Below, one piece after another: positions 1 through 64,000 of a stretch of DNA of 64,000 nt (the stretch's first letter is position 1; each line of letters opens with the position of its first letter). The translations under genes were made by a program, and so were the position numbers. Under the pieces are notes generated by a model that was not told the DNA's origin, searched no databases, and saw nothing but the letters and a program-made list of their open reading frames with translations. Source of the stretch: Undaria pinnatifida. Lineage: Eukaryota; Sar; Phaeophyceae; Laminariales; Alariaceae. Location: the NCBI GenBank assembly GCA_012845835.1, contig JABAKD010000028.1, positions 2,250,742 through 2,314,741 of the forward strand, written 5' to 3'.

Positions 1-142
1 TTTCTTGTTATTTTTGTTGTTTATTGTTTCCTTGTTCACGTTGTCTTGTGTTTTTTGCGGGACAGGTGCGCGTTGCGCCCTTTTTTCTTGTTATTTCTGT
101 TGTTTATTGTTTCCTTGTTCACGTTGTCTTGTGTTTTTTTGG
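1..142. repeat. Tandem duplication, 83-bp period
   Basis: A T-rich segment at about 1-57 is repeated almost exactly at about 84-142. Both copies contain the same stretch from ttcttgtta to cacgttgtcttgtg. The two short overlapping open frames here are by-products of the repeat and resemble no protein I know. Confidence 0.75.
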
Positions 143-284
143 AGCAACGAGTTTCTCGGCCTTGCGGTAGTAGGTGCTATCTCGATGTGAAGCTTCAATG
201 TACGTGCGCACGTTGGCGTTTGTGCCAGGTCTGTGCTTGCGTTGGCGTCATCCTAAGCGGACAATGACCGGTAGATTTTGTGGA

Positions 285-362
285 CTATAGGGTGCTTGCC
301 CACTGGTCTACTGAGTCACGTGGCTAGGTAGGTCAGTGGCTAGCACCCTGTATCCAACAGTG
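285..362 (+). repeat. Partial tRNA-like SINE head (family S2)
   Basis: The sequence around gagtcacgtggctagg and gtcagtggctagcac resembles the A-box half of tRNA-like heads at 4081, 23405 and 57640. No B box follows before the sequence turns into the DnaJ intron and exon. Only the shared layout supports this call. Confidence 0.3.
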
Positions 363-512
363 AGTTTCCGACGTAATTTTGCGTTGAGGGGAGGTGATTG
401 TCGGGCTCCACGGAAAGAGACCTTTATTTCGTGCGTGTACGGTTTGATGAAATGCAACGAGACGACGCCCCCCTGCATACGTGTTGCCCCGTTTGTACGT
501 AACGTACTTAAG

Positions 513-3383
513 GTGGTGGAGGAGTATTGCGGATCTTGCTCTGGGCAGGGCTTGCTGGAGAAGACCAAGCAGGTCAAGGTGAGGGCAGGAAAAGCGAGTG
601 GATCGCCGGAACGCCAGAATATTCATTTGTCGGCCGACGCTTTACTTGCCTTGTTTTGAAGTGTTTCCCTTAGCACGCTTGGCAGTTAACAACCTGGACC
701 GGACTTTTCATATATTAGGGTAAGAAATAATGTAATAGTATTGGAACCGACTAAAGACACAAATTAAGGCCAATCCAACCCAGGAAAAGAAAGGTTAGTT
801 TGACTTTTTTTTCCTGCTTTTTTTTTCATTTCAGAAGAAATATTTTTCGTGGATCGGTTTGGCCTTGGGTTGTGACGTTCGTCGGTTGCAATACTACATT
901 GTACCAGGTGTTAGTATATGTTTTCCTACGCAACCAAATTGGGTATCTCGCCAACACCCTAATAGCCAACGTGTGGTGTGAAGTGGTGCCGCTCGACATG
1001 AGACTAACCCTTTACTCGTACGAGGGCGTTTGCGGGTTGCAACCTCTGTTGGATTGGAAAAATAGAAACAATAGAACTAGGGAGTGAAACCGACCAAGAT
1101 CATAACCCAAGGCCAACCAACCCATAAAAAACAGGTTGGGAAATAAAAAATTTGGTAGGAAACTTACTTCTAACTTGATTTTTCGCTCTTCGCTAATTTT
1201 TCGTGGGTTAGATTTGCCTTGGATTGTGACGTTCGACGGTTTCAATAGTACAGTACTGTTAAATGTTTTTCTATCAAACTCCTACCCAACCAAAGCTGGT
1301 ACACGGCAAACACCCTTACTGCGACTGCAACCACTGTCCGACTCTAATTTCAAGTAGCTTGTCCCCAACAACGTGGGTGGAGTTCTAAAGTGGTTATTAC
1401 GGTTTCTTATCACTTTCCTCCGATTTTGTTTGTTTCCTGCACCACTGTTTCAACCGCTATTGATTTTTTAAAATAGGTAAAGGTGCCGGCCGGAGTGGAG
1501 GACGGCAACAAACTGAGGGTGAAGGGCGAGGGAGACGCGGGGGCGAAGGGCGGCCCCGTGGGTGACCTCTATGTTTTCCTGAGCGTGAAGGGCCACCCCC
1601 TCTTCAAGAGGACAGGAAAGGATATCTACAGCGAGCAGAAGGTGTGCGCTTGTGTGATCGGGACGTGAAGAAAGAGGTACCCGTGAAGGGCCGAAATGGA
1701 GCAACTCCCCGTTGTAAACATTGCTCGGAATATGCCGCCCATGTACGTTATGGGTTCGACAGCAAGAAACGCCTCATTTTCTTGAGCAAGGCTTGAAATC
1801 TTATTGTGACATAGACCTTAAGTAACCTCGAGCTTAGCCAGTTATTACTGTTGATAGCACGACTAACAATCTGCGTATCAAGATAGCATACGGGCGGTTT
1901 CATTATCATGTTGTCGACCCCGCGACCGAACCGGTCGCTACTCAGCCCACTCCTTTCACCGAGTAGAGAGTCAGCTAGAGACATGCAATAAGGGAAGCCA
2001 ACGCCCCTCCTTTTCCCGTTTTTTGCGTGCTTTTGAATTCCGATGGCTCCAAGACATAGGGGCCTCCTTGCCAGACTCGCGTGCCCGTTTTTTCATGTCG
2101 CACCGTACTACCGGAATCTACGAAGAAAGAGAACAATTACTACAGTACTATTAGTAGTACTTGGTGGTATTGAGGTTGAGGTTGAGGGGTCGCCTCGAAG
2201 GAATTTTGTTGGGTTGGTGTTGCGTTGGTGTTGCGTTGGTGTTGCGTTAGGTTGGGTTGGATATTTCCTGCTTCCCACCAATGCACACAGTTGGCTGAGC
2301 TACTACATCATCTTAGGTGGACCGTGTCCAACGGCTGCTCTGCTGGGTGCCCGTGTACAGATTTCGTACCTAGATGCTATCCTTGGGAACGAGAACGTGC
2401 ACGTGGAGGTCGTCGACGGCTCTGTGGAAATCAAGGTGCCCCAAGGTTGCCAGCCTGAGACGGTTCTCCGTATTCGGGGCAAGGGGGCGCCGCAACTCAA
2501 CAACGCGTCGGTAAGTGCTGCCAAGTGTCAGTTGTTGTTGTCGTTTTAACTTCGTCGCCATGAACTAGTGGGTGGTCACAGGACAGGTTCCAATAACTCT
2601 GGAGTCGAAGAATATCTCCTCTCAGGAAAACAAAAGAGAACACAACTAAAGCAAATCGTACATGCTACAAGCGTGGTTGGCTTGGAATCCAGGGGGTGTC
2701 GCATGTAGAAAAGGGGGGAGAAACATTGAAAATCTATAAAACAAAACACCCGGAAAGTAACCCAGCAAGTACACCGGTACCCGGTACGCTCTAGTCAAGA
2801 AATAAAAATGAATAGTGCCCTAACGTGGTTGTTGCCAGGGACGGCTGTTACTTAGTTACGGGCAGTTACCCGCACCAAAGTCAGACGTGCGTAACTGAAA
2901 CATGCCGTAACTACGTTATGCCCTATCCCCGGTATGAAAATGACGGTTCAATTTCTCCGTGGAAACACTTGTACACCCCGTGGATGGATACTATTCATCC
3001 GCTTTCATCCCCTCTCGGGGAAATCACTGGCTGATCTCGGTTTTTGCACGCCTACGTAACTCCTAATGCTAATAATCCGTCCCGTTCTCTTCGATCGGGG
3101 TGTTATCAAAGCCTTTTGGGGGGCCACAGGCTAGATTTCAGGAAAATGAGTAGTCATTGTGAAAACAATGACCACCAATTTTGTTTATTTGACGTAACAC
3201 CCATCCCTGGTTATTGCCATGCAGACGCGCGGCGACCACTACGTGACCATCAAGGTTACGATCCCGAAAGACATCACCGCGGACGAGAGGAAATTGTTGC
3301 AGGAGCTCCAGGGCAAGGATGGGGCTAAGGGGGGTAAGGGGGGTGGTAAGGCCAAGGATGGGAAGAAGGCCAAGGGGAGCAAG
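513..3383 (+). CDS. dnaJ: DnaJ (Hsp40) co-chaperone, cyanobacterial/plastid type, 3' part
   Basis: Co-chaperone that stimulates Hsp70 ATPase and presents unfolded clients. Exons join in phase 0: 513-578, 1483-1641, 2361-2510 and 3225-3383, giving about 178 residues. The first exon carries the last zinc-finger repeat (CGSCSGQG, then EKTKQVK). The next opens PAGVEDG and continues [17 protein letters not shown], the start of the C-terminal client-binding domain. The third has ISYLDAILG and [18 protein letters not shown]; the fourth has [14 protein letters not shown] and LLQELQG, then a Lys/Gly-rich tail. Donors (GTGAGG, GTGTGC, GTAAGT, GTACGC) and AG acceptors fit; the first acceptor (ttaag) is weak. 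ISYLDAILG and RGDHYV resemble cyanobacterial and plastid DnaJ more than the mitochondrial form, so plastid targeting is inferred. The J domain and N terminus lie outside the window. The 3' end is uncertain: reading through stops at 3437, while splicing at 3384 could reach a short open exon at about 3770-3840. Confidence 0.85.
735..1345. repeat. Diverged tandem duplication in DnaJ intron, ~343-bp period
   Basis: The segment at about 741-960 (gaaccgactaaagacac, later ttttcgtggat and gccttgggttgtgacgttcg) reappears at about 1084-1330 (gaaaccgaccaagatcat, then tttcgtgggttag and gccttggattgtgacgttcg). Both copies end in similar caacaccc/aacaccctta sequence. It lies entirely in the intron 579-1482, and no coding role is seen. 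Confidence 0.7.
1340..1405 (+). repeat. Short dispersed repeat, family D
   Basis: The core is taattt/ccaagtag, then tgtccc, a variable ccaacaacgtggg, and a gttctaaa end. Related copies lie at 4385-4440, 17165-17230 and 60118-60200 (+), and at 3712-3755 and 21080-21112 in reverse. It is short and diverged, and the ends are not defined. Confidence 0.5.
2820..3062 (+). repeat. Dispersed repeat, family C copy 1
   Basis: The segment containing ccctatccccggtatgaaaa, followed by a cgtggaaac stretch, recurs at 4440-4680 and, shorter, at 10440-10590. It fills most of the last DnaJ intron (2511-3224). No long terminal inverted repeat or target duplication was found. Confidence 0.55.
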
Positions 3384-4080
3384 GTACGCAAACTTTTCAC
3401 ACCTCGGATACACCAGATCACCTATTTCAGGGTCTAGATGTTTTTGGATACATCAACCCTCGATCTAAACGATGTATATGTTTGTGCGTAAATTGATCCG
3501 ATTGATTCTCTCTGTGTGTATGATCTGCGAGGTCTAGATCAGGTGTTTGCCGGATGGGATCTGTATGATTTAGCTCTTGTACACCAGACGCGCGTTTGTC
3601 TGCGTGAGATCTGTATGATTTAGCTCGTGCACACATGCTTGCTCTAACAAAATAAAGTTTTCCGTGGTACGACGTGAACATGTCGCTCAAGTTGACCCCT
3701 TTAGGAGTGCACCCATGTTTTCGGGGACAATCTACTTGGAATTAGTGTGGGGTATTTTCGCAGGGGTAAAAGGTTTATTTGCGTCGGAGCCATGTGTACC
3801 TGGTGTCTTGCACAGTTTATTGTCAAATTTCAGATCGTAGGTGAACAACGTTTTTGTATAGCCTGCCACTGCCAAGATGACGTTTCTGCCTGTGAGTGCG
3901 TGAGCGGATGGTTTACGCATGAAGCAGCCTCTTGTGGGACTCGTTGGTTATATAGCACTGCCAACTCTTACGGGGGAAGGTGGCAGAGCAATCAGGACCA
4001 ACTGTAGTTAGTAACATGGGGAATAGATGGATTTTGTCTATACAGTGGTTTCCGGTTACTATGGTCCTCCGCAATAGCCT

Positions 4081-4180
4081 ACTTAGTGACGTGACCATGT
4101 GGTCTAGCAGGTAGTGTTGTAGAACTAGCGAAGTATCTGCTTCCGAGTTCGTTGAATCTCGCAGGCTTGGTAGCAATGAT
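4081..4180 (+). repeat. tRNA-like SINE head (family S2)
   Basis: An A-box-like tgtggtctagcaggtag is followed about 45 nt later by a B-box-like gagttcgttgaatctcgc. The order and spacing match the other S2 heads at 23405 and 57640. The anticodon arm is not convincing, so this is a tRNA-derived repeat or pseudogene rather than a working tRNA. Confidence 0.45.
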
Positions 4181-4429
4181 ATCAGGGGCTCGCCTCCCGC
4201 CACGGCTATATATCCGACAGCGCTTCGTAGTCAGAATTCCGTGCACCCCTTGTATCTGACTGTCCGCCTCAGATTGCCGCCGCTCTTTTTGCCCGCTGGG
4301 CTCTTCGATTGTTTCTGGAGTTACAGTTTTGTCGTGCTTTCCTCGGGATAGCCTCAATCAACTCTTTCACAGCAATGCAATTTTGTTCCCACACTAATTC
4401 CGAGTAGTTTCCCCCTCAAAGACGTGGTT

Positions 4430-4680
4430 CTAAACAAGCATGGTTGTTACTTGGTGACTATTAATACAAGTTATCCATCACAAAGTCAGCTGTACGCAAC
4501 TAAAAAAAATGCGGCATCGAAGCGTCCCCTATCCCCGGTATGAAAAACGCCTCAATGTCGCGGTGGAAACCCTTACATACTCCGGGTATAGATAAAATTC
4601 GCCGCCTCCCGGGGCTGGTACTGACGATTCCCCGCTACTGCTGTAATTAACGGGGTCCAACACCTCCGGCCGTCCCTTGC
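4430..4680 (+). repeat. Dispersed repeat, family C copy 2
   Basis: Matches 2820-3062 through tggttgttact, caaagtcag, ccctatccccggtatgaaaa and the cggtggaaaccc stretch, ending in a ctcccgggg motif. It directly follows a family D copy, as if the two are parts of one older element. Confidence 0.55.
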
Positions 4681-5239
4681 TTGACCCGTGCCCACCAATG
4701 TCGTGTACAGGGTTTCGGCGGCATCTTCAGCTAAGTTGAAGGAAAAGCCAACATAGCTGCTTGAATCGTGGAGCTGCGACGCAAGATTGTTGGTTGTAAG
4801 CTAGTGGGTAGTGCTACACAACCAACAAGGATTTCTTGCGTAAGTGTTTCCGCTCAGGGACAGTAGGGTGTGCCGGTGCCTTCGTGGTGGCCCTTTGAGC
4901 GGCCAGTGTCGGAGATCTACGGCTTGTTTTTGGGCAGGGGATAACTGTCGAACATCTACGATGTTTTGGCGGGGGGTAGCAGCTGTCGTATCGCCCCCCC
5001 CGCTTGTGTTTGTGTCCCTTCTTTCTCCGCGTCGACCGGATGCAGCGTTAATTATCACAAATAGATCCGGTTTTGATGTTTTGGGCCGTGATTTTGGCAT
5101 ACGTTTTAATTGCATGCGATCCAGGAGTGTACGCTCAAGTTTGTTGACTTGACGTCTGTTTGCGTCTGCGGCTGATGTTACTGTATCGCTACTTTCATAA
5201 AAATGTCACGGGCGTGAAATGAGCTTCCATGCTTCTCGC

Positions 5240-5335
5240 TAATAGTGTGGCCGGTGTATCGCGCAGCTTACAAAGATGAGTATCGACTCTAAATTTATCG
5301 AACTCACAGTTGACGTGTTGAGAAGATTTTCTAAC
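5240..5335 (+). other. Conserved ATG-led peptide segment (MS-x-D...ELT type), possible first exon
   Basis: The sequence cgcagcttacaaag is followed by an ATG at 5276 and 20 codons that begin MSIDSKFIELTVDV. A GTAATG donor-like site follows directly at 5336. A near-identical start occurs at 50687 (MSIDPKFVELTADV), and a related start lies in the terminal repeats of the G-rich J elements (31545, 47171, and the reverse strand at 33095, 46745 and 53160). Conservation of ATG context and peptide suggests a first exon of a multicopy gene family or a captured gene fragment. No function is known to me. Confidence 0.4.
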
Positions 5336-6239
5336 GTAATGTTCTGCTGTCAGCCATGGCGCAGTCATCATTTGGGCGGCAGCAGAGGTTCATGGATTTT
5401 CACAGCAAATGATGCAACTTGTCGAGTACGAGTTGTTTCTGTACATTCACACCTCTCAAGCAGATCACGATCTAGATAGATCTACAATAATAAATCCTAT
5501 AGCTGCCGTTATGGGGTGTTACGCAGGATCTGTATACGATCGTGCGTGGAGTATAGATCTAACCCAGATCTTGTGTGCTTGATCATGCAGATGGTACGGC
5601 TCCCACCCGGTAACATGCCACCCGGTAACATGAGCTAGACCATACAGATCTCCTCTCGAAGATCTAGATCGTCAAGTGGGGGTCGACGACCTGTCCGACG
5701 TGTTACACAATTAAACTGTATCCCCGGGTGCGGAACTTGGAATCGAGGTTCATCCCCCCCCCTGCCGCTTGTTCCTAACTGGTACCGTACATACGTACAA
5801 AGCTAGACCGAAACGCACTGCCGTTCGAAGTGGGGGAATAAGTGCACCAAAATGATGGCAGGACAACGAAGCAAAACTGGTTTCCTCGCTAGGAGAACAT
5901 CCGCCCCTTACGAGTATGATATGATAAGGGCGAATAATGCACGTTTCTATGATTTTAATCGGCACAAAAAGAAAGGGACTCCTTTTAGAGATGGTTTGAA
6001 GTTTTTTTTTCTTGATTATTACACATACTCCCACCAACGCACATAGAACGAGTTGTGTGAGCCTGTCTTATGACGACGGACTACTATCAATAGGTTATGT
6101 ATGGTGAGTAGTTAAAATTGCTGGGATCGACCGCCGAGCAACATTAATCCGCGCACATCCACCAACAAGGCACACAACGCGATGACGATAATTACAAAAA
6201 TATCTCCTGCTGAGGAGTTGCTACAACTGTTTAACAGCT

Positions 6240-6410
6240 ATTAATAGCTTCTTTTTTTTTTTTTTCATCCTCCGGCGGATGGGGAAAAATAAAGCTTTAG
6301 CTCACCACACTTCCACGTATTTTCATACGCGTCGTGTGTCGATTTAACTCAGTTGCTTTCGCAGCCCAACGCTAGCTGGCGCACCCTTCGGGTCCCATAA
6401 CAGCTAGCTG
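6240..6410 (+). repeat. Dispersed repeat, family B copy 1
   Basis: The run cggcggatgggg is followed by taaagctttagctcacc and a gtcgatttaactcagttgc stretch, ending near cgctagctgg. A second copy lies at 52975-53125, and a reverse copy at 60515-60650 overlaps a transporter exon acceptor. Length is about 150-170 bp; ends are approximate. Confidence 0.65.
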
Positions 6411-7570
6411 TACTTCATTTCGTGTTGATTAATAAATCTGTGTTCTTCACATTCAGCCCGATCGAGTGATAAGAACCAGAAGGCCCTCGCGATATATTTT
6501 AACCGTCTATATTTATGTTATCGGGCCACCAACCAGCACTACTAAATAAAAGCTGGAATATGGGTTGGCATCCGGCTTTCAAAGGCAACGCCGACATCCA
6601 TTCAAGGCGGCAAGCCATCGTTGTACCGCCGGCCAGAGGACGCATGCATGCCCACGAGGCGGTAGGTACCCTGGGATAAATGGCCGGATAAATGGCACCA
6701 ACCAGGTATCATCCCACAACGAGTGTGAAGTTTAATCGTTGAACGTGAAGGGGAGGGGAACGGCCGTTTCGATTCAGAAGATCAGGTAGGACACCAGACT
6801 ATTTAAATAATACTTCGAAGTATAATGTACCGGGTACCAAGACTAATAACAGTACAACAGACTAATAGACTACAGTATGGAGTACAGGAGTACAATATTA
6901 TCATAGCAGTTAGTTTAAGTTGCTGTGCCGTTGTGCCTCTTTGCTCCTTTTCGGCTCTTGGCTTGTTACGCGCAAGGTATTGGGAACCACCACCTGCAAC
7001 CCACCACTACCAGGCCACCTCTGGTGTTGGTTGTAGGCTGAAGGCTGTGTTAGATCGGTAGTAGTACGAGCGTAACGACACCGCGACACAGCAGTACACA
7101 GTACACCAACCACCACCAGCAGCAGCAGAGGAGGAGGACGAGTGTGGCGAAACGAAAAAATAAAATGTCGTATTATACGAAGATTTTGCGTAAAGCCCCG
7201 GACGGCGAGGAGCCCCTGCTGTAGCCCACCACCACCAAAACCACCACCAGACCATCTCTATTGCCTGAAGGCTGTACCAAATCTCCGGTGTGTCATACAA
7301 CTACGGCAGCAGCAATACAACAGCGTTGCACGAGTCACGAGTGTGGCGAGTGGCGATTGACGAACCGAGAAAGAAAAAGTCAAGTCATGAAGTCAAATCG
7401 AATATGAAACCGTGGGCCGAAACCGTTGAGCACGAAACGCTACATAATCATGTGAAACGCCCGATGGACGGTTTTTCGTTTTTCGTTACGCCGCATCTCG
7501 CATCTCGCACTTGGTGCCCTAGTGCCCTCGTGTCTACTTGTCTACGACTGCTACGAGTACGATTTCAAGG

Positions 7571-10500
7571 ATGCCCTCCTTCAACGACAAGCCCATACGT
7601 GGGATAGTCTTCGATTTGGATGGTGAGCCTATCAGCAATGGTGAAGTAACACTCGTACGCGACACGAATCTCCGCAACAAGTAGTGACGATTTTTTGGTT
7701 CGTGTTCGATTGTGCCCTGCATGCCCGGGGGGGCGAGGCGCGTTATCTTGCTGCACCTCGGCCGCGTATCGATCCCGTTGCGACGAGCACTAGTGGGCAA
7801 CGGGTAGATGACGGTGGCTGGTGACGGTTTGGTGAGCCTGTTTTAGGTTTTAGGTGTGTTTTCTCTCCCGAAGTCCGAGTCACCTCGTACGTATGTACGT
7901 ATCATATCGTACCAGATACCGTTCTGTCCGTAATGTAAGGACCGTTTTGATACACCTGCTAATATGCCGATATGAACACCCCAACTCCAAGCAGAGTGGA
8001 GCGACGCACGCCGATAGCGGATGTCGCTGCAGATTATGGGCAACCCAGGTGGGGTAACTAGAGAAACCTGCAAAGGGTGGCCCGTGTCTGTAACCGCCCC
8101 TTAATCTTACTATACAAACGAGCAGCGGCAACAAAACTAAATTGTGTGTGCTGCACCACGCCGGTCGTCCGTGCGTGGTTCGTGGATGCCCATAACAACA
8201 AAAAACTACTGCTGCTGCTGCTGGAGACTAGACTATGTAGTAGGGAAACCGCACCACAGGTATGCCAGGTCGATATACCTGGTACCAGGCAAGGATGTCG
8301 GATTACGGCAGCAAAAGCTTACTATTTTGACGCGTATTTCGGCAAGAAGATCAGAAAAAAAGACGATGCTTAATTACGGACATAACAGGGGACGTTTAAG
8401 AGACGTCCCCGCTAGGATAGAAGCGCAAGTTAAAATCTGTGCAGACCTAAATTTATTTTTTTGCAAATTTTCTGAATTGATAACCTATCATTTTGGTTCG
8501 CGCCCGGTTGGCCAGAAGGGATTTCGATGTAGGGCTCGAATATCTCGCGTATTCCTGAGTGCTTGGACCTCTTCGCGATCCAACATACCATCGCCATGGT
8601 CGAAGCAGGTCGCAGGGTCACAGCCCAAGCTCAAAGTCCAAGTGTGGTAGAACCTGACTCATTTGGTGGGCATTGTTTTGAAATATTCGGCTCTACAGTA
8701 TGTGCCATAATACGCAAAGCCACAAGTTAAATTTCGGGCAAAGGGGTGGCAAAAATGGCAAATTGGGCACAGGCGTGTGGCAAAACAAGCGAAATATAGC
8801 AAACGGTTCCTATGCCACCCCTAGGCATTGGGTAGGTTCACAGCCCGGAAAATATTCCAAATCGGCGTTGGGAATCGTGAGCCGCGCCAAATAAACGTAA
8901 ACACACCAAAATCGGTTGACCTTAGCTGTGCAAATTTGGCGTAAGCTGCTGTGCATATTTCGCTAGTGTGCGCACATGCATAGCGGACAAAACTAATAAA
9001 AAACTGGCACATGGCTGCCAAACCTGTGGCATAACAAGGAAAAATGGCCATAACTTGGTATCAAAGTTGCTTTTTTGGGCACGTGCCACCCCGAAAAAAG
9101 GGGCACAGAAAAAAAACACCAAAGGGGTCAGGCCTAAAATGTGGCTGCTGGGCATGGGCGCAGCGCAGCAAGCTCGAAGTCTAAGTGCGACTGCTCGGAA
9201 GCAAAAATGCAGGGGTTTCCTAGAGAGTTTCACGGTTTTTGTTTATAGGGGATTGGGGGTGTCCCGTAATTCCGCCGGCCAAATCCTATTACTTGCCGCA
9301 AAAACGGCTCGCCGTAAGGACGTAATTCCGTAGTCCGACATATTTGGTACCAAGTATGCCTCTGGGAGGTCTATAGCTTCTGGCTCCTTCAACAGAATGC
9401 CAGGGTCAGCAGAACGAATTAATAGGGCTTCTCCGAAGTCCAATATATGCTGGCTGAGAGGGTTCCGGTGCTGCCAGTAAATTGGCGGCTTGCGTGCCTT
9501 CTATGATGGTGTTTTTTTTAACAAACACAAATTGCGCGGTTTCAGGAGAGGTGCACTTTAAAGAGACGAGAGAGAGGAGAGAGGGAAACATACACTTGGT
9601 CCATGTTTTCTCGTTTTCGCAGTTAGTCACCTTCGAGACCCAGGAATTGCCTTAAAAACCTGAACAAAAATCGAATTATTCTTGATGTAGTAAAGGCAAA
9701 TCGCGTAGAAAGATGAGCGCCTCCAGCGGAGCCCCCTCACTAGCCGAAGGGGGTGGCGATGGTCGCGGTTTCGCCGCGACCAGTGTACTGTTCGGATCCA
9801 GCGTGCTGGCTGCTGACACTGCCGGTACATATTGGTCTGACCCTACGAATTTGACATTCAGCACGTTGTCGTTGTCACTCTTTGCAGGCACACTTCTTGA
9901 CACGGAAGATCTTGTGTCACAGTCACTGCAAAAAAGCGTCGGCAGGTTCGGCAAGTTATTCACGTGGAAGATCAAGCAGAAGATTCTGGGTCTCCGCCAA
10001 GAGAGCTGGGCACCCATTGTCATCGAAGGTGAGGAGATTACGAGGTGGGGTCGAACAGTTGCAGCAGGAGCGTGACCTTGCTTCTGGAAGGGAGAAGCCT
10101 GAACCAATATCGGCTTGTGCTGGTGCTGTAGCACAGGACACCTGTTTTTATTTGTGCTTTTAATATTCACTTTTACTCGCCAACCCTCTGGACAAGCCGT
10201 GGTCACAGGCGTCTTCAGTTCTCCCCCCCTCACCTATGAATATGCATATATACTGCAGTGATTGTAAAAGTGCGGAATGCTGGCCCAGGTTAGGGTTCAT
10301 TCTACGCAAACTTTACTATATCATGGCTCATAATTGCTTCCTGTCCTGTGCTGTTGTGAAAGCGCGTTTGTCTAGAAATGTCCCAGAGCACGTTTCACGT
10401 TGCGGCCGTTAGTATAATAGTCGTTTGTGCTGATACGTTCTGTCTATTTGTCCAGGGCAGACGGTTCCGGCTTTACGCGTAACTAAGCCTAGCGAAAGTC

Positions 10501-13380
10501 TGCCGGGTCTAACTCGATTTTCCGACGTAACTGATTGCATTCCCTATCCCCGGTATATTAGAAATAAGTGGAAACCCCTGAAACTGAACAGGACACTGCA
10601 TTCCGTTGTCCAACGGTCAATCACCATTGCCTTTATAGAAATTCGAAAGCAAAAACGTACGGGCATTTTGTGGTGTAGCCTTTCCGTGTAATACTGGGTA
10701 TACTGAAGAAGCAGTGGAATTCGGGGATCTTTTTGAATCATCCCCGTTATATGCCGTGACTTTCGTACGTAATTTCATGAGCTGATTTTACGTATTTACG
10801 CGTAATGGGGAACCCTGAATCGCCGTAACCGTCATTCCTGGTTTTATTGTACTTCGCGACAGAGCTAAGCTTGGAAGGCCTGCTAACCCCGGACGAACTG
10901 GCAGCAGAGGTGGGCCACGATTTCCACGAAATGAGCTCGAAAGTGGAGAAGTGCGATGGTGCTGAGGCGGTGACGGCGCGTCTCAAGAACATCGGCATCC
11001 CCCAGGTGAAAAACAGGCTGCAGCACACCAAGTTATGCAAGACCGAGATCCTCGAATTGTAGTGCATGCAGGTGTTACTAGAGACTCGAGCAGCAAGGGT
11101 GTTAAACTTTCATCAACACGACATTGTGTGCTATGGTGTTTGTTGCGTTACTTTTGTTTTTCGGTCCTGTGTTTCTGTTTTCGGATACTATACCGCAATC
11201 GCTCATAGGTTTTGGCTGATGCGATCTTCAATGTGGTCCCTGGTTTGTGGCGGGGTGTGAATTAGATACTCGCGTTCGCTCGGAATAAATGTCACTTCAA
11301 CTCGAACGGTCACAATCAGTTGCCGCGATTGATGTCAAACAAAACTTGAGCCTGGTCTGGTCACACGTCATCCGTTGAGAGTCGAGGCGCGAAGTGCCCA
11401 CCTCCTCCCCCAAGCCCCCTCCCCTGCTGAGGTTGGCGTTGGTTGGCAACGACGCTGTAAAACACGCCCCTCACTACGTGAGCTAGACCACCAGAGTACC
11501 TTTTTCTTTTCTCGTTTTTATGTTTTGACTGTAACCGAGATGGCGGTCGAGTGAAATCATATTGTGCGCACGGGGGGTTATATGACGTAGTGTAGATAGG
11601 GTAAGGCACCCACGAAGACATAGTATGCCCATTGCTGTCTTTAGAAGTGGCCACACCTGAAAATAAATATATTATTTCGAAGCCGCTATCTATATGCAAG
11701 AAAGTACGCACAACGTGTGGAAGTCCGCCTGGCAATGGTTTTGATTAGGATGCAGTTCACTCTTCATGAAAGACTGATTCTACGATAGCCCCCCCCCAAA
11801 CCAGCGTTTTTCTTTAACGAACGTTTAATGGCTGCTCGACACGAGGAAGGATGCTATGAAAAATACAATCTTCAAATATTTTCTTGCTTGCAAAGAACTG
11901 TCGAACTATCTATGATGTCGGGGGGGCAAGGGGCCCCGTATTTCAGGAGATACGGCCGGGATCTGTTTCCAAAACCGGCGAATTCGTTAAAGAAATGTTG
12001 GGGGGGCTACCGTAGACCGTCTCGAAACTTGCCGAGCACCTCATGCTGCTTCGCGCTTGGTGAACGCAATGCGTGCCTGATCGGTGACCACCCGACGTGC
12101 TTCGTTTTGGCATCGTAAGGATGCGAGGGTCAGTGGTGATATGACTTCGGCTTTTCATGAAATGAGCCCCCCCACCCCCCTCCCACCCACCGTGTGACCC
12201 GTCGAACATACCACAATACTTCGTGCTTGGTGCAAGCAATATCTGCCGGGTCGGAGAAACTCGACGTGCGCCGTCCCGACATTGTGTGGGGGTCTATGAT
12301 ATTAAAACTCTGGCCGTGCATGACCCCCGCACCCCCCCCCCATCTCCTGTCTGCTTTGGGCGCATGAAACGGTTTAGGGCATCGCAACCTCGAGCTCGTC
12401 AGCGGCGGTGAGCCTCAAGCGACTAAACCACGGGGGGCTGTTCGAACGCATGGAATGCATCGTCACTGGAGATGACCCGGAGGTAAATGTGTGTTTCTGA
12501 CTACAACAAATGGTGCACCGGTTTTTAGTCAAGTTTATATTTTCCATCGCTACTGCTGTTGCTTTTCAGATCTAGTAGGAGGTTGTACCCTTAGCGATCT
12601 TCTGGACAAGCCGTGGTCACCCAGGTCGTCCCTCCTCCCCGCTCGACAGGGGTAATTATTCTCATCGCGCATAGGGTTCGGCATTCATTCCCACTGCCCT
12701 TTGATATTGATCGAACGTGGCCAACTCTTGCTCTCACACTTTCGGCAACCTTGGAACAAACAACCACCGAGGTAGTCGCTGGCAAAGCCGCCCCCGGCAT
12801 CTACGTGGCTGCCATTTGGTCGCAAACGCTTCTGTGAAAGTATCCTTGCCGGCACGTATGCCCCACTTTCCTCTCTTTTGGAACCGTACGTACCTCATCA
12901 CAATTCCCTGGGCTTTTCACAGGTCATGACCCGACCGGCGGATCGGGCCAGAATATTTTCATAACCTCGAAGGTTGAACCCGATCGGGTCGGGCCGGGTC
13001 AAGAGGTCTCCTCCTTGTTAGAACCGTACGGGCCTCATCATAATTTTGAGTTTCCCCCGTTTGGAACATACCGCATCATAATGTTCTCCCTTTGGAACCC
13101 TTTCACCACCCAGGTAGTACAGGGCAAGCCGGCCCCAGATATCTACATCGCCGCCGCGAGGCGGTTGGGCCTTGACCCTCGAGAGTGTCTTGCCTTTGAA
13201 GATGCCTTGGCGGGAGTTCGATCGGCGAAGGCGGCCGGCATGTTCGTTGTTGCGGTTCCCGATAAACGTCTAGACAAGGGACCATTTGTGGAGGCTGGTG
13301 CTGACGTGGTACTTGAATCGTTGAGCAAGTGGGATCATTTAGAGTGGAGGTTAGAGCCAGACACGGCCGGCCGAAGTTGA
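7571..13380 (+). CDS. HAD-superfamily phosphatase, pseudouridine-5'-phosphatase (HDHD1)-like
   Basis: Complete five-exon gene: 7571-7622, 9888-10028, 10863-11005, 12378-12482, 13114-13380. The 708 nt encode 235 aa, close to the roughly 230 aa of HDHD1 proteins. The ATG at 7571 starts MPSFNDKPIRGIVFDLDGT. Nucleophile motif I DLDGT (residues 15-19) is split across intron 1. Exon 2 continues TLLDTEDL and exon 3 completes the helical cap. Exon 4 opens GIATSSS (motif II) and has GDDPE. Exon 5 gives VVQGKPAPDIY (Lys152, motif III) and CLAFEDALAG (Glu176-Asp177, motif IV). Such enzymes are Mg-dependent phosphoaspartate phosphatases on small phosphorylated metabolites; the substrate here is inferred from the family only. 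Junctions are clean GT-AG. Introns hold SINE fragments, GC-rich tandem repeats and a truncated copy of exon 5; further decayed copies follow the gene. Confidence 0.9.
8060..8122 (+). repeat. Dispersed repeat, family G copy 1
   Basis: The segment cctgcaaagggtggcccgtg followed by tctgtaaccgccccttaatc matches 32515-32575 almost exactly. It lies in intron 1 of the HAD gene. Confidence 0.6.
8690..9330. repeat. Degenerate internal repeats in HAD intron 1
   Basis: Many short variants of tggcaaa, tgtggca and ggggtggca recur here in both orientations, for example at 8742-8776, 8810-8822, 9020-9045 and 9085-9100. Open frames here share this composition and look non-coding. I see no defined element ends. 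Confidence 0.35.
10155..10215 (-). repeat. SINE S1 3'-part fragment, reverse
   Basis: The run ctggacaagccgtggtcaca is the reverse complement of the 3' part of SINE S1 (49609-49916 and 55850-56164). It is preceded by a matching cacttttactcgcc segment. It lies in HAD intron 2, 130 bp after exon 2. Confidence 0.6.
10440..10590 (+). repeat. Dispersed repeat, family C copy 3
   Basis: Shares gggcagacggttccggct-like sequence, tccctatccccggtat and agtggaaacccct with the copies at 2820 and 4430. It is more diverged and lies in HAD intron 2. Confidence 0.4.
11760..12355. repeat. GC-rich diverged tandem repeat in HAD intron 3, ~165-190 bp
   Basis: The unit at about 12040-12180 (cttcgcgcttggtgaacgcaa, later catgaaatgagcccccccac) is echoed at about 12205-12345 (cttcgtgcttggtgcaagcaa, later catgacccccgcacccccc). 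Each carries a C run. An earlier G/C-rich stretch at 11786-12005 may be a third, poorer unit. Frames here are open only because of composition. Confidence 0.5.
12595..12645 (-). repeat. SINE S1 3'-part fragment, reverse
   Basis: The run tctggacaagccgtggtcac matches the reverse complement of the S1 3' part, followed by a diverged cctcctccccgc segment. It lies in HAD intron 4, upstream of a truncated exon 5 copy. Confidence 0.55.
12765..12840 (+). pseudogene. Truncated copy of HAD exon 5 start
   Basis: After an accgag acceptor-like site, the frame reads VVAGKAAPGIYVAA, matching VVQGKPAPDIYIAA at the start of the real exon 5 (13114). It then diverges and stops by 12839. The catalytic ED motif is absent. 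It lies inside intron 4, 340 bp before the real exon, so it could act as a decoy acceptor. Confidence 0.7.
12918..13012. repeat. GGGTC-rich degenerate repeat (family E copy 1)
   Basis: Starts caggtcatgacccgacc and contains several gatcgggtc/cgggtcgggcc variants. It resembles 61746-61945, which starts gggtcatgaccc. It lies just before HAD exon 5. Confidence 0.55.
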
Positions 13381-13467
13381 TTGCTAGTAGAGAAACGCGT
13401 TTCGGGCGGAAGTGGTTTGACTCACCATATAACACGCATGACAGCACACCTTTAACCCCTACCAGTT

Positions 13468-13570
13468 TTTTTTTTTTTTTTTCAATCATCGCTTTTGCTC
13501 TCCAACTCAACCCGTGATAGCTTTTACCCCTCAACGTCTTTCTGGACAAGCCGTGGCCACAGGCTCTGTT
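13468..13570 (-). repeat. SINE S1 3'-part fragment with poly-T, reverse
   Basis: A run of about 17 T is followed by diverged sequence and tctggacaagccgtggccac, the reverse complement of the S1 3' part with its poly-A tail. It sits between the real HAD exon 5 and the next decayed copy. Confidence 0.55.
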
Positions 13571-13589
13571 TTGGACCATCACTTTATTA

Positions 13590-13855
13590 CCGGGGGTACG
13601 TCGAATACCACACCCGCTACGAAGGTACGCTAGGCTCTCGAGATTGTTTTGCTTTCAAAGACGCCTTAGCGGGAGTTCGATCGGCGAACGCTGCCGACAC
13701 GTTTGTTGCTGCTTCGGTTCCTGATATGCGTCTAGACAAAACAGCTGTTTGTTGAGGCTGGTGCTGACGTCGTGCTGGCATCGTTAGGCAAGTGGGACCA
13801 TTCGGAATGGATTGGGCTAGGCACGGGCGATCGAAGTTGATTGGTCGGTAGAGTT
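13590..13855 (+). pseudogene. Decayed copy of HAD exon 5 (first downstream)
   Basis: The reading CFAFKDALAGVRSANAAD matches CLAFEDALAGVRSAKAAG of the functional exon, with Glu of the ED motif changed to Lys. Downstream it keeps PDMRLDK, then shifts frame and stops at 13755, while DNA similarity continues to the gatcgaagttgattgg end shared with the real 3' end. It cannot encode an active enzyme by itself. Confidence 0.8.
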
Positions 13856-14021
13856 AGTTACAAAGAGTTGATTGACCGAGAAAGATGCTAGCAGAGAGAT
13901 GATTGGTATGGACAGCTCATCGTAGAGGAACGTGCAGGTGCAAGTGGTCTGGCTTACCGTACAACGCATGTGATAGCACAACCGGTGGCCGTTTTTTTGG
14001 TTTTGCTTCTCGACTATCGCT

Positions 14022-14275
14022 TTATCACCGGGGGTACGTTGAATACCTCACGCCTGCTACGAAGGCACACTTGGCCCCCTGGAACGTCTTGCCTTCGAAG
14101 ACGCTTTGGCGGGGGTGCAATTGGCAAAAGCTGCCGGCATTTTGTTTGTTGCGGTTTCTGATAAACACCGAGGCCGTTCGTAGAGACTTGTGTTGACGTG
14201 CTAGAATCGTCAAAAATGGGATATTTTGAGAGTGGCTGGCTTGAGCAAGGCACGGCCGGCCGAAGTTGATTGGTC
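14022..14275 (+). pseudogene. Decayed copy of HAD exon 5 (second downstream)
   Basis: A second downstream copy opens gggggtacgttgaatacc like the previous one. It contains the LAFEDALAGV-type segment with frame changes and an ends-in-common ggccggccgaagttgattgg. Loss of frame at about 14080 and 14165 makes it a relic. Copies follow each other at roughly 430 bp. Confidence 0.75.
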
Positions 14276-14339
14276 GGGGCCAGATATTATGTCGGTTGGC
14301 GGCACTCTTGCCTCTTGACGAACAGCCGTCAAGCAACTT

Positions 14340-16105
14340 GTCACACTAAAACCAGCAGAGTAGTCCTAGACAGGGTCCAACCTAGACCGTCAACCAAAAT
14401 CTGATCTTCAATCGGGATAGCTGCTATTGATGGCAGGGAGGAGCGTTTCAGGTGTATAACAGCTGGTTTGGCTTACAGGCTGGTTCACGTAAAAAAACAA
14501 AAATGTATTCCCCGGCGAATGTCCACGCCGTTTTTTCGTTTCAGACCATGAAATTGTGCACACGTCTTCCATGTGTCCTTGCAGAGACCCGACCATTTTT
14601 GTTTTTGTTTTGCCTGATACTTCGTCAGTTAAGACTTTTCGGAAAATGTCGACCACCTTAGCCCATTTTTTCAGCGGCGAAAGAATAGAAGAAAACCGCG
14701 GGTCAGACCTCGGGATGGGCATGTAGAACACGTGTGCAATTTTTCAGGGTTTATCTCTCAAAAACGGCGTGGAGATTTAGACTTTTGTTCGTCAGAATGA
14801 GTAAGGCACGTCATTTCCTCCAAATGACTTGGTTTTAGTCTAGGATCCAGTTCTTTCGCCAGATTCTGCTCAGTCAATGAACACAGGGAGGTCAGATTTT
14901 CGAATTTTTGCGCGAAAGATTGTACAGACATGCCTTGGAGTACGTCCAACCGGATCGTGCAAAATGCGGCGCAATTTTCTATTCCGCCCTCGCTGGGAAA
15001 AAGCCTGATTTTTTTTTTAAATAAATGAAGGCCTGTCATTGGTCGATACGAGTTTCGCTCCTAGAGACAACCCGAGGCCGGTCATTTTATTTTTGGCCAT
15101 GTCACCCTCTTCCACTGCTCATGGGGGTCACTTTGATGCCAATTATCCACTCTTTGACTAGATATTACAGTGGTAAAAAGATTTGGGACCATGCAGGGGA
15201 AAACTGCAGCTGTAAAAGGGGCAATTCTGTCGCGGAGCGAAGACATTGTCGGCGGGGTTTTCCGTGGCCGACTGTCCTTAGGAGCAATACCCCTTACGCT
15301 GTATCCATGGGGAAGAACTCAAGGGGAAAAAATCGGCAAGCCTCACGCACACAGCGTGGATAACATGAACCTCTTGCAATGGATGCAGAAAGCGAAAGCT
15401 GATCATGCGAGTAAGATTTCAGCGAAGCTGTGAACGGGATTATCGCGACGAAAAACGGTTTTAAACTAATATTCCCAGGGTCAGCTAAGAGTGGAGGGCT
15501 CAGGTTCGGGTGGGGTCATGGTGCCAAGCGGGAGCAGCGTGCAAGTTTGTGTGCGTGCGTGTGTTGACCATTGTAACATCCCAAAAGCCATTAGTTGGCC
15601 AATGGATGGGTTTTGCCGAATGAGTGGTGAGCTCTCGTACGTCGTGGAAAGATGTAGAGGGTCAATGTTGCGCCGCCTGATGTTTGTAGGCAGCGAGCGG
15701 CATTTGCGCCGGTGGCTCGTAAAATGACAGGAATCGAAAGAATGCACAATCAAAATCAAGCACATCAATCCGTTGGTTTATGCAGCAAAGCAGAACATCT
15801 TGGCAGCGGCCAAAACATTTGTTGCGACGCAATGGGAGTCACTTAGTCGGTCTCAATTGCCCGAAAAGAAAACCCGAAAAATAACACATGTCGATTTGTT
15901 CATGCTTGAATTAACGCGAGGGAGCCAGCAAACCGGACCTAGGACCACCAAAGACTACAAAAAGTCGCCCAGAAAAGCGACTTTCGTGTATATGCTTGGC
16001 ACCCCAAACCCAGCTCGCCCCGAGACAAGCTCTAACCCAAAACGAGCTACGAATACTGCAGTCATCGTCGCAGGCCTAGGTGCAAACGGAGCGCCAGAGT
16101 TTCTC
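14340..16105. other. Intergenic region without recognised genes
   Basis: Between the HAD copies and the eL21 3' end I recognise no gene. On the minus strand, 14758-15039 stays open and contains QSFAQKFENLTSLC, faintly like a retroelement gag segment; on the plus strand, 15170-15433 stays open with no known motif. Neither has a zinc knuckle or other diagnostic residue, so neither is called. Confidence 0.4.
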
Positions 16106-16111
16106 GAACAC

Positions 16112-16249
16112 TTAGACAAGGTCGACGAAGGGCAACGCCTGGATGGTCTCCACGACCTGGTCGCCCATCTTCATCACGTGCGCCTCCTTGGGCTGCGTCG
16201 GCGACCGCTTCAGCACCTTCTTCTCTGTAATACAGTGGATTAAGGGGGG

Positions 16250-16280
<31 letters not shown>

Positions 16281-19200
16281 CGGGGGTTGGACGTCAATAT
16301 GTCTGTTATACTGTGAAATTAAGGGCGGGGGGGGGGGGGGGGGGGGGGATTGGATCAGCATTGGATACAGTGAATTATGATCATCACGTGCGCTTCCTCG
16401 GGCTGCCCGAGCACCTTCGTTATGATATCGCAGGGGGGGTGGGAGGGAGATTTGAACGTCAGGGCGTGATACCAGTAATATTTGCGTGGATATTTGTGTT
16501 TAGGCGTTTCACAACGTGATGGTACTGATACCTGGGGTACTTGGTACATTATGCTCATATACAGTATCGCTCAGCAACAAGAAACACCTAGAACGAAAAA
16601 ACAATGTTTGACCTTATTGTGACCCTTGAGCATACGACGATACTACATAATTGGTATATAGGAGTTGGAGTAGCGCTCGCTGTTGAGCATGTTTCATATA
16701 ACCCAAAATATTGACGTCCCCCAAAAAGCGAGCCGTTTGTTCTTTTTGGGTGCTTTCCTATTCGCGGGCCTTTACGACACACGCTTGGAGGTACTAGACT
16801 ATTACGTTTGCTCTATAAGATGCGCTTTTGCCGGCTGGACAACACCCTTACTCCTTCACTCCACCGGAACGACGCTGTATGCAGCCTTGCCGAGCGATAT
16901 ACGAGGGCGGGGGGGGGGGGAAATTGTTGCTTCGATTTTGTTATTAGGTGCGACAGAGCTAGAACTAACGAACCAAGGCGATTTTGGCAACATCAAAACC
17001 ACGACTTGCATTACGTCAACGTAAGATTGCAAGTGGGTCCCTTCGCGGCTGCTCAACAGTTAACCGCAAAGTGTGATCCTCACTTGATTTCCAGTAGCGT
17101 AAAAAAAAACGCAAAAAAAACTAAACGGTAATCATTAGGTAAGTCAAATCCTCTGCAACATGATCCATCTTAATTCCAAGTAGTGTGTCCCTCACACGGG
17201 GTACAGCCTCAAAGGGGTTTACAGTCTTAAATAGCCAAGGTATCTCGCGACGTTATGCAACGTTGTTTCCAACGAGGAGGGCACACCTGGCGGCACACAG
17301 AACCCGTGTGTATATCCCTGCCTGAAAGCAGGATCACCCCCGCGTATGGACACCGAGCAATCCCCGAGGTGCAACAAAACCCAAAACAGTCGGTTACGGC
17401 ACCCTTAGCGTAACACGGAAACTTACTCCTTCTCAAAACAGCAAAAACCATCTCCTTAACCCATTGGAAAAACTATTTAACCGTCGCTCAAACCCATCGA
17501 GGACACATGAAACGGTCATTAAAACACTCCGGAGAAAAAATGTTGCTTAAGCCCATTGGGGACATATTAAACGGCCTCTCAAACCCATCATAAAACTGTA
17601 ACACTCTGTCGCTCAAAACCATCGAAAAGCTGTAAAACCAATGGTTGCAACCCATCGAAAACCCAGACCTCGCTCCGTGAGAGCAACAGAGAGGCGCAAA
17701 CTCACCGCCTCCCTCCCTTGCCGCCTTCTTCGCGGCCTCGTTCTCCTTCACACGCCTCTTCATCTCGTCCCTGCACTTAGACGGGGAAACGTGCTCCACC
17801 CGTACGTGGATCTGCTTGGAGATGATACGACCGTTAACCTGCGAGAAATCCAAAAACAACAAGAGCGCGGAGCAAGATATTCGTCACCCCAAAACGATGC
17901 AACGGATGCCACGGCTGGGAGTGAATCTACGTGGACATGGTGCACCCGTTTACCTGCGAGAATTGCAAAAACAACAGAGAGGAGCGAGAGTAGCGCCTTA
18001 AGAGCTGCATCTTTTTGCTTTGGACAAAACACGTGGAATTGGTGTGGGTTTTCGCGTGAATAAAGGGCAAATTAAACACGAGTTTGACGCATGCTACAAA
18101 CAGCAGGGGTGCCCAAGCACTACAAAAGAGCGGGGCAGTATATAATTAACGTCCAACAGAAATGTTGACACATGCTGCAGTAAGGGTGACCGAACACAAC
18201 AAGAGGGCGGGGCACACCACGACCAACAACAGCGACAACTTACGCACCGCCCTCAAAAACGGCTCAGATACCGATGACATTGGGGTTTGGGTTGCCTTTA
18301 CTCCCGCCTACCAGACAAGGTATGGCATCGTCACGAGCCTGTCCACTTTAGCAGAACGGATGAATTCCAACTATTAACAGTTTGTTCCTAAAACGTGGAT
18401 GCAGCTTCTGAAGAACAAAACGCTAGTTCATACACGCCAACCAGGTTGTGGGCACCGCTAGGGGGCAAGTATACCGCCGAAGCTTACCTGCTTGTTGACG
18501 CGGAGGCCCAAGGAGGTCTTGGTTACGTTGAACACGACACCGGTGCGGCCGTGGTAGTACTTGAACGGCATACCCTTGTGGATGGAAGGGTTGCACTTGA
18601 TGTCCACGTAGTCTCCCCTCTGCAAGCCCAAGCGCGAGGTCCAGCACAACATCGGGCAAGGGTTAGCGAAGCAATCAACGCAAATATGTACGTGCGGCAA
18701 AGACACAACCTTCGTGACAAGCTATTAATTCCTTGAGGACTTCAGAGGGAAAACAAGTCGAGAATAGCCGTCGATTACAGCGTGCGCCACACGAAGCAGT
18801 CCGGGCTGCTGAGGTAAGGGCAGTGTCCGAGCTGGAACCCAAGGAGCTGTACGACAGGGACATAATCTAGACACTTGAGCTGCTGCACGCCCTCCCTACC
18901 GTAGACGGGTGATAACTTTTTGGGGGGGGGGGCTAGGTCGCTGTACCTTGGCCCCAAAGGGTTACTAATGTTCCGGTTTGTACAATTTCTTGGTTTGGAG
19001 GTGTGGCAGAAAAAGCACTACCAGGTATAGAATACCACAGCGCCGTTCGTCGCTGGAAGTTGAAAGGTCGCCCTGCCGGCCATACAATGCCAGCCTCCAC
19101 CACGTACGCATACTCGTTGTGGTCACCAGTCTTTCAATATGAAGATTGCATGTTTTGTTACTAGTGGGTATATATTCATAATGAGCAGCGAATTCGATAT

Positions 19201-20654
19201 TCTAGTTAGCACCGAGACAAAACATATCCTGGACTCCTTTTGAGTTTGACCTGAAGCGTTCGCCAACCACCAACGCATACAAGTTGACGACCGTTACAAA
19301 TCTCATCATGCGAGTTCTTAGTTCTTAGCAACAGCTACGAAACTGTCTGGACAGTGTCGGTCATCCGCAGCACCGTCGCCAACACCGGTACATGGTCACG
19401 AATTTGCATTTCTCGAACGCTGCTGCTGTGTACCAACACTCATCATATAATATCAAGTTTTTAACCAAAGAACGTGTAATGTTGAGGTGTGGACTTTACA
19501 ACTTCAAGCTGCACCCCGAACTGGACCCGGGGTTGTGCTCGCATTAGAAATGCACCGTCACCAGCCAGCAGTCAGCGCTGATAGCTTATTGATAGCTCAG
19601 CGGTTATGACGCCTCTACCATCATACAGAGAGGTGGATGCGTGTCCTGGGGAGAAGGACGTCCACTTTTCCATCGGCAGTGCGGTGCCCCGACGAGGGTA
19701 AAATAATCTAATCAGATTCTCTATTCGTTTACGTCTGGGGCCTGGTCAAGAATTTACCGCCAGTACGGTACTACCAGGTATGGTACTACTAACTGGCTGA
19801 GGGAGCTACAATAACATGTATCGCTGCTCGTATACTTTACTCGTACAAGTATAGTACTTTGATGTTCAACGTTTTGCGTACGTCCTACAATAACGCCTTA
19901 AAACACCACTGAAACCCATCAAAGCGCGCGGCAGCGAGAGAGCGAGAGAGGAGAAAGGGCAACTACTGCGCAAAATAGGTAAAGGGATTTACACACAGTC
20001 CGTTTCTTCTCCTTCGTCATCGAGTCAACCTGCTGACACAGCCAGTACATCAGAACAGACTGGCTGGAGCTCGTATGAGTACCAAGGCTGAACCCTACTA
20101 TTCGTGGTATGTATGATACGAGAACCGCGAAGACGATACATGTACGTCAGACGCAAGGGCTCCCCAAAACAATGAAAAGGCATGAATTGCTGCGAGGCAA
20201 ATATCACATGCTTAACAGGGAACATCCTTCATACACGAGTGCTGTGATACATGCTGTGATACAGTGCTGTGATACCGCTGCTGCAACTACATTGCAGTCT
20301 AACGCCGCCGCGATCGATACTGCTTGGTACTTACTCATATGCCGCAGTTCCCACGATAGAGGCAAGAAAGACAGCCCTACTTCCTATTAATACCAGGTTC
20401 GAGAAAAGACCGCCCTATTTGCTGCCAGATACGTACCAGTACGAACGCATCCATATATACCCCGAATCCCCGACTACAGCAGGACAGAGTGAGTACAGCA
20501 GTGTGCAATGCATGGAGCAGTGCAAGGCATCGGCGAACCTGAAGCTTACCTTGTATTTCCTAAGGTAGATAGAGAGCTCGTTGACTCCGTTCTTGCCGAA
20601 GTCACGCGCGAACATGTCGCGCGTGCGCGCGCGGTAACCGAAAGAGTGCGGCAT
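16112..20654 (-). CDS. RPL21: 60S ribosomal protein eL21
   Basis: Complete minus-strand gene of four exons: 20550-20654, 18488-18619, 17706-17838, 16112-16224. The 483 nt encode 160 aa, the same length as human RPL21. Exon 1 reads [20 protein letters not shown], an N terminus of plant/stramenopile style. Exon 2 has [22 protein letters not shown] and VNKQ. Exon 3 has [22 protein letters not shown] and [12 protein letters not shown]. Exon 4 has [13 protein letters not shown] and ends ALPFVDLV, stop at 16112. All junctions are GT-AG; exons 1 and 2 end in phase 0, exon 3 one base into a codon. eL21 sits near the central protuberance of the large subunit and contacts 5S rRNA. Intron 1 is 1.9 kb without recognisable genes, and introns 2 and 3 carry diverged copies of neighbouring exon junctions and long G runs. 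Sequence upstream of the start (20660-20780) is CAG/CAC-rich. Confidence 0.95.
16240..16440 (-). pseudogene. Partial copy of eL21 exon 4 with long G runs
   Basis: The stretch catcacgtgcgcttcctcgg at about 16380-16400, then ctgcccgagcaccttc, repeats the acceptor-proximal part of exon 4 (16172-16224) with a deletion. Three diverged copies of a tac(a/t)gtg-attaagg segment flank G runs of about 33 (from 16246) and about 21 (from 16327). It lies in intron 3 and lacks a full reading frame. Confidence 0.7.
17150..17235 (+). repeat. Short dispersed repeat, family D
   Basis: aattccaagtagtgtgtccc and the following cacgggg segment match other family D copies. It lies in eL21 intron 3. Confidence 0.4.
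17440..17660. repeat. Short degenerate tandem repeat (aacccatcg type)
   Basis: Variants of aaacccatcgaaaa and cccattggggac recur every 30-60 bp across this part of eL21 intron 3. Unit boundaries are blurred and no coding potential is seen. Confidence 0.45.
17840..18215 (-). repeat. Diverged tandem copies of the eL21 exon 3 acceptor region
   Basis: The exon 3 5' boundary (gttaacctgcgagaaatcc, then aaaaacaacaagagcg) is echoed at about 17945-17990 (gtttacctgcgagaattgc, then aaaaacaacagagagg), preceded by an exon-like tacgtgga match. Two shorter echoes of the acaacaagagggcggggc part lie at about 18115 and 18195. All are in intron 2, upstream of exon 3 in the direction of transcription. Confidence 0.6.
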
Positions 20655-20659
20655 GGTGG

Positions 20660-20790
20660 TGCCGGTTGTTTGAGCTGCAAGCACCACCGCAGAAGCAGCA
20701 ATAGCAGCACCACCGGCAGCATCGGCACCAGCAGAAGCAACAACAAACGCACACGAGAATGTTTGCGAGAACGAAGTGGAGGCAATAGCT
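20660..20790 (-). promoter_or_regulatory. eL21 upstream region, CAG/CAC-rich
   Basis: The 130 bp directly upstream of the eL21 start codon are made of imperfect gcagcaccac/agcagaagcaac repeats. This position makes it the likely 5' leader and proximal promoter. I see no TATA motif that can be assigned with confidence. Confidence 0.3.
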
Positions 20791-20799
20791 TAGCAATTG

Positions 20800-23200
20800 G
20801 TAAGGGAGTTGCGTCACAGAAAGAAAGACTGTTTGAGCTACTGCTATTTATAGCACTTGTAGAACCACATCAACAGCAAACAGCAGCGGCAGCATCAAGC
20901 AGTCGCCCTAAACACACACAAACGTATCAGAGAACGCTTGCAAGCAGTAGAGGAATGCAGTTAACATTAGTAACGGATTGTGCCACAACTAGAGAAGGGG
21001 TAATAGACTCAGACGGGGTGATAGACTAGCGTGTAGATGCTGCGACTACTACCCTAAACCCTGCTCGACTGCACCTGCGTTCTTTGGGACAAAATTACTT
21101 TGAATTAGGGTAGGATGCCCTCCCTACGTGCGTCCATCCACGCAATGACAGATAACCTTGATAACCATCGATTGCGGGGGCTGCGGCACCGACTCATCAA
21201 ACTCCGTCTGTTGCTTCTCAACGAATCCTATGCTTTGCTCCGTCCATGCATGGATAAACAGGCAGCACCGATACCCTCTCTCCACTCCTCTCCATCAAGC
21301 GGGTCAGCTGCGAGAGTAGCTTCGTTTGGAAGAAGAGTTGCCACACACTCGTCGCCTGCTGTTGACTAGCTATTACTGCTGTTTTAGGCACAGGCACCTC
21401 AAAATCTCCTCGTAGATGTGGTTGTACAAATACTCATCGGCGAATCAAAGCACACTCTCCACACAGAACGGCTAGGATGCTGCCAACAGAACACCACGTC
21501 CTCCATGGTACGTGCAAGTCTACCCTCCCACCTTCGACGCGTGGCTTGAGCTGGCTCCCGCAGCAGTGGAGGCCCCAGCGCCGTGAAAGCCACACAATGA
21601 TTTTGAGGCCTTGGTCAGGAGGGGAAAGGGGAAAAATTACCACCCCGAACCAACCCAAAACCATCCAAACCTAAACCAATGAAAACGAAGTACCAGCATA
21701 AACCAAACCAAAATCGATAGTCTATATTACACCGCCTTGTCTGTGTGCGTTCTTCACAACAATATTTCCACCCATCTGCATCCAGCACAGCCAGCCAGTG
21801 TCCGTGCTGATGCGCCTCATAGAGAGACGAGCTCAGTGGTCACAGCCTACGATACAGGGATACACATTGCAAATACAGCAAGGTGATTTGGCCATGCAAT
21901 GCTAACCGCAATGAGCACGGGGGAAAAAACAATAACATCGTACCAGGTACAACCCAAACATACATTTCCGTCCCATGCGGTGGTATTTGATCATTTTGAC
22001 CATTCATTCACCATCCACAGCCTGAGGATTTTGAAGATTCTCCATCTTTCTTTCCACGGACCAGGCTAGATTCAAGATTCACACCCCCTGTAACACTCAA
22101 TGAGAATGTTCTGGGCTTCATCCCAAACAAATTATACCCCCCCCCCGGCAGCCCCCGGCACAACCTGCCAGGCAGCTGTCGCAGCCGATCAAGCTTCCCG
22201 ACAGAGTCAAGCTGCAAGGTAAGAGATAGCCAGAGTGTGGGGCGAGCCTGCTTCAGAGTCGATGGTTGCTCGCGATCCCGCGATAAAGCGATCAACGTCG
22301 TCGTACGGCGTGTATTGAATTTTGCGATGCAAGCGTGCGTTGGCGAAAAGGAGTGCTATAAAGTGAAGTCTCTACGCCCCTCATGAGGCGCACGCTTGCC
22401 AACTCGACCAGCGGAGGTTGTGACCGGGATGGGAGGTAGACACAGACAGACACCGTCGGGACGCTGCTTCCATAATACGAAGACTAGGCTATGTATCGTC
22501 TCGCCGTTGTGTATTTTCTCTGCGTGTATTCTTCACGTTAATAAACTGATATTTCCACCCGTCTGCACATCTGTGCATTAATGAAGATCATGCAGGACGT
22601 CCAGGGCTCCGAACCGTTTTTGTTTGGTTCTTCGTTTGGCCTCTCTGCATACATACATACTCGTAACGTGATCCCATGATAATACGATGATAAAATGTCA
22701 ACGGCAAACAACAACAGAACGTATGTATGTAACAGCATGCATCTCGCCGTTGTGTGTTTTCTGTGTGTTGTTCACATTATTCAGGTTTTATTTCCACCCA
22801 TCAATACATTTTTTAATATATTTGTGCATTTATGGAGATCACGCAGGGCTTTTTATTACAGTACTACATGCTAAACAGGTTTGTTTAGTAAAGTTGCACT
22901 ATCGCGTAATATAACGAACTCTTGCGTAGGTTAAGGGGAACGCCCCGGGCCTCTTAGTTTGGCCTCTCTGCACTCGTAATGCAATCCCATGATAATATAA
23001 GATGATTTAATGTCAGTGTCAAGCAGCATTACGTATACATAGAACACCCTCCTTGATCCACCGGCGACATCCTAGCCGACACTCACTAGATACCCGACCC
23101 CTCTACCGCTGCCTTTTGCCAACCGACGCGCTGGAGGAGGAAGTGCCTCCGTAGGCATTGTCCCCTCTGGAGCGCAACGGCCGTTCGAATCTGTAGTCGG
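20800..23200. other. Intergenic region with tandem duplication
   Basis: No gene is recognised. The main structure is a diverged tandem duplication at 22496-23030 (listed separately), with a further short match at about 21725-21800 (ttcttcacaacaatatttcc). A reverse family D copy lies at 21080-21112. Open frames of 60-100 codons here show no family motif. Confidence 0.5.
22496..23035. repeat. Diverged tandem duplication, ~245-300 bp units
   Basis: Unit 1 (22496-22735) and unit 2 (22740-23035) share tctcgccgttgtgt, a tttccaccc segment, gagatcacgcagg/gaagatcatgcagg, gtttggcctctctgca, and atcccatgataata in the same order. The cause of the length difference is insertions in unit 2. Confidence 0.7.
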
Positions 23201-23227
23201 TGCTAATCCACGGCATCTATCTGAACC

Positions 23228-23398
23228 ATGGACGATCCTGAAGCTGCTGTCAGCCCTCCAATGACAGCGGCTCGGAATTATGAAATGGATGCCAGCACAT
23301 CACTCGGGGATTCGGTTCTGCGATCGGTTGCTTTCGACTTGATTTTTCTGCGTCCACTTCCCTTCCGTGCACCGAGAGTCAAATCTGCGTTCTGTTAG
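23228..23398 (+). pseudogene. Short open frame, possible start of the Gypsy relic
   Basis: A 56-codon frame starts MDDPEAAVSPPMTAARNYEM and stops at 23398. It lies 0.6 kb upstream of the Ty3/Gypsy relic on the same strand. It could be a gag remnant, but no gag motif is visible, so this is only a positional suggestion. Confidence 0.2.
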
Positions 23399-23404
23399 TT
23401 ATAC

Positions 23405-23500
23405 AACTGTTTAACAGTGGCGACTGGTCTAGTGGATCATGCTGTATAACCAACAAGCGTGTGTCGTGGGTTCGAATCCCGCAGACGTGGGTTCGAATTC
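23405..23500 (+). repeat. tRNA-like SINE head with doubled B box (family S2)
   Basis: An A-box-like actggtctagtggatcatgc is followed by cgtgggttcgaatcccgc, a textbook T-arm/B-box. A second copy, cgtgggttcgaattccac, follows at once. The anticodon arm does not pair well. This looks like a tRNA-derived repeat whose T-arm has been duplicated, not a functional tRNA gene. Confidence 0.5.
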
Positions 23501-23789
23501 CACATACGTCCAATATGATATTATCGAGCGTGCACGCTGGAGAATTGTTAATATGGCTGGCCATGATAGTGTGTCCCTCGATACGATAGTCCGTTGCAAG
23601 GAGAAGTCCTCGGATATCAATGGTAAAAAGCCGGTGGGATTCGACGAAACCGTGGGCAACGAAGAGCTGAAAATGTCATCCTCGAGAAAGCAGCTTTGGG
23701 AGGTATCCCTCCTGCTCTCCCTGTCTACATAGGCTGAGCCCGGCGTACAAAGGATTCAAGTCTTCAGGCGCCATCTGCTGCGTCTCATT

Positions 23790-26410
23790 CAGCCTCGTGT
23801 GTCAACGGGATCAACCGTGGTCACGCTTTGGTTGCGTCCGCGGCTCCGCCTCCACTGCCTTTACCTTCTCAGATGGCTCTGCCGTCTCTTCTCGCATCGG
23901 GGCTCATTTTGTCTTGGACGCGACGCCGCCAAGCCGCCACCGCCGGCCAGCTTCAGGCTATGCTTTCCGTCGCTCGGACTCCACTTCACCGTCCGTCCTA
24001 CGATTAGCCCCCCCGGCGTGAAAGCCGCGCCTTCTTCTGATCACCTCGCCCCCCGCGCCCCCCATCGGCCCAGTTCCCACTGTACGTATCCACAACGCCC
24101 AAGATGCAGCCGACTCCACTCCACTTTTATTCGGTATACTCCCCGCCGATGCACCATTGATGACCCGCACTCCATCCGCTCTCCCCTATATGTCCACATT
24201 GGCAGAGCTTGAGGTCCTTGAATCTGTCGATCAGTACTCGCACAGAGACTTGGCGCGTGAACAACGCGCTGAATACGTACGTGGTGATGTTATCAGGTAC
24301 CCCCTCCTTAAAACCCCCTCGTTTCAACCGGACCACTTCCTCCTCCACGTTCCATCTCTACAACGGCTCCGTTATCGGAATTTTGCTCTTTGGCCGACAA
24401 AGGATATCTCTACACAGATGATGATGGAGTCCTCCCACTCGTGCGGAAATTAATGCCCCCGGTCCCGGCTCGCGTTAGCAAGGTTGAGGAACATGCGACT
24501 CGGCTCTTAGACGACGAGTCCGCCTGAATCTATGCCCCTCTGATGATGCGTCCGTGGATTATGAAAGTTTACCATACTAAAGCGTCGCGCCACCTAGGTG
24601 TCGCTCGTACACCTTCTATGCTCAAACGCTTTTACTGGTGGATAAACATGAACATTTGCACGCAGTGGTGGCTTCGTCGTTGCTTACAGTACTTGCGCAA
24701 GTCTTTTCGACAGACGATTTACTTGCACAGCCTCTCCTTCTTCTTGCCATTCAGTCCTGGTGTCGCTGTGAGCGCCGATTACTTCGGTCCACCCTCCCAG
24801 TTCCACGTTGAGGAAGCACCTACATTCTTCTCATTACGGATCAGTTGGGTCGGGGCGCCTACAATTACGCCGTGTCTGCTGTGGAATTAACAGCTTGAGT
24901 TACCGCCGAGTTCCTGGCCAACAAATACATCCTACCCTGAGGGTGTCCAGTCCGCCTCCTCTCCGACAACGGCCTTCAGCTTTGTTCCGAGCTGTCGCTC
25001 GCTGTGTACAAGCCGCTAGGGGTACGGATAACCGCGCCAGCGCCTACCGTCCCAACGGCATCGGTAACGTCGAGTGAATGAATCGCGCCATGGCTCAGAT
25101 GCTCCCAACGGTTTTCAGCGAAATAAAGAACTACTGGGGGACTTACGCTTGCCGCACGTGGATTACGGTTACAACAACTGCGTCGGCGCTGCCACCGGGT
25201 TGCCCCCCAAAGAGGTGCACATGAATCGCCTGCCCCGCCTCCCTTTCACCACCTTTGAGCACCTCTTTAATCGAGGACACTGCATCTGCGCCCGCGACCA
25301 CCTGGAATGCTGCCACCTTGCAGCCAAACGCCAACGACGTTCATATGACATAGTGCGCGAATAACACACTTTTACCGCTGCTCGGGCAGGGCGCCGAAAA
25401 TCAACGCTCTCCGAGGCCCTCCGGTAAGTCCTTATCTGCACCGGCGACCTCTCGCGATACCTGCCAGCTGGGATATAGCAGTACGTCTCTAATAACTTCC
25501 CCACCAAATCTCCTCCCTACCACGCCACCGAGGGAGACGTCTCTCTGCCCGTCAAGCGCTTAAAAGTCGACGCGTGAAAGACGCGTGCTACGATGGAGGT
25601 AGCACTTTTCGTTGGAATTATTTTCAGAACGATGAGGATTCTTAACCCAAAATCGTCCGAAATAGGATTTTTTTTCCCCATAATTTTGCGTCGTGTGCTT
25701 AGGCCATGATATTTTGCATCCGGAAGCAGTTTTTGATTCTCCAAGTTAGATTTTTTTGTAGAGGTCTTAAGCTCCCAAATTGAGGGGCAGTATTAGAAAA
25801 AAAGTGGTGCACCTCTTTCGTAGCACGCGTCGGTCGACGTGATCTCCAGCCATCTGTATTTGCGAGGCCGGGGGCGGCATCATGGCCGCTTTCCACGAAA
25901 CACTTTTAATAGGCCTCCGACGACCACCGTGGGAACGCGAATCGGGCCTCCTTCACTCTCGCCAGCACATCCTCCATCATTGGACCCGAACGTCCCCAAA
26001 ATTCCAACAGATGAATCGAGGGTACCTGCTACGTGGTCATCGGTGCCGCTCAACGCGAGTCCGTTCCTGACAGGGGAGCCCGCTTTCTGTCTCCTCGTTA
26101 CTGCTACGTCAATCGAGTGAAGTTTGAAGTCGCCGGTTCAGCGGCACAATTTTGCCCGTCGGCACTTGGTTTTGATACGAGGGCCAAGATCATCTTGGTG
26201 GTTCGGAAGAAAAATCTGCACACCTCAACTCCTGGACAGCACGAAGTTCGCTTTCTGGAGGACCTCGGATCGATCAAGCTTGCACTGTTTCCTGCCCGAT
26301 ATACTACGACTCTTCAAGCCACTCGCAGCTCTGGGGTTATACAGGTACGCCCCTGATACGTCGTATTGTGTGCAGCGCCGACGAGTCTCGCAGGACCGAA
26401 ATATTTAATG
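23790..26410 (+). pseudogene. Ty3/Gypsy pol relic (integrase and downstream region)
   Basis: Pieces in several frames line up in the order of a Gypsy polyprotein. The zinc-binding entry of integrase is at about 24570-24720 (HLGVARTPSMLKRFYWW, then CTQWWLRRCLQ). The catalytic core start is at about 24765-24800 (GVAVSADYFGP), followed by an LLSDNG-type segment at about 24960. Then come LPHVDYGYNNCVGAATGLPP at about 25150-25210 and EVHMNRLPRLPFT. After an inserted inverted-repeat element at 25575-25832 the similarity resumes near 25842 (RGRG and a PPWERE-type segment). Frameshifts and stops occur every 100-300 bp, so it cannot make protein. LTRs were not found. Confidence 0.75.
25575..25832. mobile_element. 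Small inverted-repeat element (MITE family H), inside the Gypsy relic
   Basis: About 258 bp. The left end has gacgcgtgctacga and then ggaggtagcac; the right end, read inversely, gives cgacgcgtgctacga and then gaggtgcacc. Flanks gtcgacgcg (25566-25574) and gtcgacgtg (25833-25841) look like an 8-9 bp target duplication. The Gypsy reading order continues across it. It has no coding capacity, so it would need a transposase from elsewhere. Related copies: 62167-62420 (full), 59030-59152 and 59395-59577 (reverse, partial). Confidence 0.75.
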
Positions 26411-29400
26411 TGCGTTGGTGGAAACTTCTGAGAATTCGATCAGTTCGACGGTCGGCACACCGCTCACTGTTGGCACTAATGATTAAAAAACCTTCGGCCA
26501 ACTCGACAGGGGTCCTGACTTTTTGGCGCCGCTGCGTAATTTAGAGAGTCGTATTTGCGCAAACTATGACATAGATGATGTTGGAGAAACAAGAAAAAAG
26601 AAGCGTTGGTTCCATTCTTCGAATATTCGTACGTTAAAGACCGTACGTTAAAGGCTGAATGTCATCGTTGTCGTCGTTGCCGCCGCCACCACGGCACCGT
26701 TCTCGTCGTTTTCGTATTATTAGTAGGCCGCTGATTATTGTGACCCCGCGGGATATGCCGCCCTGGGGCGTTTCGGCGCGGGATTTCGACTTGAGTTTGG
26801 AGGGTGGGGTCCATACGGGGGAAAACGCGCCGTGCGCCGTCTCGTGCCGCGGGGGCCCGCGCTCGTCGCGGCGTAGGGGTTGCAACGAGGGGGGGTGACA
26901 AGGGCGCAGTTTCGTTTCACACTTGAGGTTAATCCGAGATTGGATTTGAGTGATCCGGGCGCCACACCATCGGGCTATGATAGAGCGCCCGATTACGCAC
27001 CGTGATTGCGGCCGAGCGCGTGGACGACGCGGACTCTGGCGCGCGCAGGCGTGTAAAGAGGCGGGAGGAATGAAGGGGGTGGCCGGCTCCGCGTCTCGCT
27101 GTCGCCCACTCGTGGAGGCACGTGGGTGGTAGACTACACCCGGAATGTATTTGCGGTATTAGTACAGCAAGAACATACACCTGAAATGCATGTGCATACA
27201 AAAATGAAGCTTCGATCGGTACAAAGACCGCAGCCGACGACTTGTCCAGGGTTACAAGAACACCCTCAAAGGGGAGGAAAGGGTGCGTTACGATAGTGGC
27301 AAGCATATGCGGTGCCAATAGAGTTTTCATGACATCCCCTAAAGCGAAAGTGCGCTAAAAAGAACGACATCCGTAGCTCGCCCGAAGATCGCGAAGGTTG
27401 TCGATGAAGCTTTGTGGATGAAGGCGATGCCGTTCGTTGCTCACATGGATGAATGTGACTGCTCGGGTACCAATCTCCGAGCCCGGCATCAACGTAAGAG
27501 AAGCCGGTTGTGGTTGGCGTCAATATAAGCAATGACATTTTAAATATCTGAGCCCGGCACCAACGTAAGAGAGGCGCACCGTGACGACGTGTGGTTCGTC
27601 ATGTTGCACGGGCTAGATACGTTACAGAATCGAGCTTGGACACCTTCACGTCTTGGGGGCAAGCCCAGCTTCATTCTACGAAATAAATGCTGTTATCGAC
27701 TGTGGAGTGGTAGTTTATCACTTCCCACGTATCTGTACGACTGTGCATCAGCTACGTAATGACTTGATCAGAGCTAATGAGCGTCCTCATTTGCTCTAAA
27801 TGCCATCTCCCTTATACTGACAACGGTCCATAGGAGAACGACAGGCCTGACTGAATCACCTGATTTGATTGGCGATTTTCACCAACTGTATACAGGGGAT
27901 CCGCCTGCACATAAAAAGGTCTACCTTCCCGATAACCGTCGAACAGTAGAATAACGATGTTGACTGACACTGTTCCTTATACAAGGAAAATAAGACAATG
28001 GAGGACTGGCGGCTGACGAGCCTAACCGTGCCCATTATCAACTTTGGCATCTAAATAACCGCGGCACAAACGGGCTGGTACGGTTGGCGTTGCGTCTACA
28101 GTTTGCTAGACTGGAGCGCGGGAGTTGTTAGCGTTTTTGGATCACATTGGAGAGACATCTTGAATGCTCGCAGAGTGTATGAGTGAGCAAATGCGCTGCA
28201 GTGGCGAATTTGGCGACGGCGATGCCAACCGTCACTATTTGGACCTTCTCCAATGAAACGGATACGGAACTGAACATTAAACGGAGATGATCGACCTCTC
28301 GAACGCTGTCTGGACAGACATTCACCTTCAAGTTTGTAGAGTATCTGATTCTGCAATATTTGACTTCACCTCGTTTTTGGCTGTACTTACTAGGACACTT
28401 ATTTTCTTGGCATCTCCACACGCACAGTAAGGCTGTACCAAGGGCAAAACCTGCTATACAACAACGGCCATGCTACATTGTCTGGTGTACGACAACAACC
28501 AGATGGGAATCAGGCACCTCTGAGGAATGCAAGGCCTGAAACCCGGGGACGTCTCCTAAACGCCCCCGTAGTCGTGATACTAATCACGACTATCTATGCA
28601 GACGTGATTATCGGTTCCCAAAAACCCTTCCCGAGTTTTTCTTTTTTCTTCCACATACATACGCAAGGTACTTTCCAGTGAGAACAGGTACCTGGTATAT
28701 TTAGTGGATTTCGGGCACGTTATTTTTTCTGCTTGCAAGCTGGCGCACAATTGCAAGTAACATGTTGTCGCGTCGAACCCTACGCTCATCACATGGTAGC
28801 GGGTTTAAATGACGGTTAGACAACTCTACCATTTAGAGATCGCCATGTATCAATGGTATAGTACTACATACAGTATGGATTTATCTATCTTGAGACAAAA
28901 AAAGCTACGTCTCGATAGTAGTACTGTGACGCCAAGATATATATACGGATGTCATTTCAAGAAAGCGGTTGCGTTGATATAAGCTACCTGGCGTGATATA
29001 GAGGGAAGGAACACCACTCAGCGACCATCCACTACATGCTAGGGCATGTTTTCGTGAGCACCACTAACACGAGCATCAGACGTGGACGCGACATCTACAG
29101 AGGACCACAGCATCTTCGACGACATAGAAAATTCAGGCTGTATAATCGCATATCATCTAATGTGAAAAGGAATTACAGGCAGATATATTAAAATTTCGGT
29201 AGACCACACTGCTAACCTATCATATTTCGTGCGCGCCGTCTGCATGATCGCTTCCCACCCTGTGCTAACCGAAGTAACATATACCTCTACATATATATGG
29301 CTAGCGAAGTAACGTGCTACTCGTTTTTTTTACGCGATAACCAGAAAGCACCACACGCATATATAGCATCAAAATAATACCCGGTAGCTATCATATCTGG

Positions 29401-30600
29401 AATTTTTTGTCGCAATCGTCCAGCCGAACCCCCTGCTCAGTGTCGGGCCAGGGTTCTGGTAAAACGGCGCTATCTAAGGCGCAGGACTGTGGCTTTTTCG
29501 TCGTTGGTCAATTTTGCCCTGCCGCCGCCCTCCTCAGCCCAGAGCCGGGGGGCGCCCAGGGTACCCTGTTCGCGCGTAACGTGGTTCAGGGCTATGTACG
29601 GGCCTGTGTGTCATCTTTTATTTTTTTGTGCGCTGCATTTGTTCGACTTTGTTTTTCCGACTTAACACTTCCCCCCCTCGCGGGGCTGAAGGTGCGGCCA
29701 CCTTCCATCCCGGGTATTTGTCGTTTCTTCGTCTAACCCCCTGCCATGCCGATAGCCCGCGGGAGTTTTTTTGCATGACTTCTCCCTTGTATTGGCGCTT
29801 GTGTTCTCCTCCATACCGACGAGGGCTCGCCTCGCCATAGTGCCTTTTCTGTGGTTTGTTTGCCGTAGAGCCTTTCCTGCCCCCTCCCGCCACACCGGTG
29901 GTATGCGGCAGGTTCTAGAGCCTTTTCTGCCCCCCCCCGCCACACCGGCAGTACGCGGCAGGTTTTGGAGGGTGGCTATTGCCTTGTTGTAGAGTCTGTG
30001 TTTCCTTCAATTGCTTTTTTTCGCGTGTTCCTGGCTCCATAGCCAGACCGTTAGAGGTGTGGGAGTGGGTTTTGACGAGCCGCATCTTCGACTCATGGCC
30101 CAGTTTGTATAATAACCGAAGTTTCCCCGAATCTCCCATATTTCTGCATATGCAGCTCATCAGGGTGGGCTGGTGTTAAGATACGGCCTCGAAAGGCCTG
30201 TAATTATCAGAATTGAGATGATTTGGATGGGTTTCGTATGATAAGGTTGGCGTTTTATATTCGGGATAGTCAGGAAATAGATTGGAGGCACGTGCCTCGG
30301 ATCTCAGAACCCATCCGGGGCTCTGGTGGAATCGAATAAAGCTACGTCTCTGCGAAGGCTAAAAAAGCGAGTACTCTCCGAGGACCTGATCAATTGGCAG
30401 ACCTGCAGGGGACACTCTGTGTCTCCGCCCAATACTCTTACAAGATGTAGTCACTATAAGTTAATCGTCATAGTGATACATGGTTGCACATATAGATCGG
30501 AATATGATATCTTACGGACAACTGCTCGGGCCATGTATAAGACTAGACTACACCACGAAGCCATAAAACATCGTACACCACAGTTCTATAAGTACCTGCC
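26410..30600. other. Intergenic region with no recognised genes
   Basis: Open frames at 26659-26898 and 26929-27330 reflect a GC-rich stretch and show no domain. A 72-bp-spaced duplication (gagcccggcatcaacgtaag near 27478, gagcccggcaccaacgtaag near 27550) and a 52-bp tandem pair (29865-29966) are visible. A 90-bp segment at 29305-29400 (acgcgataaccagaaagcac) is repeated at 30605-30680. Confidence 0.45.
29865..29966. repeat. Tandem pair, ~52-bp unit
   Basis: gtagagcctttcctgcccc through cgccacaccggtggtatgcgg is followed by tctagagccttttctgcccc through cgccacaccggcagtacgcgg. The open frames in the area are by-products of this repeat. Confidence 0.75.
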
Positions 30601-30849
30601 GTAGTAGTATTCGTATTATCTTATGCGATAATCAGAAAGCACTACTCGTATAGATAGCATCAAAGTAAAGCCAACATCACGTAACAAGAATTTTCCTCCC
30701 TTCCACTTCATATTTTTCTTTGAAATATTGGGCGTCTGCATGCAACACGCAGGCAGAATATTTGCTATCATCCACCTCCGTTCCCCGCCACCATCGCCAC
30801 ATGCCCCCCCCCTGACACACACGCCTCCCCCGCCCCTCCCCCCACCACC

Positions 30850-31680
30850 CAACCGAAAATCATATCTGCTAGAGTAATAAACACTACCAGACATGTGATA
30901 TTACCTCATTACCTTTCTAGCCATCCACGCCGTAGCTCCAATAACCCCCCCCCCCCACGCCCCTTTCTTCCTCACCACCCGCACCATCGCCTAGACCTAG
31001 CACTATGCGTATAGTAAGTTCCTATCGGGTATACATTTATGCGATCTAAAGCGGTTAAGAATCCCCCTTCCCCCTTTCCATCCCCCCCCCCCCCCCCTCC
31101 TTCGAACGCTCCCCCCTCTCTCCTCACCGGTTGTACGATTTACAGGATATACATGATAAACTGATGCGTTCTTTCCATAACCGTCACATTTGTCCCCTTC
31201 AAGGGTTTATAGCTGCTGCACAGATTGAGTTGCTTCCCCCCCTCTACTACCTCGCCCCCCCCCGCCCCCGGCCCCCACGCCTTAAAAAATCTCCGCCCTT
31301 CCCTCACCGGTTGTACGACTTACCGGATATACTTTATAAACTGATGCCTTTCCTTCCACAGCTGCCAGATTTTGTGCCCCTCAGAAACGAGTTTTATTGT
31401 TTCCGCGCACAGACTGACTAACATCACCCTGTTGACCCTGGTACAAGCTACATTGTAGTTTCAAGGGGAGTCACCGACCTATACCCTTAATGAGGACACA
31501 CACCCAGTAATACGCGCGATCGGAGTATCGCACACAGCTTGCAAATATGAGTTCCGACGAAATCTTCGATCTCACAGCTGGATTGTATTTTCATTTTGAT
31601 GTTGTATATAGTACGTATGAGTTTCGACGAAATCTTCGTTCTCACAGCTGGAGTGCATTTTATTTTTATAATATATACGG
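30850..31680 (-). mobile_element. G-rich dispersed element J, copy 1 (reverse)
   Basis: Reads in the opposite sense to the copies at 33.04 and 53.13 kb. In order it has a segment with ctagccatccacgccgtagc, C runs (13 at about 30945, 14 at about 31088), gcgcctagacc-like sequence, then cctcaccggttgtacgattt. It continues gcacagactgactaacatcac and gatcggagtatcgcacacag, and ends in a doubled atgagttccgacgaaatc/atgagtttcgacgaaatc motif by a cagctgg end. No transposase is encoded. Confidence 0.65.
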
Positions 31681-31699
31681 TGGTGGCAATTTTACCGTG

Positions 31700-32600
31700 C
31701 TATTTTGCAAGGTTGAGTGAGCCGAACCTTGTTTTTCCACATTACATTGTGTCAAAATCTTTCGTGGAGTACCAAGCGTTAGCAGTCCAAGCACACTGCC
31801 ACTTGATGAGGGTCCCCGGTCGTCACTCGTACTGCAGGTTCTAACTGCACCCAGCACGGTCGCGCAAGCTGAGTTTTTTTAGCAGTATAACCCTGTTCTC
31901 ATAAAGTTTACGAGCAAGTTTGTTGTGGCTAGTGACTAACATTGTTGTCCTCTCGTAAGAACACATCCAATTAAGGATATACTTCGAAGTATTGCTAATC
32001 GAACCGTTTCGAAGCAGCGACGACATTGCACATACAACTTGGGAGTCCGTTCTCATGAATTTTTGACAAGTCGTGTCACCACCATCGTATTAAGTACAAA
32101 CCTCGTTGTTATAATCGAGTTTCGGATTCTCCTGCAACACGTACGTACGTAAATGGTGGTTATTGGCGAATTCTAGGGAATGACTACTCGAAAGAACCTG
32201 CCATCCCAAGTCGGCACCTTTTTTTACACAACACGCATGTTTGCACGCCTGAAACAGAGGGAGGTGATGTGGATACCAGATCCTATCTGTTATGGTATTC
32301 CCCTGGGAGCCTAACAAGGCGTAAGATACGGAATACGGCAGGATATAAAAGGGCTTCACATGCCTTCGAAGACATGTGCGTATAGCAAAAAAAAGGGGAT
32401 GATGCTTTTGCCTCGCGGAATTAAACGCTATTCAGTTCGTCCGTGGCGAGTGTGGAGCTAATACAAGAGCTTATCTAGTACAAGTGAGAGACCAACGTGG
32501 AACCTGCCTAGTAGAGAAACCTGCAAAAGGGTGGCTCGTGTCTGTAACAGCCCCTTAATCTTGTTATATATCCCCTAGAAGATCGTTCTGCCTCATTATC
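31700..32600. other. Region without recognised genes
   Basis: Contains no coding family that I can identify. A palindromic tacttcgaagta lies at about 31982, and a family G repeat copy at 32515-32575. Confidence 0.4.
32515..32575 (+). repeat. Dispersed repeat, family G copy 2
   Basis: cctgcaaaagggtggctcgt followed by gtctgtaacagccccttaatc matches 8060-8122. It lies immediately left of a foldback element. Confidence 0.6.
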
Positions 32601-32609
32601 ACTACAAAA

Positions 32610-33042
32610 TCCTTGAAGGCCACCTTCTGTCTGTATTGCCTGCATCCTCAGGTGGGGCACTTTCTCTCTGAGATAACATCTCGTTGCTGACCCCCGAGTT
32701 TGATAACGCCACACAACCCCACCTCGGTGTCTCTCCACCCATCCATGCTGAACGAAGAGATCGAATAATAATGTGGGACGGTAGGCAGTAGAGAGTAGTA
32801 GTAATAATGTGGGACGGTAGACGGTAGTAGAGAGTCCGGCATCCGGCAGAATGTAACCGGTGGAGTATTCCCGCAATAGGTAGATCGCTTCGTTCAGTGT
32901 GGGTCCGGAGACACTCCGACGTGAGGTAGTGTCGCGTTACTACACTCGGGGGTCAGCAGTGTCAGCAACGGGAGTTAACCTCAGAGAGAGTGCCTTGCCC
33001 GAGGATACGGCCGGGATATATATGGCCTTGAAGGATTATTTA
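32610..33042. mobile_element. Foldback element with ~130-bp inverted arms
   Basis: The left arm (about 32610-32737) contains aaatccttgaaggcc, gtggggcactttctctctgag and gttgctgacccccgagt. The right arm (about 32890-33042) contains the inverse: actcgggggtcagc, ctcagagagagtgcc and ggccttgaaggatt. The loop holds a 35-bp tandem pair with gtaataatgtgggacggtag. It has no open frame, and target duplications are not clear. Confidence 0.7.
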
Positions 33043-33802
33043 TAAAAATAAAAATACGCTTCAGCTGTAAGATCGAAGATTTCGTCGAAACTCATCTTTG
33101 CAAGCTGTGTGTGATACTCCGATCGCGCGTATTACTGGGTATGTGCCCTCATTAAGAGTATAGGTCGGCGACTCCCCTTGGAACTGCAGTGTAGCTTGTA
33201 CCAGAGGGTCAACAGGGTGATGTTGGTCGGTCTGTGCGCGGAAACTATAAAACCCGTTTTTGAGGGGGATATAATCTGACAGCTGCGGAAGGAAATGCAT
33301 CACTTTATCAAGTGTGTCCTGTAAGTCGTACAGCCAGTGAGGAGAGGGCGGAGTGTTCGAAGGGGTGAGGGGGGGGTTCGGGGGAGGGAGGGGGGGGGGG
33401 TGGTTCCAACAGCTTTAGGTTGCTTAGATGTAGGTACTTGCTTTACACGTGGTGCTAGGTCTAGGCGATGGTTCTGGTGGTGGGGAAGGAGGGGGCGTCT
33501 GGCGGGGGGGGGGGGGGGGGCATGAATTGGAGCTACGGCATGGATGGCTAGAAATACAATGAGGTGATATCAACTGCTTGGTAGTGTTTATTACTCTGGC
33601 ACATTTTGATTTTAGGTGAGGTGTTTGAACAACAGGGAGCGGGGGACAAAATGGGGGGGGGGGATGAATTGGAGCTGAATTACGACATGGATGGCTAGAA
33701 AGATGATAAGGTGATATCAGCTGCCTGGTAGTGTTTCTTACTTTTGGCAGAATTTGATTTTAGGTGGGGCGTTTAAACAAGAGGGATCGGGGGGGGGGGG
33801 GG
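33043..33802 (+). mobile_element. G-rich dispersed element J, copy 2, left part
   Basis: Starts with the terminal segment cagctgtaagatcgaag and ctcatctttgcaagctgtg, then actccgatcgcgcgtatta. It continues with cagtctgtgcgcggaaac-like sequence and a gcggaaggaaatgcatca stretch, and two or three G-rich units, each with ggagctacggcatggatggc or a close variant and G runs of 10-14. The copy is broken at 33802 by a Copia element and resumes at 46321. Confidence 0.65.
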
Positions 33803-34016
33803 GGTTAGTTTGGATGGTCACAGCACGACAGTTACAAAGGTGTAGAGGGTTGCGTATACATTCGTAGGCGTTTTATGCAATTTCTCCCATGAGAGGAGAG
33901 CTCCATCACTCCGCTCTCTGCTCCTTCTCTCCTCTCTGTACTCTATTACAACGACGATAAGAACACTCGTCAGACCGCGAGGCGGTCAGGGCATCCAGGC
34001 TTGGACTCTACGAACA
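33803..34016 (+). repeat. Copia 5' LTR
   Basis: Matches 46108-46320 through gttgcgtatacattcgtagg, tgagaggagagctcca and gaccgcgaggcggtcaggg. The first base of the expected TGTTAG start appears as G, so the left boundary merges with the upstream G run. Confidence 0.85.
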
Positions 34017-34060
34017 CACTAGTGGCTTGAAAGTAGAAGTTTCGTTACCAGGAGCCAAGG

Positions 34061-35750
34061 ATGTCTGCACAGGAGAGAGACTCCTCGGATGAGATTCAGC
34101 AGCTGAGGAATGAGCTTGAGATGGTGATAGAGGAGAGACAAACATTGATAATGCGCGATATGAGGAAGGTGATGGCCGTCGGAGTCCAGCAGCGCGATAT
34201 GAGGGAGGTGATGCGCGATATGAGGAACAACGGCCCGTCGGAGTCCAACAGCGCTGCAGCGCTGTAAGGGCCAGCCCGCGAGGGGCTGAACCCACTGCTG
34301 TGAGGGGGAACGGCGCTGAGGACAGCGCTGCTGAAAGGGGTAGCCAACAAGGGGCTGAACCCACTGCTGCGGCACGATAAACTTCTGCTGCTGGTGCTGC
34401 TTCTGCTGGAGGCGGAGCGCGAGGATATACAACAGCAGCAAGAGAGACGATTCTTCGTGACGATGGCTCGCGTAGTTTTGGAGTGATGGGACGCAGGGGA
34501 GCCGCTGTTTCTGTCGAGGTTGGCCCAGCAAGGGGTCAGCCAGATCAGCCAAGGGGGACTGGAGAATGGGGGTCATACCCAGGCGGTGAGTTGGAAGTAG
34601 GATATGATATACCTTTGTCTAGACTACTAGCCCTCAAACATACCGCTGCCCCACAATTTAGTGGAAAAAGGCCCGAATTCGCTGCCTGGACCAGAAACGC
34701 CAGGTACTACGCGAAAAGAGTAGGTTTCCTGTCTGCTTGATGTGTCGGATCCACCCCAGTACGTTCCCGTAGGGGAATTGGATACCGAAAACTCGGTACT
34801 TGTCGGAAGGGGCGAACGTATACACATACATGCACTCGCGTGGAATTTCCTTTCGACGACCCTAAAGAGCAATAGCGACAAGAATACCTTGCACAGGTGC
34901 ACCTCGCCGAGAGAAGCGTGGGACGCGCTCCTCGCGTGGTACGGCTCTCAAACGACGGGGGCCAAATCCGACCTTTCTCGCCGCCTCAATAGTTTCAAGA
35001 TAGCACCAGGGAGTAACCCTCTAGAGGAGATGGGCAGGATCGAATATCCTGCCGCAGAAATGCGCACAGCAGGAATGACCCTCGATGACCACATGCTGTA
35101 CACAGTTTTTATTGACGCTCTGCCTGCCGAATAGGATGTGGAGGCAAGGAACTTTGCATCTCGTGACAGCATCGGTCGCGATGACATCATCAAGGCTGTA
35201 CGAGAACGGCGTCACCGACTTTTTGGAAGCAGGAAGAAGGGGTCCAATGCTGGCCATGCCGGCCATGCTATGTTCGCCGGCGGCGGCGAAGGTGGCCACA
35301 CAAAAGGGGCCGGCGGTGGTGCCCACGGGAAAGGTGGAGGCCGCGGAAAAAGAAAAGATGGACGTCGGGGACGGCAAGGACGCGGCGGTAAAAGCACCAA
35401 CGAGGACGGTGGTGACTCGGCCGCGGCTGCCGGCGGTGATGGCAGCAGCGCCAAAGCCGCCGATGGTGGTGCCTCCGAGGTGAGATGCCACAGGTGTGGC
35501 AAAAAGGGCCATTGGAGGATCGACTGCACGGAGGAGCTATGCAGCGGATGCCACGGACGGGGGCACGCTGCTGATGTCTGCCCCACTTCGAAAGGGGAAG
35601 CTGTGCTGGCGGTGTCGGACGACGATGATGATAGTGATACGGTCGAGGTTTCAGCTTTCAAGGCCAGAGAGACAGGCGAGTGCAGTAACGTTTCGGGCAG
35701 AAAGGGGGAAGGTGAGTCGCCTTGGCAAGTAGGGGATGAGGCCTGGCTTT
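34061..35750 (+). pseudogene. Copia gag (capsid and nucleocapsid), broken
   Basis: The frame from 34061 (MSAQERDSSDEIQQL) looks helical and contains a repeated MRDMR segment; it stops at 34265. A second frame (34483-34740) and a third (34742 on) carry the capsid-like domain: FAAWTRNARYYAKR, then SPREAWDALLAWYGSQ and SRRLNSFKIAPG. There is a frameshift near 34735 and an in-frame TAG at 35132. Two zinc knuckles of C-x2-C-x4-H-x4-C type follow: CHRCGKKGHWRIDC (about 35488) and CSGCHGRGHAADVC (about 35541). Gag would package element RNA in virus-like particles. Confidence 0.8.
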
Positions 35751-38107
35751 GCGATAGTGGAGCGTCTACTTACATGACGCCTTCCGCAGGTGGCATGATC
35801 AACTACAGAGAATGCAATTTGAAACTGCGCATTGCTGACGGCTCAACCCGCACGATCGAAGGATATGGCGATATTAACTTTGTCTTTCGATCCGGAAACG
35901 GTCTCGTACAAGTAACGCTGACGAATGTTACGCACGTGCCAGGCCTCCGATATATCTATTTTTCCTACCTAATCTCGTGAAGCACGGTCACAGTTTTGAA
36001 GGACGTCCCGCTGGGATTGTAGTCAAGCTCAAGTCTGAGCGTTCGATCGTGTTTCCGTTGACCGGGAACCTGTACAGCCTGTACGACTACCGGGTCGACT
36101 GCAGCACTAAGGGAGATGCCTGTGCAGTACTCGTTCCGGGAAAGCTGCCAAACAAGCCCGTTGTCAACATAGACGACTACCACTGCGCGGCCGGACACTC
36201 CCACGAGGCACTGCTCCGCAAGACCGCGGAGCAGCAAGAGGTCGTCCTCGAGGGAAAGCTGCTGGGGTGCAAAGGGTGTTCCATGGCGAAGGGTCTCCGT
36301 CGAGGTATCAAGCAGTCCACACACACGCGAGCAGAAAAGAAGCTCGGAAGGGTTTTTGTGGATTTGAGTGGGCCTAAGGTGGTAAAGTCTCACGGGGGAA
36401 AGCGTTATACTCTCATCGTGCGCGACGATTTTTCACGGTATACGTGGGTGTACTTTATGCGCCACAAATCGGACGCCGCGGAAACGTTCTAGCAGTTCCT
36501 CTCGGATACTCGTGCAGATGGTGTCCCGTCACAGGTGGTGACCGTCCGATCCGATGGGGGCGGTGAACTTTGCGGGGGGAAGTTTAGCGACCTATGTAGA
36601 TCGCGATGCATTAAGGAAGAATTCACCACGGCCGACAGTCCCCAATTTAATGGGGTAACCGAGCGCGCGCTAGGTTTGATTGAGACGGCCGCAATGGCGG
36701 GTCGAACCCAAGCTCGTGCGCTTTTTCCCGGAGCGCGATTGTCGGCAACTGAATCGTTGTGGGCTGAAGCGTCGCACTGGGCGTGTGATGCGTTGAACCG
36801 CACGGCAACGTCCGCTAACCCCGCAAACAAGTCGCCGTACGAGATGTGGTACGGTAAACACCCCCGGTAGTGCTTCTACCTTTCCTCAAGCCTGGCTACT
36901 GCAAGGTGAAGAGGGAAAACAAATCTCAGCCGAAAGCACAGGAGTGTTTTTACCTGGCCCCTGCGCCTAACCACTCCCGAGACGCCGTACGAGTACTGAC
37001 CAAACGCCGTACTCTGCTTATCACGCGCCATGTCACCTGGCAACGCGTTTCGTCTTCACCACCTGTACCTGCCCAGTTGCATGACTCCCTGTCCCAGGCG
37101 GAGGGGGGGTCCGAGGCCAACGACGAGACCACGTCAGATGGAGGTGGGGGGGGGGGTGATGGACGAGCAGGACGAAGGTCTGGCTCGCCTGACCGACCTC
37201 GACGTGACGTGGGGGTTTGATCTGCACGCGTTCTTGCGGGAGCGCTCACAGGAGACACCTGCTGCCGGCGATGCTGGCGATCTGCTCGCGTGCTTGCAGG
37301 AGCGCTCACAGGAAGCACCCGTCGCCGGCGATGCTGGCGACGCAACAGCCGAGACGATGGACTCGTCTCAAGGGGGCGCGGTAGACGCCTCCTCGGTCCC
37401 CGCAGGGAGGGCCGAAACAGTCGAGACGATGAATTCGTCTCGAGGGGGTGCGGTGGACTCGGTCCCGGCAGGGAGGGCCGAAAGCGGCTCAGACGCATCA
37501 GCAGCCTCCGGCACCGATCAAGGGAACGGCGAAGGTCCCCCCGCGGTCCTGTCGGGGAGGGCAGCTCACGAGCTCAGTAGCTGGGGACGGCCACCCCCGA
37601 CAGTAATGGGCGGGACCCGGGGTCAGAGCCAACGCCTGCAGGATGAATCTGTTCAACGTCAGCGTGTGATTGAGGATGCGATGTCTGCGGCAGTGCAAAA
37701 GTGGACGGAGTTTGAGAGTATACTGGCGAATACATCCTGGACGACGGAGGATGCAATGGCCATGATGGCCGGAGGACCTGCTGCGGAAGAAATTAAAGGG
37801 GAGTCAAACGTGTACATTCCGAGAGGTTTTCCAGAAGATGTAGAACCACCCCCGCAATCCGTAGCAGATGTAGAGCGTTCCCAATACAAGGCGGCCTGGC
37901 GTAAGGCCATGAAGACTGAGTTGGACGGTCACAAAACGACCGGTACATACGAAGCTGCGACCCCGCCGCGAGGGTGGAAACCTGTAGGTGCAAAATGGGT
38001 ATTCTCGTACAAGACTGACAAGGATGGTATCATAGCGAAGACGAAAGCAAGACTTGTGGCTAAGGGCTTTAGCCAGGTGCAAGACGTAGATTACTTTCAA
38101 ACGTTTG
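35735..38107 (+). pseudogene. Copia pol, first part: protease, integrase, start of RT
   Basis: Protease carries WLCDSGAST at about 35745 with the catalytic Asp. A frameshift near 35965 precedes the integrase. Its zinc-binding module has H-x5-H and C-x2-C (YHCAAGHSHE, CKGCSMAKG, about 36178-36294). The core shows VFVDLSGP, then VRSDGGGELCGG, then SPQFNGVTERALGLIE, giving the D, D and E residues. Stops or shifts occur at 36490 (TAG), about 36868, and at an 11-G run at about 37147. The linker at 37156-37500 contains two short tandem repeats (ERSQE.P-AGDAGD and SSRGGAVD types). RT begins with WRKAMKTELDGHKTTGTY and KWVFSYKTDKDG, and is cut at 38107 by the nested element. Confidence 0.85.
37195..37500 (+). 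repeat. Minisatellites within the Copia integrase-RT linker
   Basis: A 60-bp unit (ttgcgggagcgctcacaggag to gccggcgatgctggcgat) occurs twice at 37231-37340. A unit of about 72 bp (gagacgatggactcgtct to gcagggagggccgaa) occurs twice at about 37350-37480. Both keep the reading frame. Confidence 0.7.
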
Positions 38108-38554
38108 TGTCACGAATCGTGCCTTAGTGCAGTGAAGTCTAGAGTCAGGGTGAGACAGACGAGGATACCTATCAAGGCGAAGCAGACGAGGATATCTAGC
38201 CTACTAGCACCGCAGGATCCCCATGTTGGCTATGTCTGTAGCACGCCTCAGATATTCATAATGACTGACCTCCGAAGGACCGATACGACCGAGTTCAGAA
38301 GGCGCTTGCACGTTCCTCGGAGAAAGAGAGCAAGTCCCCTGTGCAGGTGCTCAAGATATGAAGCCTCCCAAGAAAGTAGTGTGTAAATGGTAACTTGATT
38401 GCTTATTCGAAGGGTTTATGAACGTGAACCGAAGGAATTGTGTCCGGGTGGGGCAGCCACACCCGACTTAGGGAGGGGACGTTAATAACGCGGCCCTTAC
38501 TATCACAAAAACGCCTGTCATAGTAACTCTAGAAATTGTCACGGAACCGTAACA
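38108..38554 (-). repeat. Gypsy 3' LTR (full)
   Basis: Reads TGTTACGG to TGACA on the minus strand, with inverted TGT...ACA ends. A purine tract (gctaggggga on the minus strand) lies just inside at 38555-38565. It matches 43552-43913 along all 362 shared bases. Confidence 0.85.
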
Positions 38555-38565
38555 TCCCCCTAGCA

Positions 38566-39460
38566 TAATGCGGTGACAAGAGCAGTAAGCTATAGCAATC
38601 CTGTGACTGTACAGCCAAGGGTGAAGAGCCGCAAAGATTTTTACGAAAATGATGACCTCGAGGATAGGCTAACAAACCGAAAACGCAGGGGCCATAAGAC
38701 GGAAATCCTCGATAAAAACCCTCCCCCCTGCCTTTTCACTGCGTATTGGATCGCCTGGCCACTATTCGATGGCTAAAAGTCCTATGTGAACGAAATTAGC
38801 GCGCATGGAAGCACCACATAACTCCACGGGTCTGACCCATCTACTTTTTTTTTAGTCCGCTCACATACCCTATAATCCACTACCAAGATGCCATTTTGGT
38901 AAAAATCAAATACTGCCAAAGCACTGATGGCTAAATAAATCCGAAACGTTTGGCATATGCAGGATGCTGATGCCAGATATCAATGAATGAGAAAACATTT
39001 GACAACAGAAATCCTTTAATAAATCAAGTGGCATGAAGTCGAGGGACTACCACGGCACGTAGTATGCAGCCCTCTGAACACAATCACCTGTTGGCTAGTT
39101 AAATTCAAGCCCCAACTAACCACTGAATACAACCTCGTTACTGTTCAAGAGGCTTTATACCAACAGTATCTCCAATCCTTCATGAAGCAGTGCCGAAAAT
39201 AAAAAAGGAATTCAACTTCAACACTCACACACAACCCAAGTACAACAACGTTCACGACGTTGTCGCATTATAGTAAAATAGCACACATCTTTGCTGTCCC
39301 CTACTGTTCCACACCCGACCGACTGGGGCACGGGTGATTCCGGTCTTAACCCACAGCAAAACGGTATTCCCCCCGACACTACTTCCCCCCCTTGTCAAGG
39401 TACAATTTAAAAACATTGGAGAATGCAGCTCTTCGTCTCGTCGAGTAGGTAATCGCGCTT
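38566..39460 (-). other. Gypsy 3' non-coding region
   Basis: Lies between the end of the pol remnants and the polypurine tract. It is AT-richer, and no domain was recognised on either strand. Confidence 0.4.
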
Positions 39461-39464
39461 CATC

Positions 39465-40229
39465 TCTGCAACTGCTCCAACTCGCGGCGGGTCAGTTCTT
39501 CTGGTCGCTGTATCGCACTCGCCAGTAGCGGCCTCTGTAGTCGTACACCTGGCCTTGCAGTCGGAGACCACCGCCAAAGTCTTTCCAGATGGTGAAACCT
39601 GTTGGGAACAGGGTCAAGGCTTGGCGGCGACAGAAAGGGGTACGAGGCTTGACTGAGACGGGGACTGGATCGCTCGCAGGTTGGGGGTTGTACAAATGCC
39701 AAAGTGCAATAAAGCCATCTAGCTGCAAGGGGGTGAAACTCTTTAGCATCTCATTCTCAGACGATCAGCCCGTCTCTACCCCATCATTCGACCTCCCCTT
39801 GTATTCTCGCCTAGCGGCACCGGATGGGGAGTTTGTTCAGCGACAACTAACAAGAGAGTCAAAATGCGAAGAGTTTACCACTTCCAACGCCCTTTTGAAA
39901 CTGGAACCCAAGCATACTGCGCGAATTCGTTAGCTAGTGAATGTATCAGAGAAAGGGGTCGGAGGTAGTATGGCTTTACGTCTGCTGTGGACACATTTCG
40001 GGTGCGTTGTTTTCTACCTCGCATCGTTACGTGCATGCTAAGGCCTGTCTGTAATATTTCCGTGACTCTCCAAGAGCCTGTGTAGTGGTCGTGTTGAAGT
40101 TTCCGCCCTCTGTTGTCGCGATGTCTGCTGCTCTCGGACTCGCGCACCAGCACAAGGCTTCCTTTCTCGAGAGCGACTCCGGCTGAGGGACTTGAAATGA
40201 AAGCGTTGGCGCGGGCTCTCGCGGTTACC
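39465..40229 (-). pseudogene. Gypsy integrase C-terminal region, frameshifted
   Basis: Two minus-strand pieces follow the main pol frame. 39920-40153 reads SSRHRDNRGRKLQHDHYTGS, then ADVKPYYLRP, like the SH3-like integrase C-terminal module. 39465-39749 contains FTIWKDFGG, VYDYRGRYWRVRYSD and LTRRELEQL, a small basic beta-type module of a kind found at Gypsy pol C termini. Frame changes separate them from each other and from the upstream frame. Confidence 0.6.
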
Positions 40230-43200
40230 CTAAAATTGTGCTGCTTCTCGAGCGCGAGACGGACTTCTCGGAGGTTCTGTTTTGCGTCGCTCCACGAAGT
40301 TGTCTAGGCCACCGCTCTGTTCTGCCTCCGCTGACAAGGGTACCAAGGAATCTAAAGAGGTGCGGGGTTGACGGCCAAACAGCAGCTCGAAAGGGGTCAT
40401 GTTCGAGGGGAGGGAGACGTCTGGCAAAGTGCGTTTGATCCAAATTGCTGGTGACACGTATTCGTCCCACTTCTCTGGCCACGAGCGACATAACTCTGCT
40501 AAAAGCTCTTGCAACCAATCCCCCAACCTTTCGACAGCTCCTTGACCACGTGGGTGATCTGCTGGGCCGAACACCATGTCTGCATGCAGCCAACAGCATA
40601 AGTGTGTCACTACTTCCGCTCCAAACTCTCTGCCACCATCACAACGGATCACGCGAGGTACCCCGAAAGTCAGACACAACTCGGTCAGGACCCGTGCCAC
40701 GCCTACTGCCTGCTTCGTTTCTAGAGGGAATCCGAATGGGAACTTGGAGGCTCGATCTACTACCAGTAGAACATACTTGTTGCCGGAAAGAGAAGGTGTG
40801 TCCATTTTTAAAATATCCATCTGCAGTTCATCCCACGGTTCTAGCGGGCGTCCGGGCAACAACGCGATACGTCTGCTGTTCGGTCTCTTGCGTCTCCGGC
40901 ACCTGCACGATAACACGTATTGTCGAGTGTCGCGAGTGACCGTAGGCGAGTGAAAGTGATCCCTCACCAAGGCCAAAGGGGCTCCTACTCCCGCATGCTC
41001 GTGTAGAGTATGCACTAAAGCGAGTACATCGGCTATCATGGATTCGGGTATGGCTGGCAGCTTTCTGCCTTGTTCGTCGGTATACCGGACTACCTCGTCA
41101 TCGTCTAAACCATAACTGGTCGTGTCAACTCCCCCTTCGCCTGTACCACTATCACACAAACTCTTGCGAACCTGACCCAAATGGGCGTCGTCCTGTTGTC
41201 GTCGCGCGAGGGCTGCGGGGTTGGTGAGAACTTGTACCGCCCGGTGGATGGCCGGTGTCTCCATGACTTGGTAAGCTTCCGACGAGCGAGGAACCTCCCC
41301 CTCTGCTGAAAGCACCTCCCCAAGATCGTCGCTGAGATCGCTACTGCTGGTGTGGAACGGAGGTGACAGGGTCTTCGAGGCCGATGGCGAAGGCGGGGGT
41401 GGCTCGACCGGCGTGAGTGTGCAGGGGGGGTTATTATCCGGGTTCCCCAATTGCCCCATGGGGGGCAGCTGGACGTCGCCGAGTGGACGTAGCCGTACCG
41501 AAGGGGTACGGGCTCGACTTCCTCGGCGCAGCGTAATAGAGTCTGCATCTAGCACGGCACACGTCGCAAAGGGTAGGGCTCGTAGAGCAAGGAGACACGC
41601 GTCGTTAGCATCATGGACCGGCGCTGTTGACGATAGCTCTGAAATAGGATCGCCGTTGTTAGTCCCCGCTCCACCTACCGCGTCGATCTTTGCTAACCAC
41701 ACCCCATCTAGACTCGGCCCACGAGGCCCTAGGAAATCGGATGGTGCTCCTGACGTAAAATCATCGAGGAAGGAGTCATCTACATCGGCTGAGGTGTCCT
41801 TAGCATGTGGCAGTCGTGACAGGGTATCTGGTACTGCGTGTTGCACGCCTGCTCGCCTTTCCAGCAACATGTCGTATTTCGCGAGCCTGAGTGCCCATTT
41901 ATGCACCTTAGGGCACAGCTCGCGACTTCGAAACAGCCAGGTTATCGCAGAGAAGTCGGTCACTACTTTGAACTGCCTACCAGATGAATAGGATCGAAAG
42001 TGATCTACTGCCCACAGCACTCCCATGCATTCCCGTTCTGTGGGTCCTCTGCGAGCATCCGTGCGAGAGAACCGGTGGCTAGCAAAATTAATCACACGAG
42101 ATACCCCGTCGATGATCTGCATGAGAACTGTCCCAGCACCTGCGGTGCTAGCATCGGTATGTAATTCAAAAATGTTGTCGAGATCCAGGAATGGTGAAGC
42201 TAGCGATGAACGCAACGGCTGAAACGCCTGCTCCTCCTCAACCCCCCCCCCGATACGGTTCTTGCGCGCGCATTTTGATGCGAAGTCCTTATTGCGGAGG
42301 ATGTCGGTGAGAGGGGCGGCAGTCAGACTATAGTTGGGCACAAACTGTCGCAAGTAGCACGTCAGACCTAGGAAAGTACGGAGTTCTTCGACTGTCTGGG
42401 GGCGAGTCATGCTTGCAATGGCTTCCAACTTGGTCGGAGCGGGGTGTAGGCCGGTGCTATCGATGATCATGCCAAGGAACTCTTGTGAGAAGGACCCAAA
42501 AATACACTTCGCGAAATTGACTGACAGTCCCGCTGCTAAAAGATGCGTCAGGACTAGCGTGAGTGTGGCCAAATGCTCCTCCCAGGTGGTACTCTCTATT
42601 AGAACGTCGTCGAGCCAACTGAACACTCCCTCAAGGTACCCCAACGCCGATTTAACTCTGCGCGTGAAAGCCGAAGGCAGTACTGTCAAGCCAAACCCTG
42701 CCCTGGTGAATTCGTAAAGCAACCCGTCTGTATCTCTGAAAGCGGTTTAGTACCGGTCTTTCTCTGCTATCTCGATTTGGTGAAATCCTGAAGCCAGGTC
42801 TAACGGGGTGAAATATCGTTTGCCTTTCAACCCATCGGAAATGGTCTGCATATCCCCAAGACCTACATTGTCGGACACTAATAGCTTATTCAGTACTCGC
42901 TAGTCAATGCAAAGCCTGAGAGTTCCGTCTTTCTTCTGCACACACAAGCACTGCGCTGCCCACGGGGATACTGAAGGACGAATCATTCTTCGGTCCAGCA
43001 ATTTCTGGATCTCTGCTCTAATCATACGCCTTTCTTCCTGGGAAAACCGCCGTTGTTTGGCTGCGAAGGGGGTGCAAGACTCGTTGATCAACGGAAGTTC
43101 AAGCTCACCATCTATGCAGGCCGGTACTCGCTTGGGGTCGATGGGGAATAGACCGTCCTCGATGAAGGTTTCGAGCAGGCGACTGAGCTTTTGCTTCTGT

Positions 43201-43541
43201 AGGGATCCTAGCGTCCCCAAGTTGGCGTCCGATCCCTGTACCTTGGTGACTGGTTCCGTCCTGCTTATATTCGAGGCACACGGCGTGTCGAGGGCTCGCA
43301 AGGGAAGCGATGGATCAACACTGACGGGCGAGTCATCGAATAAAGACTCGAACCTTGCGGGGTCGCGTACGTTTAGTGCAAGCATTCGAGCTATCACGCG
43401 GTTACCCTCTACTACAGTGGTCTCTTTAGTGCGGTTCACTACTTTGCAGTACACCGAAGACCCCGGCAACCACCACAACACTTCTCGAGCGACCCCTACT
43501 AGTGCTCCCTTCTCTAGATCGAACCGTTCTGTAGGTAGCAT
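40230..43541 (-). pseudogene. Gypsy pol: reverse transcriptase, RNase H, integrase
   Basis: One frame runs from 43541 down to 40230 with two nonsense codons, TAG at 42900-42902 (right after RLCID, where Tyr is usual) and TAA at 42747-42749 (after KDRY). RT shows RRMIRPSVSPWAAQ, LCID, and the catalytic WLDDVLIES at about 42594-42617, with Trp in place of the usual Tyr. RNase H has ELHTDASTAGAG. Integrase has ELQMDILKMD, IRCDGGREFG and HPRGQGAVERLGDW, giving D, D and E; the zinc module ends C-x-C (SCRCRRRK) rather than C-x2-C. A 400-codon RNase H-to-integrase spacer is rich in Pro and Ser. Confidence 0.85.
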
Positions 43542-43551
43542 TCGTACAAGG

Positions 43552-43913
43552 TATCTAGCCTTTTAGCATCGCAGGGTCCCCATGTGAGCTATGTCTGTAG
43601 CACGCCTCAGATATTCATAATGACTGACCTCCGAAGGATCGATACGACCGAGTTCAGAAGGCGCTTGCAAGTTCCTCGGAGAAAGAGAGCAAGTCCCCTG
43701 TGCAGGTGCTCAAGATATGAAGCCTCCCAAGAAAGTAGTGTGTAAGTGGTAACTTGATTGCTTATTCGAAGGGTTTATGAACGTGAACCGAAGGAATTGT
43801 GTCCGGGTGGGGCAGCCACACCCGACTTAGGGAGGGGACGTGAATAGCGCGGCTCCTACTATCACAAAAACGCCTGTCATAGTAACTCTAGAAATTGTCA
43901 CGGAACCGTAACA
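43552..43913 (-). repeat. Gypsy 5' LTR, 3'-truncated
   Basis: Matches 38193-38554 base for base except about 13 changes. The last 85 bp of the LTR are absent and the pol frame begins 11 bp away, which marks the deletion junction. Confidence 0.85.
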
Positions 43914-43917
43914 TTTG

Positions 43918-45202
43918 CACCAACCCCATTGTCAGCGTCAATCAAAATTCTGGCGGCCGTTGCAAATGAGCAAGGTCTAAAGATTTACCATTTAGACGTA
44001 GCACAAGCTTTTGTCCGCGCGAAACTCGACGCCGAGATATACATGAAACTACCCGATGGGTGTGGTGACGTGCCAGGAAAGATTGTTCGCCACAGCAGAT
44101 CACTGTATTGTCTAGAACAGAGTGGACGGCAGTGGGCCGGACTACTGGTAGAGACCGTGGTAGAATTCGGCATGGAGCAGAGTAGGATTGATCATTGTGT
44201 TTTTCGCATGGTTGCGGATGGCAAGGTAGAACTGATCATGGCCGTTCATGTAGATGACATTGTGATTGCAGGATCGGACGAGGCATGCAGAGACTTCCAT
44301 GCCGCATTAAATACTAAGTTTCCCACGAATAACCTAGGCGAGTTAACTTGGTATACTGGTTGTGCTTTCAAGCGTAACTGGGAATTGGGCACGTTGGAGA
44401 TCACGCAGAAGGCTTTCGTTGAAAGCATGCTGAATCGTTTTGGTTTAAACTCGTCCTCTGACATCACCGCGACCCCTGGCGTTGAACTAGATCCAAGAGA
44501 GGAGGGCGAACCAAAGGGAGACTGGCCGTATAGGGAGGCTGTGGGCAGTCTGATGTGGCTGTCGACCATGACGCGGCCAGACATCTCGAACGCGGTGCGT
44601 GCTGTGGCGCGCCATTCTCACAACCCCACCGACAGGCACTGGAAAGCAGTTCTGAAGATCATGGCATACCTCCACGGGACAAGGGGTATGGGTTTGACTT
44701 TTGTAAGGGGTTCGAGATTGGATCTGACTGCATATAGCGATGCTGCTTACGCTGATAAGTCGAATGACAGGCGCTCGGTGTCGGGGACGGTAATTACCTT
44801 GGGGGTGCTGCCGTCAGTTGGGCAAGTAGCACGCAGAGGTGCGTTACGTTGTCTACAGCAGAAGCAGAGTATGTAGCCCTGGGTGAAGGGGTGAAAGAGG
44901 CTCTGTTTACGGGGGCAGTATTATCTTTTATTTGTCCAGAGCTAACCGGATCATGTGTCCGAGTTTTTGAAGATAATCAGGGGGCCATAGCGCTGGCTGA
45001 GAACCCTCTTAGTTCTGCGCGGAGCGAGCACATAAATGTGCGGTTCCATTTCGTCCGAGAGCTACTTCGTGCAAAGAAAATTGGCATTCAATTCGTAGCT
45101 TCGGAAGAGCAGCACGCGGGTGTTTTGACGAAATCCCTTGCTGCGACCCCTTTTAAATCTCACCGTAAGTTTTTGTTGAACCTACCGTTGGGTGATGAGT
45201 AA
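43918..45202 (+). pseudogene. Copia pol, second part: RT catalytic region and RNase H
   Basis: The RT resumes after the nested element with KIYHLDVAQAFVRAKLDAEI. It then shows SLYCLEQSGRQW and the catalytic AVHVDDIVIAG at about 44240-44270. RNase H follows with LTAYSDAAYADKSNDRRSVSG, a frameshift near 44810, then TAEAEYVAL, VFEDNQGAIALAENP and SSARSEHINVRFHFVRE. It stops at 45202 after LPLGDE. Except for the shift and the insertion this half is well preserved. Confidence 0.88.
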
Positions 45203-46107
45203 GGGGTGTGAGCATTATTCGATGAGTACCATGTTTGGGTCATGCGAGGAATAATTTGTCAGGCCGTCACCCCACGCTACTTTGAGGGGCATCGGTGAGT
45301 AGGGCGCTACTTGGCATTTTAGTTTTTGGCATGGTCATCGTTCGAATGCGGCCATTGTTACAATCACAATGGTTTGGATGATGTAAGACATACAGGGGGT
45401 TTTGACCCGGTGGCCGGGTTTCCTCCTGCGGGACTGTCGTAAGCTTTGGTCCTGGCTTTTTTGCTTTGGATGCCCGTTCGGTCTCGTCATTGCTGTGAAG
45501 AGCCAGGGAGTGTGGTGGTACTCCGAGAGGGGGATGCGTGGTTGGTCGGTGTTGGGAAGCGTGCTCCTCATGGGTTCCGGTGCCCTTGTTTGGTCTCTCC
45601 TCATGGCTCGCTGGATAGACTCAAAAGCTTATACATTATTTCCTCTACATTGAACTCTAAAAGACAGACAAAACAGGCCTAGCCACGATAGGGCTGGGTA
45701 GAGCAGGTAGAGCAGGTAGAGCAGGTAGTGAGATGTGGGGCGTCCTGCTTGTCCCATCATCGTCACCTACATTATCGCCCATCTATGATGGCCTTGACGT
45801 GAATGTGACATCTAAAGTCACGTGGTTTCACCTCAACCATGGCATGGCTTCACGTCGAATCTATAAAGCTATCCTTCTACGGAGGGCACTCCATTACACT
45901 AGGCCACCCTGAATAGTCGTAGATGCAGGTCACCTGCCAATCAAAGGATGTCAAGAAAACATCCAGAATTGGGAAGGGGATCGAAGATGCGGCTATTCGA
46001 AACAAACGAAAATGAGGCTATAGATTCCCCCACACCTCGTAATAATGAGGCTTGAACGCCTCATTGCAAGATATACAACCCTATGATGGAGCTCACATAC
46101 AGGAGGG
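45203..46107 (+). other. Copia 3' non-coding region
   Basis: About 900 bp between the RNase H stop and the 3' LTR. It has a minisatellite, gagcaggtagagcaggtaga, at about 45698-45730, and ends in the purine tract before the LTR. The open frame at 45402-45653 has no domain and is probably chance. Confidence 0.5.
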
Positions 46108-46320
46108 TGTTAGTTTGGATCGTTACACGACGGTTACAAAAGTTGTAGAGGGTTGCGTATACATTCGTAGGCGTTTTTATGCAATTTCTCTTATGAGAGG
46201 AGAGCTCCAGCACTCCGCTCTCTGCTCCTTCTCTCCTCTCTGTCCTCTAATACAACGAAGATAAGAACACTCGTCAGACCGCGAGGCGGTCAGGGTATCC
46301 AGGCTAGGACTCTATGAACA
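46108..46320 (+). repeat. Copia 3' LTR
   Basis: Begins TGTTAGTTTGG and ends ctctatgaaca. It matches 33803-34016 at about 90-91%. Confidence 0.85.
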
Positions 46321-46665
46321 GGGGGGGAGGGGCGGGACAACTCAATATGTGCGCGGAACTATACATAAACCCTTCAGGGGAACAAATCTGACGGTTGGTT
46401 GTTGTAAAAGGAATACATACAATACATCGGTTTATATCACCTGCCTGGTGTCGTTTATTATTATATACAGCAGATTTGATGATAAGTAAGTGTGGTATAC
46501 AAAACATTTTTTAGGTGTGGTATAGTCTACAATGTGTGACAGCTTCGTGGTGTGTTATTGTACGTGGATCGCAAGATAGAAGAGCATTCCAATCGATAGG
46601 TGTAGGTAACCATGTAGTTACCATGATTTTACCGTGCCGATGTGGGGCGCTGAGGATTGATTAGA
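46321..46665 (+). mobile_element. G-rich dispersed element J, copy 2, right part
   Basis: Starts with a G run and then aatatgtgcgcggaactata, a segment also found at 53485-53560 inside copy 4. It continues with tatatcacctgcctgg and gcagatttgatgataag. Together with 33043-33802 it makes one element split by the Copia insertion. Confidence 0.55.
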
Positions 46666-46671
46666 CTATAG

Positions 46672-47240
46672 ACTATTTATTATACTATAAAAAATAAAAT
46701 ACACTCCTCCAGCTGTGAGATCGAATATTTTGTCGAAACTCATCTTTGCAAGCTGTGTGTGATACTCCGATCGCGCGTATTACGGGTTGTGTGTCCTCAT
46801 TAATCTAGACTAAGGATATAGGTTGGCATATAATCTATATATAATACTACCCCCCCCCCCCTTCAACCCCGCCCCTTTTGATCAAAACCAGCCCCCCCCG
46901 TCCTTCAAAACTCCGCCCTCTCCTCACCGGTTATTCGACTTACATATTTCACTTGATAAACGGATGCATTTCCTTCCACAGCCGTCAGATTTTGTCCCCC
47001 TCAGAAACGGGTTTTATAGTTTCCGCGCACAGACTGACTAACATCACCCTGTTGACCCTGATAGCTACACTATATGTAGTTGTAAGGGGAGTCGCCGACC
47101 TATACCCTTAATAATGAGGACACACAACCCGTAATACGCGCGATCGGAGTATCATACACAGCTTGCAAATATGAGTTTCAACAAAATCTTCGATCTCACA
47201 GCTGGAGTGTATTTTCATTTTTTATAATAATAGTGATAAT
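46672..47240. mobile_element. Element J, copy 3, with two long terminal inverted repeats
   Basis: The left terminal repeat (about 46700-46825) has cagctgtgagatcgaatat, ctcatctttgcaagctgtg, gatcgcgcgtattacgggtt and gtgtcctcatta. The right one (about 47085-47225) is its inverse: aatgaggacacacaaccc, gcgcgatcggagtatc, cttgcaaatatgag and gatctcacagctgg. A C run and cctcaccggttattcgactt lie between. It is non-coding, except that the right repeat contains the ATG-led MSFN/MSFDEIFDL-type start. Confidence 0.7.
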
Positions 47241-47244
47241 AATG

Positions 47245-48342
47245 AGGCGGTACGGTCTGGATAGGACCTGGTATCCACAATAACAGCAGCAGTAAAAAGT
47301 ATCCGACCCGCATGAATCCATACACATCCATGTTGCATTGTACCTGGTATGGTTGATCCTAATCCGGATCCCGAAATCTAATGACCCGCGCATAAGAAGC
47401 GGTACGAACAAAAGTTCGATTTCGATTTTGGATTTTTCTACCCACCACAAGGACAGGAAGGATACAGGGTACAGGGTACTTTTTTTCAGACAAGTTTCAC
47501 GTCCCCGCATAGAAGAGAAAGGCTTTTTTGTTCTATTGCTTTCAGAGTTTCAAGTTTTACAACAGCATCGTCCCAACACTATACGCAGCTGGCGCGGAAG
47601 CTTGTCCCAGGCAAGCAAGCGAACAAGCAAGAGCTTTGGGGTGAGAGGTGTGATCAAGCGTGACGGGAAGTTTGACTCTAAATTGGGGTGGCTTCACGAC
47701 TCATGATATGGAGCACAGAGTGAAGCAGAGTAGAGCGATGGGCTTCAAGCTTTACCTTTTGTGTCCTGATCTGCTTGTACTGCTGCTGCAAACGTAGTTT
47801 AAGTATGTACCATTCAACCGATCGAACTCGCGTTTGATGTATCTGAAATAGTTCAGTATAATCAAGCCATGAAACAATTCGGCGTAGACACGTCCCACCG
47901 TGAATTGCCTTGCAGAGCAAACGCCAAACGGCCAAACCGACTACTGTAGACCGTGACGGGGTGCCATGCGTGCGAGTGGGAGCTAGATGCTGCCGTCGCT
48001 GCTACAAGTCCTTCGCTGTGTTGTTGTGTCTTTCAGTTCTGTTCATGCAAAGCTGCAAACAAGAGCTGCCGCTGCTGCGACGTCAACTCAACAACCATAT
48101 CTATCTCCATCAACAGCCTGCTCCATCCCTAGGCGCCAAGCTCACCAGCCAAAACGACCTTCCCTCCCTTCCAACCGCTGCTCTCTGCCCACCCAGGCGC
48201 CGAAGCAAGTGTCCTGGGCCCCAGTACACGGCTGTATATTTGGCCAGTCGGTGCTCTACTCTGCTGTACCAAGCACGGACTGGGTCTGATTCGAATTCAT
48301 AGCCCATCTCGATCCACAGCAGCAGCAGCAGCAGCGTTCAAT
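47245..48342. promoter_or_regulatory. Upstream region of the ABC transporter
   Basis: About 1.1 kb before the proposed transporter start. No gene is recognised. A CAG run (48318-48335) lies directly before the ATG, which sits in a caatATGga context. The region should contain the promoter, but no element can be named. Confidence 0.25.
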
Positions 48343-51300
48343 ATGGATGATCCCGAGCCAGCAGGGCCGGACGACCACGACCACACACCCACCACTCTGG
48401 TATGTTTGAGTGCATGCACATACATGTCTGCATCGTCACAAAGCACAGCAGCATGCTGCAGTAGTAGGCTTACCGCATGCATGACATACAGCGGCGGCTG
48501 CACCCTGACGCAATTCATCATCGCTTGTTTTCGTACGAGTATGATATCGTCGCTGAAAATAAACTTGTTTGTTTTTTGTTTGGTGTGCTTTTCCCGCTTG
48601 TATTGCGGAAATATTATTTCGTTCTCAATCAAGTCTCAATTCTCCGCGAAATCCCGCGCACGATGACAGACCGACACCCTTTTTTTTTGTGAGCCGCCTT
48701 TACCGCCATTCTGAGCTGTTATCTAGCATAGAGTATGGAAACCGGGGAAGTTGGTTTGGGCCACGTGTGCTTCCAGAGTAATGAGGTGGTAAAATCAAAA
48801 ACTGCCCAAAACAAAACACCAGGTTACCCTGGCGTAGGCTCCACAAGGTGATGATGTATTCTATATCTGGGATAAATGCAAGTGGGGGAAGTTGCTTTGG
48901 TCCGCGTGTGCTTCCAATATTATGAGGAGATAAAAATAGACATTTGCCCAACGCACTTGCACTATTATAATATTAATATACTCTTCTTATAGTCTTATAC
49001 AGAGTAATACACTGCTGATACGTAGTGAAAACCGAAAATTGATTGTTCGCCACCTTCGCAGGCGTGTTTGACCCGGGGAACGGAAAAAATTGGGCCCACT
49101 TTTTTCCATGTCCGACTAGCCAGCCTGGCCTTTTTAGCGAGACGCATATCTAACGACGTTTGTTTGCCGTTTCTTCAGGATAGATACTTGTACAGAGTTT
49201 GATTTTTTTTTCGCACTTTTTTCTTCATAATAATATGTTTCCCGAGAAAGCGTTCGAGGACGCTTTCTAACCGAAAAGCAAACAATTTTTACGGATAAGT
49301 GTATCTCGAAACTCGTTTTGTGATATTTTTTGTAGAAATCAAACTGATATTATTCTGAACAATCGGCAAACGTCGTTGGATGTTGGATGAGACTCGGAAA
49401 AAGGCTACTACATAATGTACACCAATACTACAGCAACAGCACGCAGCTCTTGTTGTAGTCTCGAAATTGATAAAATATCAAAACGGGCCTACTTTTCCCA
49501 TTCGTCGGGTCACACGCGCCTACGCGCCTGCAAAGGTGCATACCTGGTACTACATTTTCGGGTTGATAATCAGTTTACGATACATCAAAGTTGGCCTTTA
49601 ATAGACCCGGTCGCCCCGGTGGCGTATCAGGTTATCCTCGAGCCTGGTATAGGTCAGTTTCGTGAGTTCGAGCCCCGCCGAGTGCATATTCGTGTAAATT
49701 CGTTGGGACTTTTTCTTGTGGACAAATTGACTAGCGCAAAGCGCGAGAGCGTGAGTTAGCAACACTCGATGGAAAATCGACGAGAAGGGGGATTGCTGAA
49801 CCCTATGCGCGATAAAAATTGAAGGCAGTCATCGGGGAGGAGAAGGGATGATACCTGTGGAAACGGCTTGTCCAGAAGCTGCAAAGTGAAAGTGAGCGAA
49901 AAAAAAAAAAAAAAAAGACCCGATCCCCTTTTTGTTGTCCTACAGCCGTTAATCCTTTTCCGAGAATTATATCGTACATACTGACGGCAAAGTACTACCA
50001 GCTACGTACGTCGTACGACACCTTACTTCGTACTTCGAAGTATACACACATTCTTGCTTCACAGAACGGTCGAATCAGGTCGAATCGTAATTTTTTCGGA
50101 ATTTTTTCAGCGCTCGGCCAGGCAGGTTCGACGGATGATGGGGGGTCTTGTGTTTTGTCTTTTGTCTCTGTCGTGTGGTTTGGCGTGTGGTCTAGTATAT
50201 GGTCTCGCCATAATCAAGCCCGTGGTCACAGGACTTTTATTTGTGACCACAGAGTTCGTCTCTCTAGGAGGCACAGGCATAGGCGTAGGCATACGGATAT
50301 CGGTTGTGCTGAATGTAATTGGGTGGAAACATCGAACACACGCAAGACAGACTCCATCCAGTGACTCTGGAACGGGAGAAGGCCCCAGAAAAAATAAAGG
50401 ATGACTCACATTATTGGGATTTTCAAAACCATGGTCGAAAAACACCAATAATGTGTATCACTACGACTACTTGTGAGTCGCTCATTCTCTGCGAGGGCAC
50501 GAGATGCGAGGCGAGTTTTTTGTGACGCGTAAGCTTTTTAGAAAGAAAAAGTGCACCTACTTGTACAAGCAGAGTAAGCTGCTGTGTGGGACCGATAATT
50601 TCGTCGAAACTCACAGAAGTACGTACAAACAAATAGGTATCGTATTACAAGTACCAACAACGCAGCATGAAAAGAGATGAGTATTGACCCGAAATTCGTC
50701 GAACTCACGGCTGACGTCCTTAAAATATTTTTATTTAATAGGTGTTCAGCTGGCAAGTACAGCGCTTTTTGCAGCAATTCCGTACCTGGCAAGTATCGAT
50801 TGAAGCTATTTCTGCTTGGACTATACAATAAATGCTTTCCCTTGGCTGCGCGTTCAGCTTTGTGCTCCGCTCTTTGTAGGGAGGACTGTCGAGATGCGTC
50901 CACTGGGGGTAGTTGCCCGGGTCGGGATGGGTTCACGGGTGGGTTCTCATGGTGGCAGCAGGGGAGAGGTACATGTAGACACGAAGTAGAAGATAAAAGA
51001 ACACAGGTATGTATGTATGTGCAGCAGACTATCTCTGTGCTTGTTTTTGTGTTCTTTGCAAGATGAGCGAATGAGACGCGCATTTTAAATAGATTTACGC
51101 ACATACACCCATTTTTTTCGCCTCCCGATACACACGCAGATACGATTTGGTTGACGATAGAAAGCGAATTGCTGCACGCTGCTAAATGCGAAAATTGGTG
51201 ATAAGGAGGCAAATCAATTGATTTCAACATTTCGAAGATTCCTCAGGGTTGACTTGCGCACTGACATCCATGCCGTTATGTGCAGCAGGTTCTCTCTGTG

Positions 51301-54300
51301 CTTGTTTCTTGCATTTTGAGTAAATTTACGCACATATACCCAATCTTTTCGCCTCCGGCAGCTCTCCGGGGGGGCTCCGGGAGCCCTCCGGGAGGCCTCC
51401 AGGAGCCCTCCGGGGGCCCTCCGCGGCGCGCGCACCACGGGCTGGGGCACTAATTATAGCCCTGGTGGGGACCGCCCGAGGCCTATATAATGTGCCTCGG
51501 GAAAAACATCCCTGTTGTCTCCACAAACCCCCTGACGGTTTTATAACCATCTCGTACGCCTCGTAACGTCGATAAGGACCACTCCATTTTTCGTTTGATA
51601 TCATATAAAGGCGTGCTAGTGTATTGATAGCAGGGTCGAGAGCGGTGGGGACGATTACGGGGACATCGTCATGTCGTATGCCGTTTGCAGTACTGGACAC
51701 CTTACAAGGTACCCAAGCTGAGTTGATGATATTGACAGGAATCCAAGCTTCCCCTTCGGGGTGTGGTTGGCAATTGCAAGCCCGAGGGTATCGCAAGCTC
51801 CAGGGGGGGGGGAGCTCTTAACAGCTACTGGATGTATTAAACATGTATATCCATCGCGCAAGTAACCTGGCGAGTAACACCGACCAGCCCGAACTAGTTT
51901 ATAGTTGAGTCTACAAGGTTTCCCTTCGGGGTCGTGTTGTAATCACAACGAGGGCGACGCAAGCAATAGGAAGGCCCAGATCAGCCCAGATCAACCTGGG
52001 TGAATAATCTACTCGTCGTGTACGCGTATATTCTGTATTTAGCTCGTGTAACGGTTGTTTTGTACGAAGAGATTAATTCGGTTTTTCCGTTTTTACACAC
52101 AGTTTCGGCTTTTCCCGAAATAACTTCGGAAAAACCTAAAACCTTCCATATATCCCGAAAAAACTCGTCTCTTAAGTTTTTCACACTGAAATTTAGGTAC
52201 ACGAGTGTAGAGGATCGGGCAGCCGCACCACTCGAGCTGTGCCACCACTCACGATCGCACTAGAGTGAGCAGGGTTGTTCCCAAGGTCATTGGCAGGTCA
52301 TTCCTAATCGCAGAAGGCGCAGGTAGTTTCGGATCTCTCTTCGTGCAGTTGAAAAAGTGATCGCACCGAAGCGTCCGACTGAACGAGCTCGCTGAGGGCA
52401 GTAGCTGAGACTTTTATCGCGTTGGGCGTTGTAGCGCGAAAAGCTGGTGAAGGATTTCACTCCCCAAGGCACCGACACGTGCCTACGATTAAGGCCGACT
52501 CCAGTGGGACAACCACACGGGTGACCTTCCGCGAGCGTTGCTTCTGTAGTGACGGTTCTGTGCCGTGTGGACGACGATTGTTTTGCGAGCCAACTGAGGC
52601 TCGTCCTCGTTGAATTTTTCGTTCAAAACTCAACTGTTGTACGTGTCGTTAAGAACGACCCTAAGACACGGTTACCTCATAACGCTAGGGACCTGTGTTA
52701 ATAGTTGATAACGGTGGTTACACACAACGCAAAAACTGCGAGTAGAAGAAGAGCAGCTGGCGAAAGCAGTAACAATCGCCAAACACAGTAGTTTAGCGCT
52801 GTTAGTTCCTGCTACAGGCGGACCACAGTGGCAGCAGCGAAACAGTGCCGAAAAGGTAAAAAGCTGCGAGTAAAGCACTCAAAGCTTTTTCGACAATGGA
52901 GCGGGAACGTAGTCGTGAGCTATCATATCATACAGCTACGTACAGCAGTCAAAGTTCATCCTGCGGTGAGCAGAAGGTTTTCATTATTTATTGTTATTTA
53001 TGTTTTACCCTTCGGCGGATGGGGGCACGTACAGCTTAAGCTCACCACACTTCCGCGTATTTTCACGCATGTTGAGTGTCAATTTAACTCAATTGCATTC
53101 GCCATCCAGCGCTAGCTGTGGTATCCCAGCTGTAAGATCGAAGATTTTGTCGAAATTCATCTTTGCAAGCTGTGTGTGATACTCCGATCGCGCGTATTAC
53201 TGGGTGTGTGACCTCATTAAGGATATAGGTCGGCGACTCCCCTTGCAACTACAGTGTAGCTTGTACTAGGGTCAACAGGGTGATGTTAATCAGTCTGTGC
53301 GCGGAAACAATAAAACCCGTTTTTAAGGGGGACAAAATCTGACAGCTGCGGAAGGAAATGCATCAGTTTATCAAGTGTATGCTGTAAGTCGTATATCTGG
53401 GTGAGGGGAGGGCGGAGTTTTCAAGGGCGTGGGGGCCGGGGTTTGAACAAGAGGGAGCGGCGGGGGGCGGGGGGGGGGCGCCGGGGCAACAATCTGTGCG
53501 CGGAAACTATAAATCCTTTAAGGGGACAAATCTGACGGTTGTGGAAGGAATGCATCAGTTTATTATGTTTATCCTGTAAGTCGTATAACCGGTGAGGAGA
53601 GGGCGGAGCGTTCGAAGGGGGGGGGGGGGGGAGTTCCAACAGCTTTAGGTCGCATATCAACAGCTTTAGGTCGCATATCAACAGCTTTAGGTCGCATAGA
53701 TGTATACCTGTTAGGAGCTTGCTATACACGTGGTGCTAGGTCTTGGCGATGGTGCGGGTGGGAAGGAGGGGGCGTTGGGGGGGGGGAGGTATGAGTTGGA
53801 GCTACGGCATGGATGGCTAGAAAGGTAATGAGGCGATATCAACTGTGTCAGTGTTTATTATTCTAGCAGATTTTGATTTTAGGTGGGGTAGCGGGAGAAA
53901 ACAAAACGAGGGAGGGGGGCGATGAGGGGGGGGAATCAAACCCCTTTAGGTCGCATGAATGTATGCCTGGGAGGAACTTTACAATACGTGCTAGGTCTAG
54001 GCGATGGTGCGGGTGATGGGGAAGGAAGGGGCGAGGAAATAGGAAATAAATGAATTGGAGCTACGGCACGGCTGGTTGGATAGTAATGAGATTATATCAC
54101 CTGCCTGTTAGCTAACAGGCGAGGGAGGACCGTGGCTGTCTCGACCAGCCGCCAGCAGCACCTATTAATTAGCTTCCATAGTTGACACGTCCTTCCAATG
54201 CCCACCGGCGACCACTACCAAGGTTTTGGGCTCTCGCTTCATTGAGCAGGCGGCGTCAGCCGCAAAGCCCTTGTACTCATTGTTACTGCCCACTGGTACC

Positions 54301-57300
54301 AGGTGTTGGGCTATTGCTAGGTGTTATGGGATTGCAATTATATGGGGACACGTCGACCCATATATCCGGCCGGCTTGCTTCTTTGAAATATATCCCGCAG
54401 TTACAGGGTGTTGTGCCTTCTGTATTTCCAGTTTCCGTGCAGATACGCAATCCTGGAGAAAGACTAGATGTGTTGCCACAAACTACCAGACAGATATTAT
54501 ACATGGCAAATACAGCAGTAAGGGTTGGATACAAACAGGCAGGACGCCGCAAATTTCGGCGAGGAACCTACTAGTATTTATATCATAGTAATACCCAGCA
54601 ACTCTTTACTATTCATTGTCGGATGCTTAAGATCGACCAACTCACCGCCCTAGCAATTGTTGTGCAATTGTCGAGCATTCGCGGCGAACGTTAACCCGTT
54701 CTGAACTGCGCACAAGTTTTTGCGGGACAAGCAGCTTGCAATTATGGCGGGGTCGTTTCTGCGGTGGGAAAAGTTTCACGTAGTTTGCAAAGTTGAGAAC
54801 AGAACCGAGAAGTCCGGTTAGACTCAAAGCTGCTGTATACCAGGTGCAGTACTCTGTATACAGAATAGTGTGCGGGTAGCGGGTCGGTAATACGGTGGTT
54901 TTTATCTGTACGAGGCATGTTAACCTTTTTTACCACTACCATTTCAAAAGTTTTTCCACATAATTTTCACAAGTGTTTCCCCAAACGAGTTGGAGTGGGT
55001 GCAGGTCTAAGTGGTCTGAATGCTCGTACCAGGTATATATTAACTGTATGACCATCTGACGCCACTTTGTTCGTGATTTTGTGTTCGTTGGCAATCTCCA
55101 GGATGCAAGCAGCCACGATGGTGACTGGAACTACTACAAGCGGCAGGCGCACGTCCAGAAGGACGTCATCGGGCAGCTCACGTCCTTGCTGGAGGCCTAC
55201 GGCTATCACCTGCCCGCGGTGCGTGTGTGGGGCTATAAATTGTAGTGTGGTTTTACACTATCTGTGACTCACTCCGTTACACTACGTACGTACCCGTAAT
55301 GGTAACCGTAACATAATATCGGGCTGTTCGACGAGACAAGCTGCTGTAAGTCGCACATGGTTAGTGGTTGGAGTATTCGCAGCTCGCATTATTGTCACGG
55401 CGCCCTAACTAATGCGACCACGTATAATTTTGAGGTATCGTGTGCTCGAGAGCGCAAGGGACACTGCCATCAGGTTCTGGCGTTGAGGTGTTACAAGGGT
55501 TTGTTTGGGTACGTCCCTGTTATACAATACAGTAGCCTAGTTGTGCGTGGTGGTGATTGTGATGATGATGATGACGATGATGCCCGAAGGGATCTTCACG
55601 ACTATGCCGGTTTCTGTATGCCCGGCTTGGCGTGACTATTCAAGATTTTTTTTTTTTGGGTAGTCGAAAAAGTGTCATAAGATTGATGACCAATCATCGA
55701 GTCAGATTCGAAAAACACTAAAAACTGGACGAGATAGCGCTCGTACACAAAATTCAAGGTAAAAATTCCCGAAAAAAACACGAAAAAACGCTGAAAATAA
55801 ACGAAAAAATATTACGAAGTAGGTCCCAGTGCTATATATTTACACAACCGGTCGCCCCGGTGGCGTATCAGGTTATCCTCGAGCCTGGTATAGGTCAGTT
55901 TCGTGAGTTCGAGCCCCGCCGAGTGCATACTCGTATAAATTCGTTGGGACTTTTTCTTGTGGACAAATTGACTTGCGGAAAGCGCGAGAGCGTGAGTTAG
56001 CAACATTCGATGAACAAACGACGAGCAGTGGGATTGCTGAACCCTATGCGCGATAAAAATTGAAGGCAAGAACCGGGGAGGAGAAGGGATGACACCTGTG
56101 GCCACGGCTTGTCCAGAAGCTGGAAAGTGAAAGTGTGCTAAAATATATATATATATATATATATGTCTGCTTCGGTTTGCGCCACGGAACACTGCGGAAT
56201 ACTGCGTGCGCCCCACTGGTTGCTACCCGACCCCCCGCAACCGCACGGCAGTGCCACGCCCGTCACATGCAGCAGCCGTCGGTGTCCCCGGCGAAAGCGC
56301 GGCCGCCATCGCCCAACTCGGTGGGCGGGGGGGTTGGAAAGGCACCCTCCCGGGCATGGCGGAGAACCATAAAAAAATGAAACCCCAGCACGAGCATGAA
56401 CCAACGCATCGTTTAGCTGCTGTGCGTACTGCTGTACCACTGCTGCTGTAGCACATGGTGGGTGGATGGGTTGGTCAGTGGGTGGACGGGTGGGTGTGGG
56501 TGTGGCTGGGTGGGTGAGTGGGTGGGTCAGTTTTCGTACGTGGATGGGTGCTTTCGTGCCTGTGAATGATGGCCCTGTCATTTTTTTGTGCCACAGTAAC
56601 TTGTTGTCCGTTGTAACGGCCGGCTCTGGCTTAGTTCAGCGTACCACTTGTACCGGTATATTTTTTAATACGTACCAGGTATCGTGGTATCATTGAGTAT
56701 CAACTCTAGAGTTAAGAATATATATTTTATTTTGCGGGTAGACGTACCACAGCCACACACGATGGAAGCATCACCTTGGGTTACCGACACAGAGATCGGT
56801 AGTTGAGGAGTGCCAGAGACTTACACCGGCGTCGGCGGGCCTCGCGCGCGACTCCGGAGTAGGTAGCAGCACACCCCCCGTCCAGGCTGCTGGTCGGCTG
56901 GTCGATGGTGTTTGGAACACAGAGTCGTGGATCATGGTGTCAACTCAAATTCCGACCGGGCATCGCGACTTGTCGCCCTTGCGCTGCTCGCCATCGAGTC
57001 CTCCACCGCGGACAAAATGCATGCGCCCTTCTACTATAACACATGATTGCTTGGCAGTCAACGGGAGGCACAGAGTTTCGCTTCCCCTGTAACTCGCGAC
57101 GTGGTGCTATGGGCTGAAATCAAGAAAGTTATTCAAGAAACATGTACCAGGTATTCGCCTTCGAGATTTCCCAAAACGATTTATACCGATGTTAACGTGG
57201 ACCAAAATCGTCCCGCCCCCAGCTCATCTTGGCCAAGAACGCGCTTCACGCAAGTATCCCATTCGCGCACTTTCGTGGGGGTACATATTGTTTGCGTCGT

Positions 57301-60300
57301 CAACATTAAAAACTCGCATATTAATTTGACGTGCCGTACAGTTGCATTGCATTGCAACCCGAAATACGGTAAGCTACAAGTATGTAGCGGTCGTAAGCGT
57401 CGTCTGTTCGCTGAGGGTAAATTCTATTTATCGGGTTAGACGTCATGAAGGACGCTTTCTTTTGCAAACTTTGATACGCACAAAGCGCCTGACACGTATG
57501 TATGTGTACTATACTATATGCGCAATTCATCGCGAGTAGACAAGTGAAGAAGATGCCGAAACCTTCTGGGAAAGAATGCCTGTCCCCGTACGTAGTGGGG
57601 AGGGCAGAGGATACTGTTAGCTATATAGCACAATCGACTATTTAGCCCCCATAGTCACGTGACTAAGTGATTTAGTGGATAGCGCTTTATAGCTAACAAA
57701 AATTGGGTTTTCGGGTTCGTTGCATCCCACCGACTTTCAACCAATTCCGAGGCATCTCACCCCTCGCTTCCAGACTAGTTTCTAGGAACACACTATCATA
57801 ACTATTCATAATGTCTTCCAGCGCGCACGCTCGAAAAAGACAAATACTAAGTCTGTGGGATCCGAACCCACGATCCAAATATGTTATGTACCAAAGCCAA
57901 GGCTTTATAACAGCTCTGCAACAATACAGCAAGGCGCCGCTAGAGCTGTTGAGTTCTCCCCCCTTCATCCGCGCTCGAGCAACTTGTCCTTCTTGGAACC
58001 CGCCGTGCTCGTTCGCGATCGGCACCGCAGTCGGCCTCCCCGGGAGTCAATCGCGATCAGCCTGGTTTGGCTCGGACCACATGTTTTGCTATGAACCCTT
58101 GTATCATATAGAGTTGCTGGCCCCGGGGTATCTTGGTTGCCACATGCCACTTATTAGTGGCCGCAAGCGGATTTTTTTCGAGTTTGGAACAGTACCAGTA
58201 GCATAATGCCTACACTATGTTTTGTCGGTGACCGCCCACCCGCCCGCCCGCCGCCGCCACGTGTCATACACAATATCGATGTGTTAGTCGTAGTCGCCCG
58301 CCCCTCCCCCTCGCCCACCGCCGCCGCTCTGTCGGGTACAGTTGACATTAGGAATGGTTGACGATAAAACTGTTAGGTTTGGGGTATCTCGGCTGCGGCG
58401 TCTTCGTGGCTGCGACGGGAACAGTGCCTTGGGCTGATAATGCACTGTACATATAGTTATGTACTTTGAAGTATTACGCTTACGTCATGGTGGTGTATTT
58501 TGGTCGCTTCAGTTTGATTGCGTTAAAGTGCACGATTCGGACACCCGCTGCTTAAAGGCGTCTTTATTCCCGTGGTCGTCTCCCCCCGCCGCAGTAGTAT
58601 TAACAAAGGCTTCATTTTTTACGAGCGAATGCGAGTTTCTAGTTTTGACAGTGCCTAGAAATAGGGACGCGTTTGGAGTTGCCTGAAACGTCCGCCGGTC
58701 ACAGACGCACACAAGTTGTCGACAGCCATCAAGAATCACGCGGCGCGATTTCCATGTTATGACATGCTACGGTAGAAGTGCACATTTATTTTTCTAATAC
58801 TACTACTCCCTTGGGGAGCTCCATACCCCTCTGAGGCAAACACGGATGAACAACCCCATGCATGGCCTACTGTAGGCATACCGAAAACACAGTGCATAAC
58901 AATGTGTCGGTACGAGTATAATGTGCATCTGTGTGGAACCTGTGTGTAGCTGAAAATACGCGTTACATATGTAAATGCGGTACAACCTGATCCAAATGCG
59001 GTGCAATTTGAACCAACGAAAGTCAACACTTGTAGAGAATATTTTGAAGCGTAGTATCTGACAGAATGACATTCCGACGATTTTGGGTTATGAGCCCCGT
59101 CATTCAGTTTTTTTTTCGCCGAAAAGTGATACCCCTATCGTAGCACGGCGTTGGTTTCGTGGTTGCCCCCCCCCCCCTCCCCACGGAGTACTGTTGCCGA
59201 AGGCTTTACTTTTTCGTGATCGCTGTTCCCCCCGCAACATTATTATGTAAGGCTTCATTTTTTGTGACCCCCCCCCCCGCCCTCAGTACTATTGTTAAAG
59301 GCTTCAAGCGTGGTGCTAGTAGTACAGTAGGGGTGCATCTGTTTTTTTCTTGTAATCCTCACGCGAGGAGGATCTATTTATGACCCGAAAACTGTCTTTG
59401 GCAGAAAATGGAAGAGCTACGATATACCTAATGCGTAATTCCATGGCCTAGTTATGCGACAGATAGTGCTGTAAAGGACAAATGGTATTCCAACGATATT
59501 GTGTTGAGGAGCCCCGTTAGCCAGCCAGAGACGTTTTTTTCGAAGCCGAAAACGCGCTACTTCTATCGTAGCACGCGTCGCTTTTGTTGGTTCGTGATCG
59601 CACCCCCCCCCCCCCTGCTGGTGCACCTTCGGGATTTATTTGCTTGCCAGGACCCAGAGTCGTTGAAGGCGGCTTTATCGGAACACCTCGCGGGTCAAGC
59701 TCACAAGCCCCTACTGCAAGGAGATGAAGTCAAAGAAGGGGAGGAAGGAGACGCAGGTTCGGCTCCTCCTGGAAAGAGGGGGATTCTCTCCCAGCGGTCC
59801 AAGTTCATCACCGATACTGCTGCGACCGCCGCGGTTAGTTCATAACATGCTTGCCAATACCGGGTTTAGTTCATATAATGCGGTTCGCAACATGCCGCCA
59901 CCATGGTTGCTTTTTCGCAACATGCTTGCTGCCACCATGGTTACTTTTGCGCAACGTGCTTGCTGCCACCTGGATTACTTGATATACTCGCTACTACTGG
60001 GGTCAATTCATGGCGTCTTTGCTCCCACCCGGGTTGGCCCATGTTTTGTCGGGCGTAACGCTTTTTTTTCTGCTGCTAATATTCGACGTCAATTCTTTTA
60101 CCGCTGCATAACAAATTTCTGGTTTATTTTCAAGTAGGTTTGTTCCCACAACATGGGTGTGGTTCTTAAGGGATTACTTTCAAGCACCCCCCCCCCTCCC
60201 TAAACGAAGGTGCGGTTCTAAAGGGCAAGTGCGGAGCTTGAACGCAAAAGTATGTCTATGCCAACAATTACTTCGTACAACGTTATGAAAGACCTTATCG

Positions 60301-63015
60301 CGCTATGGACTGTTTGGGTTAGGGTTAAAGTTCGGGGTATCAATATGACATCCAAACGACCCTTGAACTTCCATCCAGAAATGGTATATGCCTAAGCGAC
60401 ACAGGGCGGAGCTACCGAGGCCACGGCTGGAACACGAAGCGCGTCCGTTGGGTGGGGTTGTCGCGTTCTGTTCCGCTGGATGCGGTTGCCTCGCCGTGGG
60501 TGCATCTCCTGGTTGATTGTATGGCAGCTAACGCTGTGTTGTGAATGCAACCGAATTAAATTGACATATCACATCCATGAAAGCAGGCTTCATTAAGCTT
60601 CTTTTTTACCCATCCGCAGGAAGATAAAAACATAAACGAACCAAAAATCCAGCTGACGGCGCTTGCCTCGTCGTCGGTACGTATTTTCGTCTCTAATGCG
60701 TGCCGTCTCATGCCCTCTGAAGCTCTCAACACTGTTAATACCCATCTATGACATACGCAGGAGAAATTTGAGCAGCTTACGAAAGAGCTGCCTCAGCTGA
60801 ACGGGGTTGGCTGCGAGATTCGTGTCAACGGCCTCGGCTTCAGCGTACAGCGGGCCAAGGGAAGCGCCGACGAGCCGACTGTTGGCGACAGTATGTTGTC
60901 GTTCGGAAAGTGTCTGGTGTGCCTTCCTCTCATCAACCGGCTCACCAAGGGGAAGGTATGTTTTTCTCTTTTTTTCTGTCTCCTTTTTTCCCCCCCAACC
61001 CCCCCTCAACCTTGATCGTGCCGCGGGCCAAGGGTTTTACCGACGAGCCGACTGTTGGCGACAGTCTCCTGTCGGTCGGCAAGTGCGTGGCGTGTCTTCC
61101 TCTCATTAACTACCGTTCCAAGAGGGGTACGTCTTTTTTGTTTTTGTCCGTCGCATCTGTTATCTTCCCGCTTGTGTCCATTCCCATCTGTTTTATTTGC
61201 GCCGTTGTACATCCCATCTAGTAACATTGCATTTTTTTCTCCAGCTCCTCCCTTTTTGTTTTCTGTTCCGGGATCACATGTGCTTACTGAAGATATATTG
61301 CCGACTTTTGTCTCCGCAAAAAAAGAAGAAAAAATTCGCGTAAAATGTTCTGCCAACTTAGAAGCGAGGGGAAGGGGGGTGTAGTCATTGTCATGCCTGA
61401 ATGTAGTCTTTAAGGCCGTAAACCCTCGCATCCCTACGGTGCCGGGACGGAGCATGTCGGGTTTTCACTGGACCAGGCTGACATTGCTTGTGAGATATAC
61501 CCGTCGATTAACGGTTAGTAACTCCTATGTTTCGTGGCACTGTTGCTGTTCCCAACTTTTTTTTCGCTGGTTCTACCCGACTACCCCAGGAAATGGAAGG
61601 CAAGACAATCCTCCACGACGTGAGCGCCGTGTTCAAACCTGGGACAACCACGCTTGTCCTCGGCCCTCCGGGGTGCGGCAAGGTGCGAATCAATATATAA
61701 GCATGCAGCTTTGCTGCACGCGGCGGCTGCACATATTATTCGCAGGGCTTTTCACGGGTCATGACCCCACCTGCGGGTCGGATCACGAGCTTTCTAGAAA
61801 GTCGCGGGTGGAATCGGGTCGGTTCAGGAGTTCGTAATGTTGCAGGTCGGACCGGGTTGGGGCAGGAGGTTTCCAAGTCTCATGGGTCGGATCGGGTCAG
61901 GGTCACCTGACCCGATCCGACCCGCGAGATATGTGGCCCAACTGAGTTGTTACGCTGGACGCACATTTAACCGTATCAACAGTCGACCCTGCTCAAGTCG
62001 ATAGCAGGGCTGCTGAAGCACGACTTGTGCCGCAGCGGCTGCCCTATCAGTTTTATAAACCACCTGTCGCACGAGACCAATTGACTTGTTGCGCTTAACG
62101 CGCCACCACATAGCCGTGTCAACAACATACCGCGATGGTGCCTTTGGGAGTTTTTTTTATAACCTCCCGACGCGTGGCACAACAGGGGTAGCACCGTTAC
62201 GGCGATTGTTTCCGAGCAACAGGGCTCGTCGACTAAGGGACTGCCCAATAGCGTTGGAACCCCGAGTTCGTTTTGAATTTTAGTCGATACATACCCAGGC
62301 CATGGCATTTTTCATCGGGTTGCACTTTTATGAGAGCGAGCGTTTTGGTGAGGTATGGACGTCCTCTGGTGAGGACCCTAAACATCCTCGGGTGCACTCT
62401 TGTCGTACCACGCGTCGGCTAATTTGTTGCGATGGACGCACATTTGACCGTATCAACAGTCGACGCTGCTCAAGCCGGTGGCGGGGCTGCTGAAGCACGA
62501 CTTTTGCCGTACCGGCTGCCCGATGAGTTTTGTAAACCATCTGTCGCATGAAACCAACTGACTTGTGCTGGCCGCTCACAAAACCGTATTATCAATGTAC
62601 TGAGACGGTTGCCCGATCAGTTTTATAGGTAATCTCTTGCATGAAACGAAAAAAATTAGAAAAAAATTCTGTTGCGCTGAACGCGTACATAATTGTATCG
62701 ACGGTCGACGCTGCTCAAGTCGTAATTCTTCACGCGTTGGTAGTGGTGATTGAAAGGTGCTGCCCACTCGCCTACTTGGTCAAGTCAACGGGTGCCAGAA
62801 TCGTTTTGCTCATCACATGTCGCGTAAAACCAACTGACTAGTTGCGCTGAACGCCCCACATAATAACCGTATAACAGTCGACGCTGCTCAAGTCGATGGC
62901 GGGGCTACTGAAGCACGATGCAGGACACGTCAACACGGGCAGCATCACGTACAACGGTTGCACCAAGGATTCCAAGGAATTTTCGCTGCCCAAGCTGGTG
63001 CATTTTGTGGAGCAG
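48343..63015 (+). CDS. PDR/ABCG-family ABC transporter, N-terminal part
   Basis: Seven exons, all starting and ending in phase 0: 48343-48399, 55102-55218, 59651-59833, 60620-60676, 60761-60955, 61590-61682, 62878-63015; 280 aa, continuing past the right edge. The two 5' exons (MDDPEPAGPDDHDHTP and DWNYYKRQAHVQKDV...YGYHLPA) are assigned by phase and by the natural joint to DPESLKAALSEHLAG; they are less certain. Exon 5 has ELPQLNGVGCEIRVNGLGF, the strand leading into the nucleotide-binding domain. Exon 6 has EGKTILHDVSAVFKPG and Walker A GPPGCGK, interrupted by the intron; exon 7 continues STLLKSMAGLLKHD, GSITYNG and SKEFSLPKLVHFVEQ. PDR transporters use ATP to export lipids, drugs or metabolites across the plasma membrane; the cargo cannot be told. 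Introns reach 6.7 and 4.4 kb and are full of SINE, MITE and J copies. Confidence 0.8.
49609..49916 (+). mobile_element. tRNA-derived SINE S1, copy 1
   Basis: The head reads ggtcgccccggtggcgtatc with an A-box-like element, and agttcgagccccgcc as B box at about 49665. A tRNA-unrelated body follows (ttcgttgggactttttcttg, gctgaaccctatgcgcgat). It ends in about 18 A. The flank agaccc at the left recurs after the tail (agacccg), a likely short target duplication. It lies in transporter intron 1. The second copy is at 55850. Confidence 0.85.
50054..50404 (+). other. Hydrophobic open frame in transporter intron 1
   Basis: A 116-codon frame contains GGLVFCLLSLSCGLACG and later hydrophobic segments, enough for two membrane spans. 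It has no recognised family, lies in a 6.7-kb intron between repeats, and shows no splice or codon support. It may be chance. Confidence 0.15.
50570..50750 (+). other. Conserved ATG-led peptide segment, second stand-alone copy
   Basis: An ATG at 50687 reads MSIDPKFVELTADVLKIFLF, matching the segment at 5276 (MSIDSKFIELTVDVLRRF). A reverse-oriented fragment (aatttcgtcgaaactca, about 50597) lies 80 bp upstream, giving a small inverted arrangement like the ends of element J. Beyond codon 21 the open frame loses similarity. Confidence 0.4.
51326..51796 (-). other. Unidentified minus-strand open frame with GGAGCCCTCC minisatellite
   Basis: The frame stays open for 156 codons. Its C-terminal third is a minisatellite of about 11-12 bp at 51357-51425 (ctccgggagccctccgggag), giving Pro/Gly/Ser/Arg/Glu-rich sequence. 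The upstream part (PTALDPAINTLARLYMISNE) shows no family I know. Two related cttcggggt... segments at about 51750 and 51930 suggest a repeat. It is inside transporter intron 1. Confidence 0.25.
52975..53128 (+). repeat. Dispersed repeat, family B copy 2
   Basis: Matches 6240-6410 through cggcggatggggg, agctcaccacacttcc, gcgtattttcacgc/catacgc and caatttaactcaattgc, ending cgctagctg. It abuts element J copy 4. Confidence 0.7.
53130..54112 (+). mobile_element. G-rich dispersed element J, copy 4
   Basis: The terminal segment (cagctgtaagatcgaagat, cttcatctttg-like, gatcgcgcgtattactggg) is followed by cagtctgtgcgcggaaac and a gcggaaggaaatgcatcag stretch, seen twice (53290 and 53490). G runs and a 20-bp unit (aacagctttaggtcgcatat) repeated three times at 53637-53698 follow. 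Two G-rich units with ggagctacggca(t/c)gg close it at about 54060-54110. No coding potential. Confidence 0.7.
55850..56164 (+). mobile_element. tRNA-derived SINE S1, copy 2
   Basis: Nearly identical to copy 1 from ggtcgccccggtggcgtatc to tgtccagaagctggaaagtg. The tail is an (AT)n tract (56143-56164) instead of poly-A. It lies in transporter intron 2, in the same orientation as the gene. Confidence 0.85.
56460..56545 (+). repeat. GTGG-rich low-complexity tract
   Basis: Imperfect gggtgggtg/gtgggtggac repeats. The frames through it are compositional. Confidence 0.6.
57640..57732 (+). repeat. tRNA-like SINE head (family S2)
   Basis: cacgtgactaagtgatttag and gtggatagcgc form an A-box-like start; gggttcgttgcatccc is the B box. 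Anticodon-arm pairing is poor. It shares cacgtg(a/g)cta with 311-325 and gttcgttg with 4140. Confidence 0.45.
57850..57962 (-). repeat. tRNA-like sequence, minus strand
   Basis: On the minus strand, gtgggttcggatcccac gives a perfect 5-bp T stem and 7-nt loop. About 65 nt upstream, agctctagcggcgcc resembles an A box. The intervening part is too long for a simple tRNA; an aacagctct/agagctgtt hairpin lies there. An intron-containing tRNA or a tRNA-derived SINE are both possible; I favour the SINE. Confidence 0.35.
59030..59152 (-). mobile_element. MITE family H, partial, reverse
   Basis: Ends tatcgtagcacggcgt and, read in reverse, gives the terminal repeat, then cacttttcgg and a cataacccaaaatcgtc segment as in the full copy at 25575. 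Confidence 0.6.
59395..59577 (-). mobile_element. MITE family H, partial, reverse
   Basis: Ends ctatcgtagcacgcgtcg, the inverse of the family terminal repeat. The body shares tattccaacgat and gagccccgtta segments with the copy at 59030. Confidence 0.6.
59845..60000. repeat. Tandem repeat, ~40-45-bp unit
   Basis: Variants of cgcaacatgcttgctgccacc and atggttacttttg recur three to four times directly after transporter exon 3. Confidence 0.65.
60118..60215 (+). repeat. Short dispersed repeat, family D
   Basis: ttttcaagtaggtttgttccc, then cacaacatgggtgtggttct, matches other family D copies, followed by a C run and a second gtgcggttctaaagg. Confidence 0.5.
60515..60650 (-). repeat. Dispersed repeat, family B copy 3 (reverse), spanning an exon acceptor
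   Basis: The reverse complement has tttatgtttttatcttcc, gcggatgggtaaaaaa, gaagcttaatg and gtcaatttaattcggttgc, in the order of copies 1 and 2. The acceptor catccgcag|gaa of transporter exon 4 (60620) lies inside it. Confidence 0.65.
61022..61126 (+). pseudogene. Partial copy of transporter exon 5
   Basis: Repeats the 3' two thirds of exon 5 (60850-60955): gccgactgttggcgacagt and tgtcttcctctcattaac. The homologous frame stays open (AKGFTDEPTVGDSLLSVGKC) and a GTACGT donor is kept at 61127. No acceptor AG lies in the expected place, so it is probably not spliced in. Confidence 0.8.
61746..61945. repeat. GGGTC-rich repeat with perfect hairpin (family E copy 2)
   Basis: Begins cgggtcatgacccc like 12920-13012, with many gggtcgg/atcgggtc variants. 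It ends in an inverted repeat with 18-bp perfect arms (61884-61901 and 61906-61923) and a 4-nt loop. It is in the intron that splits Walker A. Confidence 0.75.
61947..62877 (+). repeat. Array of decayed copies of transporter exon 7 start
   Basis: Units begin at 61947, 62086, 62424, 62563, 62668 and 62840, each with a ttgttgcgctgaacgc-type start. Units at 61947, 62424 and 62668, like the functional one at 62840, carry acag|tcgac-type sequence with ctgctcaag(t/c)c. Two encode STLLK...GLLKHD and then diverge into stops. The unit at 62086 is interrupted by a MITE. The last unit contains the real exon. Confidence 0.85.
62167..62420. mobile_element. MITE family H, second full copy
   Basis: The left end cgacgcgtggcacaac...ggggtagcac and the right end gggtgcactcttgtcgtacc + acgcgtcgg are inverse of each other and match the ends of the copy at 25575-25832, including the ggtagcac/ggtgcacc difference. 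About 254 bp; target duplication not clear. Confidence 0.7.
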
Positions 63016-63052
63016 GTGGGCGAAGCAAGTTCATAACATGCGTGACACAGGC

Positions 63053-63315
63053 GCGAGGATGATAAAAGTATGCACACGTCGGATAGCTCGTCGTAGCTCG
63101 AGCTCGAGCTATAACTTATTTGTGGATATAGGTAACTCGATCGCGAGGATGATAAAAGTATGCACACGGATAGCTCGTCGTAGCTCGAGCTCGAGCTATA
63201 ACTCATTTGTGGATATAGGTAAATCGATCGCGAGGATGATAAAAGTATGCATACGTCGGATAGCTCGTCGTAGCTCGAGCTCGAGCTATAACTCATTTGT
63301 GGATATAGGTAAATC
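63053..63315. repeat. Three tandem 87-90-bp units with self-complementary core
   Basis: Units start at 63053, 63143 and 63230 with gcgaggatgataaaagtatg. Each contains the palindrome tagctcgagctcgagcta, then ttgtggatataggtaa. It lies in the transporter intron after exon 7. Confidence 0.85.
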
Positions 63316-64000
63316 TATAACTGTAAAGAGCTACATGAGTTATCACATGGTTGCCAGGTGTGAGCTATATTAGATAGTTAATCTACATACATACCTTGAA
63401 GTATGTTTGCCCGGGGGTGGTATACGGGTGTATATGACCTGCGCATGTTGGCGTGTAAGAGCTATGTGAGCTACCACATGTTCACCAGGGGTGAGTTGTG
63501 GGAGACAGCTCTTCTGCACATGCGCGTTTTTTTATGACGCGAGTTTGGCGCTTGGCCGGGTCTGCATGATAACGTAGTGGTAATTTGCATGAATTGAACG
63601 TCGGCGTGAGACACCTCTGTCGTGCGCGTGGGCGGTTCTCTCTGGTAAGCCACTTGTTTTCGTTGAAGCTTCAATGACGCCTCGTCACTACGCGGACGTA
63701 GTTGGGTATTGTTTACAAATCTCTCAAGTTCCAAGCCGTTCGTATTTTTTGGCGAAACACCCACTACTGTAGCGCCTACTCGACAAACATATTTCTAAGA
63801 GTAGTCTCGTGGCCTTGATATTGAAGTAGAGTGTTGTCAAGGATCACCGCTGCCCCTTGGTGAAACACGACATGATAATAACATAACGCGACATCTCCTT
63901 GCATAGACGAGCCTATTGTGAGACCGGGTATGTTATGCACGGATATCGTCGAGCTACACCTCCGTCACAGCCCGACGGTCCTACACTTCGCCCGCTCTGT
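63316..64000. other. Transporter intron to window edge
   Basis: No further transporter exon is recognised before the right edge. The open frame at 63471-63764 on the minus strand shows no family motif. A tacataccttgaagtatg near-palindrome lies at about 63388. Confidence 0.4.

Follow-up and report, generated by a model that had tools for sequence, protein, structure and literature searches.

Repeated copies of an intron end and exon start in a predicted ABC transporter intron: a probable case of tandem duplication and decay

Introduction

In a 64,000-nucleotide stretch of Undaria pinnatifida DNA (the window), an exon ending with the first half of a Walker A motif is followed by an array in which an intron end and the start of the next exon are present several times. 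A sequence-only reading of the locus had proposed six such units in a gene for an ABC transporter, and had offered two explanations, harmless decay of the early copies or decoy splicing that controls the output of the transporter. Here we ask how many units the array contains, which of them can still complete the Walker A motif and how the array is most likely to have arisen.

Results and Discussion

Organisation of the transporter gene

The window (GC 0.503) appears to be nuclear eukaryotic in character, judging by its introns and its copia-type and gypsy-type reverse transcriptases, and an Rfam search of the window gave 0 matches. Coordinates of the exons, the intron and the repeat units are presented in Table 1. 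By themselves, exons 2 and 3 match the Pfam ABC_tran profile with E values of 0.021 and 0.19, respectively; joined, they cover positions 1-55 of the 137-position profile with an E value of 7.8e-11. The Walker A motif and this profile match together mark the two exons as part of an ABC transporter ATP-binding domain, in agreement with the identity proposed earlier. Exon 3 opens at 62878 with STLLKSMAGLLKHDAGHVNTGSITYNG, encoding STLLK. The upstream exon at 60761-60955 matches no Pfam family and its membership in the gene is therefore only probable.

Among solved structures, the joined exons, a query of just 77 residues, match EttA best (8.4e-12) and CDR1 next (9e-10). A query of this length is too short for a firm assignment to the ABCG/PDR subfamily. 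Exon 2 alone matches 63 PDB sequences up to an E value of 1, with the bile salt export pump as the best match, and exon 3 alone gives 0 matches in the PDB. Inspection of the window by eye found none of the ABC motifs that lie downstream of Walker A, and contig searches for relatives returned distant ABC proteins only (25 viral loci; the best 80 of 103 genome matches).

Table 1. Features of the transporter locus and its intron array
Feature	Positions	Strand	Description
Exon 1 (probable)	60761-60955	+	65 codons, phase 0; acceptor CAG, donor AAG/GTATGT read directly
Copy of exon 1 end, donor and intron start	61011-61152	+	Decayed; source 60838-60980
Exon 2	61590-61682	+	Closes with GPPGCGK (Walker A, first half) in phase 0
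Intron harbouring the array (predicted)	61683-62877	+	Donor AAG/GTGCGA, acceptor AACAG/TCG; predicted spliced product matches ABC_tran
Palindrome	61868-61935	.	Strong; directly before U1; folds at -51.2 kcal/mol
U1	61942-62089	+	Intron end, AG 61981-61982, STLLK..., TGA at 62082
U2	62087-62190	+	Weak unit; no exon piece, no AG at matching place
U3	62419-62566	+	Intron end, AG 62458-62459, STLLK..., TGA at 62559; CTAAT 38 nt before AG
U4	62567-62660	+	Weak unit; no exon piece, no AG at matching place
U5	62670-62722	+	Truncated; acceptor reads GG instead of AG
U6, intronic part	62789-62877	+	Tail-like stretch; acceptor, with CTGAC 41 nt ahead of its AG
Exon 3	62878-63015	+	46 codons, phase 0 start, donor GTGGGC; sole copy running on as ABC domain

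Units of the array

The core formed by the acceptor and the STLLK codons, AACAGTCGACNCTGCTCAAG, is present at 61978, 62455, 62700 and 62873 when up to 3 mismatches are allowed; the mean number of copies expected by chance is 0.03, and four copies were reached in 0 of 100 shuffles. The first exon-type bases lie at 61983 (U1), 62460 (U3), 62705 (U5) and 62878 (U6), all of them 3' of the exon ending GPPGCGK, as had been noted. U1 and U3 are 87% identical over 143 nt (BLAST E 4e-46). When U2, U4 and the head of U5 were aligned to the clear units, none of the 2000 base shuffles of each scored as high, and only 1 of 2000 did so for the sequence preceding U6 (62789-62842). As all four pieces outscore their own shuffles, six units is a fair count and the earlier figure is borne out. 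U2 and U4 share the flanks of the repeat unit, and their direct alignment to each other is weak (153 of 2000 shuffles equal or better). Resemblance to the unit was found neither in the rest of U5 (62723-62788) nor in the stretch 62191-62410, for which 922 and 988 of 2000 shuffles, respectively, do as well.

U5 reads GACGG before TCG and has no AG. Because of this loss, three AG acceptors precede STLLK, ending at 61982, 62459 and 62877; the description of four near-identical acceptors followed by STLLK is thus correct for the core and needs amending for the acceptors. Direct copies that hold the intron end, the acceptor and the exon start are nevertheless present, in keeping with a tandem duplication across an intron-exon boundary.

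Early copies as would-be exons

The translations of U1 and U3 read STLLK(S/P)(I/V)AGLLKHD followed by a tail of 19 codons, both staying open for 33 codons up to a TGA at the corresponding place, while U5 meets a TAA directly after STLLKS. Joined to exon 2, U1 and U3 match ABC_tran with E values of 1.3e-8 and 2.5e-7 over profile positions 1-37 only, the match ending at LLKH in each case. A transcript taking the U1 or the U3 acceptor would therefore terminate early, as foreseen from the stops in the early copies, and the last unit, running on through 62878-63015, is the only one to give the full joined match.

The 41 exon-derived bases differ from U6 at 4 sites in U1 and at 3 in U3. Beyond them, a gapped SITYNG match seen by eye had suggested that the tail might correspond to the remainder of exon 3, and was rejected because it is no better than shuffles. 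Shuffles were as good as the U1 and U3 tails in proportions of 0.53 and 0.70 in protein alignment, 0.79 and 0.82 in soft-gap protein alignment and 0.52 for both in DNA alignment. A tail unlike the exon continuation is expected if the duplication carried in intron sequence. A search for whole-exon copies (acceptor, homologous body and donor) found none, and no donor scoring at least 7/9 is present at the end of any copy.

Tandem duplication followed by decay

The sequence itself displays the copies in their order, the decay they have undergone and the position of the best ABC match from 62878. In all likelihood, the array is a tandem duplication over the intron-exon boundary that has since decayed and lengthened the intron, with no role in control. 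A segment running from the intron end through the acceptor into about the first 41 exon bases would have been duplicated in tandem repeatedly, with the original continuation retained by the last copy. As the last copy keeps this continuation, splicing from 61682 to 62878 would still yield the normal protein, and 62878 is predicted to be the acceptor in use. The earlier copies would have become intron filler without any role, decaying through base changes, insertions and the disappearance of the AG or of the exon piece. The course of these duplication events is our reconstruction from the units as they now stand.

Decay fits best because the AG is lost in U5, the exon piece is gone from U2 and U4, the branch-like motif is changed in U1 and decayed copies of exon edges occur at two other sites of the window. 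Differences between U1 and U3 number 4 over the 38 sites of the intron tail, 5 over the 41 exon-derived sites and 10 over the 58 of the tail beyond, so that no part has clearly been kept. Counting against decay, U1 and U3 each retain 33 open codons plus the AG, and the same piece is missing from U2 and U4, for which we have no detailed explanation.

A comparable case is the potato RdRp gene, where, according to the report (PMC4974935), the 3' side of an intron and the 5' side of the next exon are duplicated in tandem and a new, detected intron has resulted. The present array would be a tandem duplication of the same shape, an intron end together with an exon start. In contrast to the potato gene, the array described here, known from DNA sequence, has a larger number of copies, which have decayed and have apparently been absorbed into a single lengthened intron. 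Tandem exon duplication (PMC9013439) likewise leaves exon-homologous sequence in a neighbouring intron; however, only about the first 41 of 138 exon bases are copied here, and duplication of a whole exon is a misfit since no copy spans it. Under the decay reading, the locus offers a clear small case of intron growth by duplication of its 3' end together with the exon start, in which the protein is unaltered if the last acceptor is used.

Splice signals and the case for decoy splicing

The CTRAY branch consensus, which comes from other organisms, was looked for 15-60 nt upstream of YAG. Among the 26 YAG sites of the intron, U3 and U6 are the only two with such a motif, and the corresponding place in U1 reads CTGAG. 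Between 61683 and 62877, one donor-like site scores at least 7/9, CTG/GTGAGG at 62368 between U2 and U3, with a score of 7/9; exons 2 and 3 have donors of equal score. A cassette from U1 to 62368 with an in-frame stop is therefore possible on paper.

These features, namely the AGs retained in U1 and U3, the branch-like motif of U3 and the donor-like site at 62368, which could close the U1 cassette, are what speaks for the regulatory half of the earlier proposal. U1 or U3 would compete with 62878, the transcripts with an early TGA would be destroyed or give a truncated protein, and the output of the transporter would be lowered. Decoy exons are known to bring about intron retention (PMC8706089), and the predicted non-productive splice sites inside the present intron resemble those. 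In comparison with what is described there, however, no donor of at least 7/9 lies within the repeat unit here, 62368 falling outside it. The signals are decayed in U5 and U1, and there is no indication that the array has been retained for splicing. We therefore regard decoy splicing as unlikely. If an early acceptor were used under control, the locus would represent a simple path from duplication to gene regulation. The decay half of the proposal fits better, and the array is best read as real but as an ordinary local duplication, nothing seen in it indicating gene control.

Third-position differences between U1 and U3

Over 33 codons in the ABC frame, 11 of the 15 differences between U1 (61983-62081) and U3 (62460-62558) fall at codon position 3 (binomial 0.0018, hypergeometric 7e-4; the test was picked post hoc). 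Differences are synonymous at 8.5 of 23.8 sites and non-synonymous at 6.5 of 75.2. With the other units as outgroup, 7 changes are assigned to U1, every one at position 3, and 3 to U3, with 1 at position 3; 5 are assignable to neither. This excess is an oddity that plain decay does not predict. Worked out by hand, the third positions of the ABC frame coincide with those of a minus-strand frame, so that the pattern could stem from either strand. Owing to this coincidence, to the post hoc test and to third positions that differ more than the neighbouring intron, the excess is kept as unexplained. As a general pattern it was rejected, being absent in the exon 1 copy, where the differences by codon position are 10/5/10 in an ungapped comparison (the alignment has small gaps near its end).

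Such an excess could be the trace of copies that were formerly translated exons, on either strand, and lost their function recently; the low share of non-synonymous differences and the consistent placing of the U1 changes would suit this. That history is nonetheless improbable. The tail is unlike the ABC exon, the copies have no donor at the matching end, and the minus-strand open reading frames through U1 and U3 (61979-62311 and 62328-62585) match no Pfam family. Moreover, third positions differ at 11 of 33 sites, more than the 4 of 38 in the neighbouring intron, so the neutral sites disagree.

The excess was given weight only for one further possibility, that U1 is a working alternative transcript end whose 33-codon stretch and stop are under selection at the amino-acid level. 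This seems very unlikely; if true, a duplicated exon start would have given rise to a truncated short product or to a decoy transcript that limits itself. An assembly artefact is the least credible of all, since the copies diverge by substitutions and indels. In BLAST, segments shared between units show 71-87% identity and contain indels, which makes a collapsed or artificial repeat unlikely.

Duplicated exon edges elsewhere in the window

The exon 1 end copy is 76% identical to its source over 144 nt. A HAD-hydrolase exon ending its gene (about 13115-13379; Pfam) has decayed copies with indels at 13605-13853 and 14043-14272. The next ABC intron opens with three tandem units of 87/90 nt (63052-63315). 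A dispersed repeat has one copy at 61730-61833 and another at 12899-13008 (score 85 against a maximum of 47 in 200 base shuffles), the latter copy lying upstream of the HAD exon, so that both copies adjoin loci with duplicated exons. It is conceivable, as a thought rather than a result, that the dispersed repeat or the palindrome initiated the duplications.

Apart from these loci, a copia-type reverse transcriptase is split in the window, with profile positions 3-56 at 37000-38124 and 52-237 at 43848-44873. Its halves are separated by gypsy-type minus-strand open reading frames in the region 34724-45199, which looks like a nested insertion, and 363-nt direct repeats, 96% alike, are present at 38193-38555 and 43552-43914.
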